NCBI RefSeq assembly: GCF_001698205.1
Contig: NZ_CP016591.1
Location: forward strand, 2,790,001 to 2,854,000
Direction of reading: 5' to 3'
DNA length: 64,000 bases
DNA from: Tsuneonella dongtanensis
Lineage (GTDB): Bacteria; Pseudomonadota; Alphaproteobacteria; Sphingomonadales; Sphingomonadaceae
The notes under the pieces are model-generated. The model had not been told where the DNA came from. It was given only the letters and a program-made list of their open reading frames with translations, and did no database searches. This document shows, one piece after another, positions 1-64,000 of this stretch (the stretch's first letter is position 1; each line of letters begins with the position of its first letter). Both the position numbers and the translations under genes were made by a program.

Positions 1-732
1 CAGCATGCCAATCAGGACCATGCCGAGCATCGCCGGGTCGCCCAGGATGCCCGAGAAGTCGGCGTTTACCGCAGCCTCGAAGCCCGGCGGCAGGATCGAG
101 ATCATGAACGCGCCGAAGAAGCCCTTGATGATCCACGCGCGCCAGTGGCGTTTCACTTCCTCGAAGTCGTGCGCCTCGCGGCCCAGCAGCATCGCGCCGA
201 AGTGCCACGCATGGTCGCGCGGGTTCACCATGTAGCGATCGAGCCACAGGACATACGGTACGGACAGGACGAACAGCGGTATTGCTGCTGCCTTCAGCAC
301 CCCCATCGCGAAGAGGTACTGGCCGTCCCAGTACCACCGGCCCAAGGCATATATCCCGGCAAGAATCGCCCAGGTCGCCCAGAGCCCCGCCAGCTTGACC
401 AGCGATACCCGCCGCGTCTCGGCAAGCGACCTCGCTAACGTCCAGTCGATCCCGGTCGATGGACGCAGGTGTACCTTGTCGACCAGCAGCGACACCGAGA
501 CCATCGGCAGCGTCGAGAAGAGCATCGCGGTGACCGCGGCATAGGGGCCGTCGAGGCGCGCGCGGGGGCCGGGAATTCCGAACGCGTCGGCAATCGCCGG
601 CCAGTTGCGGCAGATCGCGATCCACGCGAACAGTCCTGCGAGGCCGGCCAGCCCGACCCACGGCGAGACATCGCTCGCCGGCCGGGCAGGCGGCGGAGCG
701 GACGGCAGGTCGGGCGAGCGCGCGTTCGTCAC
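1..732 (-). CDS. Partial membrane protein, isoprenylcysteine-methyltransferase-like
   Basis: Reading the minus strand from GTG at 732 gives 244 codons with no stop before the window edge, so the C-terminus is missing. An in-frame TAG lies three codons upstream of the GTG and the next in-frame ATG is about 65 codons inside, so GTG is the likely start. The protein has a Pro-rich N-terminus followed by at least four hydrophobic segments. The stretch DRYMVNPRDHAWHFGA resembles sphingomonad proteins annotated as isoprenylcysteine carboxyl methyltransferase family, which are polytopic inner-membrane proteins. The catalytic part would lie outside the window, so the family call rests on recall of this N-terminal region and is tentative. 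It is separated from bamB by 47 bases on the same strand. Confidence 0.5.
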   Translation of the reverse strand, partial: MTNARSPDLPSAPPPARPASDVSPWVGLAGLAGLFAWIAICRNWPAIADAFGIPGPRARLDGPYAAVTAMLFSTLPMVSVSLLVDKVHLRPSTGIDWTLARSLAETRRVSLVKLAGLWATWAILAGIYALGRWYWDGQYLFAMGVLKAAAIPLFVLSVPYVLWLDRYMVNPRDHAWHFGAMLLGREAHDFEEVKRHWRAWIIKGFFGAFMISILPPGFEAAVNADFSGILGDPAMLGMVLIGML

Positions 733-779
733 GCGCCCGCGCTAGCGCCTAAGGGTTAATTTGCCGGTAAGCGCGCGGG

Positions 780-2159
780 CTAGCGGAAAGCGTGGATCGT
801 CCCGCCCTCGTCGAGGACATAGAGCGTGTTGTTGGCCACGATCGGGGCCTGCGCGATCGGTTCCTTCAGCGTCTGGAACAGGCTTGCCGACCCCTCGCCG
901 ACGCTCACGCGATAGATCTGGCCCTCCGAGTTCGCCACCCACAGAGTGTTCCCTGCGAGGACCGGACCGGTCCAGAAGATCGGATCCTTCTTCTTCTCAA
1001 CGTTCTTCCACCGCCCAAGGTCGGTGATCCAACGCACCCGGCCGCTGCCGCGAGCGATCGCGAGGAGACGCGCATCGTCGGTCAGCGTGAAGATCCATTC
1101 GCCCGCGATCGCCGGGGTCGATACGCCCGCGAGGTTGAGCTCCCAGATGCGCTGGCCGGTGACCAGTTCGTAGGCCGCCATGCGGCCGCCCTGGCCGAGG
1201 GCATAGACGCGTCCCGCGTCGATGATCGGATCGGCGTCGATGTCGGACAGCGCGCCGACCTCGGTCGAGATCGAAGTACGCGCGAGCGCGTCGGCCCACA
1301 GCACACGGCCGTTCTCGTAGCGGTAGGCGATGAGCTCGCCGCTCGCGTAGCCCGAGATCACCGTGCCCTGCCCCGCGGCGGGCGAGGCGACGCCGAACAG
1401 GCCGGTCTGGGTGGTCGACCCCGACTCGTTCCACAGCTGCTTGCCGTCCGTCGCAGACAGCGCGAACAGCTGGTTGTCCTGCGTCATCACGTAGACCGAA
1501 CCGAAGGCGACCGTCGGCGCACCGCGCAGCGGCCCGGCCGGCTTGACCTTCCACTGCTGCGCGCCGGTCTGGGCATCGAGGGCCAGCACTTCGCCGACGC
1601 CGTTGGTCGCGAAGACCCGGCCGCCATCGTAGCTTACGCCGCCGCCGAAGTTGGCTGCACGCAGGTTGCCTTCGACTTCCGCCACTTGGCTCCACAGCTT
1701 GCCGCCGCTCTGCGCGTCGAACGCATGGATCACGCCGTTGGTGTCGGCGACGAACATCTTGCCTTCGCCGATTACCGGAGCCGCAGCGAGCCGTCGGCGG
1801 TCGCTCGAACCCGCGACCGACACGCTCCATGCCTTGCCGAGGTTGTCGGGCAACGCGAGATGGCCGTAGCTCTTTCCGGCTGCCCCGCCCGGCTGGGCCC
1901 ATTCCGCGTTGGTCTGGGCCGGAGGCAGGACCACCGAAACGCCCGCGAGCGCGGGATCGATCTTCGCCGTCTCGATCCGCGACAGGACCGGCAGACGGTT
2001 ACCGACGGTCGGGGTGACCTTTTTGTCCTTGCCGCCGAACAGGCCGCCGCCGGCGCAGGCGGACAGGCCGAGCGCAAGCGCGAGCACCAGGCCGGCCCGA
2101 GCGGAAGAACGGAATGCCTTTGCGGTGGTCATCGGCGCTATGGTCCTCGAAAAATTCAT
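780..2159 (-). CDS. bamB: Outer membrane protein assembly factor BamB
   Basis: This 459-residue lipoprotein is the beta-propeller scaffold of the BAM complex that inserts beta-barrel proteins into the outer membrane. A signal peptide ends in the lipobox LSAC near residues 32-35. The rest is built of PQQ-type propeller blades with recurring A-x-D-A-x-x-G-x-x-x-W cores, for example HAFDAQSGGKLW and LALDAQTGAQQW. The start ATG at 2159 overlaps the stop of the upstream TPR gene as ATGA, which argues for translational coupling; a second Met ten codons in (2132) is an alternative. The pairing with a YfgM-like TPR gene is a common arrangement. Its clients in this window would include the YadA-type anchor and the TonB-receptor-like barrel. 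Confidence 0.9.
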   Translation of the reverse strand: MNFSRTIAPMTTAKAFRSSARAGLVLALALGLSACAGGGLFGGKDKKVTPTVGNRLPVLSRIETAKIDPALAGVSVVLPPAQTNAEWAQPGGAAGKSYGHLALPDNLGKAWSVSVAGSSDRRRLAAAPVIGEGKMFVADTNGVIHAFDAQSGGKLWSQVAEVEGNLRAANFGGGVSYDGGRVFATNGVGEVLALDAQTGAQQWKVKPAGPLRGAPTVAFGSVYVMTQDNQLFALSATDGKQLWNESGSTTQTGLFGVASPAAGQGTVISGYASGELIAYRYENGRVLWADALARTSISTEVGALSDIDADPIIDAGRVYALGQGGRMAAYELVTGQRIWELNLAGVSTPAIAGEWIFTLTDDARLLAIARGSGRVRWITDLGRWKNVEKKKDPIFWTGPVLAGNTLWVANSEGQIYRVSVGEGSASLFQTLKEPIAQAPIVANNTLYVLDEGGTIHAFR

Positions 2160-2932
2160 TCGCCGCCCGGCTGGGTGACTGGATTGGTCTCGGCAATGAC
2201 GGTGTCGACGTCGTCGATGGCGTCGACGCCGAGAAGCCCCGCCATCTGGCGCGAACGCGCCTTGAGCGTGTCGGAGGTGTCCTTGTCACGCGCGATCGCG
2301 GCAAACAGCGCGCCCGCCTCGGCCTGGTTGCCCTGGTCGAGATAGGCCATCGCGACGAGTTCTCCCGCCGGTCCGAACCAGGCGTTGCCGGGGGTCGCGA
2401 GCGGCTTCAGCTTCGCGACGACGTCGGCGGGCTTCATCGTGTCGTAGCGCGCGGCGACTGCGCGGATCGTGGCGATGTTGCGCATGGCTTCCGGTGCGCC
2501 GTCGTCGGCCGCGATCCTGTCGTACAGCGCAGCCGCCTCGGCGGGCTTGGCCTGCTCCATCGCGATTCCTGCCTTGAGCAACTGCGCAGCCGCCCGCGCA
2601 CCGGCACCGCCCTCGGCGATGACCGGCGCGAGCGCCGCATCGCCGCTCGGCAGGTTGCCTCGTTCGACCTGGTCGAGCGCGGCGATCAGCTTCTCGCTGT
2701 CGGCTTCCCGCGCGGCATCCTGGCGACCGTCCCACCAAAGGTATCCCCCGAACGCGGCGAGGAGCAGCACGACCGCCGCGACGATCGGCTTGCCGTATCG
2801 TTGCGCAGCCTCGGCATACTGGTCCTGGCGCACGGCATCGTCGACTTCGCGCAGGAGGACGTCTTCCTGCGCAGCCAGCGCACGTGCGCGCTTTTCCTCG
2901 GGGGTCAGGTCGCTATCGGGTCGAAGGGCCAC
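2156..2932 (-). CDS. YfgM-like tetratricopeptide membrane protein
   Basis: The 258-residue protein has a charged cytoplasmic N-terminus, a single membrane span around residues 50-68 (VVLLLAAFGGYLWW) and an Ala-rich helical periplasmic part that reads as degenerate TPRs. This is the layout of the YfgM family, a SecYEG-associated periplasmic chaperone, which is typically encoded just upstream of BamB. It overlaps the bamB start by four bases, so the two are expected to be co-transcribed and to act together in envelope protein biogenesis. The 130 bases upstream hold no gene and probably contain the promoter. The fold and position are well supported; the exact partner in this species is inferred from the family. 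Confidence 0.75.
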   Translation of the reverse strand: MALRPDSDLTPEEKRARALAAQEDVLLREVDDAVRQDQYAEAAQRYGKPIVAAVVLLLAAFGGYLWWDGRQDAAREADSEKLIAALDQVERGNLPSGDAALAPVIAEGGAGARAAAQLLKAGIAMEQAKPAEAAALYDRIAADDGAPEAMRNIATIRAVAARYDTMKPADVVAKLKPLATPGNAWFGPAGELVAMAYLDQGNQAEAGALFAAIARDKDTSDTLKARSRQMAGLLGVDAIDDVDTVIAETNPVTQPGGE

Positions 2933-3062
2933 GGGGTGCTTGCGTCTCGTGTTGTACGGTAAAGGTCAGGTGCGCCGGGTCTTTAGCCGATGGGCGGTTC
3001 AATTCAACGTGCAAAACCGGATGTCCCCCGCAGGGTGAACGCCGACTGAAGCGCTTCCAGCC

Positions 3063-4214
3063 TCACGGCAGCGACGCTCGGCCCATCGCGCTGGCATAGA
3101 GCCGGCGATAGGCATCGATCATTCGCGTCTCGTCGAATTCCGCGCGCGCCTTCGCCCGGTTGGCCTTGCGCAGCTCGCCGCGCGCCCTGGTGTCGTGAAA
3201 GAGGGCCGCAAGGGCATCGGAAAGGGCCAGCTCGTCTCCAGCGGGCACGATCAGCCGGCGGTTCTCGCTGGCGACCATCTCGGCAACGTCGCCAACGTCG
3301 AACGCGGCAACCGGCCGTCCGGCGGCCATCGCCTCGACCAGCGAGATGGGAAACTGTTCGGAATGCGAGGACAGCGAGAAGACGTCGAACAGCCCGATGT
3401 AGGTTTCGGGCGCGGGCGCGAAACCGGGAAGGTGCACCCGGTGCTCGATCCCGAGGCGCTCGGCCTCCGCCAGGATCGCCTGTCGCTCCGGGCCTTCACC
3501 GACAATCACAAGGTGGCAATCATCCTGCAACGGCGCGCACGCTCTGACCAGCGCGCCGAGGTTCTTAACTGGACGCAACCCCGCCACGGTGCCGATCCAG
3601 AATTCCCCCGGGCGCTTGATCAGCCCTGGAAGCGCATCGGGCTTCGGTTCGGCGGCGAAGGCAGCGACGTCGATCCCGTTCGGAATCCGCTGGACCCGTC
3701 CGATCGGCTGGGCCCAGGTGGTCAGCGCTATCTCCTCCAGCTTTTCGGACGGGACGACCAGGCTGCGCGCCCGGCCAAGCGCGATGCGGCGATACCAGTT
3801 CCGCGACGCCTTGAGCCCATCGCGCTCATCCTCGTTGAAGCCGTCCTCGTGGTGGATCAATGGTGGAAGCGACAGCATCTCGCCGAACAGCGTGTGTGCC
3901 ATGACCGCGTCCATCGCACCCCAGTTGTAGGTCAGGACGAGGTCGTATCCCCGCATCGCTTCGGCGATCCGTTTCAGTCTGCCCGGAGTGGGACGCCCCT
4001 GCAGCGAGGGAAAGTCACGGGGCCAGGACACCGTCAGCGCCCGGTCGATCTCGGCCGCGGCGGAAGTGGCTCCCGGAACGCCCGAAACGATCGCGTGGTG
4101 CACATGCGGCCCGAATGCGTTCATCAGCCGAACCGCGCGGCGTTCCTTGCCGCCGGCGGCGAACGTGGAATGGAGGTGGAGAAAGCGCACCGCCGCAGGC
4201 CGCGTCGCGCTCAT
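3063..4214 (-). CDS. Glycosyltransferase, GT4 family
   Basis: About 383 residues, counted from the ATG at 4214 (MSATRPAAV). A longer reading from 4283 is possible but would run toward the divergent selO promoter. The two-domain GT-B layout is visible: an N-terminal acceptor-side domain with a GGKERRAV loop, a linker PNGIDVAAF, and a C-terminal nucleotide-sugar domain with IGTVAGLRPVKN, VIVGEGPER and the EX7E motif EQFPISLVEAMAAG. These are hallmarks of retaining GT4 enzymes that build polysaccharides or glycolipids on the cytoplasmic face. No sugar specificity can be read. It stands alone, head-to-head with selO, so no polysaccharide operon context helps. Confidence 0.8.
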   Translation of the reverse strand: MSATRPAAVRFLHLHSTFAAGGKERRAVRLMNAFGPHVHHAIVSGVPGATSAAAEIDRALTVSWPRDFPSLQGRPTPGRLKRIAEAMRGYDLVLTYNWGAMDAVMAHTLFGEMLSLPPLIHHEDGFNEDERDGLKASRNWYRRIALGRARSLVVPSEKLEEIALTTWAQPIGRVQRIPNGIDVAAFAAEPKPDALPGLIKRPGEFWIGTVAGLRPVKNLGALVRACAPLQDDCHLVIVGEGPERQAILAEAERLGIEHRVHLPGFAPAPETYIGLFDVFSLSSHSEQFPISLVEAMAAGRPVAAFDVGDVAEMVASENRRLIVPAGDELALSDALAALFHDTRARGELRKANRAKARAEFDETRMIDAYRRLYASAMGRASLP

Positions 4215-4302
4215 GCCGCTGGCACCGTGATCATCGAAGTCGCGCGGCCCCTTGTTCGCCAGGCGGCTTGCACGGCCGCACATACCCCTTCACTATCGCC
4301 GG

Positions 4303-5709
4303 ATGAGCGCCGGAGAGCAACCTGCCGCGTACCGGCCCGAGCGCCCCCTGCTCGACCTTGCCGAATGGATCGCCGACCCTGTCGAGCCTGCGGCGTTTCC
4401 CGAAACCATCCTGCGCTGGCGCAACGACCGCGCAGCGGCGACGGTAGGGCTGTCTGGCCTCTCAGATGAAGACTGGGTCCGGCACTTCGCCCGGTTCGAG
4501 CCATTACCCGGAACGCTGCCCGGCCCGCTGGCCCTGCGCTATCACGGGCACCAGTTCCGCATCTACAATCCCGAGCTGGGCGACGGACGCGGGTTTACCT
4601 TCGCGCAGATGCGGGCGGGCGACGGACGGCTGCTGGAACTGGGTACAAAGGGTTCGGGGACGACACCCTGGAGCCGGACCGCCGATGGCCGGCTGACGCT
4701 CAAGGGCGCCGTGCGCGAGCTTCTCGCAACCGAGATGCTCAAGGCTTTGGGGGTGAACACCAGCAAGACCTTTTCGATCGTCGAGACCGGCGAGGAACTC
4801 TGGCGCGGAGACGAACCCTCGCCCACCCGGTCGGCGGTGCTGGTCCGCCTGTCGCACGGGCATATCCGTATCGGCAGCTTCCAGCGGCTCGCCGCACTCG
4901 AGGAGGCCGATCACATGGCGGCACTCGTCGAATATTGCCTCGCCCAGTTTCCGGGACAGCTGCCGCCGGTCGGCGTTCCGGGACGCGAAGAACCCGCCGT
5001 CATCCTGATGCACCAGGTGGTCGAACGGCTGGCGGACCTTGCCGCGAGCTGGATGGTCGCGGGTTTCGTTCACGGCGTCCTGAACACCGACAACATGAAC
5101 GTGACGGGTGAGAGCTTCGACTACGGACCCTGGCGTTTCCTGCCGGCGTGGAACCCGGGATTCACTGCGGCCTATTTCGACCATGCAGGGCTCTACGCCT
5201 TCGGACGTCAGCCCGAGGCGCTTTACTGGAATTGCGGACAGCTGGCCGTGGCACTGCGGACGCTGGTCGACTCAGCGCCTCTCCTGGCCGCGCTGGAGCG
5301 GTTCGGCCCGCTTTACATGGAGAACGTGCGGCGGCGATGGTTGTGGCGACTGGGGGTCGCGTCGCGCGGCGAGGAACGCGACGCCGCGCTGGTTGCCGCA
5401 TGCGAGGCGGCGATGGCCGATAGCGGCGAAGTGCCGGACCTTTTCTTCCATCGCCATCGGTTCGGTGCCCATGCGCAGGGCGAACTCGCCGAGGCATTCG
5501 CGGGCTACAATCCGGTCGCCGGGTCACGACCCTGGCCGGATGGAGAAGAACCACCCAGCCTCGTCATCGATGAAGTTGAACCCCTATGGTCGACGATCGC
5601 CAAGCAGGACCAGTGGACACCGCTGTGGGAAGCGGTCGAACGTATCCGCGCCTTCGGCGAGCTGCTTGGCGCGCCGCCAATGGCGGCGTCACACGTTCCT
5701 GAAGACTAA
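4303..5709 (+). CDS. selO: Protein adenylyltransferase SelO (YdiU)
   Basis: SelO is a pseudokinase-fold enzyme that transfers AMP from ATP to Ser/Thr/Tyr of protein targets and is linked to redox stress. The 468-residue product has the family blocks LRYHGHQFRIYNPELGDG, TKGSGTTPWSR, and the signature NTDNMNVTGESFDYGP, whose first D-N pair and the D ten residues on correspond to the catalytic Asp and the metal ligands. Length is normal for the bacterial family. I chose ATG 4303 (MSAGEQ); an in-frame ATG at 4252 would add 17 poorly conserved residues and run into the region upstream of the divergent glycosyltransferase. Its end overlaps the convergent secreted hypothetical by four bases. Confidence 0.92.
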   Translation: MSAGEQPAAYRPERPLLDLAEWIADPVEPAAFPETILRWRNDRAAATVGLSGLSDEDWVRHFARFEPLPGTLPGPLALRYHGHQFRIYNPELGDGRGFTFAQMRAGDGRLLELGTKGSGTTPWSRTADGRLTLKGAVRELLATEMLKALGVNTSKTFSIVETGEELWRGDEPSPTRSAVLVRLSHGHIRIGSFQRLAALEEADHMAALVEYCLAQFPGQLPPVGVPGREEPAVILMHQVVERLADLAASWMVAGFVHGVLNTDNMNVTGESFDYGPWRFLPAWNPGFTAAYFDHAGLYAFGRQPEALYWNCGQLAVALRTLVDSAPLLAALERFGPLYMENVRRRWLWRLGVASRGEERDAALVAACEAAMADSGEVPDLFFHRHRFGAHAQGELAEAFAGYNPVAGSRPWPDGEEPPSLVIDEVEPLWSTIAKQDQWTPLWEAVERIRAFGELLGAPPMAASHVPED

Positions 5710-6290
5710 CGACGCCGCGGAGCGGGTGCCGGCTGCTGGGGGACCGGCTGGATGTTCGAACCTGGAAGCGCCTGCGCCATCGAGATGGGCTGGATGTCGA
5801 TGCCGAACAGCTTCCAGCGGCCCTGTTCCCACTGGTAGAAAATGTCGAACTGAATCGCCGAGGGGCGAAGCTGGAAGACGCCCTTCACCTCGAACACGTC
5901 CGCCTGAATCTGGCGCGGTGCCTCGAAGAAGGTCGGGGCGAGAACCAGCGAATTCGACAGATCGATGCCGCTCGTGCGCAGCCCCGCGAAGACCTGCGCG
6001 AGCCGCGCGGGATCGTTGTTGATCTGGAATCCCTGCGCCGACATGTCGCGCAGGACCGAGTAATTGCCGGACTTGTTGGCGTGATCGACCGCGAGAAGCG
6101 TCGACCAGATCATCTTGGTCAGCTCAAGCTGGTCGGGAACCGGGCGGGCCGCCGGCGGCGCGACGATGGTTCCCTGCCGCTGCTGCTGCTGTGCCTGAGC
6201 GGCACTTGGCACGACGAATGCGGCGAGGGCAAAAAGAAATGCCGGGGCGAAGCGCCCCGGCATTCCGAAGCTGCATGAATTCAGTGTCAT
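5706..6290 (-). CDS. Secreted hypothetical protein
   Basis: Up to 194 residues with a clear signal peptide (FLFALAAFVVPSAAQA) followed by a Gln-rich linker and a globular part ending in a Pro/Arg-rich tail. The middle (DHANKSGNYSVLRDMSAQGF, then FDIFYQWEQGRWKLFGIDI) resembles small periplasmic proteins with an NTF2-like or DUF4864-like beta fold, but I do not recognise a defined family. Start is uncertain: ATG 6290 or ATG 6263, neither with a good Shine-Dalgarno. A strong intrinsic terminator for the upstream autotransporter gene lies inside the signal-peptide codons, so expression may depend on readthrough or on a promoter within the short gap. Confidence 0.65.
   Translation of the reverse strand: MTLNSCSFGMPGRFAPAFLFALAAFVVPSAAQAQQQQRQGTIVAPPAARPVPDQLELTKMIWSTLLAVDHANKSGNYSVLRDMSAQGFQINNDPARLAQVFAGLRTSGIDLSNSLVLAPTFFEAPRQIQADVFEVKGVFQLRPSAIQFDIFYQWEQGRWKLFGIDIQPISMAQALPGSNIQPVPQQPAPAPRRR
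6231..6264 (-). terminator. Intrinsic terminator overlapping the next gene's start region
   Basis: A perfect 12-bp stem (AATGCCGGGGCG and its complement) with a 3-base loop is followed on the minus strand by TTTCTTTTT. It lies about 45 bases past the stop of the YadA-type gene, where a terminator is expected, yet the stem also forms codons of the signal peptide of the following gene, including its possible ATG at 6263. Confidence 0.8.
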
Positions 6291-6308
6291 GCAGCGGTAT
6301 GTAGCGAC

Positions 6309-8804
6309 TTACCAGGCAACCTGGAAGCCACCGCGTGCACCGACTTCGCCGCTGTCGAAGCCGACGCCGAGACCGGCCGAGATGGACGCGTTCTCGCCGA
6401 CGCGCGCCGCGAAGGCGAGCGTACCGGCAGCGTTCTTCTCGAAGTAGCCGATGCCGCCCGAGAGACCGAAGTTGGTCCCGGCGGGAAGCGACGGCGACTC
6501 CATCGCCAGACCCATCGCCACGCCTTCGTAAGCCTTGTCGAGGCCGCCGAAGAGCGAGGTGATCTGCGCCTGCTGACCGGCGGTCAGCTGCTGCAGTGTC
6601 GCGATGTTGGCCGTGTTGGTCGCAGTTGCGGCGTTCGCGGCATTGAGCTGCGAGACGGTGGCGAGGGTGTTTACGTTTACGCCCTGGCCCAGCGTGCCCG
6701 ATGCGTCGACCGTCGTAATGAACCGATCGGTCCCGGTCTGCGCAGCGGTGCTCGAAGCGAGCGAGCCAACCGTCACCGACGAACCCGCGCCACCCAGGAC
6801 GACCTGGTTGGTGCGCGTGGTCGTGGCACCGAAGCCGACCGCGGTCGATCCGGCGAACGCCGCGGTGGCCGACTGGCCGACGGCGGTCGACTGGAGCGCC
6901 GAGGCAGTCGCCTGACGACCGACGGCCACCGACTGGTTGCCCGAGGCGGTCGTCTGCCAACCGATCGCGGTGGCACCCGTCCCGAGCGCGGTCACCTCGC
7001 CGCCAATGGCGGTCGAGTGGAAGCCGGCACGGGTCAGGTCACCGATCGCGACGGCGTCTTCCTGGTTCGCCTGGGCGTCGTTACCGATCGCCACGGCGGT
7101 CAGGGCATTCGCCGAAGCGATGCGTCCGACGGCAACCGACTGGGCCCCCGCACGCGATGCGTTACCCACCGCGACGGATTGGTCACCGATGGCATTAGCG
7201 TTCGCACCGTAAGCCGACGAACCACGACCTTCCGCATTCGCGATATAGCCATTGGCGGTCGAGAACACGCCAGTCGCGGTCGCCAGAGTGCCGGTCGCAG
7301 TCGACTGCTCGGCCGTGGCGCGCGCGTTGTTGCCGACGGCGGTCGACTGGAAGCCGAGCGCCTGCGCGGCGGCACCGAAGGCCGACGAGCCCTGCGCAGT
7401 CGCAGCGGCGATATAGCCGTTTGCGGTCGAGTTGGCGCCGGTCGCCTCGGCCAGCGTACCGGTCGAGGTGGCCTGCGCACCAGTGGCGCGAGCATTGTTG
7501 CCGAGCGCGGTCGACTGGAAGCCGAGCGCCTGCGCGGCAGCACCATAGGCCGATGAGCCTTGGGCGGTCGCTGCCGCGATGTACCCATTCGCCGTCGAGT
7601 TAATGCCGCTGGCTTCGGCCAGAGTGCCGGTGGCAGTCGCCTGGTCGGCCGTGGCACGAGCGTTGTTGCCCACCGCGGTCGACTGGAAACCGGTCGCCTG
7701 GGCGGCAGCACCATAGGCCGATGCGCCGCGGCCGGTGGCGGCAGCGATGTAGCCGGTGGCGGTCGAGAATACGCCGCTCGCCTCTGCGGCTTCACCCACC
7801 GCGACCGCCTGAGTCCCGGTGGCCGTTGCGGCGTCACCGACGGCGACCGCCCCTTCGGCCGTTGCGAAAGCCAAACGCCCGACCGCTACCGAACCCTGCG
7901 CCGTGGCGTGGGCGCCGTTGCCGAAGGCCGAGGCCTGGTCGGCGCTGGCAACGGCATTGGCGCCATACGCGCTCGCTCCGCGGCCGCTGGCTTCCGAAAT
8001 ATAGCCGGTCGCGGTGGCGAAGGTATTGTTGGCGACAGCACTGTCGCCCACAGCGACGCTGCGCTCGGCCGTGGCTTGCGCCGACAGACCGACAGCTATG
8101 GCGCTCTGGGCGGTGGCCGACGAGAACATACCGACCGCGACCGAGTTCTCACCGATGGCAGCCGAAGCAAAACCGTAAGCGCTGGAACCGAACCCGTCGG
8201 CAAAGGAGCCCCAACCAGTCGCTGAGGAAACGACGCCTTGCGAAACAGCGAACGAACCATTGGCGAGCGAGCCGAAATCTGTCGCGCTTGCCTCATTACC
8301 GATAGCGATGGCAAAAGGGCCGCCGGCATTGGTGGTGTCGCCCAAGGCAATGCTCGATTGGCCAACGGCGGTGGCGAGTTCACCGATAGCCACCGAATGG
8401 AATCCGCTCGCCGTAGTTTCGTTGCCAAGTGCGATTGCGGATTCGTTCAAAGCGTCCGCTTCCGCGCCGATTGCAATAGCGCCGGCCGCATTCGCAAAAG
8501 CTTCCGAACCGACCGCGACGCTCTCGATGCCGGTCGCTGTCGTGTTGGTTCCAACGGCAGTAGCCGAGGGGCCCGTCGCATTAGCGCCCGTTCCGCAAGC
8601 AAGCGATCCGAGCGCGCTGATCGCGCCGCCATCGGTGTCAGGAACCGGGTAAAAGGGGGCTTGCGACACGATGCCGTCATCCGTCGTATCGAGCAAGCAC
8701 TCTTCGGCGGCAACCGACACGGGCGCAGTCACTGTGACGAATGCCATAACGCTAGCCGAAGCGGTAAGGCCGAGCGCCGCAAGGCGGGAGAATTTGATAT
8801 TCAT
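6309..8804 (-). CDS. YadA-type trimeric autotransporter adhesin
   Basis: The 831-residue protein is a type Vc secretion adhesin expected to form a surface lollipop on a trimeric outer-membrane barrel. The start ATG 8804 gives a signal peptide (MNIKFSRLAALGLTASASV... AAEEC). Residues about 40-700 are 14-residue head repeats of the form S-x-A-x-G-x-x-A-x-A (Hep_Hag or YadA-head left-handed beta roll). A neck/coiled-coil follows (LNAANAATATNTANIATLQQ), then the four-strand anchor ending in FQVAW with the expected terminal aromatic residue. The repeats have a higher-order 56-residue period. There is essentially no stalk, so the head should sit close to the membrane. A strong terminator follows the gene; the divergent gap to astD is 330 bases. 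Confidence 0.9.
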   Translation of the reverse strand: MNIKFSRLAALGLTASASVMAFVTVTAPVSVAAEECLLDTTDDGIVSQAPFYPVPDTDGGAISALGSLACGTGANATGPSATAVGTNTTATGIESVAVGSEAFANAAGAIAIGAEADALNESAIALGNETTASGFHSVAIGELATAVGQSSIALGDTTNAGGPFAIAIGNEASATDFGSLANGSFAVSQGVVSSATGWGSFADGFGSSAYGFASAAIGENSVAVGMFSSATAQSAIAVGLSAQATAERSVAVGDSAVANNTFATATGYISEASGRGASAYGANAVASADQASAFGNGAHATAQGSVAVGRLAFATAEGAVAVGDAATATGTQAVAVGEAAEASGVFSTATGYIAAATGRGASAYGAAAQATGFQSTAVGNNARATADQATATGTLAEASGINSTANGYIAAATAQGSSAYGAAAQALGFQSTALGNNARATGAQATSTGTLAEATGANSTANGYIAAATAQGSSAFGAAAQALGFQSTAVGNNARATAEQSTATGTLATATGVFSTANGYIANAEGRGSSAYGANANAIGDQSVAVGNASRAGAQSVAVGRIASANALTAVAIGNDAQANQEDAVAIGDLTRAGFHSTAIGGEVTALGTGATAIGWQTTASGNQSVAVGRQATASALQSTAVGQSATAAFAGSTAVGFGATTTRTNQVVLGGAGSSVTVGSLASSTAAQTGTDRFITTVDASGTLGQGVNVNTLATVSQLNAANAATATNTANIATLQQLTAGQQAQITSLFGGLDKAYEGVAMGLAMESPSLPAGTNFGLSGGIGYFEKNAAGTLAFAARVGENASISAGLGVGFDSGEVGARGGFQVAW
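7180..7850 (-). repeat. 168-bp tandem repeat inside the adhesin gene
   Basis: The codons for GYI recur at exactly 168-base spacing, with matching positions at about 7242, 7410, 7578 and 7746. Each unit encodes four 14-residue head repeats (56 residues) with motifs such as STANGYIAAAT, GSSAYGAAAQA and STAVGNNARAT. A further, less regular GYI block lies 252 bases (1.5 units) upstream. The DNA copies are similar but not identical. Confidence 0.85.
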
Positions 8805-9134
8805 GACGAATGTACCCCATGTTGTGCGACGACGATCCGTCGAACGCAGATAACTGACCGGCTTCCGCCGGAATTTGTGTGCGCAACCCATTTTAGCCGG
8901 TCGACTCACCTTGCATGAAAGTGGTCTCCGATCTTGGATGGCGCCACTGATGCACCAATTTGCCCCACAAAGACAACTCCATATTTCCTGCAATCCATAC
9001 GGATAAGAACGATTTTTGCGCGAAACGCAATCTTCACCATCTCGGGAAATTGGACAGCGGTAATCCATACGCTAAACTGCGGATAACTTGCCAACCGATC
9101 GCCCAGTCCCTCCCATTCCAACCGAAAGCCTTCC
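8805..9134. other. Divergent intergenic region between adhesin and astD
   Basis: No credible gene is seen in these 330 bases. The stretch is more AT-rich than its surroundings and should hold the promoters of both divergent genes. The direct repeat AATCCATACG occurs at 8992 and 9062, each followed shortly by GGATAA, which may be a regulator site near the astD promoter. The adhesin start is preceded by a GGGG tract about 12 bases upstream. Confidence 0.5.
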
Positions 9135-10580
9135 GTGTCGCCCGGCGAACTGATCTCATACGAGCCCGCGACCGGCAGGGAGCTATGGCGCGGCAGGGCT
9201 GGCGACGTCGATGCAGCGGTCGATCGCGCGCGCCGGGCCTGGCCCGAATGGGCGGCGAAACCGCTCGCCACGCGCGTCGAACTGGTCCGCCGCTTCGCCA
9301 ACGAGGTACGCAAGGAGCACGACAAGCTTGCCGAGCTGATCGCGCGCGAGACCGGAAAGCCGCTTTGGGAAGCGCGCACCGAAGTCGAATCCGTCATCGC
9401 CAAGGTCGATATTTCGGTGACGGCCTATGCAGAGCGGACCGGGCAGAAGAGGCTCGACAGCGCGCTCCAGGGAACCGCCGCGGTGCGCCACAAGCCGCAC
9501 GGGGTTCTCGCGGTCCTCGGGCCCTACAATTTCCCGGCTCACCTGCCCAACGGACACATCGTCCCCGCGCTGATCGCCGGCAACACCGTCGTCTTCAAGC
9601 CGAGCGAGAAGACCCCGGCCGTCGGCGAGTTCCTCACCGGCTGCTTTCATCGCGCGGGGATTTCCGCCGCCGTGGTGCAGTGCCTGCAGGGAGCCGTGGC
9701 AGAGGGTCAGGCCCTTGTGGCGCACCGCGACATCGACGGCGTGCTGTTCACCGGCAGCGCGCAGGCAGGCATCGCGATCAACAAAAGGCTTGCGACCAAT
9801 CCCGGTAAGATCGTTGCGCTCGAGATGGGCGGCAACAACCCGATCGTCGTGGTGGACACCCCCAAGGTCGCCGACGCCGCGATCCTCGTCGTCCAGAGCG
9901 CCTTTACCACCGCCGGCCAGCGTTGCACCGCGGCCCGCCGACTGATCGTCAAGGCCAGCATGTACGACGCGCTGGTCTCGGAGGTGAAGAACCTCGCCGA
10001 TCGGATCATCGTCGGAGAACCGTTTGCCGATCCCGCACCGTTCATGGGCCCGGTCATCGACAACCGGGCGGCGGACCAACTGTCGGAAAGCTTCATCTAC
10101 CTGCTGTCGAACGGCGGGAAGGCGATCAAGCACATGCTGCGCCAGGACGAGAAACTCCCATTCCTCGGCCCCGGTATCATCGACGTGACCGCGATGAAAG
10201 ACCGGCCCGACGTCGAACTGTTCGGACCTCTCCTCCAGGTCATCAAGGTGGACGACCTCGACCAGGCGATCGCAGAAGCGAACAACACCCGTTTCGGCCT
10301 GTCGGCCTCGCTCGTGGGTGGCAGCCCGCAGGACTACAACAGGTTCTGGGCGAACATCCGCGCCGGGATCGTCAACTGGAACCGGCCGACCAGCGGGGCG
10401 AGCAGCAAGGCGCCGTTCGGCGGGCTCGGCCTGTCGGGCAACCATCGCCCTTCCGCCTTCTATGCCGCCGACTACTGCGCCTACCCCGTTGCCAGCACCG
10501 AGATGGACCAGCCGCGCGCCAGCTTGGGAGCGGGCTTCAGGGAAGAACGCCGCAAGGCTCGCCGCCCGATCGGAGACTAG
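9135..10580 (+). CDS. astD: Succinylglutamate-semialdehyde dehydrogenase
   Basis: AstD oxidises N-succinylglutamate 5-semialdehyde with NAD+ in the arginine succinyltransferase pathway. The 481-residue protein matches the family in length and blocks: GPYNFPAHLPNGHIVPALIA, FKPSEKTPAVGE, the NAD-binding FTGSAQAG, the catalytic Glu in LEMGGNNP and the catalytic Cys in TAGQRCTAARR, and the C-terminal APFGGLGLSGNHRPSAFYAADYC. The start codon is GTG at 9135, the first candidate consistent with the family N-terminus. The other ast genes (astA, astB, astE, aruC) are not in the window. The last four bases overlap the convergent lipoprotein gene. Confidence 0.9.
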   Translation: MSPGELISYEPATGRELWRGRAGDVDAAVDRARRAWPEWAAKPLATRVELVRRFANEVRKEHDKLAELIARETGKPLWEARTEVESVIAKVDISVTAYAERTGQKRLDSALQGTAAVRHKPHGVLAVLGPYNFPAHLPNGHIVPALIAGNTVVFKPSEKTPAVGEFLTGCFHRAGISAAVVQCLQGAVAEGQALVAHRDIDGVLFTGSAQAGIAINKRLATNPGKIVALEMGGNNPIVVVDTPKVADAAILVVQSAFTTAGQRCTAARRLIVKASMYDALVSEVKNLADRIIVGEPFADPAPFMGPVIDNRAADQLSESFIYLLSNGGKAIKHMLRQDEKLPFLGPGIIDVTAMKDRPDVELFGPLLQVIKVDDLDQAIAEANNTRFGLSASLVGGSPQDYNRFWANIRAGIVNWNRPTSGASSKAPFGGLGLSGNHRPSAFYAADYCAYPVASTEMDQPRASLGAGFREERRKARRPIGD

Positions 10581-11275
10581 CGCGCGAGCGTCGTCAGGCG
10601 GACGAAGGTGTGGTCCCCCTCGCTGCGGGCCCGCACGTCATAGACAAGTCCGTCTCCGCTCCCACGAAGCTGCAGGTCTTCTCCCGCGCGCAGAAAAAGC
10701 GGCCCGGTGCCGAGCGACCTGGCCCTGACGGCATAGAACGCCATCACCTCGGCGAGCGGCACGGGGGTTGTGAAAGACACGACCCGCACGTCGCATCCTT
10801 TGGCATTCGATCCTGCGGCCGACTGCGTCGCTCCGCGCGGATACATCGGCATCGCCACGGGCAGACGCGCGGCCCAGATCGCCGAGACCTGGAGTTCGTC
10901 GCGGCATGCCTCGCCTCCGACGAGCGCGGCGAGTTGATCGGCCGGACCGGCACGTCGCTTCAGTTCGCGACCCGTCGCCTGCGGATCGCCGAGCGGAACC
11001 AGCTTGTCCGCTCCGCCCACCAGCGCGGCGGCCTCGAGACGGGCTGCGGCTATCGCCTCCGGCGTTGCGGGCAGGAGCGGCAGCGAGCCGTCGCTTTCGA
11101 CCGTGAGCGCAGCGGCGCGTTCGTTGCGCGCGGAAAGGTCGGGATCGGTCATCAGCGGATCGTCGAGTGCCTGCGCGACTTGCGGATCCCGGGGCGGCAC
11201 CTCTTCGGGACCGGGGCCCGGGCTGCACGCCGCAAGCAGCGCGAGAAACGGAAGAGCTATGACCGTGCGAACCAT
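10577..11275 (-). CDS. Hypothetical lipoprotein
   Basis: The 232-residue protein has a lipoprotein signal peptide with the lipobox LLAAC at residues 13-17 and is expected in the periplasm or on the inner leaflet of the outer membrane. The remainder is Ala-rich with two Cys (GGEACRDEL and NAKGCDVRV) that could pair, and a C-terminal beta-rich part (LYDVRARSEGDHTFVRLTTL style). I do not recognise a family. It converges with astD, overlapping by four bases, and is preceded by the terminator of the glycine-zipper gene, so it is probably monocistronic. Confidence 0.7.
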   Translation of the reverse strand: MVRTVIALPFLALLAACSPGPGPEEVPPRDPQVAQALDDPLMTDPDLSARNERAAALTVESDGSLPLLPATPEAIAAARLEAAALVGGADKLVPLGDPQATGRELKRRAGPADQLAALVGGEACRDELQVSAIWAARLPVAMPMYPRGATQSAAGSNAKGCDVRVVSFTTPVPLAEVMAFYAVRARSLGTGPLFLRAGEDLQLRGSGDGLVYDVRARSEGDHTFVRLTTLAR

Positions 11276-11304
11276 GCGCCGTGGTTCTAGCGCAGCAGGC
11301 AGTA

Positions 11305-11345
11305 CAAAAGAAGAAGGCGCCCTACGCCGAAGCGCAGGACGCCTT
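11305..11345 (-). terminator. Intrinsic terminator with UUCG loop
   Basis: On the minus strand an interrupted stem AAGGCG..CCT..GCGC closes on a TTCG tetraloop and is followed by CTTCTTCTTTTG. It lies about 70 bases downstream of the glycine-zipper gene at 11416-11892 and should terminate it. Confidence 0.75.
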
Positions 11346-11415
11346 CCGCGACCCCGAGGGGGGTGCGCGCTTGCGGCCGCGGGTGGGCACGACCGCGAAG
11401 TTCGAAAGTGCTAGC

Positions 11416-11892
11416 TTAGCGGCAGCGCGCTCCGCTCTGGGCGATCTCGCGGCCCAGCAGCGCGCCGCCGGCGGCACCGAGGATGGCGCCGAGCGTGCGG
11501 TCGCCGTAGCGGCCGGCAATCTCGCGGCCGAGCAGCGCTCCGCCCGCGGCACCGATCAGCAGACCGGTCGTGCCGTTGGACTTGCGGCAGTAGTAACGGC
11601 TGTCCTCGCCGCGCCACACGCGGGTGTTGGCGTAGACCGGCTCGCCGTAATAGGTCTGCTGGTAGCCATAGCCGTTTCCGTAATACCGTCCGTCGTAACG
11701 ACTGTCGTAACGATCGTGGCGGTCGTGCTTGCGATGATGCTTGCGCTTGTGCTGGGCGGCGTGATCGCCCCAGACGGCGCTGTTTTCGTAGGCGGCGCTG
11801 TGCGCGGGAGGCGCAGCGGCAGCCGGGGCGGCGAGCGCCAGACCCGGCACGGCCAGCACCAGTGCGGCGGTCTTGAGCGGGCTCTTGTGCAT
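11416..11892 (-). CDS. Glycine-zipper 2TM envelope protein
   Basis: The 158-residue product has a signal peptide (MHKSPLKTAALVLAVPGLAL), a His/Lys/Arg/Tyr-rich middle (KRKHHRKHDRHDRYDSRYDG), then two near-identical glycine-zipper segments, LLIGAAGGALLGREIAGR and AILGAAGGALLGREIAQS. This is the Rick_17kDa / glycine-zipper 2TM type of outer-envelope protein. ATG 11892 is chosen because GGAAGGAAA lies at a good distance upstream; an earlier in-frame ATG (11943) lacks this. Two Cys (YYCRKS and the C-terminal RCR) may pair. The function of such proteins is not established beyond envelope association. Confidence 0.8.
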   Translation of the reverse strand: MHKSPLKTAALVLAVPGLALAAPAAAAPPAHSAAYENSAVWGDHAAQHKRKHHRKHDRHDRYDSRYDGRYYGNGYGYQQTYYGEPVYANTRVWRGEDSRYYCRKSNGTTGLLIGAAGGALLGREIAGRYGDRTLGAILGAAGGALLGREIAQSGARCR

Positions 11893-12094
11893 CGGTATTT
11901 CCTTCCATGTCTCTCGCGACCGAGAGGCTGAGTGCGACCCCATCTGTCCCGTTCATAAATAGGGACCCAAAGCTGAACGATCGGCAACGGCGCTTTCAGG
12001 TTCAAAAATTTTTCGACGCGGGCCGTGTTGCTCGAAAAAGCGCAGTTTCTCGCACCTTGTCGAATGCCTCCCCGCGGCCTAACGCCCGCCGAAG

Positions 12095-12988
12095 ATGAAC
12101 GAGACGCCGAGCACGCGGCCCAATGGGCTTCCCCAGGCGCTCGGCGCATACCTCATCTGGGGCTTCCTCCCGCTTTACCTGATTCTCGTAGCGAGCGTTC
12201 CGCCCGTGGAATTCGTCGCCTGGCGGATCGTCTGGACTGTTCCGCTTTGCCTGGCGATCGCCGCGTTTCGCAGCCAGCTGGGAGAGATCGCTTCCGCACT
12301 CAAAGATCCGGGCGCCCGCTTGTGGCTCGCTGTCAGCGCGGTGCTCATCGGCTTGAACTGGCTGGTCTACATCTGGGCGATCCAGGCGGGAGAAGTCCTG
12401 GCCGCCAGCCTGGGCTATTACATCAATCCGCTCGTCAACGTGCTGCTGGGGACCCTCATCCTCGGAGAACGGCTTTCCCGCCGGCAGTGGATAGCGGTCG
12501 CGCTCGCCGCCGCCGGGGTGGCGCTGCTGCTGGGCGGCGCGCTCACGACGCTGTGGATCAGCCTGACGCTGGCGCTGTCGTTCGGCACCTACGGTCTGGT
12601 GCGCAAGCGCGTTGCGGTCGGCGCACTCCCCGGACTTACGGTCGAAACGCTAATCCTCATCCTGCCTGCGCTCGGGATCGTCGCCTGGTATGCCGCCAGT
12701 CCGGCCGGGTCCGCCTTCGGCCAGGATATCGGCCTCAGCCTGGCGATCGTGGTCGGCGGAGTCGTGACAGCGATCCCGCTCTGGCTGTTTGCGGAGGCGG
12801 CGCGCAGGATGGACTACTCGCTGCTGGGCTTCATTCAGTTCCTTGCCCCGACGATTGTGTTCGTCCTGGGCCTGACCGTGTTCGACGAGCCGCTGACCGC
12901 CATAGAGCTCGGTTCTTTCGTCCTGATCTGGATGGCCGTCGGCGTCTTCGTCTGGGACCTGTGGTCTAGGCGCGCAGCCGCCAGTTGA
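12095..12988 (+). CDS. rarD: RarD-type EamA family transporter
   Basis: The 297-residue polytopic inner-membrane protein has about ten hydrophobic segments, two EamA halves, and RarD blocks such as GAYLIWGFLPLYL near the N-terminus, WRIVWTVPLC, and ASLGYYINPLVNVLLGTL..GERL. RarD proteins belong to the drug/metabolite transporter superfamily; the substrate is unknown, despite the chloramphenicol-sensitivity label. The 3' end overlaps the convergent pyrC by about 20 bases. Confidence 0.88.
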   Translation: MNETPSTRPNGLPQALGAYLIWGFLPLYLILVASVPPVEFVAWRIVWTVPLCLAIAAFRSQLGEIASALKDPGARLWLAVSAVLIGLNWLVYIWAIQAGEVLAASLGYYINPLVNVLLGTLILGERLSRRQWIAVALAAAGVALLLGGALTTLWISLTLALSFGTYGLVRKRVAVGALPGLTVETLILILPALGIVAWYAASPAGSAFGQDIGLSLAIVVGGVVTAIPLWLFAEAARRMDYSLLGFIQFLAPTIVFVLGLTVFDEPLTAIELGSFVLIWMAVGVFVWDLWSRRAAAS

Positions 12989-14003
12989 GCGTTTCACCGG
13001 CGTGGAACGGGACGACCGGGGTCCCCTGCGCATCGATCGTATCGGGCACCGCGACAGGGCCGCGCTCGAGCGTCACGGTCCCGGAGTTGACCGGCAGGCC
13101 GTAAAACGCGGGGCCGGCGAGCGAGGCGAATTGCTCGAAGCGGTCGAGCGCACCTTCTTCCTCGAACACCTGCACATAGCTCTCGAGCGCGAAGGGCGCA
13201 TTGAAGATGCCCGCGCAGCCGCAGGCGCTCTCCTTTGCGTCCCTGGCATGGGGCGCGCTGTCCGTACCGAGGAAGAACTTGCCCGATCCCGAAGTCGCAG
13301 CCTTGCGCAGCGCCAGCCGGTGCGTCTCGCGCTTGGCGACCGGCAGGCAGTAGGCGTGCGGCCGGATGCCGCCGACGAACATGGCGTTGCGGTTGATGTG
13401 CAGGTGCTGCGGCGTGATAGTGCCGGCGACGTTGGGCCCGGCACTCGCCACGAAGTCCACGCCCTCGCCCGTCGTGATGTGTTCGAGCACGACCTTGAGA
13501 CCGGGGAACTGCCGGACGATCCACGACAGGTGGCGCTCGATGAACACCGCCTCGCGGTCGAACACGTCGATGTCGCTCGTCGTCACCTCGCCGTGCACGC
13601 ACAACACAAGGCCGGCCTTTTCCATCGCGGCAAGCACCGGTGCGAGATTGGCGATCTCGGTCACGCCATGCGCGGAATTCGTCGTCGCGTTCGCGGGGTA
13701 AAGCTTGGCCGCGGTCAGCACGCCCTCGTCCTTGCCGCGGACGAGGTCGTCCGGATCGGTCGCGTCGGTCAGGTAGGCGGTCATCAGCGGCTCGAATGCG
13801 ATACCATCGGGCACGGCCGCGCGGATGCGGTCCCGATACGCTGCCGCCGACGCGCTCGTGGTCACCGGCGGCGACAGGTTCGGCATCACGATCGCCCGCG
13901 CGAACTGGCGGGCCGTGTGGGCCACCACGCCTTGCAGCATGGCATCGTCGCGCAAGTGCACGTGCCAGTCGTCGGGGCGGCGGATGGTGAGGGATTCGGT
14001 CAT
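12966..14003 (-). CDS. pyrC: Dihydroorotase (homodimeric type)
   Basis: PyrC interconverts N-carbamoyl-L-aspartate and L-dihydroorotate in pyrimidine synthesis. The 345-residue length fits the short type I enzyme of the E. coli PyrC class. Metal-ligand motifs are in place: DWHVHLRDD at residues 12-20, the carboxylated Lys in TAAKLYPANATTNS, His in VLCVHGE and LEHITT, and the Asp in FLGTDSAPH. The gene converges on rarD and is divergent from ygfZ with a 39-base gap, so both promoters are compressed into that space or overlap coding sequence. Confidence 0.95.
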   Translation of the reverse strand: MTESLTIRRPDDWHVHLRDDAMLQGVVAHTARQFARAIVMPNLSPPVTTSASAAAYRDRIRAAVPDGIAFEPLMTAYLTDATDPDDLVRGKDEGVLTAAKLYPANATTNSAHGVTEIANLAPVLAAMEKAGLVLCVHGEVTTSDIDVFDREAVFIERHLSWIVRQFPGLKVVLEHITTGEGVDFVASAGPNVAGTITPQHLHINRNAMFVGGIRPHAYCLPVAKRETHRLALRKAATSGSGKFFLGTDSAPHARDAKESACGCAGIFNAPFALESYVQVFEEEGALDRFEQFASLAGPAFYGLPVNSGTVTLERGPVAVPDTIDAQGTPVVPFHAGETLNWRLRA

Positions 14004-14042
14004 CGGCTTCCCCTTAGGCGCGGGCGTCCCTATCTGCCAGTC

Positions 14043-14771
14043 ATGCCCGCCACTCGCCTGTTCGATCGTGCCGTCGTCCGCGTATCTCCCGAAGCCGAAG
14101 GCGAAGATGCCGCCGGCTTCCTGCAGGGTCTGCTGACCAACGACGTCACGGGTCCGCTTCCCGCCTATGCCGCGCTGCTGACCGCGCAGGGCAAGACAAT
14201 GTTCGACCTCATCGTCTGGCCCGGCGCCCCCGGCGAACTCCTTCTGGACTGCGAAGCGGCCACGGCGGACGAACTCGTCAAGCGGCTGTCGCTCTATCGT
14301 CTACGGCGCAAGCTCGCGATCGCGCGGGACGACGGGGTCGGGGTGCATTGGGCGCCGCACCCGGGCGATGGCGCAGCCGCCGATCCGCGCCTTGGCGCGC
14401 TTGGCGAGCGGTGGCTCGCGCCCTCCGATCCGGCCGACGCGCCAGCCGATGAGGCCTGGCGCGCGCACCGGCTGCGGCTCGGGGTGCCGGAAGGCCGGGC
14501 CGAGATGGGCGACGTTCTCTGGCTCGAGACCAACGCGGCAGAGCTCAACGGGGTGAGCTTCACCAAGGGTTGCTATGTGGGGCAGGAAAACACGGCCCGC
14601 ATGAACTGGCGCGCAAAGGTCAATCGCCGTCTTCTGGTCGTTCCGATCGCATCGTCCGATCCCCAGCGACAGCGCGTCGCTTACCCGCACCTCGATCTCG
14701 CGGTGGACCATCTCCGCGTCGAGTCGATCGAGCCTGCACGTCTCCCAACCTGGCTTCACCTGGAACAGTGA
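14043..14771 (+). CDS. ygfZ: YgfZ folate-binding protein
   Basis: YgfZ is a GcvT-like, tetrahydrofolate-binding protein that assists iron-sulfur cluster assembly or repair. The 242-residue product starts at ATG 14043 and carries the family signature KGCYVGQENTARM with its conserved Cys, plus the N-terminal GFLQGLLTNDVTG. It is somewhat short compared with E. coli YgfZ, as is usual in sphingomonads. The gene is head-to-head with pyrC. The following 245 bases up to 15017 contain no well-supported gene. Confidence 0.88.
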   Translation: MPATRLFDRAVVRVSPEAEGEDAAGFLQGLLTNDVTGPLPAYAALLTAQGKTMFDLIVWPGAPGELLLDCEAATADELVKRLSLYRLRRKLAIARDDGVGVHWAPHPGDGAAADPRLGALGERWLAPSDPADAPADEAWRAHRLRLGVPEGRAEMGDVLWLETNAAELNGVSFTKGCYVGQENTARMNWRAKVNRRLLVVPIASSDPQRQRVAYPHLDLAVDHLRVESIEPARLPTWLHLEQ

Positions 14772-15016
14772 GGAGATCGGGGCGACTCCTCATCGGCGCA
14801 ATGGCCGGAGGAGCCGCCCCTCTCGCTTGCGACCTCGCGAGTAAGGTGAACGTCAGCGCTCGAGGCTATCTGGCCGTTCACCACCAAAACGGGTCGGCTA
14901 CGGACGCGGTTCCGTTTATCGGGCGTTCAGCAACGGCCTAACCTCCTGTAATGCAAACCCGCAGGGGTCGGCATTACGGGATGGGCAGCGGCTGCCATGC
15001 GACGAACCGTGAACGG

Positions 15017-15457
15017 TCAGGAAGCTTGGGAGCCGGTAAAGGGCGAGTCCTCGGTCCAGGCGCAGCCGCTGCGGAGTTCTCCCGCCACTTCCAGTGTGGC
15101 GACATACGGATACGTGCGGTCGCTCATTCCGTCGGAGCAGTCCCCCGGTGTAACCGCGAGCGCGAAGCGGGCGCCTCCATGCATGCCCGTCCATGAGACT
15201 CCGCCGCGTCCGGCAAACCGGGTCACCGCGATGTCCGTACCATCGGGCTGCTCGGGCGTGCTGTAGGTCAAGGCGGTTCCGGCTACCTGACCGCCCCAGA
15301 ATGGCTCTGTCCCCGTAAACCGCACCGTCTCGCTCTCCCCGATCGCGGAGAAGGGTGCCTTGTCATCGGGATTGCCGGGAAGACCATCGCTGGATCCGCC
15401 GCCGCTGCACGCGGTCATCAGAGCCAGAAAGGGAAGGGCGAGCGCGGTTGCATTCAT
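15017..15457 (-). CDS. Hypothetical lipoprotein with TEPFW motif
   Basis: The 146-residue product starts best at ATG 15457, giving a lipoprotein signal peptide with lipobox LMTAC followed by a Gly/Ser linker. The mature part has TGTEPFWGGQV, the pattern seen in the COG3650 group of periplasmic proteins of unknown function. Two Cys (PGDCSDG and RSGCAW) probably pair. An upstream in-frame ATG at 15577 would add 40 residues with no signal character. It is divergent from the following secreted protein. Confidence 0.7.
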   Translation of the reverse strand: MNATALALPFLALMTACSGGGSSDGLPGNPDDKAPFSAIGESETVRFTGTEPFWGGQVAGTALTYSTPEQPDGTDIAVTRFAGRGGVSWTGMHGGARFALAVTPGDCSDGMSDRTYPYVATLEVAGELRSGCAWTEDSPFTGSQAS

Positions 15458-15567
15458 AGAGCTACGGACGTTCGAGCTGCAGCGGGGTTCCGGCGGCGTC
15501 CGGAACATAACCGAGACCTTGCGCATTGTCGGGTCAAACCAGTTTACGCATTTTCGGAGCAAATGCC

Positions 15568-16032
15568 ATGAAGGCAACGCCCTTGTTTTTGGGCGCGTGC
15601 GTCCTTGCGTCGATCGCAGGAGCGGTCGGCGGCGCTACGACGAACACAACGCCCATCCAGAACGGCGGCATCGGCATGGACATGCTGCCGCAGCAGACCA
15701 TCGCGTTCGACCCGGCCGACAGTGGACAGCCGCAAGCTGCACTTCCCGATCAGTACGCCATCGTTACGCCTGCGGGCCGATTCGAGGTGGGTGAATTGTC
15801 GACGCGGGGCCTCTACGCGCAACAGAGGTTTGCCTGGCGCGAGGCCGCCTATTCGCCGCCGGCCGAGCCGCTGTTCGAGGAAGAGCATTCCCCGTCGGCG
15901 AACCCCGAAATGGCGGTCATCGACGCGGAGCCGATCGAAGCCCCTGTCGAGCCGCTCGACGTTTCGGCACCTGCCGCGGTCGGGCATTCGCGCACGATCG
16001 ACGTGGCGGCGGCGCTGACGGAGCAGGGCTAA
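15568..16032 (+). CDS. Hypothetical secreted protein
   Basis: The 154-residue protein starts at ATG 15568 and has a signal-like N-terminus (MKATPLFLGACVLASIAGAV) ending in Ala/Gly residues. The rest is acidic and Pro/Glu-rich without Cys, suggesting an extended periplasmic protein. I do not recognise a family. Eight bases separate it from the convergent dioxygenase-like gene. Confidence 0.55.
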   Translation: MKATPLFLGACVLASIAGAVGGATTNTTPIQNGGIGMDMLPQQTIAFDPADSGQPQAALPDQYAIVTPAGRFEVGELSTRGLYAQQRFAWREAAYSPPAEPLFEEEHSPSANPEMAVIDAEPIEAPVEPLDVSAPAAVGHSRTIDVAAALTEQG

Positions 16033-16040
16033 AACGGCGG

Positions 16041-16661
16041 CTACCCTTCGAACAGGACGATATCCCACCCGTAACGATGATCGCCGAGGCCGCGTGCGAT
16101 CGAACTCGGCGCGCCGTCTCCGAGAGTCTTGTAGAGCGAGTCGCGCTTGTTCGCTTCTTCGTCCTCCGGAAAGTACATCTGATAGACCCCCCGGTAGTCG
16201 CGGCCGACGACATCCATGTGGATGTGCGGCGGGCGTTCGCCGATCGGGCTGGCATAGCTTCCCGGCTTCACGGTTAGCATCTTCCAGCTCCCGTCCGTGC
16301 CGGTGTGGATCGAGGCGAAGCCCTGAAAATTGGGGTCGAGGGGCATAATCGCAGGATCCTGTGGATGGGCGTAGCGGCCCGCCGCGTTCGCCTGCCAGAT
16401 GTCCAGCTTCGCGCCGGGGATCGGCTTGCCGAAGCGGTCGAGCACGCGGCCCATCACCTCGATCACTTGGCCCTTCGCGCGGCCCGAACCACCGTCGACC
16501 CGGGTCAGGTCGGCGTCGGTTTCGCCGCGATAGGATACCGGGAAAAACGGGCCCATGTCCGATGTCGCGGTCATGGTCTGGGCAAGCGCCCGCGTACCCA
16601 TCACGGCACCGGCTACGGTTCCGACCGCAAACGTCCTGCGTGAAATCAACCTGTCGACCAT
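16041..16661 (-). CDS. Exported intradiol ring-cleavage dioxygenase-like protein
   Basis: The 206-residue protein carries a Tat-like leader (SRRTFAVGTVAGAVMG) and then the intradiol dioxygenase fold. Candidate Fe(III) ligands are all present: Tyr in AAGRYAHP, Tyr in PGSYASP, and the two His in RPPHIHM, matching the Tyr-Tyr-His-His set of protocatechuate 3,4-dioxygenase beta chains. Proteins of this exported, single-chain type are usually of unknown substrate. ATG 16661 is chosen because GAGAGG lies five bases upstream; a GTG at 16667 is in frame. A small four-helix membrane gene follows upstream on the same strand. The tatABC genes that could export it lie at the right end of the window. Confidence 0.78.
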   Translation of the reverse strand: MVDRLISRRTFAVGTVAGAVMGTRALAQTMTATSDMGPFFPVSYRGETDADLTRVDGGSGRAKGQVIEVMGRVLDRFGKPIPGAKLDIWQANAAGRYAHPQDPAIMPLDPNFQGFASIHTGTDGSWKMLTVKPGSYASPIGERPPHIHMDVVGRDYRGVYQMYFPEDEEANKRDSLYKTLGDGAPSSIARGLGDHRYGWDIVLFEG

Positions 16662-16734
16662 GGTCACCTCTCCCCGTTCGGGCGACCCGGCCGGAAAGCT
16701 ATCCTTGCGATTGCGGCGAGTCCACCGCCCTTGC

Positions 16735-17064
16735 TCATGCCATGCGCAGGAGCATCATCAGGAAGAAACCGACGAAGAGAGCGTCTCCCGCGAGAATCCA
16801 GCCGAGCGCTTTCGGTGCCTCGCCCCGGGCGACCGCCGGCAGCATGATCGCGATTGCCCCCGCCTTGCCGAGCACACCCGCCCAAAGCATCGGGAGGTGC
16901 CGCGCCGGCTCCAGCGCGACGAATGCGTAGACAACCCCGAAGGCCAACACGAGCAGGCCGACCATGCGCCCCTCACGGCTCGCGCCCTTCTGCAGCATGG
17001 CGCCCGCGCCGATCAGCAGGTTGAAGCCCGCCGCAGCCCAGAGGACGATGTTCCATAGCGCCAT
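16735..17064 (-). CDS. Small four-span membrane protein
   Basis: The 109-residue product has four hydrophobic segments: NIVLWAAAGFNLLIGAGAML, VGLLVLAFGVVYAFVAL, LWAGVLGKAGAIAIMLP and LAGDALFVGFFLMMLL. ATG 17064 is preceded by GGGAGAG at eight bases; an in-frame TTG lies two codons before. I do not recognise a named family. It lies 73 bases upstream of the dioxygenase-like gene and 18 bases downstream of the sulfotransferase, all on the minus strand, so the three may share a transcript. Confidence 0.65.
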   Translation of the reverse strand: MALWNIVLWAAAGFNLLIGAGAMLQKGASREGRMVGLLVLAFGVVYAFVALEPARHLPMLWAGVLGKAGAIAIMLPAVARGEAPKALGWILAGDALFVGFFLMMLLRMA

Positions 17065-17082
17065 GCCCAAATCTCTCCCGTT

Positions 17083-18042
17083 CTAGATCACGTCTCGCGG
17101 ATCACGCGTCGCGAGGCGCCCGTGTTCGCACCATACAGCCAGTTCGGGCGAGAACTCTGCCCTGACCTTCGCCTCGTATCGCTCCAGATCCTCGGGGCGA
17201 ACAACCCCCTGCCACCGTTTGTTGGTACCTTTGTTGAGGAAAGTCTGGCCGCCTCCTTTGAACACGCCGGCAGCTGTGGGCATCAGCTGCGACGAAGCGG
17301 CCCGCATCGCGGGGAAATCCGCCGCCGCGACGATTTCGGGCCACACATCTTCGGGCAACGCAATATCGAGAAAATCGGCAATGCGCCGCATCTCGCCTTC
17401 GAGGTCGGCCTTCAGGTCATTGAAATGGACCAGGAGGACATTGGGCTCGTGCCGTGCGGCCCAGAAGCTGTTCTCCATGGCGAAGTATCCTCCACCCGGA
17501 TCGCCGCGTTCGTCCTCCGGCCCATCGACCCAGTCCGCAAAGTGCGCGACCGGGTCCTGCGGGGAGAAGTCGAAGCTGTCGCCATCGCCGAACTTGGGGT
17601 CCTCGTTGCTGATCTCGATCCAGCGCGCGACCACTTCGGGCGTGTAGTTCGACTTGTGGTGAAAGAAACTCATCGCCGCGTCGCGCCCGTCGCGGGCGAC
17701 GTGGATGTATTTCACCCCTTCATAAAACGGCAGGGCATCGAACGGCAGGTGCGACTTGAGGAAGCGCCGGTGCGTCTGGCTCTCCGCAAGTTCCCGCATC
17801 GCGCCGGGCGGCGGCAGCCGGAAATCCGGCCACGGCGAGCTTTCCTGGATGGGAAAGGGTGCAGCGCTGCCGAAGACGAGCATCCCGACAATCCGCTGCG
17901 TCCAGGTGGTTCCGCACTTGGGATAGGTCGAGATCACGATGTCGTCCGGCCGCATCGGGAAATCGTCCCACGCGCTGCTGAGCGAGGCCCGGCTGTGCAC
18001 CCGCCGCGTTGCCGGCCGCGCGAGTTTCGCTTGCGGAGCCAT
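17083..18042 (-). CDS. Sulfotransferase family protein
   Basis: The 319-residue protein transfers sulfuryl groups from PAPS to a hydroxyl acceptor. The PAPS 5'-phosphosulfate loop STYPKCGTTWTQR lies near residue 40, the 3'-phosphate motif HVARDGRDAAMSFFHH near residue 115, and the C-terminal KGGGQTFLNKGTNKRW contains the usual KGxxGxW-type segment in variant form. This is the cytosolic Sulfotransfer_1 layout. The acceptor cannot be read. It heads a possible three-gene minus-strand unit with the small membrane protein and the dioxygenase-like gene. Confidence 0.85.
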   Translation of the reverse strand: MAPQAKLARPATRRVHSRASLSSAWDDFPMRPDDIVISTYPKCGTTWTQRIVGMLVFGSAAPFPIQESSPWPDFRLPPPGAMRELAESQTHRRFLKSHLPFDALPFYEGVKYIHVARDGRDAAMSFFHHKSNYTPEVVARWIEISNEDPKFGDGDSFDFSPQDPVAHFADWVDGPEDERGDPGGGYFAMENSFWAARHEPNVLLVHFNDLKADLEGEMRRIADFLDIALPEDVWPEIVAAADFPAMRAASSQLMPTAAGVFKGGGQTFLNKGTNKRWQGVVRPEDLERYEAKVRAEFSPELAVWCEHGRLATRDPRDVI

Positions 18043-18240
18043 CGTCTTCGCCCTCCCCTCCCGGGCGACCCTTCGGAGAGCCTAGCGCGGAGCCGCCGGA
18101 TCGCCAAACGGCGGGGCACGAGAGGGGTCGTGTCACACCTGTCACACAGTCCAGGGCGAAAACTCCGGGCCGGGAGCAGCAGCTCTCGCCGGGAGGATGC
18201 CGACCTACAGGTCGCGAAGCGGGAACGACGGTGGCCATGG

Positions 18241-18282
18241 GAGAGCTTAGGGCACGAAGGATGGACTGTAGGAAAGGCCTTT
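18241..18282 (-). repeat. Orphan copy of the TerS-like gene leader
   Basis: This roughly 42-bp stretch is about four-fifths identical to 21240-21280, the segment just upstream of the TerS-like gene, with the shared core TGTAGGAAAG. On the minus strand both copies are followed after two bases by ATG. After this copy the reading frame (from 18238) resembles nothing I recognise and runs into the sulfotransferase gene. The 282 bases between 18043 and 18324 hold no other gene, so this is probably the remnant of a decayed paralogue. Confidence 0.55.
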
Positions 18283-18324
18283 AAGTTGTCAGTGCCTCAA
18301 GGGTGTCGGTTACTTTGCATACGC

Positions 18325-18900
18325 CTAATCGGTGCAGCCGGTCACGAAGAGCTCTGCGGTGGCGGCGGGCACCGGGGGGAGCGCGATGGCTTGAGCGCCA
18401 TAGCTCACCGAGACGCCCTCTGCGCCGGTCAGGATCGCTCCGAGGTTCGCGGGCACTGGCCCGCCGCTTGTCCACTCGCCGCTCACCCCGCCGCGGTCGG
18501 GATCGCCCGCCGGGTCGGCGACGAGCGTGACGACGGTGGCCCCCGATCCGAAGCTCATGCGCTCCTCGCTGCCGATCGGGCGGAAGCTGTTGCCATTGAC
18601 CAGCAAGGCGCCGCCGGACGGGCAGAACAGGTGGATGCGGGCCGGTTCACCCTCGGTCACGCCGAAGAACAGTCCGTCCCCTTCCCCGCTGGAGGCCATT
18701 TCCCAGGTTCCCGCCGGGAAGGTCTTCCCGGCGTCGGTCGCGGGCATCGACTGTCCGGGCGTCGGCACGGCGGCGGGTGACGGCTCAGACGTTGCGTCGT
18801 CCGAAGGCGGGGCCGCCTCTTGCGAACAGGCGGCGAGCGTGAGCGCGACAAGGGCAACGAGCGGATAGGCGCGGGTCATGGAGGCAAAGCGCGAAGCCAT
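18325..18900 (-). CDS. Hypothetical lipoprotein
   Basis: The 191-residue protein has a lipoprotein leader with lipobox LAAC, preferably from the second Met (MTRAYPL, ATG 18879). A Pro/Ser/Thr-rich linker is followed by a beta-rich domain (GTWEMASSGEGDGLFFG, and so on) ending in a Cys (VTGCTD) that may pair with FCPSG. No family is recognised. The first ATG shares one base with the TAA of the upstream HPF-like gene (TAATG), suggesting coupled translation. Confidence 0.65.
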   Translation of the reverse strand: MASRFASMTRAYPLVALVALTLAACSQEAAPPSDDATSEPSPAAVPTPGQSMPATDAGKTFPAGTWEMASSGEGDGLFFGVTEGEPARIHLFCPSGGALLVNGNSFRPIGSEERMSFGSGATVVTLVADPAGDPDRGGVSGEWTSGGPVPANLGAILTGAEGVSVSYGAQAIALPPVPAATAELFVTGCTD

Positions 18901-19244
18901 TACCCGACCTTTTCGGGCCGCGGGTCGTGGCCGTGGCGCTCCGACTTGCCGAAGTGGCGGTCGAGCCGCTGGGCGAGCGTGGCCGCGGCCAGCCTCGCGG
19001 CATCGTCGACGGTGGCGGCGTGTTCGGTGACGCCGATCGCCCGGCCGCCCGCCGGACGCGCCTCGATCGTGCAGGACTTGTCGTCCCCGCCGTGCTTGGG
19101 CCCGTTCTCGTCGCGGACGTGGATTTCCAGCCGGGTCAGCCGATCCTCGAACCGCGCCAGCTTGGCCCGCACCGCCTCCTCGATCCTCGTCGCGACGTTC
19201 TCGGTGCCCATGACGCTGCTGTCGGAATTGAACTGGACCTGCAT
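18900..19244 (-). CDS. HPF/RaiA-type ribosome-associated protein
   Basis: The 114-residue product has the S30EA (sigma-54 modulation) beta-alpha-beta-alpha layout: MQVQFNSDSSV at the start, helix RIEEAVRAKLARFEDRLTRLEIHVRDEN, the strand SCTIEARPAG and a final helix ARLAAATLAQRLDRHF. Such proteins bind the 30S decoding region and silence or hibernate ribosomes in stationary phase or stress. It lacks the long C-terminal dimerisation domain of long HPF, so it would be a short form. It is followed by a coupled lipoprotein gene and is divergent from yaiI. Confidence 0.78.
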   Translation of the reverse strand: MQVQFNSDSSVMGTENVATRIEEAVRAKLARFEDRLTRLEIHVRDENGPKHGGDDKSCTIEARPAGGRAIGVTEHAATVDDAARLAAATLAQRLDRHFGKSERHGHDPRPEKVG

Positions 19245-19339
19245 TGGGTATCTCCTTCGGGGTGTCGTGATATCAACGCCTCGGGCGGGGTTCGGCTCCG
19301 CCCTTTCCGTCAGAATCGCGCCCCGCTACACCCACCGCC

Positions 19340-19828
19340 ATGAGCGAGCCTGTCACCATACTCGTCGATGCCGACGCCTGCCCGGTGAAGGACGAGATAT
19401 ACCGCGTAGCCGAGCGGCACGGCGCACACGTCCGCGTGGTCAGCAACCAGGTGTTCCGCGTGCCCGTGAGCGAGCGGGTGAAGCGGGTGACGGTCTCGGA
19501 CGCCTTCGACGCGGCGGACGACTGGATCGCGGAGCACGCGTCGCCGAGCACGCTGGTGGTGACCGGCGACATCCTCCTCGCCGACCGCGCGCTGAAGGCC
19601 GGCGCGACCGTGCTGGCCCACACCGGCAAGCCCTTCGACGCCGCCAGCATCGGCAGCGCGATCGCCACCCGCGCCATCATGGCCGACCTGCGCGCCGGGA
19701 TGGACGGGCCGCTGGGAGGGACCGGTGGCGGGCCGGCCCCGTTCCGCAAGGAGGACCGCTCGCGGTTCCTGCAGGCGCTGGAAAGGGAGCTGGTGCGGCT
19801 CTCCCGCGCTCAAGCAGCAGAGCGGTAG
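19340..19828 (+). CDS. yaiI: YaiI/YqxD family protein (UPF0178)
   Basis: The 162-residue protein matches the UPF0178 family in length and motifs: ILVDADACPVKDEIYRVAER at the N-terminus, GDILLADRAL in the middle and PFDAASIGSAIATRAIMADL near the C-terminus. These motifs fit a PIN-like nuclease fold with clustered acidic residues, but no activity is established that I can cite. A truncated, diverged copy of its C-terminal third is found 2.2 kb downstream at 21999-22188. Confidence 0.88.
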   Translation: MSEPVTILVDADACPVKDEIYRVAERHGAHVRVVSNQVFRVPVSERVKRVTVSDAFDAADDWIAEHASPSTLVVTGDILLADRALKAGATVLAHTGKPFDAASIGSAIATRAIMADLRAGMDGPLGGTGGGPAPFRKEDRSRFLQALERELVRLSRAQAAER

Positions 19829-19855
19829 CGCGAACAAGAACGCCCGCGCCCTGCG

Positions 19856-20077
19856 CTAGCCCCTGGTCTTCGCCTTGTGCGCCGCAATCGCCTCGTCGAT
19901 CGCCGCGATCCGCAGCCGCTCTTCCGAGCCGCGCGGCAGGCCCTTGAGCCGGCAGGTCGCCCAGAGCTGGCGCCGTTCGGATTCGAGGTTCTTGAGATAG
20001 AGATCGGCCATCAGCCGCCTATGGCTGCGAACCGCGCGCGAGGCCAGCCCCTCGGCCCGTCGCATTTCGCGCGGCAT
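19856..20077 (-). CDS. Small basic hypothetical protein
   Basis: The 73-residue reading is Arg/Lys/Leu-rich and predicted helical (LYLKNLESERRQLWATCRLKG). A shorter start at MADLYLKNL (20011) is plausible. It lies between the complete yaiI and a small basic gene on the other strand, in a stretch bounded by yaiI duplicates. No family is recognised; codon use looks coding, but support is limited. Confidence 0.45.
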   Translation of the reverse strand: MPREMRRAEGLASRAVRSHRRLMADLYLKNLESERRQLWATCRLKGLPRGSEERLRIAAIDEAIAAHKAKTRG

Positions 20078-20133
20078 CGGCGGTGCGGCACCCCATATGG
20101 AGCCGGGGCCTTCCGCCCCGATTGGAACCGATC

Positions 20134-20271
20134 ATGGCCAAGGGCCAACGCAAGTCGAACAGGGAAATCCGCAAACCCAAGGCGAACAAGGACGAACCCA
20201 AGACCAACGCCTCGCAGCCCACGCTCAAGCCGGGCGGGATCAAGGGGCTGGAGAACATGAAAAACGGCTGA
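20134..20271 (+). CDS. Very small lysine-rich protein
   Basis: The 45-residue product MAKGQRKSNREIRKPKANKD... resembles a short, conserved alphaproteobacterial protein family that begins MAKGQxxSNxExxKPK, which I recall only as hypothetical. It is very basic, with no membrane segment, and could bind nucleic acid or ribosomes. A GC-rich inverted repeat (CGGGGC and GCCCCG) lies about 20 bases before the ATG. Confidence 0.6.
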   Translation: MAKGQRKSNREIRKPKANKDEPKTNASQPTLKPGGIKGLENMKNG

Positions 20272-20319
20272 GGACCCGCGCGGGCAGCCGCGAAAGGCGA
20301 CACGAAAGCGACACCTGAA

Positions 20320-21237
20320 TCACCCGGACCTGCGGGGCTGCGGGGCGGAGCGCTGCGGGCGCCCGGGACGCGCATGGGCGGCCTCGGCCGGGTCCATGTA
20401 GGCGCACATGTCGTCGTATTCCTGGTCCGACAGCGGCTCGCGGCCGGCCTTCGCGTAGGCCGCCTCGCCGCGGCGGAGCTGCGCCGCCAGCGCTTCGGCA
20501 CGGACCGCCTCGGGCGATCGGGGCGCGCGCTGTTCGGAGAGGAACCGCGGCAGCGTGCCGTTGGCGACCTCGGCGGTGAGCAGCGCGCTTTCCAGGTCGC
20601 CGCCCTCGACCAGCGTTTCGGGCGGCGCGGGCGGCTCGGGCTCCATCGCGCGCAGCGCCGCATCGAGCGAGGCGTCGTTAGCGGTACGACCGTCCGGCGC
20701 CACGTGCGATCCGGTGTGCGAGCCCGCCTGCAGCAGCGCCCCGCCCCGCCGCTCGCGCGCGGCGGCCGAATAGATCTCTGGCTTGAGATGCCGCAGCAGG
20801 AACACCAGCAGCCGGTCGTTGTACACCGTGCGCGCGCCCGAAAGCTGGCCCGCGGCATCGTAGGTTTCCACCTCGACCCCCTCGATCGCCCGCTCGAACG
20901 CCAGGTCCTCCAGCATCGCGCCCGCCAGCTCGCGCGCCCGGTCCCACGCGCGGGCAAAGGCCCCCGCATGGGCCGCGCGGCGCAGGCGATAGGCGCTGCT
21001 GCGCGTCATCCCGACCTCGCGCGCCGCATGGCCGACCATCCCGGTATCCGCGAGCACCTCGATAAACCGCCGCTGCTTCTCTTCGGTCCACCCGTCGTAG
21101 CGCGGACGGCGACGGACGGGCACCCAGCGGTATTCGGCGGGATCGTAGTCGGGCGCGGCGAGGCCGAATTCGTCGGCATCGGCGGAAGGGGCGGGCGAGT
21201 CGCTGGCGGTCAGGCGCTGCGAATTGGTCTTGCTCAT
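20320..21237 (-). CDS. Terminase-small-subunit-like helix-turn-helix protein
   Basis: The 305-residue protein has an N-terminal DNA-binding region in which EEKQRRFIEVLADTGMVGHAAREVGM is followed by TRSSAYRLRR, a helix-turn-helix like that of phage terminase small subunits. The long Ala/Arg/Glu-rich C-terminal part (LLRHLKPEIYSAAARERRGG) shows no catalytic motif. No large terminase, portal or capsid genes are nearby, so this is a chromosomal relative, not a prophage packaging module. A conserved leader sequence sits directly before its ATG and occurs again at 18241. It heads the accessory patch and is divergent from the AT-richer gene at 21309. Confidence 0.6.
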   Translation of the reverse strand: MSKTNSQRLTASDSPAPSADADEFGLAAPDYDPAEYRWVPVRRRPRYDGWTEEKQRRFIEVLADTGMVGHAAREVGMTRSSAYRLRRAAHAGAFARAWDRARELAGAMLEDLAFERAIEGVEVETYDAAGQLSGARTVYNDRLLVFLLRHLKPEIYSAAARERRGGALLQAGSHTGSHVAPDGRTANDASLDAALRAMEPEPPAPPETLVEGGDLESALLTAEVANGTLPRFLSEQRAPRSPEAVRAEALAAQLRRGEAAYAKAGREPLSDQEYDDMCAYMDPAEAAHARPGRPQRSAPQPRRSG

Positions 21238-21239
21238 CC

Positions 21240-21280
21240 GAGAGTTTAAGGCACAAAAGGAGGGATGTAGGAAAGTCTTT
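21240..21280 (-). repeat. Leader repeat upstream of the TerS-like gene
   Basis: This is the second copy of the element at 18241-18282, sharing TGTAGGAAAG and the flanking GAGAG and GGCAC blocks. It sits two bases from the ATG at 21237, so it may act as a transcribed leader or operator of the TerS-like gene. Confidence 0.55.
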
Positions 21281-21308
21281 TTGGAGAGTTGGATGGGGGG
21301 GACGTGGA

Positions 21309-21917
21309 ATGGCCAAGACTAAATTGGAACTGGTCTCAGGTCGGCCTCGGACACTGGAAATCGAAGTTTGGCGGGATTGGCTTTCTCATGCTGCCAAACT
21401 TTACGATCGGCATATCGCTAAGTGGAACGACGATGATCCGTTCGCCTACAATGAAACGGCAAGTGTTGCTCTGCTGGCTGCGGCTGGTTCGTTGGCGGGT
21501 CACGTTACACTTGCGGAGTGTACGACTGAAAAGCTGACTCAAAGTAAGAAGGACCCAGACAAGGTAAAACAGAGGAAGCGGCATGGGCGCGCCGACTTAT
21601 GGCTGCATACAGATCGACGTCATTGGGCTTTCGAGTTCAAACAACGTCTTAGCGTCGGTGCATCTCGCGCCGACGGCCGTCTCAAATATTGGATGACCGA
21701 AGCGCAGCGCTGCGCGCGCCAAGTTATCGAGAGCGTGGATGGCGTTCCCGTCGCCGGACTTATCGTCTCTCTATATTTTATCGAGAACGACGACACCGCA
21801 GAGCGTGCGGAAACCGAGATCAGACAATTCGCAAAGGAGGGGCAGTTTTACTGCTGGTGCCTCAGGCCACCGGACAACCGGCGTCCCACCTTCTTCCTTT
21901 TCTCACTTCGACCGTAG
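21309..21917 (+). CDS. Hypothetical protein with possible PD-(D/E)XK motif
   Basis: The 202-residue protein is encoded in DNA visibly less GC-rich than its neighbours, with codons such as TTA, ATA and AGA that are rare elsewhere in the window. I do not recognise a family. The segment HGRADLWLHTDRRHWAFEFK reads as a nuclease-like core: a motif-II Asp followed, after a beta turn, by E-x-K, as in restriction-endonuclease folds. A second block gives RQVIESVDGVPVAGLIVSLYF. It lies immediately before the yaiI remnant and opposite the DUF488 operon, so it may be an acquired accessory gene. Confidence 0.55.
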   Translation: MAKTKLELVSGRPRTLEIEVWRDWLSHAAKLYDRHIAKWNDDDPFAYNETASVALLAAAGSLAGHVTLAECTTEKLTQSKKDPDKVKQRKRHGRADLWLHTDRRHWAFEFKQRLSVGASRADGRLKYWMTEAQRCARQVIESVDGVPVAGLIVSLYFIENDDTAERAETEIRQFAKEGQFYCWCLRPPDNRRPTFFLFSLRP

Positions 21918-21998
21918 TGCTGCATGCGGTGTGGTGAAGCTCTCCGCCAAGCGACAATCTACGGGCTAGTTTAACATACTGTCCGCGGAGTGCACCGT

Positions 21999-22188
21999 GG
22001 CCACCCGCGCCATCATGGCCGACCTGAGCGACGGGATGGACGGACCGCCGGACGGCAGCGGTGGCGGGCTCGCACCGTTCGGCAAGGAGGGGGTCGGAGC
22101 CGAAGGCGGAGACGGCCAAAGGCCACTTGCGGGCTCACGTTTTATGCAGGCGCTGGACCGTGAGTTGGTGCGGTTGGGGCCCGTTTAG
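21999..22188 (+). pseudogene. Truncated yaiI 3' fragment
   Basis: Translation gives ATRAIMADLSDGMDG followed by GGGLAPF and RFMQALDRELVRL, matching the last third of the full YaiI at 19340-19828. It differs at several residues and has an extra ten-residue segment, so it is a diverged allele and not a recent copy. The first two thirds of the gene are missing. The stop overlaps the convergent gene at 22185. A GTG at the fragment's start could allow a 64-residue peptide, but I regard it as a remnant. Confidence 0.75.
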
Positions 22189-23009
22189 GCGAATAAGTCG
22201 CCTTGAGTTCGCTCCAATTCGCTAGGTGGATAGAGAAGACTGACGATCAACCACTGGTTTTGAAATCGGTGAATATTTCCCATCAAGAAAATAATATCGC
22301 GCGTGTTCATGTAGTCCCAAAGACGCTGGCGAAATTTCCTCTCCCAATCTTTGCCGTATTCTCGCTGGCACCGCCAAAAAAGCGCCCCGGCCTCCCAGTC
22401 GACAATTTTGTGTCGAAACTGCTGGATAACACCAGCGGCCCCCACGCATTCGTAACGATAGTGGAAAGCAAATGGTAGTTTTCTGAGCGTCTTGAGCTCA
22501 GCTTTATCCTCTTCAAATAACGCGCCTTGTCTCTGCTCTGCGAGCAGTTTGGCAATTTCCTCTTCGGTCCAGTCGGCGGGTTTGACCGGTTCGATGTCCA
22601 GCCCGACAAGTTTTAAGGGGCGAAGGAGGGCAAGGCTTGTGCCATTGGCTGAACGCTCTCGCTCAATATCGGTGAAGGTACGAAAAACCGGCGTGCTCTG
22701 GAGGGCCGCACGACGCGCTGCCCAACTGTTTCGCGTCGGAAGGGCCTCTGCGCTACAATCCAACGTATCAATCTTAATTTGATAGCTCTCGGGACGGTGG
22801 TCTTTACGAGCCTTCTCGATTTTCGCCGTAACCCACTGCCATTTTTTGAACTGCTTATCTGCCGACACAAGTCGGAATGGCACAGGGAAAAGGCGAATAA
22901 GCGCACCATTTTCCCGCATTCCCGCGACGCAAGAAGTCTCCACGTATTTTTCGCTCGGCGAAGGATACGTTTTGCAGAGGATCAGGATTTGTTCGTCGAC
23001 TACTGACAT
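22185..23009 (-). CDS. Conserved protein paired with DUF488
   Basis: The 274-residue protein is the second gene of a two-gene unit with DUF488. Near its N-terminus it reads ILILCKTYPSPSEKYVET, then CVAG..NGALIRLFPVPFR. The spacing of CVAG and a following I-R-L/P is reminiscent of predicted OB-fold (dual-OB) domains, but this is a weak resemblance and no function is known to me. The C-terminal half is rich in aromatic and charged residues (FWRCQREYGKDWERKFRQR) and ends in LERTQGDLFA. The DNA is AT-richer than the flanks. It starts 42 bases after the DUF488 gene and is almost certainly in the same operon. Confidence 0.6.
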   Translation of the reverse strand: MSVVDEQILILCKTYPSPSEKYVETSCVAGMRENGALIRLFPVPFRLVSADKQFKKWQWVTAKIEKARKDHRPESYQIKIDTLDCSAEALPTRNSWAARRAALQSTPVFRTFTDIERERSANGTSLALLRPLKLVGLDIEPVKPADWTEEEIAKLLAEQRQGALFEEDKAELKTLRKLPFAFHYRYECVGAAGVIQQFRHKIVDWEAGALFWRCQREYGKDWERKFRQRLWDYMNTRDIIFLMGNIHRFQNQWLIVSLLYPPSELERTQGDLFA

Positions 23010-23051
23010 TTAGCCCTCGCATTTGATGGAGAGCTTAACGATGCTTTAGCC

Positions 23052-23519
23052 TTACGAAATAGCCCGCGCGTATTTTTTCACACCTAGATGCTTGAACTGC
23101 CTGATCAGCCCATCATCTCGCATCATCGAGGCGACAATGGTTCGGTGGCAGTCTTTAGGATCGCGCTCATAGCACAACAAAACAGTATCGACCTCTGCAG
23201 CAACGTCAGCCAATTCAGTCATCGCGTCTCGAGCTTCAATCTGGTCAACGTGACGCTCGAAGATTGTAAAGAAGCGATCCCTATCGCCGCTACGCATTGC
23301 TTCGCGGCCCTCTTTTGGATCTCCTAAAGCTTTGAAATGAGAATACGAAATCCCGGCACCGCTCAAAGCTTCGGCTAGTTTGTTTTTGGAGAAGCCCTTC
23401 TTTCGTGAAACGGGCACGTCTCGAATGTCCGCCACGTGCTGAACACCCATTTCGCTCAGGGTCGCGAGGAAATCGCTGAGCTCAGCACCCTCGTAACCGA
23501 TGGTGTAAAGTGTCGTCAT
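23052..23519 (-). CDS. DUF488 family protein
   Basis: The 155-residue product matches the DUF488 family: LYTIGYEGAELSDFL at the start, VADIRDVPVSRKKGFSK, and the conserved VLLCYERDPKDCHRTIVA with its Cys-x3-D-x2-x-C-H pattern. DUF488 proteins are compact alpha/beta proteins with a conserved Arg/Cys/His set that suggests an enzyme, but the reaction is not established. It is the promoter-proximal gene of the DUF488/partner operon, inside the accessory patch flanked by yaiI and thiC remnants. Confidence 0.82.
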   Translation of the reverse strand: MTTLYTIGYEGAELSDFLATLSEMGVQHVADIRDVPVSRKKGFSKNKLAEALSGAGISYSHFKALGDPKEGREAMRSGDRDRFFTIFERHVDQIEARDAMTELADVAAEVDTVLLCYERDPKDCHRTIVASMMRDDGLIRQFKHLGVKKYARAIS

Positions 23520-23635
23520 ACAGGCACCTTGGTCGGACCCGAGAAAAAATGGAATCGACCAGTTTCAAGGTCGCTTCGAAAAATCACTCGCTGTTGCAAT
23601 CGAGACTCACTTAGCATGGGACCATTACGGGCGTG

Positions 23636-23941
<306 letters not shown>

Positions 23942-24202
23942 TCACGCCGCCCTCGGCACCGGGTTGCCGGCGAGGAGGCCCGCCGTGCTCAGGTCCTCGT
24001 CGAGATCGGGCCAGTGAATCCCGAGACCCCCGGCGCAGGGCTGCCAGTTGGCGCGCTGGGCGGGAGTGCCGGTCGCGAGGCGGGGGAACCAGGCGAGCGG
24101 GACGGAGATCGTGCGGCCGTCCATCAGATCGACCGTCAGCGTGTCGTCGGTGCAGCGCACGTCGCTGACCCGCTCGTCAGTCAGGCGTTCCGAAATGGTC
24201 AT
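23942..24202 (-). CDS. DUF2442 domain protein
   Basis: The 86-residue product starts at MTISERL (ATG 24202) and matches DUF2442: DGRTISVPLAWFPRL followed by NWQPCAGGLGIHWPDLDEDL. Its 5' end overlaps the DUF4160 gene by 26 bases. DUF2442 proteins are small, have no established activity, and are often encoded next to DUF4160, which suggests a two-component module such as a toxin-antitoxin pair; that is inference. The gene lies between the thiC remnant and the complete thiC. Confidence 0.75.
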   Translation of the reverse strand: MTISERLTDERVSDVRCTDDTLTVDLMDGRTISVPLAWFPRLATGTPAQRANWQPCAGGLGIHWPDLDEDLSTAGLLAGNPVPRAA

Positions 24203-24419
24203 GCCATGCCTCCAGCAACTCGGCCTGTCGCTCTTCGACGAGGCGCATGATGCCACCGATTTCCTGCGGACGGAAGCCGCGACTGCGTGCCAGTTCGATC
24301 AGGTCGAGCCAGACCTTCGCCGTGGCCTCGTCGCGATCGATGTGGACGTGCGGAGGTTCCAGCCCCTCGTTGCTGAAGAAGTAGAACCGGTAAGGCCCGA
24401 TCCGGAAGATTGTCGGCAT
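24177..24419 (-). CDS. DUF4160 domain protein
   Basis: The 80-residue product shows the whole DUF4160 core: MPTIFRIGPYRFYFFSNEG, EPPHVHIDRDEATAKVWL, then a helix GGIMRLVEERQAELLEAWHDHF. The His-x-His in PHVHI is conserved in the family. It is the first gene of an overlapping pair with DUF2442. The module sits exactly between the stop end of the full thiC and the displaced thiC fragment, as expected if it arrived with a replacement 3' end of thiC. Confidence 0.78.
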   Translation of the reverse strand: MPTIFRIGPYRFYFFSNEGLEPPHVHIDRDEATAKVWLDLIELARSRGFRPQEIGGIMRLVEERQAELLEAWHDHFGTPD

Positions 24420-24481
24420 GGCGTGATCCTTTCCCGACAGTCTGAAGCTCGATTTCGCGCATCGCGCGAGGGGTAGAAATT

Positions 24482-24505
24482 GGGGGGGATGATTTCCACC
24501 CCCCC
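24482..24505 (-). terminator. Possible terminator after thiC
   Basis: A run of seven G pairs with seven C across a ten-base loop, ten bases past the thiC stop on the minus strand, followed by AATTTCT. The stem is strong but the T tract is poor, so termination may be partial. Confidence 0.5.
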
Positions 24506-24515
24506 TTGTAGACGC

Positions 24516-28404
<3,889 letters not shown>

Positions 28405-28564
28405 CGGTCTCGCATTCCCTCTCCGAAGTATCGGTATGGAGATGTGCCTCTATCGCACCGCCAGTGCAACCCCGGCGCGCACGGGTAAATCCCTAGACGG
28501 CCCGAAACCACGGATCATGCCCCTTCCGTTAAGGCGGTTCACGCTTTGAAGGAGGGACGCACCC

Positions 28565-29032
28565 ATGAGCCTGATCGTGCTTGCCGAAGACGACGAGATT
28601 TCTGCCGCGACGACCATCGACGCGCTGGCGAAGGCGGGGCATGCCGTCGCGCACTTCACCGACGGCCTGCAGGCGATCGAAGCGGTGCGGTTTCGCCTGC
28701 CGCACCTGCTGATCCTCGACTGCAACATGCCGCGCCTTTCGGGGATCGAGGCGCTGCGCATCGTCCGCCAGGGCGAAGGCCTCGTCAGCCTGCCCGTCCT
28801 CATGCTGACCGGACGCGAGACTCTCGCCGACCAGCAGATCGCCCGGTTCGAGGGCGCCAATGCCTACCTCGTCAAGCCGGCCACCCCGGAAGACATCGTC
28901 TACCAGGCCGAAAAACTCATCCACCTCGCCGCGCTTCGCGGGCCGAGCATGGAAGAGCTCGCGGAGGAGAACGACCGCCGCGCGAGGATGCGGCTGGTGG
29001 GCCCCGCCAACGCGGCCCGGCGCTTCTGCTAG
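28565..29032 (+). CDS. Single-domain response regulator
   Basis: The 155-residue protein is a receiver domain with a short basic tail and no output domain. The acidic pocket is Asp9/Asp10, the phospho-acceptor Asp52 (LILDCNMP), Thr82 and Lys104. It lies tail-to-tail with the hybrid histidine kinase at 29034, with one base between stops, so the two may be partners though transcribed separately. Such CheY-like proteins act through protein-protein contacts. The upstream 160 bases between it and the divergent monooxygenase should hold its promoter; GAAGGAGG precedes the ATG. Confidence 0.85.
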   Translation: MSLIVLAEDDEISAATTIDALAKAGHAVAHFTDGLQAIEAVRFRLPHLLILDCNMPRLSGIEALRIVRQGEGLVSLPVLMLTGRETLADQQIARFEGANAYLVKPATPEDIVYQAEKLIHLAALRGPSMEELAEENDRRARMRLVGPANAARRFC

Positions 29033-29033
29033 G

Positions 29034-30623
29034 TCAGGCGCGCGCGGCGGCGCGATCCCTGCGGCGGCGCTCCACCGGTGGGCTGCCTGCACCGGCCGGA
29101 GCCCACCGGTCGAGCGCATAGCGCAGGGAATCGAACGCGGTCGGCTTGGCGAGATGGCCCTGCATCCCGGCGGACAGGCAGGCCGCGACGTGCTCGGTCG
29201 TTGCGTTGGCAGTCAGGGCTATGATCGGCAGCACCTCTGGCGAGAACCCGAGCGCGCGTAACCGGCGGGTCGCCTCGATCCCGTCGATACCGGGCATCTG
29301 CAGGTCCATCAGCACCAGGCGATAGGGGTCGCCCGCCCGGCTCGCCCCGGCGAGCATGTCGATCGCTTCCGCCCCGTCGGCGGCCACGTCCGCACGCGCG
29401 CCCATGCTCTGGAGCTGGTCCAGCGCAAGAGCCTGGTTGACGTCGTGATCCTCGACCACCAGCACCCGCGGCGCATCCCGGCGCGGTTCGCGGGCGATGG
29501 CCAGCGGCACCGCTCGCGCACCGCCGCCCGCAGTGGCCCCAACAGGGCGCAGCGGCAGGCGCAGCTCGGCGCGTGTGCCACGCCCCGGTTCGCTCGCCAG
29601 TGTCAGCGTGCCGCCCATCAGGCGGGCAAGCTCTGCGCTGATCGTCAATCCAAGTCCGGCGGACGAGGGCCGGGCATGGGCGAGCCGGCCGGCCGGATCC
29701 TCGTTGCCCAGCGCCGCGCGGGCTTCGTCCCGCGACATCCCGATCCCGGTGTCGGTCACCGAGATCGCTACTGCCGTCCGATCGTCCCATGCCGGCTCGA
29801 CGCAGACCGATACCCAGCCCCGCGGGGTGAACCGCACGGCATTGCCGATGAGGTTGAGCACGATCTGGCGCAGTCTCAGGGCGTCGCAGGCGCTGCGGCG
29901 CGGCAGGTCGGGATCGACCTCGCACCGCAGGACAAGGCCCTTGGCTTCGGCCGCGGGGCGCATCAGGTCGGCACAGGCGCGGACCTTGTCCCCGATGTCG
30001 ACCGGCTCGACCTGAACCTCGGTTGCGGCATCGTCCATCCGCGATACCTCGAGCAGGTCCTCGATCAGCGAGAGCATGGTCCGGCCGGAATCGAAGATCA
30101 TGCGCGCCTGACGGTACTGATCGGGCGCCAGCTCGCCATGCATCAGCAGTTCGGCGAAACCCAGCAGCCCGGACATGGGCGTGCGCACCTCGCGGCTCAT
30201 CGCGGCGAGAATGGTCGTGCGGGCGCGCCGGTCCGCTTCGGCCCTTTCGAGCGCCGCTTCCAATGCGCTGCGCTCGGTCATGTCGATCCCCAGCAGCAGC
30301 AATCGCTCGGGCCGCCCGTCGCTCCCGACGATCGGGCTGGACGTCGCCTGGACGATCAGCTCGCTGCCATCCTTTGCACGGTAGAAGATGGTGCGGTGCG
30401 CGTGTTCGCCGTCGCAGGCGGCTTCCTCGCGGTGCAGGATGATGTCGCGATGACGGCGACCGACCAGTTCCTCCCGCGCGTAGCCGAGCGCCGCGCAGAT
30501 GAGCGCGTTGGCATGGAGGATCGTGCCGTCGGGGGCGAGTTCCAGCACGAATTGCGAACGGTCGATCGCCGCCACCCAGCCTTCGACAACGGCCGGATCG
30601 AGCGCGGCGCCGGGCGTGGTCAT
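29034..30623 (-). CDS. Hybrid PAS histidine kinase lacking the phospho-acceptor His
   Basis: The 529-residue protein starts at ATG 30623. It has a PAS domain at about residues 15-125 (FVLELAPDGTILHANA), a HisKA-like helix, an ATPase domain and a C-terminal receiver. The H-box reads AAMSREVRTPMSGLLGFAEL: Arg144 (codon CGC at 30192-30194) stands where the His is normally found. The N box (NLIGNAVRFT), G1 (DTGIGM) and G2 (GLGLTI) boxes are intact, and the receiver keeps its Asp (LMDLQMPGID) and Lys (HLAKPT). So it could bind ATP and receive phosphate but should not autophosphorylate at this site. It may be a regulatory pseudokinase. A cytoplasmic location is expected, as no membrane span is seen. 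Confidence 0.85.
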   Translation of the reverse strand: MTTPGAALDPAVVEGWVAAIDRSQFVLELAPDGTILHANALICAALGYAREELVGRRHRDIILHREEAACDGEHAHRTIFYRAKDGSELIVQATSSPIVGSDGRPERLLLLGIDMTERSALEAALERAEADRRARTTILAAMSREVRTPMSGLLGFAELLMHGELAPDQYRQARMIFDSGRTMLSLIEDLLEVSRMDDAATEVQVEPVDIGDKVRACADLMRPAAEAKGLVLRCEVDPDLPRRSACDALRLRQIVLNLIGNAVRFTPRGWVSVCVEPAWDDRTAVAISVTDTGIGMSRDEARAALGNEDPAGRLAHARPSSAGLGLTISAELARLMGGTLTLASEPGRGTRAELRLPLRPVGATAGGGARAVPLAIAREPRRDAPRVLVVEDHDVNQALALDQLQSMGARADVAADGAEAIDMLAGASRAGDPYRLVLMDLQMPGIDGIEATRRLRALGFSPEVLPIIALTANATTEHVAACLSAGMQGHLAKPTAFDSLRYALDRWAPAGAGSPPVERRRRDRAAARA

Positions 30624-30709
30624 GGCCGGAAAGTCCGGAAGGGCAGCATCATGCCGCGATAGGCGGTGACCCCTTGCCCCCGAACCAAGCCGGGGGTCAG
30701 GATTGTTCC

Positions 30710-32494
30710 CTAGGGACCGCCCGCGGCGATCCACGCATCGATCTTGGCCTCGAGCACCGCCAGCGGAAGGTCGGCAGTCTCGAGCACCTGCGAATGGAAG
30801 CGGCGCACGTCGAACCGGGGGCCCAGCGCGGCCTCCGCGCGGGCGCGCATGGCCTTGATCCTGAGCTCGCCGACCTTGTAGGCGAGCGCCTGCCCCGGCA
30901 TCACGATGTAGCGGTCGGTCTCGCTCGTCGCGAGATCGCGCGGCTGGCCGTGGGCGACCATGTAGTCGATCGCCTGCTGCCTGCTCCAGCCTTTCGCGTG
31001 CAGCCCGGTATCGACGACCAGCCGGACCGCGCGCAGCAATTCGCCGCCCGCCAGCGCGCCGATCCGCTCGACCGGGTCGTCGTAGAGGCCAAGCTCGTAG
31101 CCCAGGCTCTCGGCATAAAGCCCCCACCCCTCGCCGTAAGCGGTGAACCCGCCAAACCGCAGGAAATCGGGCAGGTCGCGGTTCTCCGCCGCGGTCATGT
31201 TCTGGAAGTGATGCCCGGGCGATCCTTCGTGCATGTAGAGAGAGACCGTGGGCGAGACCTCGCGGTTTTCCAGGTTGTAGCCGCTGAAGTAGAAAATGCC
31301 CGGCTTGCCGGTGTTCACGTCGCCCGAGTTGTACGATGCGGCCAGGTTGAACGCCTCGCGGTACTCCTCGTAGGGCCGGATTTCGAGCGGGGTCTTCGGG
31401 ATCGTCGCGAAGAGCCGGGGCAGCAGCGGATCGACGCGCTTCTGCAGGGCGTACCAGGCCTGCGTGAGCGAAGCCTTGTCCTTGTAGACGACCGGCTTGC
31501 GGTCCCCCGCCTCGGCCCGCGCGGCGGCGAGCGCCTGCTCGATCCGATCGACTTCCGCGAGCCCTGTCGCGTGGATCTCGTCGGGGGTCAGCGGCAGCGT
31601 CGTCATTTCGGCGACGCGGTAGCGGTAATAGGCGTCGCCGCCCGGAGCCCCGCCGAGGCCGACGCTATCGCGCGAGCGCGGCAGGTATTCCTCGGCAAGG
31701 AAAGTGCGCAGCCGCTGGAGAGCGGGACGGATGTCGGTCTCGATCGCCCGGCGGAACGCCAGCGTCAGGCGCGCGCGGTCCGCGGCACCGATCGCGTCGG
31801 GGAACGCCGCGACCGGGGTCCAGTAGGGCATCTCCTCGACGCGCATCTTCAGCTGCGTATCGAGCTGGGCGATCATGATCTCGGTCGACACGCGCGGGTG
31901 GACCACCCCTGCCGCCATCCCTTCGCGCAGGCGCGCGATCGAATCGTCGAGCACCCGGGCGAACGCGGCATGCCGTTTCAGCGCATTTTCGTAGTCGGCC
32001 ACGGTCGCGAAAGGCATCTGCCCGCCGGCGCTCGCAAGCCGCGGATAGGTGATGTGCTCCCCGCTGCGGTGGTCGATGACAAGGGCGTGGCGAAACTTCG
32101 CCACCTCAGCCTCGGTCCCCGCCAGCCAGCGGCGCTTGTCGTAGGCGAACACGTCGTAGGCGATCTGGTCGACCGGGCCGAGCGCCGCACGGTCGATGGT
32201 CGCCAGTTCGGCGAGTGCGACCTCGGCAGCGTGGCGCTCGACGGCATAATAGTCCGGCGCGGCTCTGTTGGTGATGCGGTCGGCGCGGCTGTAGTCGCCG
32301 CGGCTGAACGAAGTCGAAGGATTGCGATCGAGGAACGCGGCGTCGGACCGCGCGAAGAGGTCGCGCAGGCGCTCCGCCGGCGTCGCCTCGGGAGTGACGG
32401 CGGTTACCGGCGGAGGAGCCGCTTCGGGAACGGTGGCGCATGCCGCCAGCGGAAGGGCGACGAGGCCGAGCACGGCCAGGGTACGAAGGGTCAT
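30710..32494 (-). CDS. DUF885 family lipoprotein, putative metallo-hydrolase
   Basis: The 594-residue protein has a lipoprotein leader with lipobox LAAC and belongs to the DUF885 family. The zinc-type motif MHEGSPGHHFQ is at about residues 421-431, and the C-terminal part has EGWGLYAE, the conserved downstream Glu block. Members are predicted metallopeptidases or hydrolases; the substrate is unknown. It is followed on the same strand by the hybrid kinase with an 86-base gap. Long ORFs on the opposite strand are shadows of this GC-rich gene. Confidence 0.85.
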   Translation of the reverse strand: MTLRTLAVLGLVALPLAACATVPEAAPPPVTAVTPEATPAERLRDLFARSDAAFLDRNPSTSFSRGDYSRADRITNRAAPDYYAVERHAAEVALAELATIDRAALGPVDQIAYDVFAYDKRRWLAGTEAEVAKFRHALVIDHRSGEHITYPRLASAGGQMPFATVADYENALKRHAAFARVLDDSIARLREGMAAGVVHPRVSTEIMIAQLDTQLKMRVEEMPYWTPVAAFPDAIGAADRARLTLAFRRAIETDIRPALQRLRTFLAEEYLPRSRDSVGLGGAPGGDAYYRYRVAEMTTLPLTPDEIHATGLAEVDRIEQALAAARAEAGDRKPVVYKDKASLTQAWYALQKRVDPLLPRLFATIPKTPLEIRPYEEYREAFNLAASYNSGDVNTGKPGIFYFSGYNLENREVSPTVSLYMHEGSPGHHFQNMTAAENRDLPDFLRFGGFTAYGEGWGLYAESLGYELGLYDDPVERIGALAGGELLRAVRLVVDTGLHAKGWSRQQAIDYMVAHGQPRDLATSETDRYIVMPGQALAYKVGELRIKAMRARAEAALGPRFDVRRFHSQVLETADLPLAVLEAKIDAWIAAGGP

Positions 32495-32603
32495 GTCATT
32501 CCTCTGCGAAGGATATGGAGCGCGGCCTTATCGACCCGCGCTGTGCCGCAACGGGCGGCTCGACGAACGCGCGACCCCGCCCGACGAGACGCGTCTGCCC
32601 GCT

Positions 32604-33905
32604 TCAGTCGATCACGCGGCCGCGGGCCATGACCCAGTCCACCTTCTCGAGCACGCGGGCGTCTTGCGTCGGGTCGCCCTCGACCGCGATGATGTCGGCC
32701 GAATAACCCGGCGCGATGCGGCCGATCTCGCCCGACAGGCCGAGCACTTCGGCTGCCCCGGTGGTGGCGGCGGCAAGCGCATCGCGGCTCGACATTCCCT
32801 GCGCCATCATCAGGCCGAATTCGCGCGCGTTGAGGCCGTGCTCGAACACCCCGGCGTCGGTGCCGAAGGCAACCTTGACCCCCGCCTTCAGCGCCTTGCG
32901 CAGGAACACGCCCGCCGCATCAGCGACCGCGCGCACCTTGGTCTCCACGACCGGGGTGTAGACGCCCTTGCCCAGCCGCTGGCTGATGCCCTGGAACGCC
33001 ATCAGCGTGGGGATCAGGACGGTGCCGTTCTTCTTCATCTCCGCGATCGCGCCGTCGTCGAGGTAGGTGCCGTGCTCGATCGTCTGCACGCCCGCCCGGC
33101 TCGCCGCCTCGATCCCCCGCGCGCCGTGCGCGTGAGCGGCCACATTGAGCCCGAGCGTCTTCGCGGTGTCGACGATCGACTGCATCTCGGCGTCGGTGAA
33201 GTGCGCTTCGAGCCCGCGGCCCTGCTGGCTGAGCACGCCCCCGGTCGCGGTGATCTTGACGAGGTCCGCGCCAGCCTTGGAGGCGCGGCGCACTTTCTCG
33301 GCGCATTCGACGGGGCCGGTGCAGGCCATACCGGAGGCGAGCAGGTCGTTGACGTCGGAACGGAACCCGCTGGTGTCGCCATGCCCGCCGACGATCGCGA
33401 TCGTCTGGCCCGAGGTGACCACGCGCGGACCAACGACGAGGCCCTCGGCGGTCGCGCGGCGCAGTGCCTGCGTGACCTGCGGGGTGCGCGAGCCCAGGTC
33501 GCGGATCGTGGTGAACCCGGCGCGGACCGTCTTGCCCGCGTTCTTGACCGCGAGCATCGTGAACCATTCGGGCGGATCGATCGCCGCCCGCCAGTATTCG
33601 CCGGTTGGGTCGCCGGAAATATGCGTGTGCAGGTCGGTCAGGCCGGGGACGAGCGTCTTGCCGGCAAGGTGGACCATCTCCGCACCCACGGGCCCGTCGA
33701 CGAAGCCGTCCTCGATGCCGACGATCCGGCCGTCTGTGACGATCACCGTGGATTGCCCGCGCACGGGGGATTGCGCGTCGACCACCACCCGGTCCGCATG
33801 GATGACCGTGGTCCGCGGCGCGGCTTCCTGCGCCGACGACACCTGCGCCGAAATCCCGATCGCCAACGCCGCCGCCGCGCACGCCAGCCTGCCTAATCCT
33901 CTCAT
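32604..33905 (-). CDS. Secreted amidohydrolase family protein
   Basis: The 433-residue protein starts at ATG 33905 and has a cleavable signal peptide (LACAAAALAIGISAQVSSAQ). It is an amidohydrolase of the imidazolonepropionase-like / Xaa-Pro dipeptidase type. Metal motifs seen are LTDLHTHIS, the Lys in ADLVKITATGGV, His in VAAHAHGARG and IEHGTYLDD, and Asp in VAFGTDAGVFEHG. The typical closing GRIAPGYSADIIAVEGDP is present. The substrate is unknown; related secreted enzymes act on dipeptides. It is divergent from crtY across 128 bases that must hold both promoters. Confidence 0.85.
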   Translation of the reverse strand: MRGLGRLACAAAALAIGISAQVSSAQEAAPRTTVIHADRVVVDAQSPVRGQSTVIVTDGRIVGIEDGFVDGPVGAEMVHLAGKTLVPGLTDLHTHISGDPTGEYWRAAIDPPEWFTMLAVKNAGKTVRAGFTTIRDLGSRTPQVTQALRRATAEGLVVGPRVVTSGQTIAIVGGHGDTSGFRSDVNDLLASGMACTGPVECAEKVRRASKAGADLVKITATGGVLSQQGRGLEAHFTDAEMQSIVDTAKTLGLNVAAHAHGARGIEAASRAGVQTIEHGTYLDDGAIAEMKKNGTVLIPTLMAFQGISQRLGKGVYTPVVETKVRAVADAAGVFLRKALKAGVKVAFGTDAGVFEHGLNAREFGLMMAQGMSSRDALAAATTGAAEVLGLSGEIGRIAPGYSADIIAVEGDPTQDARVLEKVDWVMARGRVID

Positions 33906-34033
33906 GTCATTGCTTCCCTTGCGACTCTCGGGGGATCTTCTAGCGGCCAGTCGCCGGGAGAAAAGGGGCTGGCGAAAGATCGTCCCGCATGGCGATTGCC
34001 CCATGGCGCGATGCGCCCTAGGGCTTGGCCACA

Positions 34034-35215
34034 ATGAGCGGGCGCATGATCGATGTGGCGATTGCCGGCGGAGGGCTTGCGGGCGGGCTGGCCGCGCTCG
34101 CAATCCACGTCGCGCGCCCCGAACTGCGCATCGCCCTGGTGGAAAGCGGCGAGACCCTGGGCGGGCATCACCGGTGGAGCTGGTTCTCCTCCGACCTGAC
34201 CGACGAAGGCGCAGCGTTGCTCGCGCCGTTCCGGACTACGGCATGGAGCGGGTACGAGGTCCGGTTCCCCGCTTTCGCCCGGACCCTTTCGACCGGGTAC
34301 AACTCGCTGGCGTCGGTGGATTTCGATGCGGCGCTGCGCCGCCTGCTGCCGGCCGACGCGGTCGCCACCCGGCGGACCATCGCTGCTCTCGATGCGCGCG
34401 GGATCGACCTTGCCGACGGGACCCGGATCGATGCGCGCTGCGTGATCGACGCGCGCGGAATCGATTCCGCCCCCCATCTCGAAGGCGGCTGGCAGGTCTT
34501 CCTCGGTCGCCGCCTGCGGACGCATGCGCCGCACGGCCTCGACCGGCCCATCGTGATGGATGCGAAGGTCGAGCAGCACGGCTCGTGCCGCTTCGTCTAT
34601 TCGCTGCCGCTGGGCGCGGACGAGCTGTTCGTCGAGGACACTTATTACGACGACGCGCCCGATCTCGACCGTTCGGCGCTGTCGGCGCGGATCGACCGGT
34701 ATTGCGCCACGCGCGGGTGGGACGGCGACCCGATCGAGTTCGAAACCGGCGTGCTGCCGGTCATCACCGGGGGAGACTTTGCCGCGTTCCAGGCCGCGCA
34801 CCGCGTGGACGGCGTGGCGAGGATCGGCGCGCGCGGCGGGTTCGTCCATCCGCTCACCAGCTACACCCTGCCCTTCGCGGTCGAGACCGCGCTCGCCATC
34901 GCCGCCGAAAGCGACCTGCCGGGCACACAGCTCGCCGCGCTGATGGAAGCGCGGGCGCGAAACCACTGGCGGCGGACCGCGTTCTACCGGCGGCTCGGGC
35001 GGATGATGTTCGGCGCCGGAACCCCCGAGGAACGCTACCGTGCCTTCGCACTCGTCTACCGCCTGCCCCAACCCGTGATCGAACGTTTCTATTCCGGCCG
35101 CTCCACCCCAGCCGACATGGCGCGGGTGCTGTGCGGCAAACCCCCCGTGCCGGTGCTCGGGGCGCTGCGCGCGCTCGGCACCCACGGAACCCCGCTGACA
35201 AGGAAAGCCGCTTGA
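34034..35215 (+). CDS. crtY: Lycopene beta-cyclase
   Basis: CrtY cyclises both ends of lycopene to beta-carotene. The 393-residue protein starts at ATG 34034. It has the N-terminal dinucleotide fold VAIAGGGLAGGLAALAIH, the conserved SLPLGADELFVEDTYY and the IGARGGFVHPLTSYTLP block near residue 270. It is the first gene of a crtY-crtI-LOG-crtB operon. Its stop overlaps the TTG start of crtI as TTGA, indicating coupled translation. crtE and crtZ are not in the window. Confidence 0.93.
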   Translation: MSGRMIDVAIAGGGLAGGLAALAIHVARPELRIALVESGETLGGHHRWSWFSSDLTDEGAALLAPFRTTAWSGYEVRFPAFARTLSTGYNSLASVDFDAALRRLLPADAVATRRTIAALDARGIDLADGTRIDARCVIDARGIDSAPHLEGGWQVFLGRRLRTHAPHGLDRPIVMDAKVEQHGSCRFVYSLPLGADELFVEDTYYDDAPDLDRSALSARIDRYCATRGWDGDPIEFETGVLPVITGGDFAAFQAAHRVDGVARIGARGGFVHPLTSYTLPFAVETALAIAAESDLPGTQLAALMEARARNHWRRTAFYRRLGRMMFGAGTPEERYRAFALVYRLPQPVIERFYSGRSTPADMARVLCGKPPVPVLGALRALGTHGTPLTRKAA

Positions 35216-36705
35216 CCATCGAGAACAAGACCGCCTGCGTGATCGGTGCCGGGTTCGGCGGGCTCGCGCTCGCGATCCGGCTGCAATCGGCCGGGGTGAA
35301 GACCACCGTGGTCGAGGCGCGCGACAAGCCCGGCGGACGCGGTTACTTCTGGGAGCGCGACGGCTTCACCTTCGACGCCGGCCCGACCGTGATCACCGAT
35401 CCCGACTGCCTCAAGGAGCTGTGGGCGCTGTCGGGCCACGACATGGCCGAAGACGTCGAGCTGATGCCGGTCATGCCGTTCTACCGGCTGAACTGGCCCG
35501 ACGGAACCAACTTCGACTATTCGAACGACGAGAACTCGCTCCGGGCGGAGATCGACCGCGTCGCGCCGGGCGACCTGGCCGGGTACGAGGATTTCCTTCG
35601 TTATTCCGCGGGCGTGTTCGAGGAAGGCTACGTCAAGCTCGGCAACGTGCCGTTCCTCGACTTCGCGAGCATGATCAAGGCCGCGCCCGCGCTCGCCAAG
35701 TACCAGGCGTGGCGCAGCGTCTATTCGATGGTCTCGAGCTATGTGAAGAGCGAGAAGCTGCGCGAAGCGCTGTCGTTCCACACCCTCCTCGTCGGCGGCA
35801 ACCCGATGACCACGAGCGCGATCTACGCGCTGATCCACAAGCTGGAAAAGGACGGCGGCGTGTGGTGGGCGCGCGGCGGCACCAACCGGCTCGTCGCGGC
35901 GATGGTCCGCCATTTCGAGCGGCTGGGCGGCACCATGCGCCTCCACGATCCGGTCACCCGCATCCACACCATCGGCACCACGGCGACCGAGGTCGAGACC
36001 CAGAGCGGCTGGCGCGAGCGCTTCAACGCCGTCGCCAGCAATGCCGACATCATGCACTCGTACCGCGACCTGCTCGGCAAGACCAAGCGGGGCAAGGACC
36101 AGGCCAAGAGCCTCGCGCGCAAGCGCTTCAGTCCGTCGCTGTTCGTCGTCCATTTCGGGCTCGAAGGCACGTGGCCGGGCATCCCGCACCATGCGATCCT
36201 GTTCGGCCCGCGCTACAAGGGCCTGCTCGAGGACATCTACGAGCACGGCGTGCTGCCGCAGGATTTCTCGATCTATCTGCACCACCCCACGGTGACCGAT
36301 CCGAGCATGGCGCCGCCAGGCAAGAGCACGTTCTACGCGCTGGTCCCGGTCGCGCACATGGGCAAGCTGACGGTCGACTGGGAAACGGTCGGCCCCATGC
36401 TGGAAAAACGCATCCTCGACGAGGTCGGCCGCCGGCTGATCCCCGACATCCACGACCGGATCGTGACCAAGTTCCACTACGCGCCGCGCGATTTCTCGCT
36501 CGACCTCAACGCCCACATGGGCAGCGCCTTTTCGCTCGAGCCGATCCTGACCCAGAGCGCGTGGTTCCGCGGGCACAACCGCGACGACGTGATCGAGAAC
36601 TTCTACCTCGTCGGCGCGGGCACCCACCCGGGCGCCGGCATCCCCGGCGTCGTCGGCAGCGCCAAGGCGACCGCGGGGCTGATGCTGGAGGATCTCTCTA
36701 AGTGA
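35212..36705 (+). CDS. crtI: Phytoene desaturase
   Basis: CrtI is an FAD-dependent desaturase that turns phytoene into lycopene. The 497-residue protein has the FAD motif VIGAGFGGLALAIRLQ, the GGRGYFWERDGFTFDAGPTVIT block and the C-terminal bacterial-type phytoene dehydrogenase signature NFYLVGAGTHPGAGIPGVVG. It starts at TTG 35212, preceded by AAGGAAA; there is no ATG or GTG that would keep the conserved N-terminus. The frame stays open far upstream, antisense to the amidohydrolase, but that extension is an artefact of high GC. The stop overlaps the GTG of the LOG gene by four bases. Confidence 0.96.
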   Translation: MTIENKTACVIGAGFGGLALAIRLQSAGVKTTVVEARDKPGGRGYFWERDGFTFDAGPTVITDPDCLKELWALSGHDMAEDVELMPVMPFYRLNWPDGTNFDYSNDENSLRAEIDRVAPGDLAGYEDFLRYSAGVFEEGYVKLGNVPFLDFASMIKAAPALAKYQAWRSVYSMVSSYVKSEKLREALSFHTLLVGGNPMTTSAIYALIHKLEKDGGVWWARGGTNRLVAAMVRHFERLGGTMRLHDPVTRIHTIGTTATEVETQSGWRERFNAVASNADIMHSYRDLLGKTKRGKDQAKSLARKRFSPSLFVVHFGLEGTWPGIPHHAILFGPRYKGLLEDIYEHGVLPQDFSIYLHHPTVTDPSMAPPGKSTFYALVPVAHMGKLTVDWETVGPMLEKRILDEVGRRLIPDIHDRIVTKFHYAPRDFSLDLNAHMGSAFSLEPILTQSAWFRGHNRDDVIENFYLVGAGTHPGAGIPGVVGSAKATAGLMLEDLSK

Positions 36706-37283
36706 AGCGCCTCGCCGTCTATTGCGGATCGGCCTCGCCGTCCGACCAGCGGTATATCGAGCTCGCGCACGACGTCGGGCGGGAGCTGGCCGGGCGCGGC
36801 ATCGGGCTGGTATACGGCGGCGGACGGCTCGGCCTGATGGGCGCGGTCGCCGCGGGCGCGCTCGAGGGCGGGGGCGAAGTCATCGGCGTGATCCCCGAAG
36901 CGCTCGCCAATTCCGAAGTCGCGAACCACGACTGTACAGAGCTCTACACCGTGTCGGGAATGCACGAGCGTAAACAGCGCTTTACCGACCTTTCCGACGG
37001 TTTCGTCACCATTCCGGGCGGAGTGGGGACCATGGACGAATTGTGGGAAGCGGTAAGCTGGGCGCAGCTCGGCTATCACCAGAAGCCGGTGGGCCTGCTC
37101 AACGCCTTCGGGTTCTACGATCACCTGATCGCGTTCAACCGCCACATGGCCGAGGTCGGCTTCGTGCGCCCGGCGCACCAGGGCATCATCATCGCCGACG
37201 AGAGCCTGCCCGGCTTGCTCGACCGGATGGCCGCCTACCAGCCGCACACCCCGATCTTCGCGATGAAGGCCAGCGACCTATGA
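36702..37283 (+). CDS. LOG family protein (TIGR00730)
   Basis: The 193-residue protein has the lysine-decarboxylase-like Rossmann fold of the LOG family: VYCGSASP at the start, LVYGGGRLGLMG and the active-site motif PGGVGTMDELWE. LOG enzymes hydrolyse nucleoside 5'-monophosphates at the N-glycosidic bond, including cytokinin ribotides in plants and some bacteria, so a general nucleotide phosphoribohydrolase is likely here. The start is GTG 36702, overlapping the crtI stop. Its place inside the carotenoid operon between crtI and crtB is unusual and has no obvious pathway reason. Confidence 0.88.
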   Translation: MKRLAVYCGSASPSDQRYIELAHDVGRELAGRGIGLVYGGGRLGLMGAVAAGALEGGGEVIGVIPEALANSEVANHDCTELYTVSGMHERKQRFTDLSDGFVTIPGGVGTMDELWEAVSWAQLGYHQKPVGLLNAFGFYDHLIAFNRHMAEVGFVRPAHQGIIIADESLPGLLDRMAAYQPHTPIFAMKASDL

Positions 37284-37293
37284 GGCCGTCCAG

Positions 37294-38370
37294 ATGAGAC
37301 GCCCTCGGCGCATCGTCCCGCGGATGCTGGCGCCCAGTCGCATCCTGCGCGCCACGCCTGCACAAGCCGGCGGCGGGCGCGAATGGGACGACCTCGTCGA
37401 CTATGCCGAAAAGTCGATCGCCCGCGGTTCCAAGAGCTTCTCGCTCGCAAGCCGGCTGTTCGACCGCGACACGCGCGAAAAGGTCTGGCTGCTCTACGCC
37501 TGGTGCCGCCGCTGCGACGACCTGGCCGACAACCAGGACCACGGCGGCACGCTGGGCGAGCAGGAGGGCGCCGAACGCCGCCTGACCGCGATCCGCCTGC
37601 TCACCGAGCGTGCGCTCGACGGGCTGCCGACCGCCGACCCGGCGTTCGACGCTTTCGGCCTGGTCGCGCGCGAATGCGGCCTCACCCGCGAGATGGCCGA
37701 GGACGTCATCATGGGCTTCGAGCTCGACGCCAAGGACTGGCGCCCGCGCAGCGAGGCGGATCTCGCGCGCTACTGCTACCACGTCGCGGGCGCCGTCGGG
37801 GTGATGATGGCCGTCGTCATGGGCGTCGACCGCACCGACAGCTGGATGCTCGACCGCGCGTGCGACCTCGGCCTCGCCTTCCAGCTCGCCAACATCGCCC
37901 GCGACGTGGCCGAGGACGACAAGGCCGACCGCCGCTACCTGCCGCTCGAATGGATGGTCGAGGAGGACATCGAGCCCGGCATGATCATGCACCCGCACCA
38001 CCGGCAGGAGCTCGCCGACATCGTCGCGCGGCTGATCCGGCGGATGGAGCGGCACGAGGCGTGGGCGCGGCTGGGCGCGGCACAGCTGCCGTTCCGCAGC
38101 CGCTGGGCTGTGCTCGCCGCCGCGCGCATCTACGGCGCGATCGGGCGGCGGGTGGCGGAACTCGGGCCCCATGCGTGGGACAACCGCGTGGTCATCGGCC
38201 GGACGGAGAAGCTGCGCCACGTGTCCGCGGCGTTCTGGGAAGCGGTGCGGAACAAGCCGGAGGAGCCCGGCGAGGCCCCGCAGTGGTCGCGCGGGCAGAT
38301 CCTGATCGACGTGCGGATGAGCCAGCCGATCCCCGCGCCGAACATGGAGCCGCTGCCGGATGGCGACTGA
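37294..38370 (+). CDS. crtB: Phytoene synthase
   Basis: CrtB condenses two geranylgeranyl diphosphates to phytoene. The 358-residue protein has the two Asp-rich metal motifs of trans-isoprenyl diphosphate synthases, CRRCDDLAD near residue 75 and NIARDVAEDD near residue 210, plus ARGSKSFSLASRLF at the substrate pocket and RRYLPLEWM. ATG 37294 has GAGG upstream; ATG 37324 is an alternative. The C-terminal 50 residues after the catalytic core (EEPGEAPQWSRGQILIDVRM) are sphingomonad-like. The stop codon is followed on the very next base by a REP-like repeat. Confidence 0.93.
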   Translation: MRRPRRIVPRMLAPSRILRATPAQAGGGREWDDLVDYAEKSIARGSKSFSLASRLFDRDTREKVWLLYAWCRRCDDLADNQDHGGTLGEQEGAERRLTAIRLLTERALDGLPTADPAFDAFGLVARECGLTREMAEDVIMGFELDAKDWRPRSEADLARYCYHVAGAVGVMMAVVMGVDRTDSWMLDRACDLGLAFQLANIARDVAEDDKADRRYLPLEWMVEEDIEPGMIMHPHHRQELADIVARLIRRMERHEAWARLGAAQLPFRSRWAVLAAARIYGAIGRRVAELGPHAWDNRVVIGRTEKLRHVSAAFWEAVRNKPEEPGEAPQWSRGQILIDVRMSQPIPAPNMEPLPDGD

Positions 38371-38842
38371 TCCTCCCCGGCACGGGGAGGGGGACCGTGC
38401 GCAGCACGGTGGAGGGGGCCCGCCCGACGTGCTGGCCCAACCGATTAAGCAGGTGAAGCGAGCACGAAGGCTGCGCTCCGAGATGTCCCTTCCCGAAGTA
38501 TTGCTGTGGCAGGAACTCAGGAAGAGGCCCGGCGGCTTCAAGTTCCGTCGCCAATTCCCGCAAGCACCTTATACCCTGGACTTCGCCTGCCTCGCGTCTC
38601 GGACGGCCATCGAAATCGATGGAAGCTCCCATGATCGCGGCGATGCGCCACGGCGCGACTTGCAACGTGACCGGTTTCTCATGCAACGAGGCTTCCGCGT
38701 ATTGCGCATCCCGGCGCGGGAAGTGCTGAGCGATCTGGAGAGTTGCGTGAAAGCTATTGTCGAGGCCTGCCGCGATGCCGGGCCCCCTCCACCATCCGCT
38801 GGCGCGGACGGTCCCCCTCCCCGTGCCGGGGAGGAATTATGA
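38360..38842 (+). CDS. DUF559 nuclease-fold protein with REP-encoded tails
   Basis: The 160-residue reading frame has a DUF559 core at about residues 30-135: RARRLRSEMSLPEVLLWQELR, FKFRRQFPQAPYTLDFACL, AIEIDGSSHD and RDRFLMQRGFRVLRIPAREV. DUF559 is related to the Vsr/PD-(D/E)XK nuclease fold; the D-F-A-C and E-I-D-G residues are the likely catalytic set. The first 20 or so residues (DPPRHGEGDRAQHGGGGP) and the last 20 (GPPPPSAGADGPPPRAGEEL) are translations of the two flanking REP units. A GTG at 38452 would start the domain without the REP-coded part. The stop overlaps the ATG of the carboxylase gene (ATGA). The role is unknown. Confidence 0.75.
   Translation: MATDPPRHGEGDRAQHGGGGPPDVLAQPIKQVKRARRLRSEMSLPEVLLWQELRKRPGGFKFRRQFPQAPYTLDFACLASRTAIEIDGSSHDRGDAPRRDLQRDRFLMQRGFRVLRIPAREVLSDLESCVKAIVEACRDAGPPPPSAGADGPPPRAGEEL
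38371..38420 (+). repeat. REP-like palindromic unit A1
   Basis: The 50-base unit begins TCCTCCCCGGCACGGGGAGG on the base after the crtB stop. It forms two hairpins, CTCCCC/GGGGAG and ACCGTGC/GCACGGT, and ends GGTGGAGGGGGCC. It is the left partner of unit A2 in inverted orientation. Confidence 0.9.
38781..38835 (-). repeat. REP-like palindromic unit A2
   Basis: The reverse complement starts with the same 26 bases as A1 and ends with the same 13 (GGTGGAGGGGGCC); only the second hairpin loop differs. Its GGGGAGGA end lies three bases before the ATG at 38839 and serves as that gene's Shine-Dalgarno. It also encodes the C-terminus of the DUF559 reading frame. Confidence 0.9.
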
Positions 38843-40704
38843 TCACCAAGCTCTTGATCGCCAACCGCGGCGAGATCGCCTGCCGCATCATGCGCACTGC
38901 GCGCGCGATGGGGATCGCGACGGTCGCGGTCTATTCGGATGCCGATGCGAAGGCGCTGCACGTGCGCAGCGCCGACGAGGCGGTGCACATCGGCCCCTCG
39001 CCCGCGGCGGAAAGCTATCTCGTCGGGGAGAAGATCATTGCCGCGGCGAAAGAGACCGGGGCGGACGCCATCCATCCGGGCTACGGGTTCCTGTCGGAGA
39101 ACGCCGATTTTGCGCGCAGCGTGATCGCGGCGGGGCTGATCTGGGTCGGGCCGAAACCGACAAGCATCGAGGCGATGGGCCTCAAAGACGCGGCCAAGAA
39201 GCTGATGCGCGCCGCCGGCGTGCCGGTGACCCCGGGGTACGAGGGCGAGGACCAGTCGCCCGAGCGCCTCAAGGCCGAGGCCGACGCGATCGGCTACCCC
39301 GTCCTGATCAAGGCGGTCGCGGGCGGCGGCGGCAAGGGAATGCGCAAGGTCGACGCGCCCGAAAACTTCGAAGCCGCGCTGCAATCGTGCCGCCGCGAGG
39401 CCGCGGCGAGCTTCGGCAACGACGAGGTGCTGCTCGAAAAGTGGATCACCTCGCCCCGCCATATCGAGGTGCAGGTCTTCGGCGACAGCCACGGCAACGT
39501 CGTCCACCTGTTCGAACGCGACTGCTCATTGCAGCGCCGCCACCAGAAGGTGATCGAGGAAGCCCCCGCCCCCGGCATGGACGAGGCGACCCGCGAAGCG
39601 ATCTGCGCCGCCGCCGTCCGCGCCGCCAAGGCGGTCGACTACGAGGGCGCCGGCACGATCGAATTCATCGCCGACGCCAGCGAGGGCCTGCGCGCCGACC
39701 GCATCTTCTTCATGGAGATGAATACCCGCCTCCAGGTCGAACACCCGGTGACCGAGGAGATCACCGGGGTGGATCTGGTGGAATGGCAGCTCAGGGTCGC
39801 GAGCGGCGAGCCGGTGCCGCTCAAGCAGGAGGAGCTGCGTATCGACGGCTGGGCGATGGAAGCGCGGCTTTATGCCGAGGACCCGGCGAAGGGATTTTTG
39901 CCGAGCACGGGGCCATTGGAGATTTTCGATCTGGGCGACGAAGGCCGCATCGAAACCGGAGTGGAACAGGGCGGCGAAGTGTCGCCATTCTACGATCCCA
40001 TGATCGCGAAGCTGATTGGCACGGGAGAGACCCGCCAAGATGCCATCCGGGCACTCGCCGATATGTTCGACGAAATGGCGATCTGGCCCGTGAAGACCAA
40101 CGCCACATTCCTGTTCAACCTGATTCTCAGCCACGATTTCTTTGAGGGCGACGCTATCGACACCGGCTACATCGAGCGCCACCTCGATAGAGTCATACCG
40201 CACCCCAACCCTTTTCCACACGCTTGGGACGAGGCCGCACGCGCCATCTTGAACGAAGCGAAGGAAGAGTTCGGTTCGCTTACAGGGTTCCGCCTCAATC
40301 GAGAGCCTCGGTTGTCCGTTGCGATGCGTCATGGCGACGATAGTCGCGTCATCGAAATCTCGGACGAAGAAGACCTCGGACTCCCCGTTTACGGAGAAGG
40401 CGACGGCCTCATCGTTTTCGACGAAGGGCAGCCATTTAAGTTTGCGCTCGCAGAACGCGGCACCGGCACCCACTCCGCCCACGACGGCGACATCATCGCC
40501 CCCATGCCGGGCAAGGTCATCGCGGTCGATGTGGCCGAAGGCGATACCGTCACCGCGGGGCAGCGGCTGATGGTGCTCGAGGCGATGAAGATGGAGCACG
40601 CCCTCACCGCGCCGTTCGACGGGACGGTGGCCGAGCTTTCGGTCGGCGAGGGCAGCCAGGTGCAGGTCGAGGCGCTGCTGGCGCGGGTGGAGGCTGCGGA
40701 GTGA
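38839..40704 (+). CDS. Acyl-CoA carboxylase, biotin carboxylase/BCCP subunit
   Basis: The 621-residue alpha subunit carboxylates its own biotin using ATP and bicarbonate, for transfer to an acyl-CoA by the partner encoded downstream. The order is a biotin carboxylase domain (LLIANRGEIACRIMRTARAM, the ATP-grasp loop VAGGGGKGMRKV, EMNTRLQVEHPVTE), a linker domain, and a C-terminal biotinyl domain with EAMKMEH, biotin Lys584. The fused BC-BCCP layout fits propionyl-, methylcrotonyl- or broad acyl-CoA carboxylases, not the separate AccB/AccC of fatty-acid synthesis. Bases from about 40000 to 40450 are slightly AT-richer than the rest. The Shine-Dalgarno comes from REP unit A2, and REP B1 follows the stop directly. 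Confidence 0.9.
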   Translation: MITKLLIANRGEIACRIMRTARAMGIATVAVYSDADAKALHVRSADEAVHIGPSPAAESYLVGEKIIAAAKETGADAIHPGYGFLSENADFARSVIAAGLIWVGPKPTSIEAMGLKDAAKKLMRAAGVPVTPGYEGEDQSPERLKAEADAIGYPVLIKAVAGGGGKGMRKVDAPENFEAALQSCRREAAASFGNDEVLLEKWITSPRHIEVQVFGDSHGNVVHLFERDCSLQRRHQKVIEEAPAPGMDEATREAICAAAVRAAKAVDYEGAGTIEFIADASEGLRADRIFFMEMNTRLQVEHPVTEEITGVDLVEWQLRVASGEPVPLKQEELRIDGWAMEARLYAEDPAKGFLPSTGPLEIFDLGDEGRIETGVEQGGEVSPFYDPMIAKLIGTGETRQDAIRALADMFDEMAIWPVKTNATFLFNLILSHDFFEGDAIDTGYIERHLDRVIPHPNPFPHAWDEAARAILNEAKEEFGSLTGFRLNREPRLSVAMRHGDDSRVIEISDEEDLGLPVYGEGDGLIVFDEGQPFKFALAERGTGTHSAHDGDIIAPMPGKVIAVDVAEGDTVTAGQRLMVLEAMKMEHALTAPFDGTVAELSVGEGSQVQVEALLARVEAAE

Positions 40705-40759
40705 TCCTCCCCGGAACGGGGAGGGGGACCGCGACGCGAAGCGGCGGGGTGGAGGGGCC
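40705..40759 (+). repeat. REP-like palindromic unit B1
   Basis: The unit starts TCCTCCCCGGAACGGGGAGG on the base after the stop of the biotin carboxylase gene and ends GGTGGAGGGGCC. The second hairpin is a variant with CGACGCGAAGCGGCG. It is inverted with respect to B2, 31 bases away. Confidence 0.88.
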
Positions 40760-40790
40760 CCCTCCGCTGGCGGAACGCCATTGGCGCGTA

Positions 40791-40837
40791 CCCCTCCACC
40801 ACACTTCGTGTGGTCCCCCTCCCCGTGCCGGGGAGGA
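40791..40837 (-). repeat. REP-like palindromic unit B2
   Basis: Inverted partner of B1, with second hairpin ACCACAC/GTGTGGT around TTC. It ends CGGGGAGGA three bases before the ATG of the carboxyltransferase gene and supplies its Shine-Dalgarno, as A2 does for the gene before. Confidence 0.9.
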
Positions 40838-40840
40838 TTC

Positions 40841-42391
40841 ATGACCTGGGCGAAGGAACTCGAGGAACTGCGCCGTCGTGAAGCGCTGGCCGAGGAAATG
40901 GGCGGCGCGGACAAGGTCGCCCGGCAGCACGGACGCGGCAAGATGGACGCGCGCGCGCGGTTGGCGGCGCTGGTCGATCCGGGCAGTTTCCGCGAGATCG
41001 GCAAGATCGCCGGCAAGGGCTCCTACGACGAGAACGGCGAGCTCACCGGCGTCGTCCCCGCCCCCTTCCTGTTCGGCAAGGCGACGATCAACGGGCGGCC
41101 GGTGGTCGCCACCGCGGACGACTTCACCATTCGCGGCGGCGCGGCGGATGCGGGGATCGGGCGCAAGATGGAGCAGGCCGAGAAGATGGCGCACGAGCTG
41201 CGCCTGCCGATCGTCCGCATGATCGACGGCACCGGCGGTGGCGGCTCGGTCAAGACGCTCGAGATGATCGGCGCGACCTACATCCCCGCGGTGCACATGT
41301 GGGGCGAGGTGGTGAAGAACCTCGACACCGTACCGGTGGTCGCGCTCTCGCTCGGCCCGACGGCAGGGCTCGGCGCCGCGCGGATCGCGGCGAGCCACTA
41401 TTCGGTGATGGTGCGGGGCTTGAGCCAGATTTTCGCGGCGGGGCCCGCCGTGGTCGACGCGCTCGGCGAGAGCTGGAAAGGCGGCGCGGCCAGTCACGAA
41501 GAGGCCAAGGAAGCGCTCGGCGGCAGCGAGATCCACACCCGCAACGGCGTGGTCGACGACGAGGTCGCCAGCGAGGCCGAAGCGTTCGCCCGCGCGCGGC
41601 ATTTCCTCTCGTTCATGCCCGAATACGCCGGCCAGCCCGCCCGCCGCATCGAGACCGGAGACCCCGCCGATCGCCGCGAGGAGGCGCTGCTCTCCCTCGT
41701 CCCGCGCGGCGACAAGCAGGTCTATTCGATGCGCCGCGCGATGGACCTGGTGTTCGACAAGGGCACCGTGTTCGAGATCGGCAAGAACTGGGGCCGGGCG
41801 GCTATCACCGCCCTCGCCCGGCTCGACGGGTGGCCGGTGATGGTGCTCGCGAGCGACCCGAGTTTCCTCGGCGGATCGTGGGACGCCAAGACCTCCGAGA
41901 AGGTCGAGCGTTGGGTCAAGCTCGCCGACCTGTTCCGCCTGCCCATCGTCCACCTCGTCGACAACCCCGGCTTCATGATCGGGCGCGAGGCGGAAATGGC
42001 GGGCACGATCCGCTACGGCGTCCAGGCGATGAACGCGATCTACAAGGCGACCGTGCCGCTGGCGAGCATCGTCATGCGCCGCGCCTACGGCATCGCAGGC
42101 AGCGCCATGTCGAACGCCGACACCTACCAATACCGCTACTGCTGGCCCTCGGGCGACTGGGGATCCTTGCCCATCGCAGGCGGGCTGGAGGTCGCCTACA
42201 AGTCCGAGATCGAGGCAGCGGAGGACCCCGCGGCGGAGCTGGAAGCGATCAAGGCCCGCCTCGCCAAGGTCACCAGCCCTTTCCGCAGCGCCGAGCGCTT
42301 CAACGTCGAGGACATCATCGACCCGCGGGACACCCGCCCGCTGCTGTGCGAATTCGCCGGGCTGGCTTGGCGGAGGCTGGGGGCGGAATAA
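40841..42391 (+). CDS. Acyl-CoA carboxylase, carboxyltransferase subunit
   Basis: The 516-residue beta subunit transfers CO2 from carboxybiotin to an acyl-CoA. It is a double crotonase-fold carboxyltransferase of the propionyl-CoA carboxylase beta / methylmalonyl-CoA carboxyltransferase 12S type. Motifs include the N-terminal GKMDARARLAALVDPGSF, the oxyanion glycines MIDGTGGGGSVKT, and the C-terminal NPGFMIGREAEMAGTIRYG. It pairs with the biotin carboxylase subunit upstream. Methylmalonyl-CoA or a related product is likely, but chain-length preference cannot be read. ATG 40841 is set by the REP-derived Shine-Dalgarno; the stop TAA is followed directly by REP C1. Confidence 0.88.
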   Translation: MTWAKELEELRRREALAEEMGGADKVARQHGRGKMDARARLAALVDPGSFREIGKIAGKGSYDENGELTGVVPAPFLFGKATINGRPVVATADDFTIRGGAADAGIGRKMEQAEKMAHELRLPIVRMIDGTGGGGSVKTLEMIGATYIPAVHMWGEVVKNLDTVPVVALSLGPTAGLGAARIAASHYSVMVRGLSQIFAAGPAVVDALGESWKGGAASHEEAKEALGGSEIHTRNGVVDDEVASEAEAFARARHFLSFMPEYAGQPARRIETGDPADRREEALLSLVPRGDKQVYSMRRAMDLVFDKGTVFEIGKNWGRAAITALARLDGWPVMVLASDPSFLGGSWDAKTSEKVERWVKLADLFRLPIVHLVDNPGFMIGREAEMAGTIRYGVQAMNAIYKATVPLASIVMRRAYGIAGSAMSNADTYQYRYCWPSGDWGSLPIAGGLEVAYKSEIEAAEDPAAELEAIKARLAKVTSPFRSAERFNVEDIIDPRDTRPLLCEFAGLAWRRLGAE

Positions 42392-42440
42392 TCCTCCCCC
42401 ATCGGGGGAGGGGGACCATGCGCAGCATGGTGGAGGGGCA
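42392..42440 (+). repeat. REP-like palindromic unit C1
   Basis: Starts TCCTCCCCCATCGGGGGAGG on the base after the TAA of the carboxyltransferase gene; second hairpin ACCATGC/GCATGGT around GCA; ends GGTGGAGGGGCA. Inverted to C2 across 43 bases. Confidence 0.9.
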
Positions 42441-42483
42441 CAGGCCGATGGCGTGACCTCGCAAGGTCCTTCCAATCCGAAGG

Positions 42484-42532
42484 TGCCCCTCCACCACACT
42501 CCGTGTGGTCCCCCTCCCCGTTCCGGGGAGGA
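42484..42532 (-). repeat. REP-like palindromic unit C2
   Basis: Inverted partner of C1. Read on the minus strand it begins TCCTCCCCGGAACGGGGAGG on the base after the TGA of the MFS gene at 42533, with second hairpin ACCACAC/GTGTGGT. The C1-C2 pair therefore fills the whole space between two convergent genes. Confidence 0.9.
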
Positions 42533-43813
42533 TCAATATATCCCGTGCGCGGCGAGGTACTTGCGCGCATCCCTCGGCCGCCGGAACAACACCCCGCGCT
42601 CGCTGAACAGCACGAGGGTGAGCGACAGCAGGCTGCAGGTCAGCAGCGCGAAGGCCATCGGGCGCGCGCTGTCGTCGTAGAGCTGGCCGATAGCGATCCC
42701 CAGGATCGCGCCCATCGACATGCGCACGAAGGCCTGCGCGCTCGACGCCGCGCCCGCGGTCTCGCTGAACGGCTGCATCGCGATCGAGCCGAAGTTCGCG
42801 CCCATGAAGCCCAGCAGGCACAGGTTCGCCGCCATCAGCGGCACGAACAGTTCGAGCGATTCCCCGCGATAGAGCGACGCCCAGACCTGCGCGGCGGAAA
42901 CGACGATGAAGATGACCAGCGCCGAGTGGCTCACCCGGCGCGCGCCGAATTTCTCGACGATGCGCGAGTTGAGGAAGCTCGACACCGCGAGCGTCGAGGC
43001 GGTGGCGCCGAAGATGAACGGGAAGTCGTCGCCCGCGCCGAAATGTTCGCCGACGAGCTGCTGCGAGCTGTTGATGTAGCCGAACATCGCCCCGAACACG
43101 AGGCCGCTGCCGAGCACGTATCCGATCGCCTCGCGCGTGCGGAAGGTCAGCGGCAGGTTCTGCGCCACGCTGCGGAAATCGAGCGGCTGGCGGTCCTCCG
43201 CGGCGAGCGTTTCGGGGAGCCGCGCCCATGTCCATGATGCGACCAGCGCGGCGAGCGCGGCCATGCCGACGAAGACCCACGGCCAGTCGGCGAAGGTCAG
43301 GATCGCCTGGCCGAAAGTCGGCGCCAGCACCGGCACGACCATGAAGACGATGAAGATCGTGCTCATCAGCCGCGCCATCGCGTCGCCTTCGAAGCGGTCG
43401 CGGATGATCGCCGCGGGGATCACGCCGAGTCCCGCCGTGCCGAGCCCCTGGATCACGCGCAGGGCCAGCAATGCGTCGTAGCTCGGCGCGATGGCGCACA
43501 GCAGCGAGGTGACGACGTAGAACCCGAACGCGGCGAAGAGCAGCGGGCGGCGGCCGAACCGGTCGGACAGGCTGCCGGGCACGAGGCATCCGACTCCGCC
43601 CGCGAGCAGGTACACGCCGACGACCAGCTGCCGCCGGTTGGGATCGTCGACGCCGAACGTCGCCGCGATTTCGTCGAGCGCGGGCAGCATGCCGTCGATC
43701 GCCAGCGCGCCGAGGCTCATGATGGCGGCCATGAGCGCAACGAATTCCGCGCGGCCGATCGACCGCTCGCGTCCGTGACTCGCGTGGATTGCCCCATTCA
43801 TGGCCCGCGCCAT
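42533..43813 (-). CDS. MFS multidrug transporter, Bcr/CflA type
   Basis: The 426-residue, 12-span transporter has the DHA1 motifs: SDRFGRRPLLFAAFGFYV between spans 2 and 3, LRVIQGLGTAGLGVIPAAII in span 4-5, and VPVLAPTFGQ, the family motif of Bcr/CflA efflux pumps. Substrates are unknown. The start may be ATG 43813 or 43801; neither has a strong Shine-Dalgarno. It converges on the carboxyltransferase gene with REP units between, and is divergent from the next MFS gene. Confidence 0.85.
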   Translation of the reverse strand: MARAMNGAIHASHGRERSIGRAEFVALMAAIMSLGALAIDGMLPALDEIAATFGVDDPNRRQLVVGVYLLAGGVGCLVPGSLSDRFGRRPLLFAAFGFYVVTSLLCAIAPSYDALLALRVIQGLGTAGLGVIPAAIIRDRFEGDAMARLMSTIFIVFMVVPVLAPTFGQAILTFADWPWVFVGMAALAALVASWTWARLPETLAAEDRQPLDFRSVAQNLPLTFRTREAIGYVLGSGLVFGAMFGYINSSQQLVGEHFGAGDDFPFIFGATASTLAVSSFLNSRIVEKFGARRVSHSALVIFIVVSAAQVWASLYRGESLELFVPLMAANLCLLGFMGANFGSIAMQPFSETAGAASSAQAFVRMSMGAILGIAIGQLYDDSARPMAFALLTCSLLSLTLVLFSERGVLFRRPRDARKYLAAHGIY

Positions 43814-43902
43814 GCCTGTTGCAGCGCACCATGGAAAGCGGTTTCACCGTTTGACTTCAATCGGGAAGCGGGCGACCACTCGCGCGGGATCGGAGGGGCC
43901 GG

Positions 43903-45513
43903 ATGGATCGCAACCACGCGAAAGTGATCGTCGCATCGTCATTGGGGACGGTGTTCGAATGGTACGATTTCTACCTCTACGGGCTGCTCGCGACGGTGAT
44001 CTCGGCGCAGTTCTTTTCCGGGGTGAACGAGACGACCGGCTTCATCCTCGCTCTCGGCGCCTTCGCCGCAGGGTTTGCGGTACGACCCTTCGGCGCGCTC
44101 GTGTTCGGGCGCGTCGGCGACCTCGTCGGGCGCAAGTATACCTTCCTCGTCACCATGGGTCTGATGGGCGCGGCAACCTTCGCGGTGGGCCTGCTGCCGA
44201 GCTACGCGAGCATCGGGGTAGCCGCCCCGATCCTGCTGGTCGCGCTGCGCCTCATCCAGGGCCTCGCGCTCGGCGGCGAATACGGCGGCGCCGCGACCTA
44301 CGTGGCCGAGCACGCGCCCGATGGCAGGCGCGGGCTCTATACCAGCTTCATCCAGACCACCGCCACGCTCGGGCTCTTTGCCGCGCTGCTCGTGGTGATC
44401 GGCCTTCGGACCGCGATGGGCGAGGAGGCATTTGCCGACTGGGGCTGGCGCGTCCCGTTCCTGATTTCGGCAGTCTTGCTGATCGTATCGCTGTGGATCC
44501 GCCTCCAGCTTGCCGAAAGTCCGGTCTACCAGGCGATGAAAGATGAAGGCGAAACCTCGAAGGCGCCGCTGACGGAAGCGTTCGGTCGCTGGCGGAACCT
44601 CAAATGGGTGCTGGTGGCGCTGCTCGGCGCGGTCGCGGGTCAGGCGGTCGTCTGGTACACCGGGCAGTTCTATGCACTGTTCTACCTGGAAAAAATCCTG
44701 AAGGTCGACGGTGCGACCGCCAACGTCCTGATCGCGGTGGCGCTGGCGATCGGGACCCCGTTCTTCGTGTTCTTCGGCTGGCTGAGCGACAAGGTCGGGC
44801 GCAAGCCGATCATCCTCGCCGGCTGCGCGCTCGCGGTGCTGCTCTATTTCCCGCTGTTCGGTGCGCTGACGAGCGCGGCCAATCCGGCGCTGGCCGAAGC
44901 GCAGGCGCGCGCGCCGGTAGTGGTCGAGGCGAGCCCCGCGACCTGCTCGGTCCAGTTCGACCCGATCGGCAAGACCAAGTTCGACCGGACCGGCTGCGAC
45001 ATCGCCAAGTCCGCGCTGGCCAAGGCGGGTGTGCCTTACGCCAACGAGGACGCGGATCACGGTGACGCGGCCATCGTGCGGATCGGGAACGCGACCCTGC
45101 GGGCTGCTCCAGGCGCCGCGCCGGACCTCGCCGCTGCGCTCGCGGAAGCCGGCTATCCCGAAAAAGCCGACCCGGCCGCAGTCGACACCCCGCTCGTGGT
45201 CGCGATCCTCACCGCGCTCGTGCTGCTCGTGACGATGGTCTATGGCCCGATCGCCGCGTTGCTGGTCGAGCTTTTCCCCGCGCGCATCCGCTACACCGCG
45301 ATGAGCCTGCCCTATCACATCGGCAACGGCTGGTTCGGCGGTTTCCTGCCGACGATCGCCTTCGCGATGGTCGCGACGACGGGCGATATCTACGCGGGCC
45401 TCTGGTATCCGATCGGGATTGCCGCGCTGACGCTGGTGGTGGGTTTGCTGTTCCTGCCCGAAACCTTCCGCCGCCGCGTCGACCATGTGGAGGAATCGCC
45501 CGCGCCGTCCTAA
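43903..45513 (+). CDS. MFS metabolite:proton symporter with periplasmic-side insert
   Basis: The 536-residue protein is of the MHS (ProP/ShiA-like) family: ASSLGTVFEWYDFYLYGLLA at the start, RPFGALVFGRVGDLVGRKYTF, and GGEYGGAATYVAEHAP in loop 4-5. Residues about 325-425, between two late spans, form a soluble insert with two Cys (ATCSVQFDP and TGCDIAKS) that may pair outside the membrane. After it the final spans resume at TPLVVAILTALVLLV. The insert makes it about 100 residues longer than ProP. The substrate, probably an organic acid or osmolyte, cannot be read. dinB begins nine bases after its stop. Confidence 0.85.
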   Translation: MDRNHAKVIVASSLGTVFEWYDFYLYGLLATVISAQFFSGVNETTGFILALGAFAAGFAVRPFGALVFGRVGDLVGRKYTFLVTMGLMGAATFAVGLLPSYASIGVAAPILLVALRLIQGLALGGEYGGAATYVAEHAPDGRRGLYTSFIQTTATLGLFAALLVVIGLRTAMGEEAFADWGWRVPFLISAVLLIVSLWIRLQLAESPVYQAMKDEGETSKAPLTEAFGRWRNLKWVLVALLGAVAGQAVVWYTGQFYALFYLEKILKVDGATANVLIAVALAIGTPFFVFFGWLSDKVGRKPIILAGCALAVLLYFPLFGALTSAANPALAEAQARAPVVVEASPATCSVQFDPIGKTKFDRTGCDIAKSALAKAGVPYANEDADHGDAAIVRIGNATLRAAPGAAPDLAAALAEAGYPEKADPAAVDTPLVVAILTALVLLVTMVYGPIAALLVELFPARIRYTAMSLPYHIGNGWFGGFLPTIAFAMVATTGDIYAGLWYPIGIAALTLVVGLLFLPETFRRRVDHVEESPAPS

Positions 45514-45522
45514 GCTTGCGCG

Positions 45523-46644
45523 ATGAGCGAGGACGACGAGGAAGGCGAAGCGGCCCAGGAATCTTCGGGCCTGCGCAAGATCATCCACGTCGACATGGAT
45601 GCCTTCTTCGCGAGCTGCGAGCAGCGCGACCATCCCGAGCTGCGGGGCAAGCCCGTCGCGGTCGGCGGGTCGGGCGGACGGGGAGTGGTCGCGGCGGCGA
45701 GCTACGAGGCGCGCAAGTTCGGCGTGCGCAGCGCGATGCCCTCAATCACCGCCAAGCGGCTCTGCCCCGACCTCATTTTCGTCAAGCACCGGTTCGAGGT
45801 CTACAAGGAGGTGTCGCAGCAGATCCGCGCGATCTTCCGCGACTACACGCCCCACGTCGAACCGCTCTCGCTCGACGAGGCCTATCTCGACGTCACCGAC
45901 GACCTGAAGGGCATCGGCAGCGCGACCCTCATCGCCGAGGAGATCCGCCGCCGCATCCGCGAGGAGACCCGCCTCACCGCGAGCGCAGGGGTGAGCTACA
46001 ACAAGTTCCTCGCCAAGCTAGCGAGCGACCAGAACAAGCCCGACGGACTGTGCGTGATTCGCCCGGGCGAAGGAGCTGCGTTCGTCCAGTCGCTGCCCGT
46101 CCGCCGTTTCCACGGGGTCGGGCCCAAGGGCGCGGAGAAGATGGCGCGTCTCGGCATCGAGACCGGCGCCGACCTTGCCGCAAAGGACCTCGCTTGGCTG
46201 CGCGCGCACTTCGGTTCGATGGCCGACTACCTGTTCCGGGCGGCGCGCGGCATCGACCTCAGGCCGGTGCGTGCCAACCGTATCCGCAAGTCGGTCGGCA
46301 GCGAACGCACTTTCAGCGAGGACATCTCGAGCGGGACGGCGCTGCGCGAGACGCTGGAAAACATCATCGATATCGTCTGGGAATCGATCGAGCGGACCCA
46401 GGCCAAGGGCCGCACGGTCACGCTGAAGATGAAGTACACCGACTTCCAGATTTCCACCCGCGCGAAGTCGCTGCCCGCGGCCGTTGCCGACAAGGCGACC
46501 TTCGCCAGCGTGGCGCGGGCGCTGCTCGACGAGGCTCTGCCCCTGCCGCTGCCGATCCGCCTGATGGGCCTGACGCTGTCGAACCTCGAACGGGGCGGCG
46601 CGGAGGAGCGCCCCCGCGACGAGGCGCAGCTTTCGCTGCTCTAG
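45523..46644 (+). CDS. dinB: DNA polymerase IV
   Basis: DinB is a Y-family translesion polymerase. The 373-residue protein has the metal-binding Asp in HVDMDAFFASCEQ (Asp24), the SLDEAYLDVT catalytic pair Asp118/Glu119, helix-hairpin-helix contacts in HGVGPKGAEKM, and the little-finger segment TLKMKYTDFQISTR. The extreme C-terminus QLSLL is a beta-clamp-binding motif. An acidic N-terminal extension of about 18 residues precedes the family start. The gene follows the MHS transporter closely and probably shares its transcript; I see no LexA box in the nine-base gap. Confidence 0.94.
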   Translation: MSEDDEEGEAAQESSGLRKIIHVDMDAFFASCEQRDHPELRGKPVAVGGSGGRGVVAAASYEARKFGVRSAMPSITAKRLCPDLIFVKHRFEVYKEVSQQIRAIFRDYTPHVEPLSLDEAYLDVTDDLKGIGSATLIAEEIRRRIREETRLTASAGVSYNKFLAKLASDQNKPDGLCVIRPGEGAAFVQSLPVRRFHGVGPKGAEKMARLGIETGADLAAKDLAWLRAHFGSMADYLFRAARGIDLRPVRANRIRKSVGSERTFSEDISSGTALRETLENIIDIVWESIERTQAKGRTVTLKMKYTDFQISTRAKSLPAAVADKATFASVARALLDEALPLPLPIRLMGLTLSNLERGGAEERPRDEAQLSLL

Positions 46645-47111
46645 CCGAGGAACCGGCGCCAGACGTCGACCCGCTTGCGGGTAAGCGGCGTCAACGGCTC
46701 GGGCAGCGAATGCATCGGGAAGAAACGCGCCTCGATCACTTCGCGCTTGTCGGGCCGGGGGTGATCCTGCGTCACGCCGGTCACCAGCCAGGCCGTGTGC
46801 GGCGATCCGGAAATAACCTCCTCGATGCTTTCCAGCGTGCGCACGCTCTCGAGCAGGCACCCGACCTCCTCCAGCACTTCGCGCCGCGCGGCGTCGAGCG
46901 CATCCTCGCCCCTGCCCATCCCCCCACCCGGCAGCGCCCACCCACCCGGACCATAGCTGTGCCGGACCAGCAGCAGACGACCTTCGAGATCGGTGACGAT
47001 GACCGAGACCCCGGCCAGCCGCACCCGGACGAACCTGCGCCAGCGATGACGCAGGGCGTGCGCCCAGCGCAGCGCCATCCGGTGCAGCGGGCGGGGGATC
47101 AGGTGAAGCAT
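46641..47111 (-). CDS. NUDIX hydrolase
   Basis: The 156-residue protein starts at ATG 47111 and has a complete NUDIX box, GGMGRGEDALDAAR followed by REVLEEVG, i.e. G-x5-E-x7-R-E-U-x-E-E-x-G. The basic N-terminus (RWAHALRHRWRRF) may contact membrane or nucleic acid. It hydrolyses a nucleoside-diphosphate-linked substrate, not identifiable from sequence. It overlaps the end of pgl by 13 bases, so the two are translationally linked, and its own end overlaps convergent dinB by four bases. Confidence 0.85.
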   Translation of the reverse strand: MLHLIPRPLHRMALRWAHALRHRWRRFVRVRLAGVSVIVTDLEGRLLLVRHSYGPGGWALPGGGMGRGEDALDAARREVLEEVGCLLESVRTLESIEEVISGSPHTAWLVTGVTQDHPRPDKREVIEARFFPMHSLPEPLTPLTRKRVDVWRRFLG

Positions 47112-47719
47112 GTCACCGGCTGTCTGGCCGCCCCCAGCAACCGCGCGACGGGCAGGTCGTGCTCGCCGCGCACCGCCGCGTCGAACACCGCCCGCTTCCC
47201 CTCTCCCCGGATCACGAAGACGAGCCGGTCGGACGCGAGCAAGGCGGGAAGCGTCAGGCTGATGCGGTCGAACGGCGCTTCGGGCGGCAGGGGATGGGGG
47301 GTCAGGCGACGGATCGATGCGGGCTCGTCCACGCGCGGATCGGTGTTCGGGAAAAGCGAAGCGACGTGGCCGTCCTCTCCCATGCCCAGCCATGCGATCG
47401 CGAAGCGCGGCACGGCTTCCATCTCGGTCAGCGTGACAACTTCGGCACCGGCCGGTTCCAGCAGCGCGCGGATGCGGCCGGTGTTCGATGCCGGATGATC
47501 CTCTGGCACCACCCGGTCGTCCCCCGGCCAGACGGTTACCCGCGTCCAGTCGAGCGGCATCGCTGCCATCCGTTCGAGGATCGGGAAAGGCGTCGAGCCG
47601 CCAGGCACGGTGATCGCCACTGGTCCCCCGGTCGCGGCGAGCGCCTCTGCCAGCACGCGCGCCAGCCAGTCGGCGATTGCGGCGTCGTCGGCGCCTTCAA
47701 CGATGGAAAGGTTGTCCAT
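47099..47719 (-). CDS. pgl: 6-phosphogluconolactonase
   Basis: Pgl hydrolyses 6-phosphogluconolactone in the oxidative pentose-phosphate or Entner-Doudoroff route. The 206-residue protein has the SugP isomerase-like fold with ITVPGGSTPFPILE near the N-terminus, WPGDDRVVPEDHPASN, and the signature AWLGMGEDGHVASLFPNT. It is slightly shorter than the usual 225-240 residues. zwf and edd are not in the window. It is followed by the overlapping NUDIX gene. Confidence 0.9.
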   Translation of the reverse strand: MDNLSIVEGADDAAIADWLARVLAEALAATGGPVAITVPGGSTPFPILERMAAMPLDWTRVTVWPGDDRVVPEDHPASNTGRIRALLEPAGAEVVTLTEMEAVPRFAIAWLGMGEDGHVASLFPNTDPRVDEPASIRRLTPHPLPPEAPFDRISLTLPALLASDRLVFVIRGEGKRAVFDAAVRGEHDLPVARLLGAARQPVTCFT

Positions 47720-47807
47720 CCGTGTCCGATAGCAGAACGCGCGGCGTCAGACAGTCCGGCCGACGCCGCACACCGATAAATTCGTATCCGCTGTCTCGCG
47801 ACCCCGA

Positions 47808-48368
47808 TCAGCCCACGATGCCGCGCGCCGCAAGGCCGGTCCAGACCGCGGTCCCCGCAAGGAGCGCGGCAAGCGCCAGGCGGATGGGGCGAAGCGGCCA
47901 GCGATCGAGTTCGCTGCCAAGCGCAATGCCCAGCGCCAGCGCCGCAGTACCGCCAACGGCCCCGCCCGCCCCGGCGATCCAGGCCGATCCTCCGGCGGCA
48001 AATGCGAAGACGCAGAACCGCGCCGCGTCACCCAGTTGCCGGGCGAGGAGGACGATGAAGGAGGCGAAAAGCGACCGCGTCGGCTCCTCGGGCAGGCGCG
48101 CGGGCCGCTGCCACGCGAGTTCGAACGCGGCGAAGAGCAGCGCGATCGCCACCAGCATGTCTGCCGCCGGGCCGGGAAGCGCGATCGTCAGGGCAAGTCC
48201 CGCCGCGGCCATGGCCATTGCCGACACTGTCGCCGCCAGCGCCCCGACGACGAGCAGCCCGCCGCCCTTGCCGACCCGGTCGGACAGCCGGGCCATGAGA
48301 AGCTGGTCGCGTCCCCCGAGGGAAACCGCGAAGACCGCGGTCAGGGCGAGAAGGAACGCGGCGGCCAT
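47808..48368 (-). CDS. Multi-span membrane protein, possible divergent GDT1/TMEM165 relative
   Basis: The 186-residue protein has about six hydrophobic segments in two similar halves. Each half has a segment reminiscent of the UPF0016 E-x-G-D signature: VSLGGRDQLLMARLSDRV and LARQLGDAARFCVFAF. The acidic E-x-G-D-K/R-T ion-binding residues are mostly lost, so Mn/Ca transport is doubtful. It may be a degenerate relative conserved in sphingomonads. It lies 16 bases after the PhoX-like gene on the same strand. Confidence 0.5.
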   Translation of the reverse strand: MAAAFLLALTAVFAVSLGGRDQLLMARLSDRVGKGGGLLVVGALAATVSAMAMAAAGLALTIALPGPAADMLVAIALLFAAFELAWQRPARLPEEPTRSLFASFIVLLARQLGDAARFCVFAFAAGGSAWIAGAGGAVGGTAALALGIALGSELDRWPLRPIRLALAALLAGTAVWTGLAARGIVG

Positions 48369-48384
48369 TCCCGGCCCCTCGCGC

Positions 48385-49692
48385 TCAGATCCAGGGGCCG
48401 GTTATCGCGAGCGTCTTGGCCGGGCTGTAGACGTTGACGAACAGCGTCTTGCCGTCGGGCGAGAAACACGCGCCTGCCCACTCGGTCTGCGCCCGGAGCC
48501 GCGCGAGCGGGTAGGCGACACCCGAAGGCGCGATGCCGCGCAGGTAGTTGTCGACCGGATCGCTGTATTGGTCCTCGCACACGATCAGGTCGCCCCACGG
48601 CGCGATGGTCAGGTTGTCGCCGTAGTTGAACTGGTCGGGGCTCGTCGATTCGAAGAACAGGTGCAACTCGTCCGCGCTGCCCGAGACGTCGAGACGGAAG
48701 ATCTGGCCGAGCTTGGCCGTGCCGCCGCTGGTGCAGCAGAAATACATCTCGCCGTCGCCCATCCAGATGCCCTCGCCGCGCGCGAACAGCGCCGCGCCGG
48801 CAGCAGCGCCGCGCTTGCGCAGGTCATCCTTGGGCGCCTCTACTTCGTCAAGGTCGATCCAGCGCACGCCGCGCTTGCTGAAGGGGGCGAAGGCGACCCC
48901 GCCCCAGTTGCGCGTGTCGCGCACGCCATCGGTCAGCACCAGCGCCTGCAGCTTGCCGCCCTCGGCGAGCCGGCCCTGCACTTTCGGGATGAAACGGTAG
49001 AGCAGCGAATCGTCGCGGTCCTCGGTAAGGTAGACCACGCCGGTCCGCGGATCTACGCAGGCGGCTTCATGGTTGAAACGGCCCATGGCCTTCAGCGGAA
49101 TCGGGTCGACGAGGCCCGGTGCCTTCGCGGGCACTTCGAACACCCAGCCGTGATCCTTGTTGATCCTGCCGTCGGCCAGGCCAACGAATTCCTCGCAGGT
49201 CAGCCAGCTGCCCCACGGCGTCTCGCCACCCGCGCAGTTGCGGATCGTGCCCGCGAGCGAGCGATACTGCTTCTCGACCGCGAGGCTTTTCGCATCGAGC
49301 ACGATGGTGGTCGTCCCCCCGGGCAGCGGCACGAGGCTGCGGGCCACGGTGTCGTAGGCCTTGCCCATCACCCCGCCGCCGTCGTGACGGCCGGGGAAAC
49401 ACTCGTGATTGCGCACCAGTGCCAGCTTGCCGCCGCCGATGTCGAAGCAGCCCATGCCGTCGGCCGCGTCGGGCACGGTGAAGCCGTCGCTCATCTTCTC
49501 GCCGAGCTGCGACAGCACGCGGTACGAGAATCCCTCGGGCAGGTCGATGAAGCCTGCCGGATCGGGCACCAGCCCGCCGTAGCCGATCTCGCCCTTGCGG
49601 CTCATCGTCGTGGCGCAGCCGCTTGCGGCGAGCGCCGCGAAAGCGCTGGCGGTCGCTTCCAGGAAGCGGCGGCGGTGCATCGGCATGGTCAT
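48385..49692 (-). CDS. PhoX/DUF839 family Tat-exported phosphatase-like protein
   Basis: The 435-residue protein starts at ATG 49692 or 49686 and has a twin-arginine-like leader HRRRFLEATASAFAALAASG with a Cys that could be a lipid site. The mature part shows PhoX-family blocks: LVRNHECFPG, GETPWGSWLTCEEF, GRFNHEAACVDPRTGVVYLTEDR and DNLTIAPWGDLIVCED. PhoX enzymes are Ca/Fe-dependent alkaline phosphatases; the presence of the Cys and acidic residues in ETPWGSWLTCEE supports the assignment, though substrate is unproven. An SDR gene is divergent with an 83-base gap. Confidence 0.83.
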   Translation of the reverse strand: MTMPMHRRRFLEATASAFAALAASGCATTMSRKGEIGYGGLVPDPAGFIDLPEGFSYRVLSQLGEKMSDGFTVPDAADGMGCFDIGGGKLALVRNHECFPGRHDGGGVMGKAYDTVARSLVPLPGGTTTIVLDAKSLAVEKQYRSLAGTIRNCAGGETPWGSWLTCEEFVGLADGRINKDHGWVFEVPAKAPGLVDPIPLKAMGRFNHEAACVDPRTGVVYLTEDRDDSLLYRFIPKVQGRLAEGGKLQALVLTDGVRDTRNWGGVAFAPFSKRGVRWIDLDEVEAPKDDLRKRGAAAGAALFARGEGIWMGDGEMYFCCTSGGTAKLGQIFRLDVSGSADELHLFFESTSPDQFNYGDNLTIAPWGDLIVCEDQYSDPVDNYLRGIAPSGVAYPLARLRAQTEWAGACFSPDGKTLFVNVYSPAKTLAITGPWI

Positions 49693-49775
49693 TTCAGGCG
49701 TTCCCTCTTGGCGTTCTGGCCGTCTGCCTGCGATAGCGTGATGACACGGCGATAACAGCCGATTCTTGGCGGAGG

Positions 49776-50576
49776 ATGAAGATGAAGTTCGAACCCGGCC
49801 TGGCAGCAGTGGTGACCGGAGGCGCATCGGGGCTTGGAAAGGCGAGCGCGCAGGCGCTTGCCGATGCGGGCTTCAAGGTCGCGATCTTCGACGTGAACGC
49901 GGAAGCGGGCGAAGCGCATGCCGAGGCGATCGGCGGCCTTTTCTGCCATGTCGACATCACCTCGGAAGACTCGGTCGTCGCCGGGTTCGAGAAGGCGCGC
50001 GCCGCGCACGGGCAGGAGCGGGTCACGGTGCATTGCGCGATGACCAGCCGCCGCGGCAAGACCGTGGGCTGGGACAAGGCGAGCGGCGGGTACAAGCGTC
50101 TCTCCACAGAGGACTACGCCTTCGGTGCCGAGGGCGTGCTCGTTTCCAGCTATCGCGTGGCCTCGATCTCGGCCCTGGGCATGGCGAACGCGGACCCGCT
50201 CAACGACGACGGCGAGCGCGGCTGCGTGATCCTGACCGCCAGCGTCGCGGCGCAGGACGGGCAGATCGGCCAGGTCATTTACGGCAGCTGCAAGGCGGGG
50301 GTGAACGGCCTGGTCCTGCCGATGGCGCGCGACCTGATGGATCTCGGCATCCGGGTGAATTCGATCATGCCGGGGATCTTCGCGACCCCGCTGATGCTGG
50401 GCATGAAGGACCGCAATCCGGCGATGTGGGACCAGCTCAACGCCAGCGTGCCCTTCCCCAAGCGGCTCGGTGAGCCCGAGGAGTTCGCGTCGCTGGTGCT
50501 GGAGATCGCGCGCAACGGCTATCTCAATGCACACCAGTTCCGCCTCGACGGCGGGATCCGCATGCCGCCGAAATAG
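49776..50576 (+). CDS. Short-chain dehydrogenase, HSD10-like
   Basis: The 266-residue NAD(P)-dependent oxidoreductase has the cofactor motif VTGGASGLGKASAQAL at residues 13-28 and the catalytic Tyr169-x3-Lys173 (YGSCK), with a Ser about 13 residues before. The usual NAG motif is replaced by HCAMTSRRG. GCVILTASVAAQDGQIGQVIYG resembles type-2 3-hydroxyacyl-CoA dehydrogenases, so a role in acyl-CoA or branched-chain catabolism is plausible. GGAGG lies near the ATG. It converges on an alpha/beta hydrolase three bases after its stop. Confidence 0.85.
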   Translation: MKMKFEPGLAAVVTGGASGLGKASAQALADAGFKVAIFDVNAEAGEAHAEAIGGLFCHVDITSEDSVVAGFEKARAAHGQERVTVHCAMTSRRGKTVGWDKASGGYKRLSTEDYAFGAEGVLVSSYRVASISALGMANADPLNDDGERGCVILTASVAAQDGQIGQVIYGSCKAGVNGLVLPMARDLMDLGIRVNSIMPGIFATPLMLGMKDRNPAMWDQLNASVPFPKRLGEPEEFASLVLEIARNGYLNAHQFRLDGGIRMPPK

Positions 50577-50579
50577 CGC

Positions 50580-51524
50580 TCAGGCGAGTTTCGGCAGGCC
50601 TTCCCGGATCGCCTCGATCAGTTCGAGCGGGTGATCGACGAGGACATGGTGGTACGCTTCGGCGACCACCGTGGTGAACCGCAGGTCCTCGACGATCGCC
50701 TGCAGTTCCTCCAGCCGGCCGGTCGGGAACAGCGCCGACTTCCCGCCGACGATGAGGCCGATGGGAACCTTCGGACTTGGGCCCAGGTCCCCGCGTTCGA
50801 AGTGCTGCCAGAACTGCGGGTCGAACCGCCAGGTCCAGCCGCCGGGTGCATCTTCCGTCTCGGGCACTTCGTGCAGCGCGCCGCGCGCCATCCAGTCGAT
50901 GATCTCGGGCATGCCCTTGTCCTGTTCGGGCAGGAAGCGGAACCGGCGGAGCGCGGATTCGATCGTGGGATAGCGCGGATTGTGGGCCCGGCCCTGCGCC
51001 AATCGCGGCGGCGGCCCGCCTTCGGATTTCGGCGGCGCCGAATCGACGAGGATCGCGCCGGAGATGATCTCCGGGTGGAAACTCGCGACGTGGAGGGTGG
51101 GGAAGCCGCCGAACGAATGCGCGACGATGACGGGGGCCCGGCCCGAAGCGCCCAGCTCCGCAGTCTTGATCGCCGCTTCGACCTCCTTCGCAAAGATCGG
51201 GATGGCATACCGGTCGCGCCACCCGGAGCGGCCCATGCCCGACCACGATATCGCGGCGCAGCGGAAGTCTCCGGCAAACTGCGGGGCGATGAAGCTCCAC
51301 CAGTCGGCATGCGCGGCATTGCCGTGGAGGAACAGCAGGCCCGGCTTGCCGACCTCGCCCCAGGTCAGCAGTTCGATCTGCGCGCCGTCGACCTCGAAGA
51401 ACGAGCGCTCGGGCTCGTGCGCGATCGCCTCTTCGAACCAGGCCGCTGCCGGCGGCCGCTCGCCTCCGAACCGTCCGAGCAGGGTCCCGTCGTAGTTCGG
51501 ATCCAGCGATGCGATGTCGTTCAA
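50580..51524 (-). CDS. Alpha/beta hydrolase
   Basis: The protein has the alpha/beta-hydrolase order: LLFLHGNAAHADWWSF oxyanion loop, the nucleophile elbow VAHSFGG (Ser in G/A-H-S-F-G), an acid in VGGKSALFP region and the His in AEAYHHVLVDHP. The start is uncertain. There is no early ATG; TTG 51524 (NDIASLDPNYDG) has GGGGA seven bases upstream, and GTG 51572 is an alternative. The frame stays open to 51680 into the neighbouring regulator. The substrate is unknown. On the minus strand it follows the two-component genes by about 100 bases. Confidence 0.75.
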   Translation of the reverse strand: MNDIASLDPNYDGTLLGRFGGERPPAAAWFEEAIAHEPERSFFEVDGAQIELLTWGEVGKPGLLFLHGNAAHADWWSFIAPQFAGDFRCAAISWSGMGRSGWRDRYAIPIFAKEVEAAIKTAELGASGRAPVIVAHSFGGFPTLHVASFHPEIISGAILVDSAPPKSEGGPPPRLAQGRAHNPRYPTIESALRRFRFLPEQDKGMPEIIDWMARGALHEVPETEDAPGGWTWRFDPQFWQHFERGDLGPSPKVPIGLIVGGKSALFPTGRLEELQAIVEDLRFTTVVAEAYHHVLVDHPLELIEAIREGLPKLA

Positions 51525-51621
51525 GCCTTCGTCCCCGAAGAAGGTTGCAAAGCGCCACCATTGACGGCGCACGCGCAGTTGGCAAGTCCGGCAATGGCAT
51601 CGCAGGGGGACGGCTGGAGCC

Positions 51622-52266
51622 TTAGCCGAGGTACCCCTGCTGGATGCCCTTGAGCGCGGCGCGGGTCCGGTCCCTCGCATCGAGCTTGAGCAGGAGCGCC
51701 GACACGTGGTTCTTCACCGTGCCCTCGGCCAGCTGGAGCAGGTCGGCGATTTCCCGGTTGCTGTAGCCCGCGCAGATCAGGTGCAGCACGTCGCGCTCGC
51801 GGTCGGTGAGGTCGTCTGATGCATAGGCGTCCGGCGTCTCGGACGGATTGCGCCGGATCGCCGCCATCAGGCTCTTGGTCATGGCCGGCTGGAGCGCGGT
51901 GCCGTCGTTCGCCAGCGCGCGGATGGCATTCGCAAGGTCGTCGAGGGAAACGTCCTTGAGCATCACCCCCTTCGCGCCTGCCCTGATCGCGGCGATGATC
52001 GCATCGCCATCGTCGAACGTGGTCAGGATCAGGGTGGCCGGCTGCCTACCTTGCGCCGCCAGCGCCTCGAGCACGGCGATGCCGTCCATGCGGGGCATGC
52101 GGATATCGAGCAGAAGGACGTCGGGGCCGAGTGCCGGAACGATTTCGAGCGCCTCGAGCCCGTCGCACGCCTCGCCCACGACATCGATGTCGGGCAGCAG
52201 ATCGAGCAGGCCCTTGATGCCCTGCCTCACCAGCATCTGGTCGTCGACCAGGACGACCCGGATCAT
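51622..52266 (-). CDS. NarL/FixJ-type response regulator
   Basis: The 214-residue protein has a receiver domain with Asp8/Asp9, phospho-acceptor Asp54 (LLLDIRMP), Thr in ILTTFDD and Lys in VMLKDVS, then a LuxR-type helix-turn-helix (LTDRERDVLHLICAGYSNRE, then GTVKNHVSALLLKL). It is the transcription factor partner of the histidine kinase that overlaps it by four bases (ATGA). Its targets may include the divergent TonB-receptor-like gene. A long fused reading frame through the kinase region is an out-of-frame artefact. Confidence 0.92.
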   Translation of the reverse strand: MIRVVLVDDQMLVRQGIKGLLDLLPDIDVVGEACDGLEALEIVPALGPDVLLLDIRMPRMDGIAVLEALAAQGRQPATLILTTFDDGDAIIAAIRAGAKGVMLKDVSLDDLANAIRALANDGTALQPAMTKSLMAAIRRNPSETPDAYASDDLTDRERDVLHLICAGYSNREIADLLQLAEGTVKNHVSALLLKLDARDRTRAALKGIQQGYLG

Positions 52267-53414
52267 GCCGGCAGCGCGCCGGTCGGGGGTAGCCAGGCAT
52301 TGATGCTGAAACCGGAGCTTTCGCGCCGGGCCCCGGCGGCAAGCCGTCCGCCGAGACTTTCGATCCGCTCCCGCATCCCCAGCAGGCCCGAACCCGGCAC
52401 GAGGTCCTGCAGCTGCGCGGACCCGTCGTCCTCGGCAAGCAGGCGTACGCCGCCGGCGTCCTGCGACACGCTCAGCCACAGGTTCTGCGCCTGCGCGTGC
52501 CGGACGGAATTGGTCACGGCCTCCTGGGCACAGCGCAACAGCGCGTGCGCCTGGTCCTCGGTAACCCGCAGCGACGGCGTCAGCGCGACGTGAATCCTGG
52601 GCACGGGGACACTCTGGGCCAGCTTGCGCAAGGCCGCATCGAGCTCGTCCCGCTCCGCCTCGCGCAAGGTCGAAACCACGTCGCGAACCTTGCCGAGCAG
52701 CGCCTTCGACAGGCCCTTGGCCTGCGTCACGTGCTGGCGGACGACGCCTTCGTCCGAAGCGTGGCTGGCGATCTCCAGCTGTAGGCCGAGAGCGGTCAGC
52801 TCGTGCCCCCACGCATCGTGAAGCTCGCGCGAGATCCTCAGCCGCTCGGCGTCGCGGACGCTTGCCGCCAGGACCGCCTGCGCGCTGCGCAGCTCGTGGT
52901 TGGTGCGGGCCAGCTTCTCCGCCGTGGCCGCTTCCCGGCGCACCGCCTGGGCGGTGAAGACGACCAGCAGCTGCAGGGCGAAAGCCTTGGCGATCACCCA
53001 GCACAGATCCGGGTCGAGCGCCTGCGCGAGCGCGGCGACGACGGCGACCGTCTGGGCCACCGCCCAGACCGTCGCCCGGCGCCATGTCGTGATCAGTCCG
53101 ACCTGCCAGGCCACGATCATGAGGAACGTGGTCATCATCGCCCAATTGACGATGAGCGCCATCGTCGCGACCGCGGCGACCTGCAGGGCCAGCACGAGCC
53201 AGTGCAGGCGCCGGGGCAGTTCGAGCAACATCGAGGCAACGATCGCCACGGCGAAGACGCCGAAGGCGGCAAACCAGTAAGGCGAGACGGGCTCGCCCCG
53301 GATCGTGTCGCCGGTCGCGAACCTTTCGAACACCGGCCAGGCGAGCGCAACGGCGGTCGCCAGCGCGAGAATGCAGAACAACCAGTTCTGACGGGCTTTC
53401 AACATGTTCGTCAT
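52263..53414 (-). CDS. NarL-type sensor histidine kinase (HisKA_3)
   Basis: The 383-residue protein starts at ATG 53414 (MTNMLKARQNW). Four to five N-terminal membrane spans form the sensor part (residues about 10-160), followed by a coiled segment and the HisKA_3 box RLRISRELHDAWGHEL with its phospho-acceptor His. The ATPase domain has EAVTNSVRHAQA and the G-box GSGLLGMRERIE. The partner regulator is coupled downstream. The first part of the signal region is only membrane, without a periplasmic domain, so the stimulus may be within the membrane. It is divergent from the TonB-receptor-like gene. Confidence 0.9.
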   Translation of the reverse strand: MTNMLKARQNWLFCILALATAVALAWPVFERFATGDTIRGEPVSPYWFAAFGVFAVAIVASMLLELPRRLHWLVLALQVAAVATMALIVNWAMMTTFLMIVAWQVGLITTWRRATVWAVAQTVAVVAALAQALDPDLCWVIAKAFALQLLVVFTAQAVRREAATAEKLARTNHELRSAQAVLAASVRDAERLRISRELHDAWGHELTALGLQLEIASHASDEGVVRQHVTQAKGLSKALLGKVRDVVSTLREAERDELDAALRKLAQSVPVPRIHVALTPSLRVTEDQAHALLRCAQEAVTNSVRHAQAQNLWLSVSQDAGGVRLLAEDDGSAQLQDLVPGSGLLGMRERIESLGGRLAAGARRESSGFSINAWLPPTGALPA

Positions 53415-53546
53415 GACGGCGTGAACCTGACACAGCTTCGCGGCGCATGCCATATGCCAAAAGTCATGGGTCCGCGGACCACTTGCGGCACTTACGCAAT
53501 CCCGTGCTCGCGGCACAATTCACGCGTTTCAGAACGAGGAAATGCC

Positions 53547-55493
53547 GTGATCAGGTCCGCCGCCCCTTTCGCTTTCGTTGCAGTCTGTGCCCTGTCGTCC
53601 CCTGCCCATGCACAAAGGGCGGAGGAAAACGCCGTCGAGGAAGCCGAGGACGCCTTCGGCACCAGCGTCGGCGACGAGAAGATCGGCCTCTACAATTCCG
53701 GCGAGGTCCGCGGCTTCAGCCCGTCGACCGCGGGGAATATCCGGATCGAGGGGCTGGCGATCACCCAGCACGGCGGCCTGCACAGCCGGTACGTCGCCGG
53801 GTCGGCGATCCGGGTCGGGCTGACGGCGCAGGGCTATCCCTTCCTTGCGCCGACGGGGATTGCGGACTTCACCCTGCGCGGCGTCGGGACCGATACCGTC
53901 CTGAGCGCGGTCGGTCAGATCGGCCCGTACGGCACTCTCGGCCTTTCGGCCGACGCCAAGCTGCCGCTGTTCGGCAAGGCGGGGGGCCTCGCCGCCGGCG
54001 CGAGCTACAAGTACGAGGAGAACTTCCCGGGCGTCGACGGACACATCGTCCAGGGCGGTGCCGTGCTCGACCTGAGACCCGCGAGCGACATGGATCTGAA
54101 GGCCTTCTACGGCCGGCTCGACGTGATCGACGATCGCGATGTCGGCAGCATCTTCGTGGGCGGGCCCTACCTTCCGCCGGAAATCGAGCGGCGCGACTTC
54201 GGGCTCGAATGGACCGAATCGCGCGTGTCCGCGCAGGTCGCAGGCGGGCTCGGCACGCTGCGCATTAGCGACGACTGGCAGCTTCGGGCCGGGCTGTTCT
54301 ACGCCGAAGGGATCATCGACCGCAACGCGACCGAGCTTTATCGAGGCGTCCAGCCCGACGGATCGGCGCAGCGAACCGTGGTCACCAGCCAAGACACGAC
54401 CGCCAGGTCCTTTTCCGGCGAGATGCGCTCATCCTATTCGATCACCGAAGGCAACCGGCGCCACACGCTGCATGCCGCCCTGCGCGGGCGCGATACGCGC
54501 AGGCAATTCGGCGGGGCCGACGTGCGCAACCTCGGCGATGCGGTGATCGGCGTCGACCGCGAACTGCCCGAACCCGACTATGTGTTCGGCCCGCGAACCC
54601 GCGATACCGTTCGCCAGCTCACTGCAGGCGTGGGGTACGAACTGCGCTGGCTCGATGTGGGCGAACTCAGCCTCGGGGTGCAGAAGACCGATTACCGCAA
54701 GCAGACGGTCTTTCCCGATCCCGCACGTCCTGCAATCCGGACGAAGGCCAGTCCGTGGCTGTTCAACGGCGCGGTTGCCCTTCGCGTCTCGGAGGCCCTG
54801 GTGGCCTATGCCGGCTACACCCGCGGCCTCGAGGACAGCGCCGCGGCGCCCGCGGATGCGGTCAACCGCAACGAGCCGCCCCCGGCGCTGCTGACCAGCC
54901 AGCGCGATGCCGGGATCCGCTATGCCCTGACGCCCGACATCACGCTGGTCGCCGGCGTATTCGACGTGCGCAAACCCTATTTCAATCTCGATCCGGGCCG
55001 CGTCTATCGCGAGCTCGGCACGGTGCGCCATCGCGGGGTCGAGATATCGCTGGCCGGGCGGCCGATCGAAGGACTGAACGTGGTGGCCGGTGCCGTACTG
55101 CTGGACGCCGACGTGACCGGCGAAGCGGTAGAGCTCGGGATAATCGGTCCGAAGCCGGTCGGCATCTCGCCCTTGGTCGTCCGCGCCAATCTCGACTATC
55201 GCCTGCCGTTCTTCGATCCCGTGTCCGTCGACCTCGGCATTGCCCACTCGGCAGGCCAGGTCGCGAGCGCGCTGACCTATGGCGAGCTCGGCGGAAACCA
55301 GTTGCGCACGGGGGCCCAAACCACGTTCGACCTGGGCGCGCGCTATCGCCTGAAAGCGGGTGCGGTGCCGATCACCCTGCGGGCGCAGATCACGAACCTG
55401 TTCGATGTCTATGCGTGGGAGGTCTCTTCGAACTCGGCCTTCGCATTCAACCCCGAGCGCCGGTTCCAATTGTCCGTAGCTGCCGATTTCTAG
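53547..55493 (+). CDS. TonB-dependent receptor-like outer membrane protein
   Basis: The 648-residue protein starts at GTG 53547, with GAGG eight bases upstream, and has a signal peptide ending SSPAHAQ. A short plug-like region (IGLYNSGEVRGFSPSTAGNIRIEGL) precedes a long beta-barrel rich in alternating hydrophobic strands, with the typical closing TLRAQITNLFDVYAWEV and a C-terminal Phe (LSVAADF). The plug is smaller than in most receptors and I see no TonB box. The ligand is unknown. It is divergent from the two-component genes, which may control it. Confidence 0.75.
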   Translation: MIRSAAPFAFVAVCALSSPAHAQRAEENAVEEAEDAFGTSVGDEKIGLYNSGEVRGFSPSTAGNIRIEGLAITQHGGLHSRYVAGSAIRVGLTAQGYPFLAPTGIADFTLRGVGTDTVLSAVGQIGPYGTLGLSADAKLPLFGKAGGLAAGASYKYEENFPGVDGHIVQGGAVLDLRPASDMDLKAFYGRLDVIDDRDVGSIFVGGPYLPPEIERRDFGLEWTESRVSAQVAGGLGTLRISDDWQLRAGLFYAEGIIDRNATELYRGVQPDGSAQRTVVTSQDTTARSFSGEMRSSYSITEGNRRHTLHAALRGRDTRRQFGGADVRNLGDAVIGVDRELPEPDYVFGPRTRDTVRQLTAGVGYELRWLDVGELSLGVQKTDYRKQTVFPDPARPAIRTKASPWLFNGAVALRVSEALVAYAGYTRGLEDSAAAPADAVNRNEPPPALLTSQRDAGIRYALTPDITLVAGVFDVRKPYFNLDPGRVYRELGTVRHRGVEISLAGRPIEGLNVVAGAVLLDADVTGEAVELGIIGPKPVGISPLVVRANLDYRLPFFDPVSVDLGIAHSAGQVASALTYGELGGNQLRTGAQTTFDLGARYRLKAGAVPITLRAQITNLFDVYAWEVSSNSAFAFNPERRFQLSVAADF

Positions 55494-55522
55494 AGCTGCA
55501 GGCCGATCGTGGCATGGCCGGC

Positions 55523-55596
55523 TGGAGCGGGTAGCGGGAATCGAACCCGCGCGTTCAGCTTGGGAAGCTGACAGGCTACCATTACATCATACCCGC
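55523..55596 (-). tRNA. tRNA-Gly (anticodon CCC)
   Basis: The minus strand folds as a cloverleaf: acceptor GCGGGTA with TACCCGC, anticodon stem TCAGC/GCTGA around loop TTCCCAA (anticodon CCC, reads GGG), and T arm with GGTTCGAATCC. The discriminator base is T and CCA is encoded in the DNA. It lies downstream of the TonB-receptor-like gene in opposite orientation. Confidence 0.93.
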
Positions 55597-55788
55597 GCAG
55601 CGAAACGCCCGATGAGGCGTCGCGAAACGCGGCGCGGCCCTTAGCGCGCACGCGCCGCGCCGGTCAATCGGCAACGCGCGGACGCGAAGCGACCGAAAAA
55701 AGAACCTTTGCTATACAAATGGCTATCGCGCGCAGGGGGCCGCTCGCCTAACGGGGCCGCACGCGACCCGAAGGGTAACCTTCCGACT

Positions 55789-55828
55789 GGGCGGCTCTCG
55801 TTTTGGCGGGGCCGCCCGAATTTTTTTC
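55789..55828 (+). terminator. Intrinsic terminator without an upstream gene
   Basis: A 7-bp stem GGGCGGC/GCCGCCC with a 15-base loop is followed by seven T on the plus strand. No protein gene precedes it on this strand since 55493. The stretch 55600-55788 contains a TATACA sequence near 55710 and GC-rich segments, so a small RNA of roughly 100 bases ending here is possible. The following lipoprotein gene begins 65 bases later. Confidence 0.6.
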
Positions 55829-55892
55829 CGAGAAGCGGGAGCCCAATCGGTCATTCGCGGGTTGCAGGAGCAGCAACCTCGAGGACCGAACC

Positions 55893-56378
55893 ATGCGCCC
55901 AGCCCTCTTTGTCACCGCGATCATGGCGATGTCGATTGCAGCCTGTCAGCAGCAGCCGGCGGAGGAATCGCCAGGCTCGCCCGCAGACAATCGGGACGCG
56001 GGTCCTGTGGCCGACGCTCCGGCGCCTTCGCCCACTGTTTCGCCGACCGATACGGCCGGCATTCCCGAGATGGGCATCCCGACCGCCATCCAGGGCAACT
56101 GGGGTATGGTCCCCGCCGACTGCACGAGCACCCGGGGCGATGCCAAGGGACTGCTGCGCGTCTCCGCCACGACGCTCACGTTCTACGAATCGGTCGGCCG
56201 CCTCGGCTCGATCAAGGAGCGGAGCGACACCTCGATCCGTGCCGACTATGCCTTCGCGGGCGAGGGAATGGAGTGGACCCGCGACGTTTCGCTGAGCGTC
56301 GACGGCGACACGCTGACCCGGACCGATCGCGGAGGCGGGGAGCCCGGCGGACCCTTCACCTATACGCGCTGCGGCTGA
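55893..56378 (+). CDS. Hypothetical lipoprotein
   Basis: The 161-residue protein starts at ATG 55893 and has a lipobox SIAAC, then a Pro/Ser-rich linker and a beta domain (IQGNWGMVPADCTSTRGDAKG, with a closing FTYTRCG). The two Cys of the mature part probably pair. The domain resembles small Ala/Pro-rich periplasmic proteins of sphingomonads; no function is known. It converges with the next gene, overlapping by 19 bases. Confidence 0.65.
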   Translation: MRPALFVTAIMAMSIAACQQQPAEESPGSPADNRDAGPVADAPAPSPTVSPTDTAGIPEMGIPTAIQGNWGMVPADCTSTRGDAKGLLRVSATTLTFYESVGRLGSIKERSDTSIRADYAFAGEGMEWTRDVSLSVDGDTLTRTDRGGGEPGGPFTYTRCG

Positions 56379-56740
56379 GCAAGCCGCGCATCCACCAGCG
56401 CGGACAGTTGTTCCACGGTCTCCACTGCATCCAGCTCGCTGGCCGATACCAGCATGCTCAGTTGCCCGCCCGATTCGCGCAGGATCACGGGAAGTTCGAA
56501 CCGGGCACCCGGCCAGGCTGCTGCGAAATCATCGCGGTGATGAAAGGTCACCCTCGCCGGCAACCGCTCGAGGTAAACGCGCCATTCGCGCTTCATGCTT
56601 ACCGCACCATACGTGATCATGCACAGCGAACACGGATAGGTATCGGGCGACAGCACCTTGTGCACCGCGTCGCTGACCATCGCGAACACACCGCCGTCGG
56701 CGTTGTAGACCATCAGCAGGTGGGGATGTTCGGCCGTCAT
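56360..56740 (-). CDS. Conserved hypothetical protein with CxxC
   Basis: The 126-residue product starts at ATG 56740 (MTAEHPHLL). It has a conserved-looking stretch MVYNADGGVFAMVSDAVHKV followed by TYPCSLCMITYGAVS. The C-x-x-C could bind metal or act in redox chemistry. I have seen similar proteins annotated only as hypothetical. It is cytoplasmic by sequence and is divergent from the valine-catabolic operon with 79 bases between starts. Confidence 0.65.
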   Translation of the reverse strand: MTAEHPHLLMVYNADGGVFAMVSDAVHKVLSPDTYPCSLCMITYGAVSMKREWRVYLERLPARVTFHHRDDFAAAWPGARFELPVILRESGGQLSMLVSASELDAVETVEQLSALVDARLAQPQRV

Positions 56741-56819
56741 GGTCTCCCCATTCGCAAACAATGCCGCAAGGGTTACACTACCCTTCCAACACTCCCCCCT
56801 CTTGGCTAGGGGCAAAGCC

Positions 56820-57965
56820 ATGACAGGGCAATTCCAGCTGACCGACGACCAGCTCGCCATCCAGGACATGGCGCGCAAATTCACCGCCGACCGCATCACC
56901 CCGTTCGCGGCGCAGTGGGACGAGGATCATCACTTCCCGCGCGATGTCGTCCAGGCGGCGGGCGAACTCGGCTTCGGTTCGATCTACGTGAGCGAGGAGA
57001 GCGGCGGCATCGCCCTGGGCCGGCTCGAGGCGGCGCTGATCATGGAGGCGATGGCCTATGGCTGTCCCGCGACGAGCGCCTACGTTTCGATCCACAACAT
57101 GGCGGCCTGGATGATCGACCGCTTCGGCGGAGACGAGATCAAGACGCGCTTCCTGCCCAGCCTCGTGAGCATGGAGAAGATCGCCAGCTACGCGCTGACC
57201 GAGCCCGGTTCGGGATCGGACGCCGCGGCGCTCAAGACCACCGCGCGGCTCGACGGCGATCACTACGTACTGAACGGCACCAAGCAGTTCATTTCGGGCA
57301 GCGGCTTCAACGACATATACGTCGTGATGGTTCGCACCTCGGAGGACAAGTCGAAGGGCATTTCCTGCCTCGTGGTCGAGAAGGGCACCCCCGGCCTCAG
57401 CCACGGCGCTCCGGAAAAGAAGCTAGGCTGGAACGCCAGTCCGACCGCGCAGCTGATCTTCGAGGATTGCCGCGTCCCCGTCGCCAACCGCGTCGGCGGC
57501 GAAGGCGAGGGCTTCCGCTTCGCGATGGCGGGGCTCGACGGCGGACGGCTCAACATCGGCGCGTGCAGCCTCGGCGGCGCGCAGCGGTGCCTCGACGAGG
57601 CGGTAAAGTACACCAAGGAGCGCCAGCAGTTCGGCCAGCCGATCGCGGATTTCCAGAACACCCAGTTCATGCTCGCCGACATGGCCACCGAACTGGAGGC
57701 GGCACGCGCCCTGCTCTACCTCGCCGCCGCGAAAGTCACCGACAACGCGCCCGACAAGACCCGCTTCTCGGCGATGGCCAAGCGTCTCGCGACCGACTCG
57801 GGCAGCAAGATCGTCAACGACGCGCTGCAGTTGTTCGGCGGCTACGGCTATCTCAAGGACTATCCGATCGAGCGCTTCTGGCGCGACCTGCGCGTGCACT
57901 CGATCCTCGAAGGGACCAACCAGGTCATGCGAATGATCGTCGGCCGGGACATGCTGCGGCAATGA
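56820..57965 (+). CDS. Isobutyryl-CoA dehydrogenase-like acyl-CoA dehydrogenase
   Basis: The 381-residue flavoenzyme oxidises a short branched acyl-CoA to the 2-enoyl-CoA. Acyl-CoA dehydrogenase blocks are seen: YALTEPGSGSDAAALKTTA, the KLGWNASPTAQLIFEDCRVP region, RQQFGQPIADFQNTQFMLAD, and the catalytic Glu364 in HSILEGTNQVMRMIVGRDML, the position used by the short-chain and isobutyryl-CoA enzymes. Context with 3-hydroxyisobutyryl-CoA hydrolase and 3-hydroxyisobutyrate dehydrogenase makes valine degradation the best assignment. ATG 56820 is the first consistent start. It is the first gene of the operon, coupled to the VOC gene by ATGA. Confidence 0.88.
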   Translation: MTGQFQLTDDQLAIQDMARKFTADRITPFAAQWDEDHHFPRDVVQAAGELGFGSIYVSEESGGIALGRLEAALIMEAMAYGCPATSAYVSIHNMAAWMIDRFGGDEIKTRFLPSLVSMEKIASYALTEPGSGSDAAALKTTARLDGDHYVLNGTKQFISGSGFNDIYVVMVRTSEDKSKGISCLVVEKGTPGLSHGAPEKKLGWNASPTAQLIFEDCRVPVANRVGGEGEGFRFAMAGLDGGRLNIGACSLGGAQRCLDEAVKYTKERQQFGQPIADFQNTQFMLADMATELEAARALLYLAAAKVTDNAPDKTRFSAMAKRLATDSGSKIVNDALQLFGGYGYLKDYPIERFWRDLRVHSILEGTNQVMRMIVGRDMLRQ

Positions 57966-58363
57966 GCGCAGCCTCGCTTTTCATGGTGACCCTGGTCGTG
58001 CCCGACATGGACGACGGCATCGCGCATTTCACTCACGACTGGGGCTTCGCGCTTTCAGCCGACACCCGCCATGTCTCGGGCCACCGCTGGGTGGAGATCG
58101 ATCCCGGGCATGGCGCGCGGTTGCGCCTCGTCGAAGCGACCACCGACGCGCATCGTGCGGCGATCGGCAACCAGGCCGGGGGCCGCGTCGCGTTCTTCCT
58201 GAACATCGACGATTTTGATGCGACGATCGCCCGCTGGGCCGCGAACGGCGTCGAGATCGCCGAACCCGCTTGGACCGCTGATTATGGACGGGTCGCGGTG
58301 ATGCGCGACCGCTTCGGCAACCGCTGGGACGTCCTCGACGCGCAATTCGAGAAAGCTGCATGA
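57962..58363 (+). CDS. VOC (glyoxalase-like) family protein
   Basis: The 133-residue protein has the paired beta-alpha-beta-beta-beta layout of the vicinal oxygen chelate fold: LFMVTLVVPDMDDGIAHFTHDW, VAFFLNIDDFDATIARWAANG, and RVAVMRDRFGNRWDVLDA. It overlaps the acyl-CoA dehydrogenase stop and the next hydrolase start by four bases each, so it is tightly embedded in the valine operon. It might be an epimerase- or lyase-like accessory, but no catalytic set is certain. Confidence 0.8.
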   Translation: MSAASLFMVTLVVPDMDDGIAHFTHDWGFALSADTRHVSGHRWVEIDPGHGARLRLVEATTDAHRAAIGNQAGGRVAFFLNIDDFDATIARWAANGVEIAEPAWTADYGRVAVMRDRFGNRWDVLDAQFEKAA

Positions 58364-59406
58364 CCGACGAAGTACTGATCCACCGCCACGGCGCGGTGGG
58401 CCACATATCGCTCAATCGCCCCAAGGCGCTCCACGCGCTGACGCTGGATATGTGCCATGCGATGAGCGCCGCGCTCAGCGAATGGGAACATGACGATGGG
58501 ATCGAGGCGGTAATCCTCGACCATGCCGAGGGGCGCGGGTTCTGCGCCGGCGGCGACATCAACCTGCTGCGGGAAAGCGCGCTGACCGACGGCGGCGTGT
58601 CGGGGCGCAGGTTCTTCCACGACGAATACCAGCTCAACCACCAGATGATGACCTATCCCAAGCCCATCGTGGCCTTCATGGACGGCATCACGATGGGCGG
58701 TGGCGTGGGCATCGCCCTGCCGTGCAAGTATCGCGTCGCGACCGAGAACACCCGGTTCGCCATGCCGGAAACGGGGATTGGCCTGTTCCCGGACGTCGGC
58801 GGCGGTTGGCACCTTTCGCGCCTGCCGGGACGCCTCGGCCAGTTCCTTGCGCTTACCGGTGCGCGGCTCGACGGGGCGGAATGCCTCTGGGCGGGAATCG
58901 CGACCCACTACGTCCCGAGCGATCTGCTCGCCGAGGCGAAATCGCGGATCATCGAGAAGCCCGGCCGCATTCCCGGCCAGTTGTCGGAGATGGTCGGCTC
59001 GCCGCCCAGGGCGCGGATCGAGGACAACGCCGACAAGATCGCGCGGCATTTCCGCTCGGACCGCTACGAGGACATCCTCGCCAGTCTCGAAAGCGACGAC
59101 AGCGAATGGGCGGCGAAGGAACGCGACACGCTCGGCACCAAGAGCCCGCAGACCTGCAAGGTCGCGCTGCGCCAGCTTGCAACGAGCGCGACCCTCGACG
59201 ACTTTGCCGACAACATGGCGATGGAATACCGCATCGCGAGCCGCGTGCTCCTGCGTCCCGATTTCGCAGAAGGGGTGCGCGCCGTGATCGTCGACAAGAC
59301 CAACGACCCCAGGTGGGACCCGGCCACGCCCGAGGATGTGAGCGAGGAGCTGCTGGACAGCATCTTCGCGCCGCTGCCCGAGGATGAGGAGTGGCAGCCG
59401 CTGTGA
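58360..59406 (+). CDS. 3-hydroxyisobutyryl-CoA hydrolase
   Basis: The 348-residue crotonase-fold enzyme frees CoA from 3-hydroxyisobutyryl-CoA in valine breakdown. The blocks are ISLNRPKALHALTLDMC, GRGFCAGGDINLLRE, MDGITMGGGVGIALPCKYRV and MPETGIGLFPDVGGGWHLSRL, with the long C-terminal segment typical of HIBCH, ending in NDPRWDPATPEDVSEELLD. Length and these features separate it from ordinary enoyl-CoA hydratases. It follows the VOC gene with a four-base overlap. A 208-base gap without a gene separates it from the hydratase. Confidence 0.9.
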   Translation: MTDEVLIHRHGAVGHISLNRPKALHALTLDMCHAMSAALSEWEHDDGIEAVILDHAEGRGFCAGGDINLLRESALTDGGVSGRRFFHDEYQLNHQMMTYPKPIVAFMDGITMGGGVGIALPCKYRVATENTRFAMPETGIGLFPDVGGGWHLSRLPGRLGQFLALTGARLDGAECLWAGIATHYVPSDLLAEAKSRIIEKPGRIPGQLSEMVGSPPRARIEDNADKIARHFRSDRYEDILASLESDDSEWAAKERDTLGTKSPQTCKVALRQLATSATLDDFADNMAMEYRIASRVLLRPDFAEGVRAVIVDKTNDPRWDPATPEDVSEELLDSIFAPLPEDEEWQPL

Positions 59407-59614
59407 GAATCGCCCTCTCGCCCGCGCCACGCGCAGGTCGTTATTCGCTTTCCTACATCGAACCGATTTGTCAGGGTCCGAGCCAGTCAGATCGCTGCCG
59501 GGAAATACCGCTAGTTCAATAAGTTGCTTCCTCAGGCCCGGCCGCGTTTAGGTGTAGACTTCGTGTCGCCTTCCACGCCCCCCGGCACCTGCGGACAGTC
59601 TGGAAGGGAGGCCC

Positions 59615-60400
59615 ATGGCCGACTACGAAACGATCACCGTCGAACAGCGGGACGCGGTCACGCTCATCACGCTCAACCGCCCACAGGCGCTGAACGCGCT
59701 CAATTCGCAGGTACTCGAGGACCTGATCGGCGCGTTCGCCGCATACGAGGGCGACCCCGGCCAGCGCTGCGCAGTGCTCACCGGCGCGGGCGACAAGGCC
59801 TTCGCGGCCGGCGCCGACATCAAGGAAATGGCCGACAAGCCCGCGGCCGATTTCTACCTCGACGATTTCTTCGCTCGCTGGACAAGTGACCTGGTCAAGA
59901 AGGTCCGCAAGCCGTGGATCGCGGCGGTCAACGGCTTTGCGCTCGGCGGCGGGTGCGAGCTTGCCATGATGGCGGACTTCATCGTCGCGAGCGACAAGGC
60001 GCGGTTCGGCCAGCCCGAGATCAACCTCGGCGTCGCGCCCGGCATGGGCGGCAGCCAGCGCCTGACCCGCGCGGTAGGCAAGGCCAAGGCGATGGAGATG
60101 TGCCTCACCGGCCGGATGATGGGCGCCGAGGAGGCCGAACGCAGCGGCCTCGTCGCGCACGTCTTCCCGCACGAGAACCTGCTCGAGAAGGCACTCGAGA
60201 TCGCCGCGACGATCGCGAGCAAGCCGCCGATGGCCGCGATCGCGAACAAGGAAATGGTGAACGCCGCGTTCGAGACCACGCTCGACCAGGGCCTGATCAT
60301 CGAGCGCCGCATCTTCCAGATCCTCACCGCGAGCGAGGACAAGGCCGAAGGCATGGCCGCCTTCATCGAAAAGCGTGAGGGTAAGTGGAAGGGGCGCTAG
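59615..60400 (+). CDS. Enoyl-CoA hydratase
   Basis: The 261-residue crotonase-family enzyme hydrates 2-enoyl-CoA, here likely methacrylyl-CoA between the dehydrogenase and hydrolase steps. It has [16 protein letters not shown], the oxyanion segments [14 protein letters not shown] and [17 protein letters not shown], and the catalytic Glu pair in [26 protein letters not shown] lies at the start. It follows the hydrolase gene after about 200 bases, so it may have its own promoter, and overlaps the next small gene. Confidence 0.92.
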
Positions 60401-60603
60401 TTTTCCGCCTTTTCCTTGTCGCAACCGGGACCTGGCTCGTAATCCAAGGGGTGCAGGCATGGCGCGACGATCGTCGCAAGTCTGACGATGCGGACGAGAT
60501 GGCCGATGAGGATAGCGACAGCCTCGGCATCGTGTCGGTCGTTATCCCGCTAGTCATCGGGATAGCGGCGGTTATCCTGGGCCTGTCGATGTTCGTAGAC
60601 TAA
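60385..60603 (+). CDS. Small two-span membrane protein
   Basis: The 72-residue reading from GTG 60385 has two membrane spans ([21 protein letters not shown] and [22 protein letters not shown]) separated by a very acidic stretch ([12 protein letters not shown]). It overlaps the hydratase end by 16 bases and mmsB starts 11 bases after its stop, so it is positioned as an operon member. No family is recognised. Confidence 0.6.
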
Positions 60604-60614
60604 GGGAAAATGGG

Positions 60615-61487
60615 ATGAAGATCGCCTTTATCGGCCTCGGCAACATGGGCGGCGGGATGGCCGCGAACCTCGTCAAGGCGGGGCACGCGGTGAACGCGTT
60701 CGACCTCTCCGACACGGCGCTCGATGTGGCGCGGGAGAATGGCTGCACGACCTTTACCGACGCCGCGGCGGCATGCGAGAGCGTCGACGCGGTGGTCACG
60801 ATGCTGCCCAACGGTGCGATCGTGAAGTCGGTCTACGCCGACAGCGTGATCGGCAAGGCGCCCGCCGGCGCGGTGCTGCTCGACTGTTCGACGATCGACG
60901 TCGCCACTGCGCGCGAGGTGATCGGACTGGCCGAAGCGGGCGGATACGACATGGTCGACGCGCCCGTGAGCGGCGGGATCGCGGCGGCCAACGGCGGCAC
61001 ACTGACCTTCATGGTGGGAGGGTCGGACACGGCTTTCGAGCGCGCCCGGCCGATACTCGAATGCATGGGCAAGGCGGTGATCCACGCGGGCCCCGCCGGC
61101 AACGGACAGGCAGCCAAGATCTGCAACAACATGCTGCTCGGCATCCACATGATCGGCACCTGCGAGGCCTTCGCGATGGCCGAGAAGCTGGGGCTCGATC
61201 CGCAGACGTTCTACGACATCAGCAGCGTGAGCAGCGGCCAGTGCTGGTCGATGACGAGCTATTGCCCGGTCCCGGGTGTCGGCCCGACGACGCCAGCCGA
61301 CAACGACTACAAGGGCGGCTTCGCGGCCGGACTGATGCTCAAGGACCTGCGCCTTGCCATGGAAGCTGCGGAGGCCGTCGATGCCCCCGTGCCGCTCGCC
61401 GCCCGGGCGCGCGCTCTCTACGAGGATTTCGTCGGTGCGGGGAATGCAGAGGTCGACTTCTCCGGCATCATTCGGACACTGAAGTAG
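60615..61487 (+). CDS. mmsB: 3-hydroxyisobutyrate dehydrogenase
   Basis: MmsB oxidises 3-hydroxyisobutyrate to methylmalonate semialdehyde with NAD+. The 290-residue protein has the beta-hydroxyacid dehydrogenase signature FIGLGNMGGGMAANLVKAGH, the substrate motif DAPVSGGIAAANGGTLTFMVGG, the catalytic Lys in GNGQAAKICNNM, and the closing GFAAGLMLKDLRLAMEAA. It is the last gene of the valine operon. mmsA, for the next step, is not in the window. Its end overlaps convergent tatC by 20 bases. Confidence 0.93.
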   Translation: MKIAFIGLGNMGGGMAANLVKAGHAVNAFDLSDTALDVARENGCTTFTDAAAACESVDAVVTMLPNGAIVKSVYADSVIGKAPAGAVLLDCSTIDVATAREVIGLAEAGGYDMVDAPVSGGIAAANGGTLTFMVGGSDTAFERARPILECMGKAVIHAGPAGNGQAAKICNNMLLGIHMIGTCEAFAMAEKLGLDPQTFYDISSVSSGQCWSMTSYCPVPGVGPTTPADNDYKGGFAAGLMLKDLRLAMEAAEAVDAPVPLAARARALYEDFVGAGNAEVDFSGIIRTLK

Positions 61488-62265
61488 CCGCTTCGGCGGC
61501 CTCCTCCTTCGCTTCCTCTGCCGCCTTTCGCTCGGTGAAATACATCACCGCCAATGCGCCCTCGAACAGCAGGATCAGCGGGATCGCCAGCATCAGCTGG
61601 CTGATTACGTCGGGCGGGGTGGCGATCGCCGCGATCACGAACGCGAACACGATCATGTAGCGCCGCGCCCCGACCAGTTGCGCCCGGCTGACGATCCCCG
61701 CGGTGTTGAGCAGCAGCAGGAGCACCGGCAGCAGGAAGCTCAAGCCGAACGCGAGGATGAACTGCATGACGAGGCCGAGGTAATCCTCGGAATTGGGCAG
61801 CGCCTCGATCTCCACCCCGCCCTGCGTCCCCTCGAAACCGAGGAACCAGTGAAACGCTGTCGGCATGACGACGTAATAGGCCAGCGCGCCGCCGCCGATG
61901 AACAGCACCGGCGTGGCGAGGAGAAACGGCAGGAAGGCCTTCTTCTCCTTGGCATAGAGCCCCGGCGCGACGAAGGCCCAGAGCTGGTTGGCGATCACCG
62001 GGAAGCTCACGAAGAATGCCGCCCACAGCGCCACCTTCAGTTCGACGAAGAACTGGCCGTAGAGCTTGGTGAAGATCAGCTTGGTCTGCCCGGCATCGAG
62101 CAGCGGCTGTACCAGGAAGCCGAGGATCGGCTTCGCGAAGTAGAGGCACACGAAGAATGCCAGCAGCAACGCCGTGAATGCGCGCAGCAGCCGCGCGCGC
62201 AGCTCGATCAGGTGGTCGAGCAGCGGGGCCTGCGTTTCGTCGATTTCGGGGATCTTGAAGACCAT
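61468..62265 (-). CDS. tatC: Sec-independent protein translocase TatC
   Basis: TatC is the six-span core and signal-peptide receptor of the Tat pathway for folded proteins. The 265-residue protein begins with the family N-terminus PLLDHLIELRARLLRAF and has FVAPGLYAKEKKAFLPFL and FGLSFLLPVLLLLL, with the conserved acidic residues in between. The C-terminal tail is Glu/Ala-rich. Its ATG overlaps the tatB stop by one base. Substrates in this window may be the intradiol-dioxygenase-like and PhoX-like proteins with RR leaders. Confidence 0.95.
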   Translation of the reverse strand: MVFKIPEIDETQAPLLDHLIELRARLLRAFTALLLAFFVCLYFAKPILGFLVQPLLDAGQTKLIFTKLYGQFFVELKVALWAAFFVSFPVIANQLWAFVAPGLYAKEKKAFLPFLLATPVLFIGGGALAYYVVMPTAFHWFLGFEGTQGGVEIEALPNSEDYLGLVMQFILAFGLSFLLPVLLLLLNTAGIVSRAQLVGARRYMIVFAFVIAAIATPPDVISQLMLAIPLILLFEGALAVMYFTERKAAEEAKEEAAEAATSVSE

Positions 62266-62654
62266 CAGCGCAGCGGCAATTGCGGTTCGTCGGTCGCCGG
62301 TGGATCGGCGGGCGGTTCTTCAGCGACCGGTTGGGGAGCCTCCGCGACCCGCGATTCCGCGGTCGGTCCCCGATCAGCTGCGGGCAGCGGCTTCATCTCG
62401 TGGTCGGACAGGTCGACCTGCGGCACCTGGGCCATGATCTGGGCATTCTGTTCGGCCCACTTCTTTTCCATCTCCTCGAGCTCGGCCTCGCGGATCATGG
62501 CTTCGATGCCCGAGCGGAAATGGTTGGACGTGCGGCGGATCTTGCCGAGCCACTTGCCCGCGGTGCGCATCGCCCGCGGCAGGTCCTTGGGACCGATCAC
62601 CACCACCGCGATGAACACGATGACCAGCAGTTCCTGCCAGTCTATTCCGAACAT
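62265..62654 (-). CDS. tatB: Sec-independent protein translocase TatB
   Basis: The 129-residue protein has the TatB layout: one N-terminal span (MFGIDWQELLVIVFIAVVV), the conserved Gly-Pro hinge in IGPKDLPRAMRTAG, an amphipathic helix, and an unstructured Pro/Ala/Glu-rich tail. TatB contacts TatC and the signal peptide. It is the middle gene of tatA-tatB-tatC. Confidence 0.93.
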   Translation of the reverse strand: MFGIDWQELLVIVFIAVVVIGPKDLPRAMRTAGKWLGKIRRTSNHFRSGIEAMIREAELEEMEKKWAEQNAQIMAQVPQVDLSDHEMKPLPAADRGPTAESRVAEAPQPVAEEPPADPPATDEPQLPLR

Positions 62655-62683
62655 GGATCTTCAGCCTTTCGCGAGGAAGCGCG

Positions 62684-62950
62684 TCAGTCGCGGTGCTCGG
62701 CGCCGACGTGGGGATCCTTCGCCGCTTCGGAAGCGGGCTTGGCATCGTGGTGCGGACCTTCGAGGCTGTGGACGGGCTTGGCCGCCGCGGCCTTGGCGTT
62801 CGCCTCGGCCTCGTCGTCGGCGATGCCTTTCTTGAAGCTTTTGATGCCCTTGCCGAATTCGCCCATGATGTCGCCCACCCGGCCCTTGCCGAACAGGACG
62901 AGCACGACGAGCAGCACGATCAGCCAGTGCCAGATGGAAAACGAGCCCAT
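62684..62950 (-). CDS. tatA: Sec-independent protein translocase TatA
   Basis: The 88-residue pore-forming subunit has [20 protein letters not shown], the conserved [20 protein letters not shown] hinge and amphipathic helix, and a short acidic/basic tail. It lies 29 bases upstream of tatB and 18 bases downstream of scpB, so the five genes form one run on the minus strand. Confidence 0.95.
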
Positions 62951-62968
62951 GGGTAATCTCCTTGAGGG

Positions 62969-63577
62969 CTAATCTAGGGTATCGGCCGCCTCATTGCCAG
63001 CCTCGGCCTCTGCGTCGTCGGTCGTGGTCATCGCATCGAACGCATCGTCGACCGGATCGAGCAGGCCCGCGGCCTTGAGTTCGTCGATTCCCGGCAGGTC
63101 CTTGCGCGATTCGAGGCCGAAATGCTGCAGAAATTCGGGCGTCGTCGCATAGATCACCGGCCGGCCCGGCACCTCGCGCCGCCCGGCTACCCGCACCCAG
63201 CCCGCCTCCATCAGCACATCGAGCGTGCCGGAGGAGGTCTGTACCCCGCGTATGGCCTCGATCTCGGCCCGGCTGACCGGTTCATGGTAGGCGACGATCG
63301 CCAGCACCTCGGTCGCCGCGCGGCTCAGCCGACGAACCGCCTCCCGTTCCCGGCGCAGGACATGCGCAAGGTCGGGCGCGGTCTGGAAGTGCCAGCGCCC
63401 GCCGCGCTCGACGAGGTGCACCCCGCGTGGCTCGTAATGGGTGGACAGCCGGCGCAGCGCATCGCGTACCTCGCCTGCGGCTGCCCCGCCGAGATGGCCG
63501 GCGAGTGCTTCGGCGGTCATCGGCTCCTCGGCGGCGAACAGCGTCGCCTCGAGCGCGCGTTCGAGCTCGGTGCTCAC
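62969..63577 (-). CDS. scpB: Segregation and condensation protein B
   Basis: ScpB is a winged-helix dimer that joins ScpA and SMC in the condensin complex for chromosome segregation. The 202-residue protein has the typical LERALEATLFAAEEPMTAEA start and the central VLAIVAYHEPVSRAEIEAIRG signature. Its acidic C-terminal tail (TTTDDAEAEAGNEAADTLD) is variable in the family. The start overlaps the scpA stop by four bases. Confidence 0.92.
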   Translation of the reverse strand: MSTELERALEATLFAAEEPMTAEALAGHLGGAAAGEVRDALRRLSTHYEPRGVHLVERGGRWHFQTAPDLAHVLRREREAVRRLSRAATEVLAIVAYHEPVSRAEIEAIRGVQTSSGTLDVLMEAGWVRVAGRREVPGRPVIYATTPEFLQHFGLESRKDLPGIDELKAAGLLDPVDDAFDAMTTTDDAEAEAGNEAADTLD

Positions 63578-64000
63578 GCCGAGGCGCGCCGTAGCCGGAG
63601 CGGGCCGAACGCCTCATCCTGTGCGAGCTCGGCCTTGCCCAGCCGCGCCAACTCGAGCGCAGCGACGAAGCTGGAGGCGAGTGCCGAGCGGCGCAGGCGC
63701 GGTTCGGCATGCGGCGGCAGGAACTGGCGGATTTCCATCCAGTCGAGCGTGACGCCGAGCATCGCCGACACACGGTCGAGGGCCGAATCGAGCGTCATCA
63801 CCGGACGGTCGCGAACCATGTGGACGACGGGCGCAGTGCGCGCATTGACCTGCCCATAGGCCTGGACGAGCGTGAACCAGTCGCATTGCCACAGCGTCTT
63901 GCGGTCGGTCCGGAGACCCTCGGGCGCGCCGCGAAGGAACACGTCGCGCCCCAGACGGTCGCGGCCCATGAGCCGCGCGGAGGCCTCGCGCATCGCCGCC
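63574..64000 (-). CDS. scpA: Segregation and condensation protein A (partial)
   Basis: The C-terminal 141 residues of ScpA are in the window; the gene continues past the right edge. Sequence such as LDSALDRVSAMLGVTLDWMEI and SALASSFVAALELARLGKAEL fits the kleisin C-terminal winged-helix region that binds the SMC head. It precedes scpB with a four-base overlap, as in most alphaproteobacteria. Confidence 0.88.
   Translation of the reverse strand, partial: AAMREASARLMGRDRLGRDVFLRGAPEGLRTDRKTLWQCDWFTLVQAYGQVNARTAPVVHMVRDRPVMTLDSALDRVSAMLGVTLDWMEIRQFLPPHAEPRLRRSALASSFVAALELARLGKAELAQDEAFGPLRLRRASA

Follow-up and report, generated by a model that had tools for sequence, protein, structure and literature searches.

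Inverted repeat units framing a DUF559 gene in Tsuneonella dongtanensis as candidate ends of a REPIN-like mobile element

Related repeat systems

Among the closest described counterparts of the repeats analysed here are the BoxC/PIT/TM repeats, familiar from E. coli since the 1990s, with TM repeats reported in more than 260 genomes (PMC4666352). The repeat unit found in the window (the whole stretch of 64,000 nucleotides of Tsuneonella dongtanensis DNA that was analysed) shares with the E. coli form, TMECO, a C-rich arm, a G-rich arm and a G-tail that mirrors the G-arm, and both kinds of repeat occur as singles and as inverted pairs, mainly in intergenic regions (PMC4666352). Unlike BoxC/PIT/TM, the unit of the window carries a further hairpin between the G-arm and the tail and is also found within coding frames. 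Folding into a triplex in vitro is described for TMECO only, and the source of the mobility of BoxC/PIT/TM had not been found; in the account given there, no mobility genes had ever been found near the E. coli motifs (PMC4666352), whereas a DUF559 gene lies inside pairs here.

A second counterpart is the REPIN-RAYT system, where, as outlined in PMC3116915, a pair of inverted palindromes separated by a short spacer is what disperses, a single-domain gene for a dedicated enzyme lies close to the same palindromes and the repeat type matches the enzyme type. The locus resembles this system in each of these respects and differs from it in the enzyme, predicted to be Vsr/PD-(D/E)XK-like and not an HUH Y1 transposase, and in the ends, which are of the triplex type, begin with TCCTCCCC and lack the GTAG tag; neither GTAG nor CTAC is present in the three elements of the window (A, B and C, listed below). 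The CGTC-tagged REPs are likewise short palindromes, for which the summary in PMC3733652 gives no dedicated transposase as found; the ends of the window unit lack the CGTC tag when inspected by eye, and a candidate enzyme is present here. In Caulobacter, CIR repeats of about 110 bp contain a GANTC methylation site (PMC2229807), a motif that occurs nowhere in elements A, B and C. The homing endonuclease I-Bth0305I, described as an EDxHD enzyme whose target is nearly 60 bp long (PMC3943268), is comparable in having a related nuclease core and a mobile context. It differs in that no intron was seen here and DUF559 lacks the extended arms for DNA binding that PMC3943268 describes in this family. 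Finally, Rickettsia palindromic elements (RPE) are similar in their in-frame insertion in protein genes (glyS here) and different in sequence. We know of no gene associated with RPEs.

Repeat units of the window

Analysis of the sequence and its open reading frames confirmed that the six repeat units between positions 38,371 and 42,532 form three inverted pairs with TCCTCC at their outer ends. The features are the following:

38371..38417, plus strand: unit A1 (C-arm, loop, G-arm, small hairpin, mirror G-tail), flush with the crtB stop
38784..38835, minus strand: unit A2, inverted partner of A1, outer end 3 bp from the biotin carboxylase ATG
40705..40757, plus strand: unit B1, flush with the biotin carboxylase stop
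40791..40837, minus strand: unit B2, outer end 3 bp from the carboxyltransferase ATG
42392..42438, plus strand: unit C1, flush with the carboxyltransferase stop
42486..42532, minus strand: unit C2, flush with the stop of the minus-strand MFS gene
38360..38842, plus strand: DUF559 (PF04480) ORF within pair A, conserved domain at about 38450-38770
38371..38835, no strand: element A, 465 bp, inverted units with DUF559 between them, proposed autonomous form
40705..40837, no strand: element B, 133 bp, short inverted pair, gene-less, proposed REPIN-like derivative
42392..42532, no strand: element C, 141 bp, short inverted pair, gene-less

As the original prediction had stated, four of the six units start flush: the first base of TCCTCCCC (38371, 40705 and 42392 on the plus strand; 42532 when read on the minus strand) lies directly 3′ of a stop codon, which is TGA in crtB, the biotin carboxylase gene and the minus-strand MFS gene and TAA in the carboxyltransferase gene. 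The two remaining units, with minus-strand starts at 38835 and 40837, leave 3 bp between their outer end and the next ATG. What the original prediction did not contain is the gene enclosed by pair A, a DUF559 ORF (PF04480, E 4.6e-26, cut-off passed) whose reading frame continues through both arms of the pair. The window units are real, far beyond chance: the search of the whole genome (3.0 Mb) returned 11 units against 0 for the reversed pattern, and 10 of the 11 fall in five inverted pairs. They appear to be the ends of one element. Two other identities were considered. An RNA family was rejected, as Rfam gave for 38300-42600 only two matches (E 0.1 and 0.19), far under the gathering cut-off; a defence system was also rejected, as the only PADLOC hit, to DpdF, was weak and partial (E 4e-4, 48 residues).

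Placement of the units relative to genes

The flush starts had been taken to mean that the element targets T(G/A)A|T at gene ends or that selection removed other spacer DNA. The first of these readings did not survive the tabulation of copies in other genomes of the family, where distances from stop codons vary, the outcome that the original prediction had set as its refutation: 2 of the 129 units sampled there are flush, compared with 4 of 11 in this genome, and a same-strand stop lies 0-20 bp upstream in 42 of the 129 (the samples of 129 and 140 units come from genomes chosen for many units or first-listed, not at random, with gene ends set by a simple GC-frame rule and units close to the locus edge removed). 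Further, 19 of 140 units lie inside a gene of the same strand and 18 inside a gene of the opposite strand; glyS is one of the genes entered. On these counts, targeting of stop codons is not supported. The base before TCCTCCCC is A in 101 of the 140 units, position −2 is weakly constrained and there is little beyond it. This A belongs to the unit and by itself favours stops ending in A; given a preceding A, TAA or TGA is found in 12 of 101 units and in 120 of 902 cases of nearby background. Together with the 2 flush units in 129, these figures led to the rejection of stop-codon targeting.

Comparison of the orthologous gaps with those of relatives revealed sites empty of the element. At gap B, two of five relatives (G002 and G008) show a 4-bp overlap between the biotin carboxylase stop and the next start, and the gap measures 55-79 bp in G003, G005 and G007. 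At gap C, four of five relatives (G002, G003, G008 and G010) have overlapping convergent stops, and in G007 these are 79 bp apart. Since an insertion that spares two overlapping genes must be flush, the gene overlap in relatives suggests an explanation for much of the flush precision. The second reading, loss of other spacer DNA, fits gap A, where the spacer is 39-41 bp in G003, G005, G008 and G010 (longer in G002 and G007, where it carries other repeats) as against 3 bp besides the element in the window. The interpretation originally offered was partly supported.

Association of DUF559 with inverted repeats

Of fifty inverted pairs collected from genomes chosen non-randomly in the same way (47 from repeat searches and 3 from L117 and L118, two of the named loci), 36 are 103-148 bp long, 4 are 177-210 bp, 9 are 442-486 bp and 1 is 891 bp. 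The inverted doublet, mostly of the short kind, is the common dispersed form, and inverted pairs also hold 10 of the 11 units of this genome. DUF559 is the usual inner gene: it lies inside all nine pairs of 442-486 bp, seven of which came from the repeat search alone, and inside 9 of the 10 pairs longer than 400 bp, the tenth being the 891-bp pair (L203), which holds a 152-aa ORF without a Pfam match over the cut-off. The pairs have inverted ends and come in gene-bearing and gene-less forms; they would match the layout of IS elements and MITEs, with terminal inverted repeats around a mobility gene, if DUF559 is such a gene. Flank matches of at least 7 were found in 2 of the 50 pairs, with medians equal to those of the shuffled control, and target-site duplication was rejected as a general mark; one of the two pairs is the ispE copy, beside a 57-bp duplication. 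Such duplications are likewise not known from IS200/IS605-type elements.

The same association appears when the search starts from the enzyme. An inverted-repeat frame with a score of at least 16 surrounds 53 of 71 named DUF559 loci (the best 80 of at least 562 confirmed matches to a Sphingomonad-type profile, minus 9 with short flanks) and is seen in 5 of 1594 control windows, which leaves 18 of the 71 loci without a frame at this score; at a score of at least 20 the counts are 44 of 71 and 1 of 1594. A smaller set, in which the incomplete loci L066 and L067 are misplaced, gave 21 of 30 loci at a score of at least 16. DUF559 is framed by such repeats in several bacterial phyla, and a pyrimidine-stem hairpin stands on both sides of the gene in 75 of 117 loci, in 64 of them with the same class on each side. 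Within the family, the window-type unit is present in 104 of 218 genomes with DUF559 and in 1 of 31 without it (Fisher p 3e-7), and a second unit type in 136 and 7 of these genomes, respectively (Fisher p 3e-5), the seven genomes without detected DUF559 carrying 1-4 second-type units each. One genome without detected DUF559, G143 (77% complete), has units of both types. DUF559 and unit counts correlate over the 249 family genomes (Spearman rho 0.70, partly built in, since each DUF559 element adds two units and genomes share ancestry), and within genera the trend is up in 11, down in 1 and tied in 2. For genomes with a single DUF559 (n=76), the median count of the two unit types is 0, and in this genome two of the four DUF559 genes lie outside any window-type pair.

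The units beside DUF559 also follow the grammar expected of a triplex. The tail matches the mirror of the G-arm with a mean of 0.80 in 166 units, compared with 0.64 for shuffled tails, and in 154 asymmetric stems the mirror fits better than a direct copy in 90, worse in 16 and equally in 48; in the window unit the mirror reads GGGGAGG ... GGAGGGG. In E. coli, a related hairpin covers the 3′ end of ycjD, a DUF559 gene, and TMECO number 9 lies about 155 bp further on.

The DUF559 protein and its unit types

DUF559 is a widespread family of largely unknown function, a single domain with a core of about 105 aa. Profile comparison identifies it as a probable Vsr/PD-(D/E)XK-like nuclease, its solved relatives being 3hrl (E 5e-39) followed by the mobile-intron protein 3r3p (E 5e-4), which we take to be the catalytic domain of I-Bth0305I. 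Nine residues (R8, E15, W19, D43, E54, D56, G57, H60 and R85) are invariant in 117 DUF559 proteins, which argues that the nuclease has been kept. Unit type and enzyme clade co-cluster: on the tree of the 117 proteins, unit classes require 37 changes against a shuffled mean of 50.1, a value as low being reached in 0 of 200 shuffles (L098, L105, L106, L232 and L241, which have element and not gene coordinates, were left unlabelled in the class tests and the hairpin count, and their units were checked separately). The nine proteins whose loci have the window-type unit group in a single branch (SH-aLRT 91, not starred), and this pattern is absent from every other locus in the set of 117. At L106, just one side matches the strict pattern. 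No clustering is seen for the coarse class CCTCCCC, in which the window type is merged with others (a value as low arises in 198 of 500 shuffles).

Proposed mechanism and alternative explanations

From these associations we infer that the six units probably delimit three copies of a single mobile element, whose repeats DUF559 mobilises in a REPIN-like manner. The full form (A, 465 bp) would consist of two inverted ends around the single DUF559 gene, and the gene-less short forms (B and C) would be moved in trans, as RAYTs are thought to move REPINs. DUF559 may recognise the unit end when this is single-stranded and folded into the C-arm/G-arm hairpin, with the G-tail possibly serving as the third strand of a triplex, and may cut at the outer edge, at or beside A|TCCTCC; the excised or copied segment would then join a break elsewhere. 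As mainly insertions that spare genes survive, the elements would come to occupy tight positions between stop and start.

A repair role is the first alternative: DUF559 would process mismatched DNA or DNA folded into a hairpin or triplex, and the units, multiplied by replication slippage and recombination, would be its regulatory hairpins or substrates. The Caulobacter DUF559 protein VsrA has been assigned a role in mismatch repair and is reported to cause DNA damage in scmA mutants (PMC12907096), and TM motifs are said to increase local variability in E. coli (PMC4666352). We nevertheless regard a repair role as improbable, because it accounts neither for gene-less inverted pairs where relatives have empty sites nor for the match between unit type and enzyme clade.

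It is likewise improbable that another enzyme, a RAYT/Y1 or an IS transposase acting in trans, spreads the repeats with DUF559 as a captured passenger. REPINs are indeed thought to be moved by RAYTs (PMC3116915), and Y1_Tnp (PF01797), the transposase type surveyed here and detected in 36 of 249 family genomes, is weakly correlated with the units (p 0.017 and 0.010), which occur in 22 of the 36 and in 83 of the 213 others (p 0.017). However, the genome of the window gave no match to RAYT-type Y1_Tnp, so that a RAYT was rejected as the mover here, and the 53 unit-rich genomes contain DUF559 in every case and Y1_Tnp in 15. A random passenger would also be expected to vary, whereas DUF559 recurs inside nearly all long pairs and is framed across phyla. 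Very unlikely, finally, is a homing-like spread in which DUF559 would behave like a homing endonuclease of the free-standing kind, cutting the empty allele so that homologous repair copies the element in. The 3r3p match and the duplication beside the ispE copy would fit this, but copies stand at unrelated sites of one genome, so homology is not the sole route, and they have little common sequence outside position −1.

Beyond this locus, we lean, with some reserve, towards DUF559/YcjD proteins being widespread stand-alone mobility nucleases that recognise triplex-forming ends, are carried by autonomous one-gene elements of about 450 bp (core domain about 105 codons long) and give rise to the abundant bacterial BoxC/PIT/TM repeats, a REPIN-like system built independently on the Vsr fold. 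If true, the tie between DUF559 and the repeats would explain both the enzyme family and BoxC/PIT/TM, and the REPIN way of life would have arisen more than once, on unrelated enzymes. The long-standing question of how palindromic repeats spread where RAYTs are absent would then be open to experiment, with a protein that has a core of about 105 residues. Titles and abstract openings of the openly licensed literature searched contained no link between DUF559 and repeats, and earlier publication elsewhere is possible.

A separate observation concerns the genes around the units. The unit ends bear a Shine-Dalgarno-like GGGGAGGA, and in-frame read-through is possible; through both features, the repeat ends may also shape genes.

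Repeat units and their arrangement in the genome

The repeat unit is about 47-53 bp long and reads TCCTCCCC-loop-GGGGAGG-GGGACC-small hairpin-GGTGGAGGGG. A pattern search of the whole T. dongtanensis genome (3.0 Mb, single contig; G000 in a genus set of 11 genomes) returned 11 copies, and the reversed pattern, used as a control on the same genome, returned 0. Ten of the 11 are arranged as five inverted pairs with TCCTCC on the outside, including the three pairs that the original prediction had described in the window:

Window, gaps A (crtB/biotin carboxylase), B (biotin carboxylase/carboxyltransferase) and C (carboxyltransferase/minus-strand MFS gene): inverted pairs A, B and C, three of the five
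G000:C1 2309748-2310228: inverted pair, outside the window
G000:C1 2327762-2327906: inverted pair, outside the window

The genome has four genes for DUF559 (PF04480), a Vsr/PD-(D/E)XK-like nuclease, and two of the five pairs enclose one. The third gene has CCCTCCCG-type units on its upstream side only, and no units were seen in the stretch examined around the fourth (loci L012 and L015); the repeat type seems to differ, or to be absent, between DUF559 subfamilies. The sole unpaired unit (L001, G000:C1:1364653-1364678) lies in frame inside a 434-codon ORF. This ORF and that within an 891-bp pair at locus L203 contain a similar FLxAL...VYRxR...FRxAW stretch, and neither gave an above-cut-off Pfam match.

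Flush stop codons and empty sites

Four of the six window units do begin at the base right after a stop codon. The proposal that the element targets stop codons was, however, not borne out. In a set of 140 distinct units, drawn from this genome and others of the family, the unit was preceded by A 101 times, by T 28 times, by G seven times and by C four times; T was avoided at position -2 and little was conserved further out, which indicates that the true first base of the unit is this A. TAA or TGA was not commoner at A-preceded units (12/101) than in nearby DNA (120/902), and 2 of 129 units from other genomes were flush with a gene stop. Gene ends are nevertheless favoured, a same-strand stop lying 0-20 bp upstream of 42 of these 129 units. 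Another flush case is on a Sphingomonas parapaucimobilis plasmid, where a DUF559 element separating pntAA from pntAB abuts the upstream stop.

Comparison of the orthologous gaps in relatives, the check proposed to define empty sites, uncovered gaps B and C without the element, often as overlapping genes. At gap B, the biotin carboxylase stop overlaps the following start (GAATGACCTGGG) in G002 and G008, and spacers of 56, 55 and 79 bp are present in G003, G005 and G007. The window reads ...GTGA|TCCTCC...GGGGAGGATTC|ATGACC, retaining both stop and start codons, and G010 carries a unit pair at the identical place with identical junctions. At gap C, overlapping convergent stops (carboxyltransferase and MFS) are seen in G002, G003, G008 (at CTAG) and G010 (deeper), with 79 bp separating the two in G007. 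An element entering between overlapping genes must be flush if neither is to be harmed. The alternative that selection removed other spacer DNA agrees with gap A, where the window has lost the spacer of its relatives (39-41 bp in G003, G005, G008 and G010; 119 and 160 bp in G002 and G007, which have other repeats there).

Other repeat-like spacers, e.g. GTCATCCCAGC...GCTGGGAC, occupy the same junctions in G002 and G007 (L029 and L032, gap A; L032, gap B; L270, gap C), so these junctions are prone to repeats. A CTAACC motif about 8-10 bp 5' of the biotin carboxylase start in relatives (L028, L029, L031, L032, L033, L035) is absent from the window. At biotin carboxylase (window 38828-38841) and carboxyltransferase (40830-40843), the ATG follows the outer end GGGGAGGA after 3 bp, as does the GTG of ispE (L290); the element appears to provide the following gene with a Shine-Dalgarno site.

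Repeat ends around DUF559 genes

Fifty inverted pairs were collected, 47 by repeat searches and three in the named DUF559 loci L117 and L118. Their spans were 103-148 bp (n=36), 177-210 bp (n=4), 442-486 bp (n=9) and 891 bp (n=1); DUF559 lies inside all nine pairs of 442-486 bp, and the 891-bp pair has none. Starting from the gene, an inverted repeat scoring at least 16 framed 53 of 71 usable named loci (from the best 80 of 562 confirmed matches), against 5 of 1594 control windows from the same loci. Among the framed loci are members of Proteobacteria, Desulfobacterota, Chloroflexi, Nitrospirae, Melainabacteria and Patescibacteria, and in most of those inspected the C-rich palindrome points outward and the G-rich tail faces the gene. 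Tails such as PNPSPARGEG at the end of DUF559 ORFs (e.g. L062, L077) resemble translated repeat arms, so annotated protein starts and ends may be unreliable.

Unit sequence varies by lineage and tracks the enzyme. In a tree of 117 proteins, the nine window-type elements form a single branch (SH-aLRT 91), and the window-type unit matched at none of the other loci. The ATCTCCCCC type, mainly Mesorhizobium (6 rows), and the CCCCCCTTT type (8/9 rows) lie in starred branches. Counter to this pattern, no clustering on the tree was seen for the coarse class CCTCCCC, in which the window type is combined with others (198 of 500 shuffles as low).

Across 249 family genomes, the window-type unit was found in 104 of 218 with DUF559 versus 1 of 31 without, and a second type, CCCTCTCCC-GGGAGAGGG, in 136 of 218 versus 7 of 31. 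DUF559 and unit copy number correlated with a rho of 0.70. All 53 genomes with at least 20 units have DUF559, whereas 15 have a Y1 transposase. Within genera, unit counts with DUF559 were higher in 11, lower in one and tied in two. These associations owe something to simple arithmetic, each DUF559 element bringing two units, and something to common ancestry.

A candidate mover and its relation to known systems

The favoured reading is that DUF559 moves the repeats and that the short gene-less pairs would be non-autonomous derivatives of its element. What lies behind the flush units would then be a nuclease-repeat system that resembles REPIN-RAYT in its working mode but falls outside REPIN-RAYT membership. 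The closest solved relative of DUF559 is 3hrl, an Endonuclease-Like Protein (E 5e-39), followed by the mobile-intron protein 3r3p (E 5e-4). E15, D43, E54, D56, G57 and H60 are invariant in 117 proteins. YcjD is listed among PD-(D/E)XK proteins, and its profile finds Vsr (PMC1189080). Caulobacter VsrA, which has a DUF559 domain, is described as required for the SOS response of scmA mutants (PMC12907096), which fits DNA cutting in vivo.

The units flanking DUF559 share the grammar of the BoxC/PIT/TM intrastrand-triplex motifs, a G-arm mirrored by the tail (PMC4666352). In E. coli MG1655, a CCCTCTCCC-AGCGAGGGGG hairpin spans the 3' end of the DUF559 gene ycjD and is followed some 155 bp later by TM motif number 9 of Holder et al.; the 67 bp upstream of ycjD contain no motif of this kind. 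According to these authors, mobility genes were never found around the E. coli motifs (PMC4666352); the lack of a transposase annotation may explain why DUF559 escaped notice.

At ispE (L002/L013, G000:C1:2309748-2310290), a DUF559 element sits at the gene start with 57 bp of the ispE 5' end directly duplicated, one copy on either side; each of the 10 relatives searched has a single copy. Either a staggered cut with a long offset or an independent duplication could explain this one case. In glyS (glycyl-tRNA synthetase beta; L276-L289, genus g1), the pair at G000:C1:2327762-2327906 lies in frame in a linker after VERVAKLARWLVEEGI. At the same point G001, G005 and G008 have no insert, and G003, G006, G007 and G009 carry inserts that look like other palindromic-repeat families; the linker looks like a landing pad for repeats.
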